A model generated the notes under the pieces. That model did no database searches, was not told where the DNA came from, and saw only the letters and a program-made list of their open reading frames with translations. Both the position numbers and the translations under genes were made by a program. A stretch of DNA of 25,796 bases, taken from IMG/VR virus record IMGVR_UViG_3300030102_002398, positions 1 through 25,796 of that record. One strand, 5' to 3'. Positions 1 through 25,796 of the stretch are shown here, piece after piece (positions within the stretch are counted from its first letter, which is position 1; each line of letters opens with the position of its first letter). The stretch comes from a virus.

Positions 1-546
1 CGCTAAGTAACCGTCAAAATACTGGTTGACATTTTTTCTGGTGCCAATGTAGTGCGTAGTATTGGCATTCAGAGGCGACAATGCGTTTTGGCTTGGGAAA
101 GATGATATTGCAAAATCAGTAACTTTGGTTCCATTGATATACAAAATCATCCTGTCGGTTGATGTTGCATTGGCCGAATCATAAACGACTACATAATGCG
201 CCCATGCGCTTACGTCTCTCGACTCTGCTGCCGCACGAATATAAGCAAAGGATGATGCACTATACGCAATGTTTAGTTGAAAATTATCACCAGACCAACC
301 AATTTGCGTATAGGCGCTTGCGCTAGTTTCAGCATAGAATAAAAGACCAGTTGTATTATTTGCTGTACTACGCTTTGCCCAGCCAGACCAAGTCCACTTT
401 TTACGATCACCTGCAGAGGCGATTACTTTACTCAAATATGCAGAGTCATCATCGTTAAACCGCAAACTGCGGTCAATCTGATAGCTAGCAGCAGCGCCGC
501 CAGAACCGGCGGCACTACCAAGTATGTTGTTATGAAATACACTCAT
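1..546 (-). CDS. LamG/concanavalin-like adhesin or second tail-fibre protein, partial
   Basis: An open frame of 182 codons starts at the ATG at 546 and runs off the left edge without a stop, so only the N-terminus is present. The start overlaps the tail-fibre stop in an ATGA arrangement, which supports the start and suggests translational coupling. After a Gly/Ala-rich linker (residues about 9-20) the sequence reads like a LamG/concanavalin-A-like jelly-roll domain: SLRFNDDDSAYLSK, then WTWSGWAKRS, then a DRMILYINGTKV strand and HYIGTR near the edge. Such domains bind carbohydrate on cell surfaces. Its place directly behind the tail fibre suggests a distal fibre or receptor-binding subunit. 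The domain call is from pattern recognition; the exact family and ligand are unknown. Confidence 0.75.
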   Translation of the reverse strand, partial: MSVFHNNILGSAAGSGGAAASYQIDRSLRFNDDDSAYLSKVIASAGDRKKWTWSGWAKRSTANNTTGLLFYAETSASAYTQIGWSGDNFQLNIAYSASSFAYIRAAAESRDVSAWAHYVVVYDSANATSTDRMILYINGTKVTDFAISSFPSQNALSPLNANTTHYIGTRKNVNQYFDGYLA

Positions 547-3065
547 GAGTAATTAAGCGTAGCTACAGCGTGAATAGAGGTGGAAGAGCGGACGATGTAG
601 TCGATCCGATCACAGGATGACGCAGCAGTCGTAAGCGTGGGTGCGCTTCCGCCAGCAAAGTCCCAATAAGAACCGAACGCTGCTGTACGGGATCCAGTAC
701 CATCTTGCACAAGGAAGATAGAACCAGATTGACCTGCAGTCAAGTTAGAGGGGTTAGCCAGCGTGACATTCGTTCCAAGCGTCAACGTGAAGTTGCAGCT
801 AGCGGCAAAGTCTGGGGTAACGGTAGATGCGCTGGTGAGCGTATCGATTTCAGCAACAGCACCGTTCTTGACAGTGACGACACCATTAGATGCAATGCGC
901 ATCCGCTCGGTCGGTGTGTCATTTGACGTAACAGCACTTCCATTAGTGGCAAAATACAAATCATTGCCGCCAGCAGCACTTGTGTAAACAGCTCCAATTA
1001 CCGCACCTCTGTTGTTACTACCTGTGCCTGCAACGAAGTTAATATCAGCGCTGACGCCGTGAGCTGATCCATTAGCATTCTGGATCCTCAGACCTTGGAA
1101 GCCGGAAAACTGTGTAGTGGACGAAACATTGCCTTCTGATTCAAGTTGCGCACTAGGCGACGCTGTTCCGATGCCAACTCGGCCTGAGCTGTCGATGCGC
1201 ATACTTTCATTGGAGCCATTTCTGTAGAAAATGGTGTTGTTGTTTCCAGACGCATCTGCGTTTTCGTTGGTGAAGAATGAAAGGTTTCCGTTATTCGACC
1301 TGATTTCATTTCTACCGCTAGAGCCTTGAAAGAACACACGGGCTGTGCTGGGCGAAGCTACATGTAATTTTCCAGAAGGGGTACTCGTTCCAATACCAAC
1401 TCTGCCGTTGGAGTTGATGCGCATATCCTCCCCAGCTCCGCCGGTGCGGAAAGCGAGCGCATCATCATTGTGGTAATAGGTTATAAAGCCTGCGTTCTCG
1501 TCGTCTGTGTCACCAAAGTTAAGCGAAGAAGCAGAAGCATTGGACGCAACAATCGACAAGCCAGCATTTCCATTGCGTTCAACAATTAAGTCTCCTTGTC
1601 CTGCAGTAGCGGACCAAGCACGCCCTGTAGAACTCTGAACAATGTTTAATTTGGTGTCTGGGCTCGTAGTGCCAATACCAACGTTGCCGCTGGAATCTAT
1701 ACGAACGTGATCATTGAAATTAGTCGGCTGATTAAATGTCCAGCAACCGGTGCTCTGCACCCAGTTGATCGTCTTATCAGTTGCACCTTTTAGCGTGATG
1801 CCACCACCATTAGCAGTTGTATCAGTTGGTGTTGCAACAGTGCCGAGTTCGATGTTTTTATCATCGACCTGCAGCGTTGTGCTGTTGATAGTAGTTGTTG
1901 TGCCGTTAACTGTAAGATTGTTGGTAACTGTTAGGTCGTTGGCAATTGTAATGTCGTTCGCAAGTTTATCGCCAGTAACACTATCGTTTGCTAGTTTAAC
2001 GGTGGTAACACTACCGGTTGCCAGTTGAGTAGTGTCAATACCACCTGTTGCAACAGAAATTGTGCCACTACCAGTGATTGGACCGCCAGTAAGGCCAGTG
2101 CCAGTAGCAATGTTTGTGACAGTACCAGCACCACTGACAGTACCAGGGACCCAGGCACTACCGTTCCATTTCAAAAGTTCGTTAGTGCTTGGGCTAGCAA
2201 CAGAAACGTTAGACAGGTCATTAAGTTCGACATCTAACTTACTACCATCAATTGCAGCAGAAGAGCTAATGTCAGCGTTTACAATAGTACCATCAACAAT
2301 CTTTGATGAAGTAACTGAGTTGGAAGCAAGTTTAGCTTCCGTAACGGCACCATTAGTAATTTCAGAAGTACCAATGGCACCACTAGATGCTGAAGTAATT
2401 CTGCCTTGTGCATCAACAGTAATGTCTGCAGCACTATAGGTTCCTGCAGTTACAGCAGTGTCAGCAAGTTTAGCTGCAGTAACTGCGTCATCAGCAATCT
2501 TCGCTGTTGTCACACCTGCGTCGACAAGTTCTGCAGTGTCAATAGAGTTGTTAGTAACAGCAACAGTAATCTTACCTGTAGAGGGTGAATTATCAGTAAC
2601 AGTGATTGCGTTACCAGCAACAACGTCACCCGTAAGTGCATTTGCAATCTGCGTTGAAGTTTGGTTTTGTACAGCAGCAGTTGTTGCAATCTTAGTGTCA
2701 GAAGAACTCCACGTTTCACCACTGTCAATGGTTTCGCTGTTTTTGCCCCACTTATTGTTTTCCATCTCCTGAGCACTATAAAGTGCTTGGAGTTGGTTAT
2801 CGTTCAAAGCATCATGGCGGATCGAAGATCCTGCAAAGTAGGTAGCCTCTGCAGAATCTACATCCGTTTCTCTGAAAATTCTGATGTCTACACCTGAAGC
2901 GGGGGCGGTGGTGAATTGAATCTGTGTAGCGTTGGCAAAAGTAAATGCAGTTGTAGCAACCTCATCCAGGGTGACTTTGACGTGAGATTGATCAAGATAT
3001 GGGAAAGTAAATGAGTATAAAACGGTTGAGCCGTTTCCTGTGTATGTAGATTGTGTAGTAGCCAT
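543..3065 (-). CDS. 17: Tail fibre protein, T7 gp17-like N-terminus
   Basis: This 840-residue protein attaches the adsorption fibre to the tail. Residues about 1-145 match the T7 gp17 N-terminal attachment domain (YTGNGSTVLYSFTFPYLD, then VKVTLDEV, then RIFRETDVDSAEATYF). Residues about 174-275 and 343-372 carry short KLAD.AVT/KLAN.SVT-type repeats, probably forming an extended trimeric stalk. Residues about 455-745 hold four copies of an RI.S.G.V unit, three of them continuing as VGIGT.(S/T)P, which is common in marine phage fibres. The C-terminal part (from about 745) is a beta-rich tip. I see no intramolecular-chaperone (S74) motif. It starts 15 bases after the gp16 stop and overlaps the next adhesin by 3 bases. 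The N-terminal identity is confident; the distal part is host-range specific and not assignable. Confidence 0.9.
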   Translation of the reverse strand: MATTQSTYTGNGSTVLYSFTFPYLDQSHVKVTLDEVATTAFTFANATQIQFTTAPASGVDIRIFRETDVDSAEATYFAGSSIRHDALNDNQLQALYSAQEMENNKWGKNSETIDSGETWSSSDTKIATTAAVQNQTSTQIANALTGDVVAGNAITVTDNSPSTGKITVAVTNNSIDTAELVDAGVTTAKIADDAVTAAKLADTAVTAGTYSAADITVDAQGRITSASSGAIGTSEITNGAVTEAKLASNSVTSSKIVDGTIVNADISSSAAIDGSKLDVELNDLSNVSVASPSTNELLKWNGSAWVPGTVSGAGTVTNIATGTGLTGGPITGSGTISVATGGIDTTQLATGSVTTVKLANDSVTGDKLANDITIANDLTVTNNLTVNGTTTTINSTTLQVDDKNIELGTVATPTDTTANGGGITLKGATDKTINWVQSTGCWTFNQPTNFNDHVRIDSSGNVGIGTTSPDTKLNIVQSSTGRAWSATAGQGDLIVERNGNAGLSIVASNASASSLNFGDTDDENAGFITYYHNDDALAFRTGGAGEDMRINSNGRVGIGTSTPSGKLHVASPSTARVFFQGSSGRNEIRSNNGNLSFFTNENADASGNNNTIFYRNGSNESMRIDSSGRVGIGTASPSAQLESEGNVSSTTQFSGFQGLRIQNANGSAHGVSADINFVAGTGSNNRGAVIGAVYTSAAGGNDLYFATNGSAVTSNDTPTERMRIASNGVVTVKNGAVAEIDTLTSASTVTPDFAASCNFTLTLGTNVTLANPSNLTAGQSGSIFLVQDGTGSRTAAFGSYWDFAGGSAPTLTTAASSCDRIDYIVRSSTSIHAVATLNYS
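830..1705 (-). repeat. Coding GIGT-type repeats in the distal tail fibre
   Basis: The pattern (V/M)RI(D/N/A)S.G.V recurs four times, the first three followed by GIGT(T/S/A)(S/T)P. Copies are spaced about 80 to 100 residues apart. Each unit precedes a variable beta-rich segment. Such modules favour recombination between fibres of different phages. Confidence 0.65.
1950..2546 (-). repeat. Coding KLA-type repeats in the tail-fibre stalk
   Basis: This is a series of imperfect repeats of roughly 10 to 14 codons inside the fibre gene, read as (K/E)(L/I)A(D/N/S).(A/S)VT.. at fibre residues about 174-275 and again at 343-372. They are protein-level repeats (fibre stalk), not a mobile or CRISPR-type array. 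Confidence 0.7.
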
Positions 3066-3079
3066 TCGCTAATTACTCG

Positions 3080-6000
3080 CTATTTGTTTTCGAGTTGAAA
3101 AGGTGGAATGTTGTAACGTTCTTGTTCTCGGATGTTAATTTTACGTTGGGTGACTGCAGCTTCAACATCCGCTCTTTGTGACATTTCTCTTTCAGCATTC
3201 TTTTTAGCCTTACGGAGAATTTTGTCAATGTTGTTGTATAGGTTGCCGAATTTTTCAGCTTTAGTTTCACCAGGGTTTGCAGCTTGTGACTTTCTGTAAG
3301 CTGCTTTCCATTTATCAGCAGGCATCCGATTCATAATCTTTTTAATCTCATTTCGGAAGTAACCTTGCTGACCAATAAGACTTAGCAGCTCTGATCGTTG
3401 AGCTGCAGTGTATTTGACACCTGCACTTGTGCTGGTAAATATAGGACGTGCATCGTATTCGATGTCAATGAGGTATTGACGTTCAGGTGAAATGCCATCT
3501 GCTTTTTTGAATGGAGCAGTAGCATTCCAAATACGTGTGAAGAAATCGTCAGCGTAACGGACAGGTTTGCCGTCAATCCAATCGTACTTACCAGGCAATG
3601 CACCAGGCACACCTAACTCGTCAAGAAAACGATTTCGGTTACGAAGGTGGCTCATGAAATCTTCTTCAAATTCACGAAGTTGAGGGGAGATAATCCTACT
3701 AAATTCAGCCCTAGCACCACTCAAAGGCAGCAGACTACTTGCAGTAGAAGCGGCAAACCTATTCATTGCAGCCCCACTGCCCTCAAAGATTTCGAGCATA
3801 GGACCAAGAGATGCAAGCATAGATTTATTTACAAGACTTGCACCAAGAATGTGCATCAACCTTTCTCTGAAGCTGTCCATTTCTAATGGCTCTAAGACAT
3901 CAAAGTTGTCCATAACATCTGCCGTCAAAGCAAGATAATCAGACAAAGGACCTAAACCATCATAAGTGTACCAGTTTCCATCAAGACCTTTAATACTGCG
4001 TGGCTGCCAGCCTACTTCCCTACGCATTTTTTGGCGTTCTTTGTCGAAGTGACCATTGCCGTGCAGTCGGTCATTCATAAACAGACCTGTTGCAAGCGTC
4101 ATAGTCACAAGACCAATCGCCTTCCTACCCCGCATTTCGGCTTGAAGGGTAGCAAAAGTTTGCTCAATGTTTTCGTCGATAGGCAGTCCCCTAGCCTTCA
4201 AAATATCTACAACCTCTGTGGTTGTAAAATCTTTTGGAGATTTACTTGCTAGTTTATTGATGTCTTGCTGGAAAACTGACCAGGGAGAAAATGTATCAGC
4301 TATACCCACAACGTTTGCTGATGTACGTGGAAACAGCATAAAGGGTTTGATTGCAGGGAATCTGTTGATGAGTTCACCAAGAGCATCAGCACCAGGGCTG
4401 TCAAGGTTAAGTGCCATCTCCCTACTAGCATAATCAACAGCCTCGTCCGTGATCATGCCACTAGAATCGAACATAGACGAATAGATTTCGTCAGAAGCTT
4501 GTTTGTAAGTTTGTTCGTTCAGTTCAACACCACCGTCAATAAATTTATCCCAGGCTCGGCCTCTTGCTTGAATGTTTGCTTCGACAGCTCTGGTAAATCC
4601 ATCCATTGCGGTCATGGCATTAGCACCAAACCTAAGCATCGGATTGTTAGAGAGATCCTGCATTGCTTGGGCTTGCTCAAACAAAACCCGTGGACCCAAA
4701 TTGCCTTCTTTCGCGGCAGCGTTAGCAAAGGCAAACAGCACATCCATCTGACCTTCATTTTCTTCTACAAGGTCTCTGCGCATAATGTAGCTAACAGAAG
4801 TCGGATCGGCAGAAGCCTTTCTAAAAACTTTTGCCAAATGACTAGAACCTTTTGACAGAGTGTCAAACACTGCTGAATATTGATACCACGCTCTGCGCAT
4901 AGTCTTCAAATCTCCACGCAATGCAGCGCCAGCAAAAATACTGATTGGTTTAGTCAGCATAAGAACTGAGTTACCCATCACAGCCTTTGCAGGCGTAGAC
5001 ACAGAAGTCAGAACGGAGTTATAGATGTTAGAGTAAAAACCACGAACAAGAACGTTAGGAATTTCTGGATTATCATCTATAAATGCCTTTCGCATGTCAC
5101 TCATGCTGCTGGTGACAAACTTCATCAGCTTATCAAGAGTATCGACGTTACCGTCAGTAAACTCCCATGCTAGTTGCAAAGGACGCAAAAAGTCTTCACG
5201 TTCTGCCGCCATTGTACGCAGTTCGTTTACAGTGGTTTTTGCTCTTGGAATGATGTCAGCAAGTGCATCTTGCGTGCGTGCTCTGGCATTCTCTGAAATC
5301 TCCAGCATCTTTTCTGGATCTTTAGCTATCCTATATCTTTCCCACAACTTAATGTTAGCTAGACCAGCACCACGATTGTAAGAAGCAATACCCTTTTCGA
5401 CAAGCAAATATTCCAAGCGATCTAGGATCATTTCTTGAGCACGCTTTACACCATCAGTTCCATCTAGCAAACGTGCACCTTCTGACATGTCAGCAACCTG
5501 ACCAGCCAAAGAGTGTGTAAGGTAAGCTTGTGCTTTGATGGTATCCATGTTCATATATTCGTCCATATATTTCTTGATTGATTTGAAGACAGCTTCATAA
5601 CCAACTTGTGAAATAGGTCGAATAGTACCTTTTAGAGTTTGAACTTCATCTTTAAAATTGTTGAGGAGTTTTTTAAGCTCACCACGATCCATGCGTGGAT
5701 CCATCATCTGTTCAGACAGAACTTCCGCAGCAGCATCACGTTCTGCAGCAGTCACTTTAAATCCATCACCTTCGTAGTCGAAGTTACCAGCTTTTTTGAG
5801 ATTTGCTACAAGCCGTTGGATGAAATTTCTAGACTTAAGATTGTCAGGTGCTAGTCCTTTTTTAATTGCAGCATCAGAAGCCATACTTCCAACCCTACCG
5901 TTAATGGTTTTTTTGTTGCCTTGGATGCGTGCTGCATCTACAGAAGCGCCAATAACACCACCATTATCTTCGGCACGGACACCCTCTTCATCAATATCAA

Positions 6001-7075
6001 AGGCGTCATCCTTACCTACCCTAGGAACATCCTCAACATCTGTTTCTCTGTAGTATTGACCAAGTTCCTCTAAAGCGTCGTCACGCTCTTGTGCAGCCGT
6101 TTTAACGGCATTTTCTACACTTTCATCAGCCGTTTTGTTAAGCTTCAGTTTTTTAAAATACTCTTCAGCAGAACTTGTTTTAGGGATAAATTTACCAAGC
6201 TTAGCGGTTTGCATTTGTGCCCTTAACAAAGAAGCACCACCTATAGCAAGATCACCGAATATGCCAAGCAAACCTCCAGCGACAACGTTTTTAATTTTTT
6301 TTGTGTCAGGAGAATCGCTATCTAATGTTGCTAAATCGTCAGGGATATACTGACCAATACCAGTTGGAAACGCTTCTTTGAGTGCACCAGCCCAATTTTC
6401 GTCAGTCTCACTGAGTTTGTTTGCAGAGTCAATATATGCTCCGACACCTGCTGCTAGGCTGGTTTCGCCTACCATTTTGACAATCCTACTGTCTTTTGCT
6501 GCAGCAGGCAAAAACCTTTTTAGTCCGCTGGCTGCTGCTTTTGTTGGACTTGCCAGTAACAGTGAAGGCACCAAGAAAGACATAAGTTCCCGTGCACTTT
6601 GAATTACTTCATTACGGTACTTAGAACGCTTTTTGATGTTTACACCAGGAATCATATTTAGATGGTCTGTGATGAAATCATTCAGACCCTCTCCAGGTGC
6701 TGACAAGACATCTAGTACGTTTCTGACTACAGGGGCTCTATTTGCAAATAAAGGTGTAGGCCCCTCTTGTCTATACTGACTGTCTTTATCTTCAGTTGTC
6801 TTTTCAGGTTGATCGGTAGGTGCAGGGTCTGCTTCCATAACTGGCTCAACATCTGCTTCGATAGCGACAGGAGTAGACTCAACTGTTTCTGGGAGATCCC
6901 TGAGAGTTTCACCACCTTCTGGCTGCTCTTCACCGAACGTGCCTGGGAGATCAAATTGTCGTGTTGCTTCTAGAGATTCTTGTGATGCCTCCAAAGCCGC
7001 TTGCACATTATCAAGGGCTTCCTGTGGAATGACAATCTCAGGTTCTCTAAATTCTTCATTCACTTTATCTTGCAT
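3080..7075 (-). CDS. 16: Internal core / ejection protein, gp16-like
   Basis: At 1331 residues, this is the size and position of T7 gp16 (1318 aa), the largest ejection protein that forms the channel across the envelope during infection. Residues about 1-105 are strongly acidic and Pro/Glu-rich (EEQPEGGETL and similar), and I see none of the lytic transglycosylase motifs that T7 gp16 carries at its N-terminus. Residues about 160-180 include a short hydrophobic stretch (MSFLVPSLLLA). The rest is helical and charged, as in the family. The ATG at 7075 has GAGG about 9 bases upstream, supporting the start. It lies between gp15 and gp17 as in T7. The assignment rests mainly on order and length. 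Confidence 0.85.
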   Translation of the reverse strand: MQDKVNEEFREPEIVIPQEALDNVQAALEASQESLEATRQFDLPGTFGEEQPEGGETLRDLPETVESTPVAIEADVEPVMEADPAPTDQPEKTTEDKDSQYRQEGPTPLFANRAPVVRNVLDVLSAPGEGLNDFITDHLNMIPGVNIKKRSKYRNEVIQSARELMSFLVPSLLLASPTKAAASGLKRFLPAAAKDSRIVKMVGETSLAAGVGAYIDSANKLSETDENWAGALKEAFPTGIGQYIPDDLATLDSDSPDTKKIKNVVAGGLLGIFGDLAIGGASLLRAQMQTAKLGKFIPKTSSAEEYFKKLKLNKTADESVENAVKTAAQERDDALEELGQYYRETDVEDVPRVGKDDAFDIDEEGVRAEDNGGVIGASVDAARIQGNKKTINGRVGSMASDAAIKKGLAPDNLKSRNFIQRLVANLKKAGNFDYEGDGFKVTAAERDAAAEVLSEQMMDPRMDRGELKKLLNNFKDEVQTLKGTIRPISQVGYEAVFKSIKKYMDEYMNMDTIKAQAYLTHSLAGQVADMSEGARLLDGTDGVKRAQEMILDRLEYLLVEKGIASYNRGAGLANIKLWERYRIAKDPEKMLEISENARARTQDALADIIPRAKTTVNELRTMAAEREDFLRPLQLAWEFTDGNVDTLDKLMKFVTSSMSDMRKAFIDDNPEIPNVLVRGFYSNIYNSVLTSVSTPAKAVMGNSVLMLTKPISIFAGAALRGDLKTMRRAWYQYSAVFDTLSKGSSHLAKVFRKASADPTSVSYIMRRDLVEENEGQMDVLFAFANAAAKEGNLGPRVLFEQAQAMQDLSNNPMLRFGANAMTAMDGFTRAVEANIQARGRAWDKFIDGGVELNEQTYKQASDEIYSSMFDSSGMITDEAVDYASREMALNLDSPGADALGELINRFPAIKPFMLFPRTSANVVGIADTFSPWSVFQQDINKLASKSPKDFTTTEVVDILKARGLPIDENIEQTFATLQAEMRGRKAIGLVTMTLATGLFMNDRLHGNGHFDKERQKMRREVGWQPRSIKGLDGNWYTYDGLGPLSDYLALTADVMDNFDVLEPLEMDSFRERLMHILGASLVNKSMLASLGPMLEIFEGSGAAMNRFAASTASSLLPLSGARAEFSRIISPQLREFEEDFMSHLRNRNRFLDELGVPGALPGKYDWIDGKPVRYADDFFTRIWNATAPFKKADGISPERQYLIDIEYDARPIFTSTSAGVKYTAAQRSELLSLIGQQGYFRNEIKKIMNRMPADKWKAAYRKSQAANPGETKAEKFGNLYNNIDKILRKAKKNAEREMSQRADVEAAVTQRKINIREQERYNIPPFQLENK

Positions 7076-7108
7076 CTAGGGAAGCCTCATTGATACTTTG
7101 TTTGTTAA

Positions 7109-9655
7109 TCATTGGATAAGATCATCTACACTGCCATAAGCTTTGTTAAGACCATCAGTGTCGTATTGACCCATACCATTGCTAGCTTTTACAGAAGCAA
7201 ACTGACGGGCAATACCGTTGTTATATTCAACAGCAGAAATTGTACCATTAAGGTACTGTTGTCTACCTGCAATGTCTAAATAATAATCAGCAAGTCGGTC
7301 TTGTATAGCTGGCGTGAATTTTGTGCTCAAACTAATTCCTAATGCTTTAGCGGCTACATCTGGAAACAACATTTGGTATGCACCAATAGCAGCACTTCTA
7401 CGGTTTGAAGGTACTCCTAATGCCGCTTGATGAGCAAGGTAGTCCTTTTGATATTTGACAACTTGGTTGATTGTCATGTTTGTAATGTCTTCACCAGCCC
7501 GTGAAAAACCTTCTAAATAACCTTTAAAAAGAGTATTGTAGTTACTGCCAGACTCAAGTTGCCTGATTCTTTCTTTAAGATTACTTGTCTGCTCACTTTC
7601 AGATATAGGAGTTTTCCAAGTACCTTCAATACGCCGTCTTTGGTTAGTAGTAAGGCTGCCATCTAAAATGTTTTGCATTAAAGATTTAGCTTCACCGCCT
7701 ATAGCTTCATAGGCTTTGCTGTAGTTAGCGTACTCCGGCAATGCTGGTAAGTCCAAAACGTCATTTTGTCTAGTAATAATCGAGAGAAGTGGAACACCTG
7801 TTTCTCTAGAGATAGCCCGTGCTATACCAACCTTATCTGCTAATGATTCAGATAAAGGTGATTTCAGAAGCAGTGGATCTTTGGAAAGGGCAGTCTTCAA
7901 CTCTTCGATGTCTCGTTCATTGAAAAAAAGGTTTGGCTCATCAAAAGCTTTTCCTCTAAGGCTGCTTACAATACTACGCCTTGTGTTTACGCGTTCGGTA
8001 AAATTCCTTGATGATTGTCTTTCATCAATAGGAATTGTCATTTTGATATAGTTTTCAAATACGCCTGCATCATTCAAATAGTATTTACTATTCGGATCTT
8101 TTACCCCTTTTTTTACTTTTTCAGTTACTTCAAATGAAGCTCTACGAGAGGCTTCTGCCGGTGAAAATTTACCACTATCGATGTAAGATTGTCTTGCAAG
8201 TTGGTATTCTCTTACAAGATCTCCCCTCATGTAACTTGCTTCTCTGCTCCGTATTTTTTCTGGAGTTAACTCCGTTACAGTTTTAATAACATCTTCAATT
8301 GCCTGTTCATCGTCTTCAAAGTTCGGAGCAACTTGTTTTGCTTGTGTTTGTGCTCTTCCGATAAACTCCCTGTACAAGTCTGCCGGAACATCTTCGAGAT
8401 CTTCAGGTCTAAGTTCTCCCCTTGCCTCTTTGTCCTGTAAAGCTGCTCTTAGTGGGGCAATATTTCTTTTGTCATCATAAAGCACCTTAGCCATAGAGTT
8501 CAGTTTAGTGATGGCACTAGATGCGTTTTGACCAAATGCACTTACGAGCTGTGCTTTGACTGAAAAAATAGCAGTAGGTGAAAGTAAATCTTGATTTTCT
8601 TCCGCTCTTTGCAAATATTCTTCTACAGCGTCATCGGCCTGTTCTTCCTCTAAAGCATCTTCTTGACGCATAAAGTCGATAGTTGCGTTTTTAATTTCTA
8701 CACGTATTTCATCAAATTGACTTTTTCCGTACAAGTCACCAAACGTCCTGCCTTTTGGATCATTGTCAATCGGCTGATCCATTAGCTCTTCTAAATCAAC
8801 ACCTTTCCCTGAAAGTTCTTGAGTGACTAGAACTCTTTTTAACTCTTGCCAAGCTTCACCAAAAGTGTAAAGTTCTCCATTTGATTTGCGTGAATTGACA
8901 ATCTTAGCAAAATAAAGATTTAGATCTCTACCAGCGATAAATTCGTTGACAGTCTCGTTATAAAGCTTTTGACCTTCACCAACTAAAAAGGCATTTCTAG
9001 CTTCTTCAACCGAATTGCTTTCTGCTGTCCTAATATCTTTACCAGCAAACTCATTGAGAAAAGCAGGTTTAATACCAGTAAGTCCCTGTTGATCAATGAA
9101 GTCGCTACGGAGCTGTGCTAAAGCAAAGGCTCTTAAAGCAGGGTCAGTACGTGTGTCACTAAGTTTAAATTGTTCTCCTGTTTCAGGATGATAAAAAGTC
9201 TTTTCGTCTTTAGTAAAGGTGTCTGCCAACCATCCTGCATACTGTTGACCAGCAAGTTCTGCCTTACCTTTAACATATCCGTAACGCTTCCATCCAGACA
9301 TGTTCTGGACAGCTAAAGAGACTTCACCAGACTCACCAGACCTATTGATGTCATAAGCGACTGCATGTGCGTCTTTTTCGTCTGCCTTCAGTTGCCGTCC
9401 TGCCTGCTGAATTTCGTTCGATACCTCTGGAGAGTTTTCTTGCTGAAAAGCAAGATTGTATCCCTCCATCATCTGGTCTTTATTAACTTGTTGTTGATAT
9501 TTGAATAGTTCTTCGCCAAGAGTCCTGGAAAACTGTGCCAGTTGCTCCATTGACTTATCTTCTGCTACGAACTCTCGCTGTGCTTGGATGGGTGAAAACC
9601 CTATAGTTTGTTGTGTAGGGTTGTAGGATACTGACTCTTCGTATGGTGTGGTCAT
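7109..9655 (-). CDS. 15: Internal core / ejection protein, gp15-like, with lysozyme-like C-terminal domain
   Basis: This 848-residue core protein is at the gp15 position (T7 gp15 is 747 aa). Residues 1 to about 690 are helical and rich in Gln/Glu, as expected of a DNA-ejection channel subunit. From about residue 695 the sequence changes to a lysozyme/transglycosylase-like fold: LESGSNYNTLF with a candidate catalytic Glu at 701, then NMTINQVVKYQ, then AAIGAYQML, then TKFTPAIQDRLADYYL. That series is typical of muramidase-like domains in phage structural proteins. I infer that local peptidoglycan cleavage during DNA entry is carried by gp15 here. It starts 18 bases after gp14 ends and no Shine-Dalgarno site is evident. 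Confidence 0.85.
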   Translation of the reverse strand: MTTPYEESVSYNPTQQTIGFSPIQAQREFVAEDKSMEQLAQFSRTLGEELFKYQQQVNKDQMMEGYNLAFQQENSPEVSNEIQQAGRQLKADEKDAHAVAYDINRSGESGEVSLAVQNMSGWKRYGYVKGKAELAGQQYAGWLADTFTKDEKTFYHPETGEQFKLSDTRTDPALRAFALAQLRSDFIDQQGLTGIKPAFLNEFAGKDIRTAESNSVEEARNAFLVGEGQKLYNETVNEFIAGRDLNLYFAKIVNSRKSNGELYTFGEAWQELKRVLVTQELSGKGVDLEELMDQPIDNDPKGRTFGDLYGKSQFDEIRVEIKNATIDFMRQEDALEEEQADDAVEEYLQRAEENQDLLSPTAIFSVKAQLVSAFGQNASSAITKLNSMAKVLYDDKRNIAPLRAALQDKEARGELRPEDLEDVPADLYREFIGRAQTQAKQVAPNFEDDEQAIEDVIKTVTELTPEKIRSREASYMRGDLVREYQLARQSYIDSGKFSPAEASRRASFEVTEKVKKGVKDPNSKYYLNDAGVFENYIKMTIPIDERQSSRNFTERVNTRRSIVSSLRGKAFDEPNLFFNERDIEELKTALSKDPLLLKSPLSESLADKVGIARAISRETGVPLLSIITRQNDVLDLPALPEYANYSKAYEAIGGEAKSLMQNILDGSLTTNQRRRIEGTWKTPISESEQTSNLKERIRQLESGSNYNTLFKGYLEGFSRAGEDITNMTINQVVKYQKDYLAHQAALGVPSNRRSAAIGAYQMLFPDVAAKALGISLSTKFTPAIQDRLADYYLDIAGRQQYLNGTISAVEYNNGIARQFASVKASNGMGQYDTDGLNKAYGSVDDLIQ

Positions 9656-9672
9656 TTTTGTTGTCTATTAAT

Positions 9673-10293
9673 TTAGAAGAAACTCACTCCACTTGTTAAA
9701 GGTGTCGGGATTTGAATGCCTTGACTGGTTGGAGCAGGTGTTGGACCTCCACCACCCATGGGGTTAGGTGCTCTCATAGCAGCAAGACCTGACAATCCTC
9801 CTGCAACAGAACCAAGGATTGCAAGACCAGGATTAGTGTATGCAGGGGGACGAACCATAGCGGACGCATTAACATCAGCTTCATATTGCTGACGTGATAC
9901 CCGATTCATCTCTGCTTGCCTACTTGCCGAAAGATCTGTCATCTGTTCTGACAGTCGTGCAGAGTCACGACCCCAGGCTCCGAATGTCTCTACTGCAGCT
10001 AACCGCCGGAAACTCTTACCAGTTCGACCTTCTGCTGCTGCATAAGTGCCTCTTGCTTTTGTGAGCTTAATAAGCATGGCTTCTCTTTTGTAGAGTGCCT
10101 GCTTAATTTCTTGATTTAGTCTTGATTGAACAGTTGTGTAGGAATCACGAGCTGCATCACGGTTGATATAAGCCTGACGCCAAGCTCTCTTTGCGTCAAG
10201 TTTTGCTTGTTGATACGCCTGCTCATTTTGCTGTTGTGCCTGCAACCCTGCAACAATTCCGTTTAGGGCAAGGCCAGCTAGTGCAAAGAACAT
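9673..10293 (-). CDS. 14: Internal virion protein, gp14-like
   Basis: This 206-residue protein is in the gp14 position (T7 gp14 is 196 aa). It has an N-terminal hydrophobic helix (FALAGLALNGIVAGL) followed by a long, charged, Gln-rich coiled-coil segment (about residues 20-145) and a Gly/Pro-rich tail with a second hydrophobic patch (LAILGSVAGGLSGLAA). That is the usual layout of the T7 gp14 ejection protein, which forms the outer-membrane part of the ejection channel. The start overlaps the preceding gp13-like gene by 16 bases, suggesting coupled translation. Confidence 0.85.
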   Translation of the reverse strand: MFFALAGLALNGIVAGLQAQQQNEQAYQQAKLDAKRAWRQAYINRDAARDSYTTVQSRLNQEIKQALYKREAMLIKLTKARGTYAAAEGRTGKSFRRLAAVETFGAWGRDSARLSEQMTDLSASRQAEMNRVSRQQYEADVNASAMVRPPAYTNPGLAILGSVAGGLSGLAAMRAPNPMGGGGPTPAPTSQGIQIPTPLTSGVSFF

Positions 10294-10757
10294 AGTTTTA
10301 CAAACTCTACGAAGTAAATGTTGTTAGGACCATAGGGGACAAGTCTTAAGAACTTAAACCCTAATTTTTTTAATAGTTTTAAATGCAACGTATTGCGTAT
10401 ATCTGCTTTGTTGTAAAGCAAACGATGCGGTAATGAATTAATCCATTTACGTGCTTCTTTACAGAATAGTATGGGGTAACGTCTTACTGCATCTGTGCAG
10501 TGCATCCATACGCAACCATCATCAGACACTCCAGCCATCCCTGCACACGTACCGTCTGGCACGTAAAAGATTACAGAGTTACTGAAATAGACACTGTTGA
10601 CCATAGACAGAACAGGATTAAGACCTGTTCCATCTACGATCTCAGTGCGGTCTGATGGTAGTAGTGTATCTACAACCTTAACAACATCATCAATAGAAGC
10701 TTGTTTAATAAGGTTGACGTTTGTAGAAGTTAGTGGTGTATCTACCTTCCCAGTCAT
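10278..10757 (-). CDS. 13: gp13-like internal/assembly protein with GNAT-like look
   Basis: This 159-residue protein lies between tail tube B and gp14, the position of T7 gp13. The C-terminal half (CTDAVRRYPILFCKEA, then KKLGFKFLRL) resembles the acetyltransferase-like fold reported for some gp13-family members; catalytic activity is not implied. I chose the ATG at 10757. The frame stays open to a TTG at 10793, but the ATG gives a shorter overlap (53 bases) with the gp12 gene. Position and size are convincing; sequence similarity to T7 gp13 is weak by eye. Confidence 0.7.
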   Translation of the reverse strand: MTGKVDTPLTSTNVNLIKQASIDDVVKVVDTLLPSDRTEIVDGTGLNPVLSMVNSVYFSNSVIFYVPDGTCAGMAGVSDDGCVWMHCTDAVRRYPILFCKEARKWINSLPHRLLYNKADIRNTLHLKLLKKLGFKFLRLVPYGPNNIYFVEFVKLCSLH

Positions 10758-13700
10758 AACTCGAAAGTGTTGTTGGATAGGGTGTGTCTCCAAATAAAGT
10801 CAACTCAAAATCAGTGTTTCTTTGGTGAATATGAATAGTGTGTTGTAAATCGATAGCAACTGGCAATGTATCAGCGTTGTAATAAGGTGGGAAGATAGTA
10901 GATGCAGTGTTATTGTTGGTTTCTTTACCCAACACGGCTAATCGATATTCTAGTTGACCTCCAAAACCAGCTTGTACTTTGATCCTATGAATAATCAAAT
11001 TAGCTGATGTGTCAGTAACAAACGAGTCTCCAGATCTACCAGTAACGTAGGGGCTAGGTAAAGTTACTTCCATCCTGTAACTCTTACCTACAAAGATCAA
11101 AGCATCTCGCAAGTCACCTTGCAAAACAACTGTAGAAATTTGGTTACCAGACGAGTTAGTAGACGATTGTTCAAACAGTTTGACTTTAGGTTGTAGGTCA
11201 ATAATATTGTTATTGGAGTCTAATTTGAAATCAGTAAAAGCCAAAACTGTATCGAAGCCCAAGTATGGAGCTTGTACTGTTGTTTGGTCTGTTGTTGAAT
11301 TATAAGTTTTACGGGTTCCCTGAATGAATCTGTCTAAATGGACATCAGAGTTTTTGTTTCTGTAAGGTGTTGTGTCAACAAACACTTCACCAGAACCAGC
11401 TCCAAAAGGTATGTATGTAGCTGACCTTACAACACCCTGATTAGAGTGTTGCTGTAAGGCAATTCTCGATAGATACAACCTATCATAACCTTGTTCTTGT
11501 GTAACAACATACAGACAACCTTTATCAAAATACTGGTATTGTATTTCTTGATCAGACTCCCATTTAAACCATCCCTCTATAACACGCCGTTCACCTTGCT
11601 GTAGATACCTATAAATAAACAGTTCTTTTTTGTTTTTAGTTGTAAGACTAAATACTGATAGGTTTGGATCTACATCATAGAGATCAATATTATCAGGAAT
11701 TAGGTCACTGACTGGAAGACTTGTTTCTGCAGCTTTGGGTGTGGTGTCACTGCTGACATCAAAGATCTCAAAATGTCTTGTGTTATTAGAAGTAGTGTTT
11801 ACAAATCCAATAGCGATGCCAGTATTAACAGGTGCTACATTTTCAGATGTATCAAAGGTAGAAAGCCTATTAACCTTTGCAGTTTTAGGAGAAAGAATAT
11901 CTGAAGAAGTAGACAAAAGGAACTGTTCATTCTGACCAAAAACTACAAGTCCTGTAGATTGCGGTACAACATACCTCAAAGTTTGGGGTTTAGTTGACGT
12001 GCAATCAACGTCAATTGGATCGTCATCAGATGAAGTAAGAGCTGTTTTATTCCAGAAATTAAAGAAATCGTCAGCCCTACTCATGACAATAGAATCACCA
12101 GCAAGGAAACCTAACCTATTTCTGTAAACAAAAACACCATTAATTAACTTGCCGATAAAAGAAGGTATAGGATTTGTGTCGTTATCACCAACAATCCTTT
12201 CTTCATAAGTAGCAGGTTCGAACGTGAAATGCCCATTAGCGTCCCTTGTTAAAAGGTGTGGCATTGTTTCAGGATCAAACTTGTACTTAATTCCAGGTGC
12301 AACAGTTTCTTCCCAACTACCTGCACCGTAACCTAAGACTGTGCTAGAGGCTACAAATTTTACATAGTAGTCATCAGCATCTGTGTCATCTGAGTTAGTG
12401 ATCTTTACCCGGTAACCGTCTACACATTGAATAGGTAGTTTTGATGAATTTGTGAGTTCGTGTGTAAATCCGTAAATACCATCTTGGTGTGCAGAACCAC
12501 GTGTCTCAATGTCGAACGGACCACTGTAGTTACCGCCAGAACCTCTGACTAGGTGGATTCCATTGCCAACTACAGTAGCAACAATTTCATGTGCAAGTTC
12601 ACCACCACTACCGTTTGTGTTGGTGCCAGGAGCTACACCTGAACCATTGTTGATAATATTAGCTAGATCTGTGACAATAGTTGCTGCGCTGGGGTTTGTG
12701 GAACTAGCTGTTACAGTATAGTCAAAACCAACAACAGTGTTAGACGTATTCCTCCAAACCAATTGCACAGTATAAGTTGACCCAGCCTGTACAATACTAA
12801 TAACTATAAACGCTTCGTTGATGTTACCTGCAGTTAGGGTTGACGACATTTGTGGAATAATACTTTTATTAACAACAAATGTTTTGTCAATAACGTTTAG
12901 CACCGCAATCTGAGATGGGTCTGTAATGTTGTCTAAGTAACTACCAGAAGGGCAAAGGCTATTGTTATTTGTAATAGCTGTCTCAAGGTTTGTCCGTGCT
13001 GTAGCAAGTGTGCTATCTGCTGTGTTAAGAGCTGTATCAGCAGCATTCATTGCAGATAAAGCTGTAGCTAGTTGCGTTGCATTGTGTGTTGCAGCAATGG
13101 TTTGGTCAACTTCAAAGATCCTTTCCCCATTCCGTGTCAACAATGGGTGTTCATCAGTACGTTCGTTACCTTGTGCGTAACCTGTAGGCAAAGTGGTACT
13201 TGCACTGATAACACTACCATTTAGTGTGACAGTATAAACACCAGACGTGTTAAGGACAATTCCTGAATTGACTCTTTGAACAATTTCCCCTTGGTTGTTA
13301 TAAGTTTCCTTCAGTTCGAATTTAGATTCGACTGTAGGATTTTGACCGTCTAATGCCTGTTTATATTCATACTGCTTTTGATTCAAAGTTGTTAGTTTTG
13401 ATTGTCTGTCTTGCAGTGCAGTATTATAAGTATCGGCAGTAGAGTCGTAGCTAGTGGTATAAGTTGTGCTAGAGGTTTTGTGCAGAACACCTTTTTGCTC
13501 AAGCAATGGTGGTGTGTCGAAAACAGTTTCTACAACACGGGGGACAGGGTGTTTGTAAACCTTGAACTGTTCTGACGCAATGTCATATTGTACAAGGTAT
13601 TTTTCAGTTTCATCCCGTACAATATTTGTCCAAAAAGACTTGTCAGGATCAGTACCCGGTTTGACTAATTCCCCAAAGAATTCAGCACCTGGACGTTTTA

Positions 13701-13827
13701 CAAGACCGTTGACAAAATCAGGATAAGCATTCAGCGCATTTACTACCTGTCCTGGAATTTTTTTATGATCTGGCTGTTGTGAAATACCAAGTAGAAGCGA
13801 TGGTACACGCTGGCTTACTGTTGTCAT
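10705..13827 (-). CDS. 12: Tail tubular protein B (nozzle), gp12-like
   Basis: This 1040-residue protein has the family signature at the N-terminus (SLLLGISQQPDHKKIPGQV, then NAYPDFVNGLVKRPGAEF), which is diagnostic for the nozzle protein of T7-like tails. T7 gp12 is 794 aa, so this one is about 250 residues longer. Extra material includes helical, coiled-coil-like segments at about residues 138-175 (QDRQSKLTTLNQKQYEYKQAL) and 245-290 (an Ala/Thr/Asn-rich helix). The C-terminal part has the usual NRLGFLAGDSIVMSRADDFFNFW nozzle region, abbreviated here to its key residues RLGFL and DDFFNFW. It starts in an ATGA overlap with gp11 and overlaps gp13 at its end. It forms the tail end through which DNA leaves and where fibres dock. 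Confidence 0.93.
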   Translation of the reverse strand: MTTVSQRVPSLLLGISQQPDHKKIPGQVVNALNAYPDFVNGLVKRPGAEFFGELVKPGTDPDKSFWTNIVRDETEKYLVQYDIASEQFKVYKHPVPRVVETVFDTPPLLEQKGVLHKTSSTTYTTSYDSTADTYNTALQDRQSKLTTLNQKQYEYKQALDGQNPTVESKFELKETYNNQGEIVQRVNSGIVLNTSGVYTVTLNGSVISASTTLPTGYAQGNERTDEHPLLTRNGERIFEVDQTIAATHNATQLATALSAMNAADTALNTADSTLATARTNLETAITNNNSLCPSGSYLDNITDPSQIAVLNVIDKTFVVNKSIIPQMSSTLTAGNINEAFIVISIVQAGSTYTVQLVWRNTSNTVVGFDYTVTASSTNPSAATIVTDLANIINNGSGVAPGTNTNGSGGELAHEIVATVVGNGIHLVRGSGGNYSGPFDIETRGSAHQDGIYGFTHELTNSSKLPIQCVDGYRVKITNSDDTDADDYYVKFVASSTVLGYGAGSWEETVAPGIKYKFDPETMPHLLTRDANGHFTFEPATYEERIVGDNDTNPIPSFIGKLINGVFVYRNRLGFLAGDSIVMSRADDFFNFWNKTALTSSDDDPIDVDCTSTKPQTLRYVVPQSTGLVVFGQNEQFLLSTSSDILSPKTAKVNRLSTFDTSENVAPVNTGIAIGFVNTTSNNTRHFEIFDVSSDTTPKAAETSLPVSDLIPDNIDLYDVDPNLSVFSLTTKNKKELFIYRYLQQGERRVIEGWFKWESDQEIQYQYFDKGCLYVVTQEQGYDRLYLSRIALQQHSNQGVVRSATYIPFGAGSGEVFVDTTPYRNKNSDVHLDRFIQGTRKTYNSTTDQTTVQAPYLGFDTVLAFTDFKLDSNNNIIDLQPKVKLFEQSSTNSSGNQISTVVLQGDLRDALIFVGKSYRMEVTLPSPYVTGRSGDSFVTDTSANLIIHRIKVQAGFGGQLEYRLAVLGKETNNNTASTIFPPYYNADTLPVAIDLQHTIHIHQRNTDFELTLFGDTPYPTTLSSYDWEGRYTTNFYKRQPY

Positions 13828-14435
13828 CTAATCAATGCAGTGAACGGTTGATAGCTATTGTAATAATCTTGTCCATCTTTGAATCCAAACATGGTGTAAT
13901 CACCTTGCTGTGATTCGTACTCCAACGCTCCTGACTTAGCATTAGTTTCTTGCTCTTCTAGAAGTTTGTTGAGAGTAGCGTCACCTACCATTTTAATACA
14001 ACATACACGTGCAGCACGAGCTGTGATGTAGTATTGAATTGCTGGAGGGACATCAGCATATTCAAACAACCAAGTTACGTCAGCAGAGACATCACTTTCA
14101 AATGTAAATTTATGGTTGTATCGATCGTAAAGCTTGCCGTTACGACGGATAAGATCCATGTCGCTGTGATGGTCATCACGGTTGGCGTCCAAAGCTAGGG
14201 CATTAGTTGGATATGCAATTTCCTTTGTCGTTGCGTCAGGTTTCAATGTGTAGTGACGTTCTGTATTAAACGTCCAACCTTGTGCTTGTACAATTTTGTT
14301 TTGTTCCCTCAGTGTTGTCAAGACAACTGACACTTCAGGATTTTGAAGATCCAGTGTGGTGACAGCAGCCTGTCCCACAGAGGTAAGTATTTCATTAACA
14401 GCATCCAGTTCGGTGGACGCAGCGTAGACAGGCAT
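13824..14435 (-). CDS. 11: Tail tubular protein A (gatekeeper/adaptor), gp11-like
   Basis: This 203-residue protein is close to T7 gp11 (196 aa). It opens with ASTELDAVNEILTSVGQAAV and continues with a WTFNTERHYTL segment, both typical of the gp11 family, which forms the ring between portal and nozzle. It begins just behind the capsid terminator and shares ATGA with the gp12 start. No strong ribosome-binding site is visible: the leader is the U-rich tail of the terminator followed by TTGTTGTT. Confidence 0.93.
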   Translation of the reverse strand: MPVYAASTELDAVNEILTSVGQAAVTTLDLQNPEVSVVLTTLREQNKIVQAQGWTFNTERHYTLKPDATTKEIAYPTNALALDANRDDHHSDMDLIRRNGKLYDRYNHKFTFESDVSADVTWLFEYADVPPAIQYYITARAARVCCIKMVGDATLNKLLEEQETNAKSGALEYESQQGDYTMFGFKDGQDYYNSYQPFTALIR

Positions 14436-14445
14436 AACAACAAAT

Positions 14446-14473
14446 AAAAAAAAAGGGACCCCGAAGGATCCCT
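14446..14473 (-). terminator. UUCG-loop intrinsic terminator behind the capsid gene
   Basis: On the minus strand an 8-bp stem (AGGGATCC with GGGTCCCT, one G-U pair) closes a UUCG tetraloop and is followed by nine T residues. It sits 18 bases past the capsid stop, the same place as the T7 late terminator T-phi, and would leave capsid mRNA in excess over tail mRNA. Confidence 0.92.
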
Positions 14474-14490
14474 GTGTACAAAAATACGAA

Positions 14491-15639
14491 TCAGAATGCA
14501 GCAGGCTTGGTAGCGGTTCCAGCGAACAGCTCCACGCAGGCAGCGGGATTCAGGTAGTCTGCGCCCATGGCGAGACGACCCAGCATCACGTCACCCTGGT
14601 AAACCACGGAGACATCTCCACTGGTCACTTGGACCTGAGGACCGATGCTTTCGACGCAACCAGCACCTTCGCGTTGGAAGATGAGGCCGCAGGAGTTAGC
14701 GAAGTTAGAAGCTTGGCCGTACTCGTTTTCGATACCAGTAACAGAGTTACGGGCATCTTCCAGACCTTCACCAACGAACGAACCAGTGTTACCGGGATCG
14801 GTCACACCAGGGTTGGTTGCAGAACCAGTACCGAACTTCGTACCATAGTTGGAGAAGAACGGGATGTTCATGGACTTGTAGATACGGATACCTGCAATCT
14901 CCATGATGCCTTGACCGGACTGCAGGGCATCACCCTGGGTGTCGCGGTTGACAAGGTAAGCGCCAGATCCGGTGCCACCGATGGCTTGGATCAGCTCGTA
15001 GTACTGACGGGGGTTGAGGACGGCAACGCGGCCCTCGGAGCTAACACCCTTCTCATCGAGGCTTGCAGCAGCGTCGTAGAAGGCTGCAACAAGGTTGTTA
15101 GCATTGTAAGCGTCAGATGCGTTAGTAGTAGAACCAACACGGATTTGAGTTCCGCCTGGCTCAACGAAGCCAGTCTTGCTGATCGGGGATGCTTGACGTG
15201 CACCACGGGTCAGGGCGCGGAAGATCAGACGGTCATACTTCTGAGCCAGAGCATAGCCGATCTTACGGCTAATCTCAGAACGCAGATCGTAGTGTGACAA
15301 AACTTCATCAAGTTCGTACACGAATGCAGAGCTGATGAGGAGCTGGTCGACCGTGATGGTCTTCTCAGCCACCGGAGGCGCACCGTCGGTGTTACCGAGG
15401 ATAGCGTTACCAGGGGTGTGGTATTCTGCCTTGGTGTGGCCGGTGTAGATGAACTGAAGAGACTTGCCGTTCTTCAGCGTGCGCTTCATAACGAGATCAC
15501 GGGCGATCGCATTATACTCGAAGCCTTTGAACATTTCGCCACTGAACAACTTAAGGTACAGGGCACGGGCGTTACCCGTAGAGTTAATCTGACCAGGCCG
15601 TGTAAGGCTCGTGGTCAGCGTAGAAGTCTGTTGTGCCAT
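14491..15639 (-). CDS. 10: Major capsid protein, gp10A-like
   Basis: This 382-residue protein is somewhat longer than T7 gp10A (345 aa). It has the HK97-fold capsid features of this phage family: a flexible N-terminal arm; NARALYLKLFSGEMFKGFE; KSLQFIYTGHTKAEYHTPG (extended-loop region); DQLLISSAFVYELDEVLSHYD; then an A-domain with VAVLNPRQYYELIQ and IAGIRIYKS. I do not see a gp10B-type frameshift extension after the stop; the terminator follows at once. No Shine-Dalgarno site precedes the ATG at 15639, only TCTTTTTTATA, so initiation probably depends on an unstructured or S1-bound leader, and on the hairpins just upstream. Confidence 0.96.
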   Translation of the reverse strand: MAQQTSTLTTSLTRPGQINSTGNARALYLKLFSGEMFKGFEYNAIARDLVMKRTLKNGKSLQFIYTGHTKAEYHTPGNAILGNTDGAPPVAEKTITVDQLLISSAFVYELDEVLSHYDLRSEISRKIGYALAQKYDRLIFRALTRGARQASPISKTGFVEPGGTQIRVGSTTNASDAYNANNLVAAFYDAAASLDEKGVSSEGRVAVLNPRQYYELIQAIGGTGSGAYLVNRDTQGDALQSGQGIMEIAGIRIYKSMNIPFFSNYGTKFGTGSATNPGVTDPGNTGSFVGEGLEDARNSVTGIENEYGQASNFANSCGLIFQREGAGCVESIGPQVQVTSGDVSVVYQGDVMLGRLAMGADYLNPAACVELFAGTATKPAAF

Positions 15640-15642
15640 TAT

Positions 15643-15682
15643 AAAAAAGAGAGTAATGCTTTAACTCTCTGAACGTTCAGAG
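15643..15682 (-). promoter_or_regulatory. Mutually exclusive hairpins directly upstream of the capsid gene
   Basis: Hairpin A is a perfect 16-base palindrome, CTCTGAACGTTCAGAG (15682-15667). Hairpin B is AGAGAGT (15670-15664), a 9-base loop and ACTCTCT (15654-15648), followed by a T run (15648-15643). The two structures share bases 15667-15670, so they cannot both be complete, which is the layout of an attenuator. B looks like a weak intrinsic terminator lying only 4 bases from the capsid ATG. Alternatives are an RNase III/RNase E processing site or an mRNA-stabilising 5' hairpin. Confidence 0.6.
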
Positions 15683-15686
15683 TTAT

Positions 15687-15818
15687 TCAATTGTAATATT
15701 TGTGGTCTATCCCACCGTCTAGACGGCTGATGGGTATCCGCGTACGGGCCAAAAGCCAAAGCAGGGCAGGTCCTACTCCGAGGTGCCTACCCCACAGGCG
15801 TGGACGCTTTCCGGTCAT
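15687..15818 (-). CDS. Candidate 43-aa protein in the capsid leader
   Basis: A 44-codon frame starts at the ATG at 15818, preceded by AAGGAG three bases away, one of the strongest ribosome-binding sequences in the window. The product starts MTGKRPRLWGRHLGVG, continues with a hydrophobic PALLWLLA stretch and ends with SRLDGGIDHKYYN: basic, possibly one short membrane-associated helix. I do not recognise a family. The RLDG part is encoded by an inverted repeat (CCGTCTAGACGG), so selection for RNA structure could also explain the sequence. It fills most of the otherwise gene-free stretch before the capsid gene. Real gene or structured leader cannot be settled from one sequence. Confidence 0.45.
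   Translation of the reverse strand: MTGKRPRLWGRHLGVGPALLWLLARTRIPISRLDGGIDHKYYN
15711..15734 (-). repeat. Inverted repeat in the capsid leader
   Basis: A 12-base perfect palindrome, CCGTCTAGACGG, is flanked by CCCA on one side and TGGG on the other, with a 4-base bulge (TCAG). It could form a stable bulged hairpin in the capsid leader RNA. It lies inside the candidate 43-aa frame. Confidence 0.5.
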
Positions 15819-15878
15819 CCACTCCTTAAACCGTTCCTTCGGGCTTTACAATTGTGGAAAGCTCGAAAAATTTTTTAT

Positions 15879-15992
15879 TCAGTTTTTTACGTCTCGCTTA
15901 ACAATGTAAGCGACACCGCGATACTTCAAGACAACTTCTTTTTTTTGTGCTTGCTGTTCGCGGACACGTTGACGCACTTCGATTTGAGACAT
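15879..15992 (-). CDS. 37-aa YRG peptide behind the riboswitch
   Basis: The ATG at 15992 opens a 37-residue frame, MSQIEVRQRVREQQAQ, a KKE linker, then LKYRGVAYIVKRD. The YRGVAY core resembles the YRG motif of short cyanobacterial and cyanophage proteins (DUF4278-type), a similarity I infer by eye. It starts about 12 bases after the T run that ends a glutamine-II/downstream-peptide type RNA, and that RNA class is defined by being followed by short peptide genes. Cellular function is unknown; a small regulator of a nitrogen-related enzyme is conceivable by analogy with glutamine-synthetase inactivating factors, but nothing in the sequence proves it. No clear ribosome-binding site lies between the T run and the ATG. 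Confidence 0.65.
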   Translation of the reverse strand: MSQIEVRQRVREQQAQKKEVVLKYRGVAYIVKRDVKN

Positions 15993-16004
15993 GATTAAAT
16001 TCAG

Positions 16005-16066
16005 AAAAAACCTACCCCCCGTTCCATGAGTAGGTTGCCTGCGTCCCTATAAGGGATGAACGTACG
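16005..16066 (-). ncRNA. Glutamine-II / downstream-peptide riboswitch candidate
   Basis: Read on the minus strand, the core is CGTTCA, a TCCC-TTATA-GGGA hairpin (16056-16044), CGCAGGCA, the stem arm AACCTAC (16036-16030), a loop containing GGAACG, and the closing arm GTAGGTT (16015-16009), running into six T residues. CGTTC (16062-16058) pairs with GAACG (16024-16020) to form a pseudoknot. This arrangement matches the downstream-peptide motif, a relative of the glnA RNA; both are known to bind L-glutamine and occur in cyanobacteria and their phages. The closing stem plus T run could also act as a terminator, and the G-rich segment as a masked ribosome-binding site. It is located behind the beta-barrel gene and before a 37-aa peptide gene. 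Confidence 0.75.
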
Positions 16067-16078
16067 GCCTGAGCCTAA

Positions 16079-16423
16079 TCAGAACTCATAAACAAGTCCG
16101 ATTTTAGTGCCGAAATTGTTGTCAGCATCTGAGGTCATAAAAGATACCTCACCATAAGCAGACACACTGTCAGAAAGATCTACCGATCCTCCGACTTTGC
16201 CTGACAGTTCGACTTCAGCATCGCCACCATCAGGGGCTACAATTGCAGGTCCAGCCTGGATGTACCAGTTGTCCTTTTTGTAACCAACGTGGTTGTCGAT
16301 GACAGTGCCGCCGTAATCAGAACCAGAGAAACCTGAGTTGGCTTCTACATTCAAGTAGGGTCCTGCAGCGGCAGGGGCTGCAACAGCAATGAGTGCTGCG
16401 GGGAGGAAAGCAGTGAGCTTCAT
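16079..16423 (-). CDS. Signal-peptide outer-membrane beta-barrel-like protein
   Basis: This 114-residue protein begins with a clear secretion signal (MKLTAFLPAALIAVAAPAAA, likely cleavage after the AAA near residue 20). The mature part alternates polar and hydrophobic residues in short strands (GPYLNVEANSGFSG, then NWYIQAGPAIV, then VELSGKVGGSVDL, then AYGEVSFMT) and ends in GLVYEF; a terminal aromatic is the hallmark of Gram-negative outer-membrane barrels. From memory, similar small proteins occur in cyanobacteria and T4-like cyanophages. It is odd to find an exported protein inside the head-morphogenesis block. It might alter the infected cell's outer membrane, block superinfection or be a minor virion component; the sequence does not decide. 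Confidence 0.75.
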   Translation of the reverse strand: MKLTAFLPAALIAVAAPAAAGPYLNVEANSGFSGSDYGGTVIDNHVGYKKDNWYIQAGPAIVAPDGGDAEVELSGKVGGSVDLSDSVSAYGEVSFMTSDADNNFGTKIGLVYEF

Positions 16424-16432
16424 GTCAGTGTG

Positions 16433-16582
16433 TTAGCGTTTTTTAGCGGTTTTGGCAGCACGTTTGAAGTTAGCTTTAGTCGGTGCACCTTTGGTGCCCG
16501 GCTTGCGCATCTTCTCACCACTGCCTGCGGCGATACGACGCCGCTTAGCATGGATGTTAGCGTAAAGTCCAGGTTTAGCCAT
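16433..16582 (-). CDS. Small basic protein, 49 aa
   Basis: A 49-residue frame begins MAKPGLYANIHAKRRRIAAG and continues with GEKMRKPGTKGAPTKANFKRA, ending in KKR. It is very rich in Lys/Arg and has no hydrophobic helix. Short proteins starting MAKPGLYANI are, from memory, recurrent in marine phage genomes, but no function is known to me. The start lies 3 bases after the preceding 86-aa gene, so the genes are tightly packed. Its charge suggests contact with nucleic acid or the inner capsid surface; that is inference. Confidence 0.75.
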   Translation of the reverse strand: MAKPGLYANIHAKRRRIAAGSGEKMRKPGTKGAPTKANFKRAAKTAKKR

Positions 16583-16585
16583 AAG

Positions 16586-16846
16586 TCAGCATTTCCATTT
16601 GCGAAGTGCAAGAGCCTTCCGTGTAGGACGACCCTTGCTGTCTTTCATTGGTCCTTTGACACCCGACATACGGGCACAGAAAGAACGTTTGCGTGGTCCG
16701 CCCTGGGGCTGAGGTGCCTTGAGGTTAGACCCTGTAGCTCTGTTGTATTTACGACGACCGGCAGCAGTCAAGCCACCAGTCCTAGATTTATGTGTGCCAA
16801 TCTTTAGACTGACTGATCGTGTACTACTTTTTGTAGCCTTTGCCAC
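16586..16846 (-). CDS. Basic conserved phage protein, 86 aa (DUF6321-like)
   Basis: An 86-residue frame starts at a GTG at 16846 and overlaps the preceding 20-codon frame. The core SVSLKIGTHKSRTGGLTAAG, followed by RKYNRATGSNLKAPQPQGGPR and SFCARMSGVKGPMKDSKG, is highly distinctive and, from memory, nearly invariant in many marine and environmental phages. I recall it under a DUF6321-type name but cannot confirm this. The protein is strongly basic, with two Cys residues (SFCAR and the C-terminal C). Its role is unknown. The GTG start gives the MAK-type N-terminus expected of homologues; no other upstream or nearby start would. Confidence 0.8.
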   Translation of the reverse strand: MAKATKSSTRSVSLKIGTHKSRTGGLTAAGRRKYNRATGSNLKAPQPQGGPRKRSFCARMSGVKGPMKDSKGRPTRKALALRKWKC

Positions 16847-16886
16847 CTTTCTTGCCTCCGCAAGAGCCTTTACCTTTATGTGCCAT
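16824..16886 (-). CDS. Possible 20-aa Gly/Lys-rich peptide
   Basis: A 21-codon frame reads MAHKGKGSCGGKKGGKGYKK and stop. Its ATG overlaps the stop of the 56-aa gene as TAATG, and AGGGG lies about 9 bases upstream, both of which suggest coupled translation. Gly and Lys make up most of the residues and there is one Cys. It overlaps the GTG start of the next gene by 23 bases. At this length chance cannot be excluded, but the start context is better than expected for noise. Confidence 0.45.
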   Translation of the reverse strand: MAHKGKGSCGGKKGGKGYKK

Positions 16887-17056
16887 TACTTCATACCCCT
16901 GCGGCTACGCAGCTTTTTGAAGTCTGCACTATCAATTTTATTAGGATTGCCAGCTTGACGTGCAATCTTTTTTTGACCAGGCGACAGTCGCTTTGCAGTT
17001 GTGCTTTTTTTAGGACGGCCAACCTTTGAACCGTATGTTCCTTTACCGTAAGGCAT
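16886..17056 (-). CDS. Small basic protein, 56 aa
   Basis: A 56-residue frame begins MPYGKGTYGSKVGRPKK, with a middle SPGQKKIARQAGNPNKID and a C-terminus DFKKLRSRRGMK. Proteins opening MPYGKGTYG are, as far as I recall, found in the head gene block of T7-like marine phages. It starts 2 bases after the scaffold stop and ends in a TAATG overlap with the next small frame. It is highly basic with no membrane segment. A role in capsid assembly or DNA packaging is suggested only by position. Confidence 0.75.
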   Translation of the reverse strand: MPYGKGTYGSKVGRPKKSTTAKRLSPGQKKIARQAGNPNKIDSADFKKLRSRRGMK

Positions 17057-17058
17057 AG

Positions 17059-17856
17059 TTAGAAATCCAAGTCAGATCGTTCTAGTTTGTCAATAACATC
17101 TTGGCGGTAAGCCGGGTCTCGATCATAACGCGGGTCACTCATGGCGCGAACCAACTCAGCTTGACTGCGGAATGTATCATTGGACCGTGCAGACTTACCT
17201 GTCAGCATTTCACCTTCGTAACCCATGTTGTCTCGATACTGCGATTGTAGTGCTTGTACTGCAAACCCAATTGCTTGCAAGTTTCCAGATTCAATTACAT
17301 TGTCATAAGCAAGAATTTCATTTTCGGACAAGTTTGCACCTGCCCATTCCATAAGTTTTTGGTACTCTGCTTCTCCGCCAACAGTATTCTTGACTTGATT
17401 GACTTGTGCTTCGTCAAGTTGAATAGACTGGTTGGCTTTTCCAATGTCTGGATTCTCTTGTTGAATACGCATGTAAGCTTCAACAAGTTCTTTGGAAGAC
17501 ATCTTGCTAAATTCTTCAAGAGTCTCTTCGCTAATTTCACCGTTCTCATAGAACTCGTCATTAGCTTTCCAAAGAATATCAGCTTGTGGATCAGGTTCTG
17601 ATTCGTCTTCAGTTTCTTCGTACTCCTCAGACTCTTCACCTAGATCTTCATCTGTGCCAGTATCTTCTCCGAGTTTCTTCTGCAGCTCCAGGTAAGCTTT
17701 CTCAAGTTCTTGTGCATTCTTATATTTACCAGCAAGCATTTCCTCTTGCTGTGCTTCAAGATCCTCAGCTACAGCGAGTGACTCTTGTTCAGCAGCTTCC
17801 CTAGCTTCTACAGCTTGTGGGTCGTTACTGGGATCATAGGTCAGAATTTCTGCCAT
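17059..17856 (-). CDS. 9: Capsid assembly scaffolding protein, gp9-like
   Basis: This 265-residue, very acidic protein lies between portal and capsid, the T7 gp9 position (T7 gp9 is 307 aa). Residues about 20-65 form a Glu/Gln-rich coiled coil with the typical MLAGKYKNAQELEKAYLELQ segment seen in phage scaffolds. Residues about 66-95 are a run of Glu/Asp, followed by helical sequence and a C-terminal charged helix (DVIDKLERSDLDF) expected to touch the capsid. It would direct procapsid assembly and leave before maturation. Confidence 0.92.
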   Translation of the reverse strand: MAEILTYDPSNDPQAVEAREAAEQESLAVAEDLEAQQEEMLAGKYKNAQELEKAYLELQKKLGEDTGTDEDLGEESEEYEETEDESEPDPQADILWKANDEFYENGEISEETLEEFSKMSSKELVEAYMRIQQENPDIGKANQSIQLDEAQVNQVKNTVGGEAEYQKLMEWAGANLSENEILAYDNVIESGNLQAIGFAVQALQSQYRDNMGYEGEMLTGKSARSNDTFRSQAELVRAMSDPRYDRDPAYRQDVIDKLERSDLDF

Positions 17857-17858
17857 AA

Positions 17859-19454
17859 TTATTGTTGTGGTGGAATGGGTGTTTGTGTAGCAGCTTGTGA
17901 AAGAGCTTCAATCTCTTCCTCTGCTTTTGGATTCTTACTTGGATCAAGAGCAGGTGCCTTGAGGTAGTCAGGAATCTGCTGTGCCAGCATCATCTGCTGT
18001 TGCATCTGCAGTTGTCGTTGTTGTTCCTGATTACGATCTTCGACACTCTTGACAAGATTCAGGACATCAATACCTTGTGCAGCAGCCAAACGTTTGATTG
18101 CTTCATCAGGGTTGATGAACTTCATCAGTGCTTCAGGACCAAGTGTCTGTGCAATAGTAGTGATGAATGCAGTAAGGGACTCACGATCTTGGCCGCGGCC
18201 TAGTGCATTAATACCTGCAACAATTGTAGGATTCACAAGATCCTTCGGATACTTAGGAAGTTGTCCGTTACGTTGCAGCACCAGTAGTTTACGGTTAAGA
18301 TACGGCAGCAAGAACTCAACAGTCAGCAGGGAGAATAATCCACCGAGTTGCTGTTCAAGTTCTAGTTGTGTGAGGCGTACCTCTTCCGCAGTGACACGCT
18401 CAGCTTGCCGTACATTCATGACAAGGAAAGCATCAGCAATCCTTTTTTCAAGTTGTGACGCAAGGTTGGCTGCAGTCTGGAAGTCAGCAGTCTTTCCAAC
18501 TTGCACGACACTAACGTCTTCAGGTCGTCCCTGTACGATAGCTCCGTTACCAGCTTTGGAAAGTGTCTGCGGCTTGGTCATGGACGATGGCGAGACAAGG
18601 AACAACACTTTTGCAGCGGCTGCAGATCCCTCTACAAGAGCCTGTGCAAGTGCATTCAATGACTTCAAATCACCAAGGAATTCTTCTACACGACCGCGAC
18701 CATAGTTCTCTCCGTCAACAGAGTTGAAGCGAAGAACCAACCAGGGGCTAGCGTTTTTCGGTGCTTTACCTTCAGACTTAGGAATACGTTTGTCGAATGC
18801 TTCCTGATGCCACATCCAACGGTTGTTGTCTAGTTTGATGTGAGTATAGATCTCAACATCATCACCAGAAAGTCCGTATGAATTGGAGTTCCTATTTTTT
18901 TGTTCAGCTATTTCAGCAATCTCTGGTGGAAGGAGTTGCTTGTTAATGAGTTCTTTGGTAACGATCTCAATTACGTTACCGTTACCATCACGTTCAACAA
19001 CAAACCTGTTAAGTGGATAGTGCTTAAGACCATCCTTACCCATATACAGGAGAGCATTGCCACCAACTACAAGGTGTTTAATAGCTTGGTGCACTGTGAC
19101 ACGATCACTTGAGGAAGCAATCGAATCCATAACCATGCGTTCAATCTTAGCAAAGCTGAGGTCAAGTTCAGACCTAATCTCTGCAGGCAGTTGTGTGCCT
19201 AGCAGTTCATCTTTAATTTGTAGTTTAAAGAATGATGTCTGAGGTGGCAGCAGTGCCAGCATCAGTTTAGATGCAAGGGTAACAACTGCCTTAGCTCCAA
19301 CACTTTGCCAAGGGGTTCTAAGATCCTTGTAAGAAGGACGAATCTCGTCCCTGATAATGAGGTAAGGAAGCGTAAGTTCAGAGCACTCAACAGCAATGTC
19401 AAGAAAGTGTTGACGGTTACTTGTTAGATGATCGTACCTGCTTCGTGCGTTCAT
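17859..19454 (-). CDS. 8: Portal protein (head-tail connector), gp8-like
   Basis: The length of 531 residues is almost equal to T7 gp8 (536 aa). Typical portal features are RTPWQSVGAKAVVTLASKLM near residue 47, the LALLPPQTSFFKLQ region, the LLYMGKDGLKHYPLNRFVV strand region, and APKNASPWLVLRFNSVDGENYGRG in the middle (key residues W, RF, GENYGRGR). The C-terminus is Gln-rich and helical (QQRQLQMQQQMMLAQQ). It forms the dodecameric ring through which DNA enters and leaves. It starts 5 bases past gp7.3 and ends 3 bases before scaffold. Confidence 0.96.
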   Translation of the reverse strand: MNARSRYDHLTSNRQHFLDIAVECSELTLPYLIIRDEIRPSYKDLRTPWQSVGAKAVVTLASKLMLALLPPQTSFFKLQIKDELLGTQLPAEIRSELDLSFAKIERMVMDSIASSSDRVTVHQAIKHLVVGGNALLYMGKDGLKHYPLNRFVVERDGNGNVIEIVTKELINKQLLPPEIAEIAEQKNRNSNSYGLSGDDVEIYTHIKLDNNRWMWHQEAFDKRIPKSEGKAPKNASPWLVLRFNSVDGENYGRGRVEEFLGDLKSLNALAQALVEGSAAAAKVLFLVSPSSMTKPQTLSKAGNGAIVQGRPEDVSVVQVGKTADFQTAANLASQLEKRIADAFLVMNVRQAERVTAEEVRLTQLELEQQLGGLFSLLTVEFLLPYLNRKLLVLQRNGQLPKYPKDLVNPTIVAGINALGRGQDRESLTAFITTIAQTLGPEALMKFINPDEAIKRLAAAQGIDVLNLVKSVEDRNQEQQRQLQMQQQMMLAQQIPDYLKAPALDPSKNPKAEEEIEALSQAATQTPIPPQQ

Positions 19455-19458
19455 TTAA

Positions 19459-19677
19459 TTACGGAGTAGTAGTAGCACCAGGCGTTCCACCTTTAGTGCC
19501 ACCAGTGTTAAGAGAGATTTTCATACCAGCAAGGGCACTTTGCTCCTTTGCCTTACGTTCTTTTTTAGCGAGTTTGACACCAGCTTCTTCACCCAAAGCA
19601 GCTTTAGTAGCTGTAGGTGCAGGCTGTTGTTGAGGCATGGGTTTTTCAACAACCCTAGTTCCGCCACCAAAACACAT
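19459..19677 (-). CDS. 7.3: gp7.3-like virion/tail assembly protein
   Basis: The preferred start is the ATG at 19677 (72 aa), not the longer in-frame 89-aa form, because GAGGA lies just upstream and the ATG directly follows the preceding stop (TAAAATG). The protein opens MCFGGGTRVVEKPMPQQQPA and ends in a Lys-rich stretch followed by KISLNTGGTKGG. T7 gp7.3, also just before the portal gene, is of similar size and also ends with a Lys/Ala stretch and a Gly-rich tail. T7 gp7.3 is a minor virion protein needed for adsorption or fibre attachment. The assignment is by position and composition. Confidence 0.65.
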   Translation of the reverse strand: MCFGGGTRVVEKPMPQQQPAPTATKAALGEEAGVKLAKKERKAKEQSALAGMKISLNTGGTKGGTPGATTTP

Positions 19678-19678
19678 T

Positions 19679-19870
19679 TTAAAGTTCCTCTTGGGATAGA
19701 CGTGAGTAAATCCAATCGACAACGTCACGCTGTCCAGCTCGATACATGATCTGTGGATGCGTGGCGTCTTCGGTTGGGTTAGTTAATGGAAAACGTTCTT
19801 CTAGTTCTTCTAGAAGGCGCTCCACAGTAAGCCCGATATTAAGCGTACTGTGGGAGGTCTGAATTTGCAT
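19679..19870 (-). CDS. Small hypothetical protein between NrdB and gp7.3
   Basis: A 63-residue frame starts at the ATG at 19870 (MQIQTSHSTLNIGLTVERLL), overlapping the NrdB end by 32 bases. A longer form from the ATG at 19933 (84 aa) is possible but would overlap NrdB by 95 bases. The acidic helix LLEELEERF and the end IMYRAGQRDVVDWIYSRLSQ suggest a compact helical protein. I do not recognise a family. Tight packing between two convincing genes supports it being real. Confidence 0.6.
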   Translation of the reverse strand: MQIQTSHSTLNIGLTVERLLEELEERFPLTNPTEDATHPQIMYRAGQRDVVDWIYSRLSQEEL

Positions 19871-20555
19871 GTTCAAAGAAAGCAGGGACTCTGCTAGATC
19901 TGGTGAAGGCAAGCTCAGGTGCTTTTCCTTCATACATCAAACGGTCGCTAGAATCCAGCCAAAATTTTTTGTTCAAATATTTGTCAGGGTTAGATGCAGA
20001 CAATGGTTGCATCACCCAATTGATAGTTGCCTTCCTGAGTTTATCAAGAGAAGGACTGATGTTATACCCCAGCTCAGTATGAACCAAACTATTGGCAGCC
20101 ACATGTATTTGTTCATCTCTGGAAATATCTGCGCTGCAAGTTCTCATCCCAGCGTCACCAGTAGCGCGAAAGAGTGGTAAAAGAACGAAGAAAATCGCAC
20201 GTTCGGCAACCATCGCTTTGGTGATCGTGTGATCAGAATGCGAAGTCCAAGCTTCACGAAGCCGAATGGCTTCAGCCTCAGCTTTCTCATCAACCCCGTG
20301 AGCATTGGCAATGAAACCAAGTGCGAGGTCATGCTTTTCTTCGTCCTTGACGTTGGACATAAGTAGTTCACGCGCCAGCTCTGGTACTTCACTGGAGAGA
20401 GCTTCATTAATAAATTCTCCCACAGGTAGTTCCATGTGACGCAAAGCAAGGGCACGTTTCAACACATCGTGTGCCCCTTCTTTGACTGTACCAGCAGTTG
20501 TCTGTACTGGTGTCCATGTTCTTTTTCGTTCGAGTAGTTTTTGATACGGGTTCAT
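19839..20555 (-). CDS. nrdB: Ribonucleotide reductase small subunit, class I, tyrosine-less
   Basis: This 238-residue ferritin-like protein would supply the radical or oxidising equivalent to NrdA. The metal ligands are recognisable: Glu42 or Glu47, E72-x-x-H75 (in DEEKH), Glu118 (MVAERA) and E148-x-x-H151 (DEQIH). The position equivalent to the radical tyrosine of E. coli NrdB (four residues after the first His) is Leu79, so the protein cannot use the classic Tyr122 radical; a metal-based oxidant such as Mn/Fe or Mn/Mn is likely by analogy with classes Ic and Id. It is short for NrdB (usually 320 to 380 aa). The start overlaps the NrdA stop as ATGA. Confidence 0.88.
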   Translation of the reverse strand: MNPYQKLLERKRTWTPVQTTAGTVKEGAHDVLKRALALRHMELPVGEFINEALSSEVPELARELLMSNVKDEEKHDLALGFIANAHGVDEKAEAEAIRLREAWTSHSDHTITKAMVAERAIFFVLLPLFRATGDAGMRTCSADISRDEQIHVAANSLVHTELGYNISPSLDKLRKATINWVMQPLSASNPDKYLNKKFWLDSSDRLMYEGKAPELAFTRSSRVPAFFEHANSDLPQYA

Positions 20556-21937
20556 TCTGCGCAGTCACATTGTGGTTCAGGTTCATTTGCTGACTCCATG
20601 AATAGGTCTTCAAGATACTCTTCGATGTCTTTATCATCCAAAGCAGCATAAACATCTGATTTATCCTGTGTATCCCCCATTACTTGGAGTGAATAGTATA
20701 GGGAGGTCTGTGAAGAATTCAACCACTCTTCGATAAAGGCTTCGTCATATGTAACGACATCACTCCAACTGTTGAAGCTATACCCGTGAAGAAGTCCCGT
20801 GCGGTCGAGCATGGTCATGATGCCATCGGCAACACGTTTGTAGTTTGCCCAACCAACTTCTGATGCAATTTCTACATCGCCATATTCATACGTTTGGACA
20901 CCAAAGGTGCCACTATCCCTGTCTACTGTACGCCCGACAGGCGGAGCGATTTCTGGTGTGCAAGTATAACCATCCAGATCCTTGCTTCGATAACTGCAGG
21001 AGGCAGTGGGTGCGATAGCAAAGGCTCGAACCATATTATGAGACCTAGCCATTGCTGCGGCAGACTCAATGCCAATGTGGAGCTGATGCACCAATTCATA
21101 GGCTGGTGTTCGTACCACTTCTCCTGCATTGTGCTGTTCCAAAGCGATACCGAACTGCTCATAAGTTACTCCGTACCGCCGTAGGAGATTTGCCAGTCCG
21201 AGCATCCCGAGTCCGACTTGTCTGTCTGTTTCTGGTGGGAGGTACTCTCCGCTATTGCCAACGCCAGTTTTAGCGTGGAGGGTACACAGCTCCGACATAC
21301 CCTGAACGAAAGCTCCTGGAATCTCGTCGAACTCACAGGCACCGAGATTGATATGTTGGAGCAAGCAAGTCCCGCGTGAGGGCAGGTATACCTCCAAGCA
21401 GACGTTCCCTCGGACCCGGTTTCCATCTTTGTCATACTTTACTTTGTTGAGCCAGATGTCTCCAGCTTTAATTGATTGTAGAAGTTCTTCCTTGAACGTG
21501 CACGCCTTCCACCAACCTTCAGTGATGTTGATGCATCGTTTGACCCAAGGAAGTTCTGTTCTAGGAGTTTGAATAAATTCCAGTGCATCAGCGTGGTTAA
21601 GGTCAAGATGACACACCACAGCACCATTCTTGTAAACACCCCCACGTCTCAGGATTTCGTTGAGGGTTGAGTAGATTTTAGCGAAGGAGACTGGTCCAGA
21701 TGCAACCAACCCTTTACCATTTTCTGCTCCTCTGGGTCGCAGTTCCGACAAGTGGACCGCGCAGCCTGCTCCGAAGCGTAGAGCATGTGATACAAATCTC
21801 CAGCTTGCTTCGATTCCATCTGGACCCTCCATAGAATCCTGGACAACAAATACCGTGCACGAAACCGGCAAGCGGGACGTTGGATCATCCATCCAAGATT
21901 GGACACGTCCGGTGCGAGAAATAAGTGAGGTGGTCAT
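20552..21937 (-). CDS. nrdA: Ribonucleotide reductase large subunit, class I, compact
   Basis: This 461-residue catalytic subunit reduces ribonucleotides to make phage dNTPs. Catalytic residues by comparison with E. coli NrdA: Cys27 (C225 equivalent, VSCTV), Asn178-Cys180-Glu182 (NVCLE), Cys191 (C462), Tyr414-Tyr415 (SLYYS, radical-transfer pair) and C-terminal Cys457/Cys459 (CDCAE, thioredoxin exchange). The YY pair and the adjacent nrdB show this is class I, although cyanophage homologues have often been labelled class II. The allosteric N-terminal ATP-cone is absent, so dATP inhibition is probably lost. The start overlaps the preceding gene as ATGA. Confidence 0.93.
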   Translation of the reverse strand: MTTSLISRTGRVQSWMDDPTSRLPVSCTVFVVQDSMEGPDGIEASWRFVSHALRFGAGCAVHLSELRPRGAENGKGLVASGPVSFAKIYSTLNEILRRGGVYKNGAVVCHLDLNHADALEFIQTPRTELPWVKRCINITEGWWKACTFKEELLQSIKAGDIWLNKVKYDKDGNRVRGNVCLEVYLPSRGTCLLQHINLGACEFDEIPGAFVQGMSELCTLHAKTGVGNSGEYLPPETDRQVGLGMLGLANLLRRYGVTYEQFGIALEQHNAGEVVRTPAYELVHQLHIGIESAAAMARSHNMVRAFAIAPTASCSYRSKDLDGYTCTPEIAPPVGRTVDRDSGTFGVQTYEYGDVEIASEVGWANYKRVADGIMTMLDRTGLLHGYSFNSWSDVVTYDEAFIEEWLNSSQTSLYYSLQVMGDTQDKSDVYAALDDKDIEEYLEDLFMESANEPEPQCDCAE

Positions 21938-22305
21938 TCGATAATCAGATCAAGAAGATGTGGTTCTTTGTAGTTAGGTCCCTTCAGGACTTTTCCATCC
22001 GGGCGATAAATTGGTTTGCCAAACTCATCGAGTTTTGACATGTTAGATTCGTGAACCCGACGCATGGCTTCGTCCAGATCCCACTCTTGTGATGCAGCAA
22101 ACTGGTAGCAAACATAGACAAGGTCTGCTAGTTCTTTGAGCTGGTCACAATCATCTTTCATGTGGTAGGCTTCATGGAACTCTGACCATTCTTCATCGAT
22201 CAAAGCTTTCTGAACGCCTCTTTGGTCCCTCCCAGTCATCAACATATACGCTGAGCGGAACTGTTCTGCCATCGTCATCAGGCTGCGATGAATGTAGGAG
22301 TTCAT
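21934..22305 (-). CDS. mazG: MazG-like nucleotide pyrophosphohydrolase
   Basis: The frame is open to 22392 but I choose the ATG at 22305 (123 aa); ATGs at 22278 and 22272 also fit. The sequence AEQFRSAYMLMTG, then ALIDEEWSEFHEA, then LKELADLVYVCYQFA has the Glu-rich metal-binding pattern (EEWSE and ELAD) of the MazG/HisE all-alpha pyrophosphohydrolases. The tail DEFGKPIYRPDGKVLKGPNY is usual in the cyanophage branch. It would hydrolyse nucleoside triphosphates or a related nucleotide. It overlaps the DUF3310 gene and shares ATGA with nrdA, placing it in the nucleotide-recycling operon. Confidence 0.82.
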   Translation of the reverse strand: MNSYIHRSLMTMAEQFRSAYMLMTGRDQRGVQKALIDEEWSEFHEAYHMKDDCDQLKELADLVYVCYQFAASQEWDLDEAMRRVHESNMSKLDEFGKPIYRPDGKVLKGPNYKEPHLLDLIIE

Positions 22306-22483
22306 TTTCAAGGTAGTGGATAGCTTTTTTAAGGTCTTGAGTCTTGGTATTATCACCTTTGAAACCGGCTCTGCAAATATATTTAATAGCATTGCCGAGA
22401 TGATAGTTGAGGTCTTGGTCTCTAATAAAATCCCAAACTTCTATTGCTCCTCGGGTGTAGTGAGCAGGGGATGGTTGGGCCAT
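22193..22483 (-). CDS. DUF3310 protein
   Basis: This 96-residue protein contains the DUF3310 core: HYTRGAIEVWDFIRDQDLNY, then LGNAIKYICRAGFKGD, then DLKKAIHYLENEL. DUF3310 proteins are very common in phage replication/nucleotide blocks and are sometimes labelled nucleotide kinases, for which I see no P-loop. The family has no well-established function. It overlaps NblA by 43 bases and the MazG-like gene by about 113 bases. The last 30 residues are charged and probably disordered. Confidence 0.88.
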   Translation of the reverse strand: MAQPSPAHYTRGAIEVWDFIRDQDLNYHLGNAIKYICRAGFKGDNTKTQDLKKAIHYLENELLHSSQPDDDGRTVPLSVYVDDWEGPKRRSESFDR

Positions 22484-22683
22484 TTCTTAACTAGGTTGGT
22501 GACAGTATTTGTAAGGCAGTAATTCTGCCGTTGTAGTGCTAGGTAGACAGTGATAATGTCAGCTTTGTCAGCTTCTTTAAGAAGATCTTCAAGCTGTCTT
22601 AGCTTGAACTCCTGCTCCATCGTCAGCTCTACCACTGGCGGTGGCGGGAAGCCATGGTATGACTCGTTTGGCAAGTGCATCAT
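22441..22683 (-). CDS. nblA: NblA-like phycobilisome degradation adaptor
   Basis: This 80-residue protein aligns by eye with cyanobacterial NblA. VELTMEQEFKLRQLEDLLKE corresponds to the NblA opening (I/T)EL(S/T)LEQ(Q/E)F..R.FE.QV, and YLALQRQNYCLTNTVTNLVKKW corresponds to the second helix L..L..Q...R...Y..LLK..W. NblA links phycobiliproteins to ClpC so that the antenna is degraded during nitrogen starvation; NblA genes are known from some cyanophages. The LVKKW end keeps the Leu and Lys implicated in phycobiliprotein binding. The 18 residues before VEL are Pro-rich and longer than usual. The start (22683) overlaps the exonuclease by 95 bases; the ATG at 22620 is an alternative. Confidence 0.78.
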   Translation of the reverse strand: MMHLPNESYHGFPPPPVVELTMEQEFKLRQLEDLLKEADKADIITVYLALQRQNYCLTNTVTNLVKKWPNHPLLTTPEEQ

Positions 22684-23359
22684 AATCAGTACATGTAAGA
22701 ATTTTTGCTAAACGTGCATTGACCAAAGCAGTATCTTCATCCAATTCTTTGGACTTGAATGCTTTGACAACTGTGTCCCAGGTATAACCATCCTTGTCTA
22801 ACAAGGCGATGGCACGTTTAACACCAATACCAGGCACTCCACCATAACCATCAGTCTGATCACCAGCAAGAGTTTGGATAAGATGCCAACGCATCCCTTC
22901 CTCTTCTGTCACTTCGATCATTTCCTCAAGGTTGTACAACTTACCAGGAATCTGTCGCATGTCTTTGTCTGGACTAACAATAATGTTTCCAGGATCAAAC
23001 GTTGCGTAGATACCCATTGCATCATCAGCTTCCAGCTCTGGAATCCTGACAACCTTGTACTTGTTACTCAGCTCTGTGATAACTCTTCGATAACCACAGG
23101 GCTTCTTTCTGTTTCGATGACCCTTGTAATCTGGGTAAATTTTTTTCCTAAAATTTTTAGAGTCACTAAAGAACAGAACAAGGGTAGGACTGTCCCACAT
23201 GAACTCATTTTTGATTTTGCTGAGTTCACGCTCAACGTTTTGGTAAGCCTCACTGAACTTACTAATGACAGTGATTACGTCGTCACCCCAATCAATCTCA
23301 TCCTCTGCTGCAGCACAGCATTTGTAGACAATGAAGTCGGCGTCGATGAGCAGTTTCAT
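22589..23359 (-). CDS. 6: 5'-3' exonuclease, gp6-like
   Basis: This 256-residue protein of the PIN/FEN nuclease superfamily occupies the place of T7 gp6. It shows the acidic active-site series: Asp6 and Asp8 (LLIDADFIVYK), YKGHRNRKKP (helical clamp start), ELEADDAMG, IVSPDKDMRQ and LAGDQTDGYGGVPGIGVKRA (helix-hairpin-helix). It removes RNA primers and degrades host DNA into nucleotides for phage DNA synthesis. The start shares ATGA with the LAGLIDADG gene. The C-terminal 20 residues are low-complexity and overlap the NblA start. Confidence 0.94.
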   Translation of the reverse strand: MKLLIDADFIVYKCCAAAEDEIDWGDDVITVISKFSEAYQNVERELSKIKNEFMWDSPTLVLFFSDSKNFRKKIYPDYKGHRNRKKPCGYRRVITELSNKYKVVRIPELEADDAMGIYATFDPGNIIVSPDKDMRQIPGKLYNLEEMIEVTEEEGMRWHLIQTLAGDQTDGYGGVPGIGVKRAIALLDKDGYTWDTVVKAFKSKELDEDTALVNARLAKILTCTDYDALAKRVIPWLPATASGRADDGAGVQAKTA

Positions 23360-23799
23360 TTTTTAGAGTGATACCAGGAAAAGAATTCGTCGCATTTTGC
23401 ACGGCGACGTTCATGCATGTAAGGGTAGAAACGGATAATCAAGTCGCGAATCAAATCTCTTTTTTGTGTCCGCCACCTGCCAGATGGTTTGTGATTTTCA
23501 GCACGTGAAGGTCTTTTCCTCAATCCGGTAAGATTACCAACAAATCCGATAGCTTCGTAGTAAGACCACAAAACATCCATGTCAGTCATTTCAACGGACA
23601 TTTCCCAATAGTCTTTACGTGGAGAGTAGCTAAGACAGCCTTCGCCTTCGAAGATGCCGATAGCCCAGGCAAAAGGGTCAGTGAACGTCAGCCCAACTGT
23701 GTCCTTCTTTGGCTTCGGCTGCGATTGGTATTCTGAGATTGTAGTATTCTCCGGCTCGTCTTGCGGATTCGAGAAGGCATTGCGAAAGATACTTTGCAT
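23356..23799 (-). CDS. Single-motif LAGLIDADG homing-endonuclease-like protein
   Basis: The ATG at 23799 gives 147 residues; the first about 40 overlap the polymerase 3' end by 122 bases in another frame and are low-complexity. The conserved part begins at about TDPFAWAIGIFEGEGCLSYS, a LAGLIDADG helix with the catalytic acidic residue (FEGEG), and continues with WEMSVEMTDMDVL and a C-terminal charged helix typical of the family. A single motif means it would act as a homodimer. It is not inside a visible intron or intein and ends in an ATGA overlap with the exonuclease. It may be a free-standing homing endonuclease or a domesticated regulator. The true start is uncertain. Confidence 0.78.
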   Translation of the reverse strand: MQSIFRNAFSNPQDEPENTTISEYQSQPKPKKDTVGLTFTDPFAWAIGIFEGEGCLSYSPRKDYWEMSVEMTDMDVLWSYYEAIGFVGNLTGLRKRPSRAENHKPSGRWRTQKRDLIRDLIIRFYPYMHERRRAKCDEFFSWYHSKK

Positions 23800-24958
23800 G
23801 TTTAGGGTGGGTTTCGTACTGTAATTCGTCGTGGATAAATGCAAGCTGGTGACAATCGATGTCTTTAAGTGACTCGTTTGCTAATACCATCCAGCGTTTT
23901 GCTACTACACCTGCTCCTGACTGGAGTTTGTAGTTTAATGCTTTGTGCTGACTTTCAACCTTAATAGGTCTCCCGTCGATAGACTTAATTATACCTCGTT
24001 GACTTTCTTTTTTAATGTCACGAAGTAAATCTTTAAGACCATCAATAGCATCTACAAATGCTTTTCTAATCTCTGCTCCTTTTTCTTTTGCGTCATCATC
24101 AGATAGCTGTGCATCATAGCTATGACCTAGGCGAAGGTTGCCACTTCCATACAAAAAGGCATACGAAATTGTCTTTACTTGCCGCCTGGAAATACCGATC
24201 TTGTCGGCATTGACTTGGTGAATGTCGCCATTGAGGAGAATATCCGCGTACCGACCCCCGTCATAGCGTGCAAGGTAATGAGCGAGCATCCTAAGTTCAA
24301 TACCAGCAAGGTCAGCACCAACCATGATTTGTCCTGGCGATGCTTTAAAGAGTTGTCTACAATCATGATCAGAAGGTACTTGACTTAAATTTGGTCTACG
24401 GTGAGCACATCTATGCGTATTAGTTGCAACTGAACAGTGGTGATGTATGCGGCTAGCAGTCGTACATAGCTTCAGCCATGCGTTCACGCCTTCCGAGATC
24501 ATCCCCAATTTCTTTGTAATAGTTAGACACTTTAGAAAGTCCTCTGCAATCGTAATCCCACCTGCAGCAACCTCGTTCAGTACGATCTCGTCGATCAGAA
24601 CTTTGCCTGTCGGTGTAAATTTTGTCGGCTTCCATTTATAATGCTCTTGTAAGCACCACGCTATATGGTCACGTGATACAGGATTGAATTCGGTGGTGCG
24701 GGTGAATGTTGCTCCGGCAATATACCCGTAGCGTCGGTTATTTGCTTTAGGAGTAAATTCCGATCGTGGGTAGAAAGGATGCCGGTTTTGTAATACTCGA
24801 CAAGTTTCTTCAAGCTCTGTTCGCAAAGCAGATGACAGTTGCCATGCAGCGCGTTCATCAAAATACCATCCATGAAGTTCTTGTTCGGTGAGGATTTGTG
24901 CAACCTGATGTTCTAGTTTGACCCAATCAGGTATTTGGCTTGGTTGAAGTGGTCGCAT
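23678..24958 (-). CDS. 5: DNA polymerase family A, polymerase domain (gp5 C-terminal part)
   Basis: This is the polymerase half of a T7 gp5-like enzyme: 426 residues from the ATG at 24958. Motif A is VGADLAGIELRMLAHYLARY (Asp216), then GDIHQVN, motif B is SRRQVKTISYAFLYG (Arg258, Lys262, Tyr266) and motif C is FIHDELQ (His376, Asp377, Glu378), ending in GHSWADVH like T7. Tyr266 is the equivalent of E. coli Pol I Phe762. It lies in the -1 frame relative to the exonuclease part and overlaps it by 46 bases. No clear ribosome-binding site precedes the ATG. It may be translated by reinitiation, by frameshifting, or the break may be an assembly error. Confidence 0.93.
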   Translation of the reverse strand: MRPLQPSQIPDWVKLEHQVAQILTEQELHGWYFDERAAWQLSSALRTELEETCRVLQNRHPFYPRSEFTPKANNRRYGYIAGATFTRTTEFNPVSRDHIAWCLQEHYKWKPTKFTPTGKVLIDEIVLNEVAAGGITIAEDFLKCLTITKKLGMISEGVNAWLKLCTTASRIHHHCSVATNTHRCAHRRPNLSQVPSDHDCRQLFKASPGQIMVGADLAGIELRMLAHYLARYDGGRYADILLNGDIHQVNADKIGISRRQVKTISYAFLYGSGNLRLGHSYDAQLSDDDAKEKGAEIRKAFVDAIDGLKDLLRDIKKESQRGIIKSIDGRPIKVESQHKALNYKLQSGAGVVAKRWMVLANESLKDIDCHQLAFIHDELQYETHPKHAKYLSQCLLESARRAGEYYNLRIPIAAEAKEGHSWADVH

Positions 24959-25446
24959 AGTTTGCGAGTAACGTTGACATCCTGTACGCAATAATCTTGC
25001 ATCTCCTGGCTCCACTCTTTCCAATCTGTAGTTTTACCAAAGCTACCTTTGTACTCTCCCAACCTGTAACCGTAAGATTCGAGTGAATGCCTGCCCCATA
25101 ATTGTGGTGGCATTTGTGGGAACTTGTAACGTTGGTCGATGTCCAACATGTCTGTGTGATACAGACGTGACAAAAGCAAGGTGTCTACAACCAGGGCGGT
25201 TGGTGAGAACCACGGGTAAATTTTACTGAGGCAAGGTAGGTCATAACCGAGTACGTTGTGCCCCACAATGATGTCAGCATCTTCGAGCCTTTGGACACCA
25301 CGGGTAATGGGTTCAGCATCACCTTGATCGTTGTAAACAATCGTCGTGTCAGTTTCTTGCTCGTAGATAACAAGGCAATGGATGCAGGTAACATCATGGA
25401 GCAGACCGTTGCTTTCTAGGTCGAACACTAGAGTGGTTCCAGACAT
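24913..25446 (-). CDS. 5: DNA polymerase family A, 3'-5' exonuclease domain (gp5 N-terminal part)
   Basis: These 177 residues form the proofreading domain of a gp5-like polymerase: exo I FDLESNG (Asp9, Glu11), exo II IIVGHNVLGYDLP (Asp69), exo III DYCVQDVNVTRKL (Tyr152, Asp156). In T7 the same chain continues into the polymerase domain; here a TAG at 24913 ends the frame just after exo III, while the polymerase sequence resumes in the -1 frame. The two parts together cover a complete enzyme of about 600 residues with little missing at the join. If split, the subunits would have to associate for proofreading. Confidence 0.92.
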   Translation of the reverse strand: MSGTTLVFDLESNGLLHDVTCIHCLVIYEQETDTTIVYNDQGDAEPITRGVQRLEDADIIVGHNVLGYDLPCLSKIYPWFSPTALVVDTLLLSRLYHTDMLDIDQRYKFPQMPPQLWGRHSLESYGYRLGEYKGSFGKTTDWKEWSQEMQDYCVQDVNVTRKLCDHFNQAKYLIGSN

Positions 25447-25496
25447 AAGTTTTGTCTACGAATTGTGCACGTTTCACCATCTCAGCAGTTGGTGGG

Positions 25497-25796
25497 TTAG
25501 GAGGTCCAAGTAGTTTTGTTTGTTGGGTCGAAGTCCTCGGGTGGTTCAGTTTCATTAAATTTACAAGTAGATAAATCGTAATCTAGTAAGCACGCGATGC
25601 CAGTTTCGCCAGAATATCGATTCTTAAGGACTCGCACTGTCGTAGCATCGTGTTTAGATCCACTCTGCTGATTTCGTTCGAGTGCAATAACGCTATCTGA
25701 GAGCTGAGCAATTGCAGCTGAGCCGCGTAACTGGCCGAGAGTAACTCTTGCTCCTTCTTCATGATTTTTGTCCGATTGTGTAGTTCGTCGAAGGTG
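25497..25796 (-). CDS. 4: DNA primase/helicase, gp4-like, C-terminus (partial)
   Basis: Only the last 99 codons are in the window; the gene continues past the right edge. The sequence HEEGARVTLGQLRGSAAIAQ, then LSDSVIALERNQQ, then TTVRVLKNRYSGETGIACLL is characteristic of the RecA-type helicase core of DnaB/T7 gp4 proteins (the GSAAIAQLSD and RxLKNRxSGETG regions, with the arginine finger nearby). It unwinds DNA and primes the lagging strand. It is followed 50 bases later by the polymerase exonuclease gene, as in T7 gene 4 to gene 5 order. Confidence 0.93.
   Translation of the reverse strand, partial: HLRRTTQSDKNHEEGARVTLGQLRGSAAIAQLSDSVIALERNQQSGSKHDATTVRVLKNRYSGETGIACLLDYDLSTCKFNETEPPEDFDPTNKTTWTS

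Follow-up and report, generated by a model that had tools for sequence, protein, structure and literature searches.

A Glutamine-II riboswitch and a short YRG peptide gene between the scaffold and capsid genes of T7-like cyanophages

Genomic context of the riboswitch and of the peptide gene

The window considered here, that is, the whole stretch of DNA analyzed, is a 25.8-kb virus record of a T7-like cyanophage, whose closest named record is the uncultured phage MedDCM-OCT-S28-C3. All the genes of the region lie on the minus strand, in the order scaffold protein (PF05396), small basic proteins, outer-membrane-like protein, riboswitch aptamer, short peptide, intergenic region, and capsid protein. 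The relevant features are listed below.

16079 to 16423, minus strand: cyanophage outer-membrane-like protein (OMP; PF24653, E value of 1e-39), ending 13 nt before the aptamer
16010 to 16065, minus strand: Glutamine-II riboswitch aptamer (RF01704 match and covariation in relatives)
16062 to 16058 and 16024 to 16020, minus strand: aptamer pseudoknot, CGUUC pairing with GAACG
16056 to 16053 and 16047 to 16044, minus strand: aptamer stem P1, UCCC pairing with GGGA
16043 to 16036, minus strand: aptamer junction CGCAGGCA
16043 to 16040, minus strand: ligand junction CGCA within the aptamer
16035 to 16028 and 16017 to 16010, minus strand: paired strands of aptamer stem P2, with a long loop
15993 to 16009, minus strand: T-rich aptamer-to-peptide linker of 17 nt (GGTTTTTTCTGAATTTAATC)
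15879 to 15992, minus strand: 37-aa YRG peptide gene (MSQIEVRQRVREQQAQKKEVVLKYRGVAYIVKRDVKN), DUF4278-like, with a single C-terminal repeat (open reading frame [ORF] with an ATG start)
15700 to 15795, minus strand: strongly conserved and apparently structured leader preceding the capsid gene, separate from the riboswitch, with GCCGTCTAGACGGTGGGATAGACCACAA as its 3' core
14491 to 15639, minus strand: major capsid protein, gp10 (PF21703, E value of 2e-71), 239 nt beyond the peptide gene

In many relatives, the tblastn context showed psbA at the position that the OMP gene takes in the window. A weak match to PhotoRC-I was noticed within the region between the peptide and capsid genes, both in the window (15796 to 15844, plus strand) and in the related locus L001 (5983 to 6031, minus strand); it was set aside, with 26 bits against a cutoff of 45 and an orientation antisense to the genes.

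Identity and structural conservation of the aptamer

The search of both strands of the whole window with Rfam cmscan returned a single match at the gathering threshold, namely, RF01704 (Glutamine-II, or Downstream-peptide), at positions 16065 to 16010 of the minus strand, with 56.4 bits (gathering cutoff, 33 bits), an E value of 2.2e-11, and complete coverage of the model (1 to 60). A sequence-only reading of this DNA had proposed a riboswitch of the Downstream-peptide/glnA class; the first of the two covariance models confirmed the proposal over its full length, whereas the glnA model (RF01739, Glutamine-I) stayed at 20.2 bits, short of the 35 required, and the aptamer is therefore assigned to type II. 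The hairpin, the junction, the long-loop stem, and the CGTTC/GAACG pseudoknot described in that reading are all present, and the span that it gave for riboswitch and peptide gene together, 15879 to 16066, is correct to within one base.

The glutamine contacts and the architecture of the binding site are known from a crystallized Glutamine-II RNA (PMC6698751). When the window aptamer was mapped onto that structure, the equivalents of C1, G2, G18, C19, C39, G40, G41, and the A33-G42 pair were all found to be kept. The crystallized RNA, labeled "Prochlorococcus sp. RS01," has a CGCAUG junction, as in the phage type; an exact match to it was not found in the viral contigs, nor did blastn recover one in phages. 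The element of the window is a well-supported representative of an established riboswitch class, its peptide gene is genuine, and binding of glutamine by this copy would be expected.

The conservation of the structure was evaluated on 50 distinct sequences, taken from the capsid-selected set described below and from the named phages. Standard pairs fill 98.3% of the pair cells, and changes on both sides occur in 13 of the 18 pairs, 12 of which belong to P1 and P2 and 1 to the pseudoknot. None of 500 shuffles attained any of these values, and sliding the partner strand by one base abolished the signal. Thus, P1 and P2 covary strongly, in an alignment that was fitted to the P1 and P2 of the model and is somewhat biased toward those helices. 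The pseudoknot is otherwise nearly invariant, its lone compensated pair being represented by the CGUUU/AAACG form of SS120-1.

The YRG peptide

The short frame that had been noticed right after the aptamer proved to be a 37-aa ORF with an ATG start, located 17 nt downstream. In particular, PF14105 (DUF4278) aligns with the peptide only at profile positions 37 to 57, which are the last 21, with an E value of 0.0017 and 19.1 bits; since the Pfam gathering cutoff of 25.3 is not reached, we refer to the peptide as DUF4278-like rather than as a member of the family. A match to PHROG 5049 was also obtained (E value of 0.00047).

Among the unique viral aptamers with enough downstream sequence, an ORF with the [YF]RGxx[YF] motif is present within 65 nt downstream in 283 of 285, compared to a fraction of 0.0007 (0.07%) in the shuffled control. 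The exceptions are represented by L209, where the motif reads YRS, and by L473, which is probably a chance match to the motif. The start codon of the peptide lies mostly 21 to 28 nt downstream of the aptamer core in the viral relatives. Toward the N terminus, the peptides vary widely from lineage to lineage, and only xxYRGxxY is constant; furthermore, 65% of the single-base codon changes between pairs of relatives are synonymous, compared to the 25% expected under neutrality, and the peptides are therefore under coding selection. The tight spacing between aptamer and peptide, together with their co-occurrence, suggests that the riboswitch acts on the peptide gene and does so at translation initiation, and on these grounds the peptide would be the conserved target of the riboswitch. 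In the linker of the window copy, no clear Shine-Dalgarno sequence was found.

Distribution across cyanophages

A late structural operon had been regarded as an unexpected place for a nitrogen sensor. The comparison with related phages contradicts this view, since the site between the scaffold (gp9) and capsid (gp10) genes is the normal location of the cassette in marine T7-like cyanophages, as we observed in the named cyanopodoviruses. A blastn search of the named phages with the short phage cassette gave no match, and a capsid protein search was used instead. An aptamer above the Rfam cutoff occurs in 15 of the 21 named cyanopodoviruses examined (L001 to L003, L005, P-SSP10, 9515-10a, NATL2A-133, P-GSP1, S-TIP37, P-SSP7, P-SSP2, NATL1A-7, S-CBP4, SS120-1, and S-TIP28), and the search of whole records, carried out for 20 of the 21, revealed a single aptamer copy per genome. 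S-SBP1 carries a variant form, with a gene within the P1 loop. In S-CBP3 (L333, 3626 to 3760), the aptamer is decayed (18.7 bits in our own model) and has lost the CGCA junction, yet it still precedes an intact YRG peptide (MSIQVTYTYRGVKYTKTVNR). S-B28, S-CBP2, Syn5, and P60 have neither the aptamer nor a YRG peptide between the scaffold and capsid genes.

In a set of 127 records, which included the window and the named phages, T7-like cyanophage genes flank the aptamer in 125. As this set derived from a pattern scan of IMG/VR in which parts of the motif were fixed, a second set was selected by the capsid protein alone; here, the aptamer is present in 40 of the 42 loci with at least 1,300 nt upstream of the capsid gene, a set made up of the nearest relatives and not of a random sample. 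A second form of the motif (AGGGAACGGG) occurs in 81 contigs, some of which do not match any T7-like test gene, and the cassette probably extends to other cyanophages, or to several phage groups, as far as can be judged from these sequences. L428, L430, L437, L448, L451, and L458 have no T7-like test-gene matches yet feature Glutamine-II aptamers and YRG peptides, some of the latter with two repeats or long C-terminal tails. The contig L209, with a phage-type aptamer, psbA, and the capsid gene, is a T7-like cyanophage contig inside a bacterial assembly.

We found no paper describing the cassette in cyanopodoviruses in the open literature searched, so that, within this literature, its occurrence as one copy at this site in nearly all marine T7-like cyanophages appears to be new. 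For T4-like cyanophages and for a methylophage, glutamine riboswitches have already been published (PMC9004378, PMC9964418).

Comparison with known glutamine riboswitches

The phage aptamers share with the Glutamine-II class (RF01704; Weinberg 2010, PMC2864571; Huang 2019, PMC6698751) the fold and the core, above the curated cutoff, as well as the short YRG ORF downstream, which in the class ranges from 17 to 100 aa. However, different from the host copies, the linker reads CGCAUG or CGCAGG rather than being similar to CGCAGUUCGA, P2 is fully paired whereas the host copies feature a C-A mismatch, and the cassette is located at the gp9-gp10 site of T7-like phages. Host Glutamine-II riboswitches in Prochlorococcus and Synechococcus contigs precede proteins with two or three repeats, compared to the one YRG repeat of the phage peptide. 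Both host proteins tested exceed the Pfam cutoff for DUF4278, whereas the phage peptides tested match the last repeat below the cutoff or do not match at all.

The picocyanobacterial type 2 genes, such as PMM1846 (DUF4278; PMC6316151), present the same riboswitch class ahead of small YRG-repeat proteins; these are 33 to 65 aa long, with two to three repeats and DUF4278 above the cutoff, different from the window peptide, which is limited to profile positions 37 to 57 below the cutoff. A glutamine riboswitch class also occurs in other aquatic phages, namely, methylophage Melnitz, Pelagibacter phage Mosig, and T4-like cyanophages (PMC9004378, PMC9964418), but the Melnitz element has been described as glnA-like and linked to tmRNA, with no YRG peptide, and differs from the window aptamer, with its low glnA score.

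Proposed mechanism

We consider it probable that the element is a glutamine-ON, translational Glutamine-II switch that controls the phage YRG peptide and that this peptide acts on a partner in nitrogen assimilation. Glutamine would bind the pseudoknot core of the aptamer, and the pseudoknot and P2 would then be locked a short distance ahead of the start codon. The adjacent gene would thereby be controlled in cis, with initiation of translation as the most likely step and activation as the most likely direction, and high glutamine in the infected cell would lead to production of the peptide. The ON direction is suggested by the type 2 riboswitch of Prochlorococcus, where glutamine binding activates expression (PMC6316151). 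As for the expression platform, when 107 phage leaders were folded by partition function, aptamer formation was predicted to leave the accessibility of the start region unchanged, and no partner that would sequester this region emerged. Along with this result, the lack of a clear Shine-Dalgarno sequence in the window copy, the DUF4278 match below the cutoff, and the intact peptide behind the decayed aptamer of S-CBP3 speak against the proposed switch.

The partner touched by the peptide would most likely be glutamine synthetase (GS) or an IF-like GS regulator, a guess that derives from the repeat shared with the host DUF4278 proteins. DUF4278 resembles the N terminus of IF17, a part that a review calls disposable for IF17 function, and the role in GS control of the short picocyanobacterial DUF4278 proteins still awaits proof (PMC6316151). 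The YRG repeat of DUF4278 is the only feature that the phage peptide shares with an IF17-like inactivating factor.

It is also quite possible, although we lean against it, that the riboswitch is real and the peptide has no role in nitrogen metabolism, being instead a virion or assembly peptide, or one directed to another host target, whose production is merely timed by glutamine. The position among the head genes and the great variation of the N-terminal parts would fit such a role, whereas what stays constant coincides exactly with the repeat of the host proteins encoded behind the same riboswitch class.

The capsid gene and its own leader

A further role that had been suggested for the riboswitch is the control of the capsid gene. 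Such control might also concern the late head operon and could, for instance, involve P2 and the following T-run as a glutamine-modulated terminator. In the window, TTTTTT does follow P2, and the cassette normally lies upstream of gp10. However, a T-run after P2 is found in only 11 of 283 relatives, and such a terminator was rejected as a general mechanism of capsid attenuation. Moreover, the OMP gene or psbA separates the cassette from the capsid gene in many relatives, with the position of the peptide remaining fixed, so that the constant distance from the aptamer is that of the peptide and not that of gp10, and gp10 follows a conserved leader of its own, kept in the aptamer-less S-B28. Control of the capsid gene by the riboswitch is thus not supported, and we regard it as improbable that this is its main function.

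The core of this leader (GGGATAGACC) was recovered as 149 distinct segments among related loci, and GACGGTGGGATAGACC has one exact copy in the window, as in every one of the five phage genomes tested, and is found in S-B28 as well. No Rfam match was obtained for the leader on the coding strand. Its end (GGGATAGACCACAA) resembles the start of T7 phi10 transcripts, so that the element may represent either a promoter or a leader that is processed. The leader is found at the same place in L001, L003 to L005, L323 to L326, and L329 to L331. Its parts are a hairpin with a UACG-type loop and a varying stem, GATACC, the palindromic CCGTCTAGACGG, and GTGG-GATAGA-CCAC, with a GTAGG/CCTAC variant. In L114, L308, L297, and L055, the first hairpin (GGGAGGTTCGAGTCCTCCC) resembles the T-arm of a tRNA and may be closed by an acceptor-like stem, and in other phages it is replaced by CACCTCAGAGTCGGACC.

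Very little speaks for an aptamer that acts backwards, as a 3'-untranslated region element of the upstream gene, which is psbA in most relatives: the aptamer begins about 12 to 13 nt past the psbA stop codon in many of them, but the window has the OMP gene and no psbA there, SS120-1 and S-TIP28 carry the aptamer with no psbA in that region, and the distance from psbA ranges from about 12 to more than 1,000 nt, with psbA lying downstream in some loci. The association with psbA was accordingly rejected, as a common neighbor that is not required. Least credible of all is a host-derived relic with a short chance ORF, functionless in the phage, for which one could invoke the decay in S-CBP3 and the four named phages with no aptamer, against the compensatory pairs, the coding selection, the presence in 40 of 42 loci, and the single-copy synteny.

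The controlled translation of the YRG peptide remains our preferred reading, and the position of the cassette beside gp10 in the majority of related viruses suggests that the nitrogen status of the infected cell is sensed by these phages. The phages of the main photosynthetic bacteria of the ocean need host nitrogen for their capsids and DNA, and, as the laboratory model P-SSP7, whose peptide has 17 aa, is among those with the capsid-adjacent sensor, viral nitrogen sensing would be directly testable in existing phage-host pairs. Furthermore, many short and mostly unannotated phage genes (13 to 62 aa) are hereby grouped in one family with the host DUF4278 proteins.

A gene nested in the P1 loop

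S-SBP1 and many IMG/VR contigs carry a complete gene of 51 to 60 aa, gp32 in S-SBP1, in place of the P1 loop. A regular-expression search retrieved 54 unique P1-loop inserts, 51 of which contain an ORF longer than 45 aa. In the commonest form, the ATG lies within the 5' strand of P1 (CGTTCATCTATG), and in 47 of the 51 the TGA stop codon comes right after the ligand-contact junction and shares bases with it (CGCATGA). The pairing of P1 is compensated between the forms of the insert (TCTATG/CATAGA, TCTTCT/AGAAGA, and TCCT/AGGA). A WPGG motif is common to the encoded proteins, and PHROG 628, of unknown function, matches the two forms tested (E values of 1.5e-5 and 2.1e-13). The synonymous fraction in the nested ORF, 0.88 versus 0.22, indicates strong coding selection. 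Riboswitches that enclose a gene within the aptamer are not otherwise known to us.

It is possible to hypothesize, as a speculative and rather unlikely extension, that T7-like cyanophages have in the Glutamine-II aptamer a near-universal gauge gating a single-repeat DUF4278-like peptide that retunes host glutamine synthesis and that, in one branch, the gene nested in P1 couples translation physically to glutamine sensing. Aptamers with a nested gene include those of L323 (S-SBP1, 3516 to 3714), L254, L256, L257, L261, L262, L266, L268, L275, L282, L296, L313, L342, and L351, among others.
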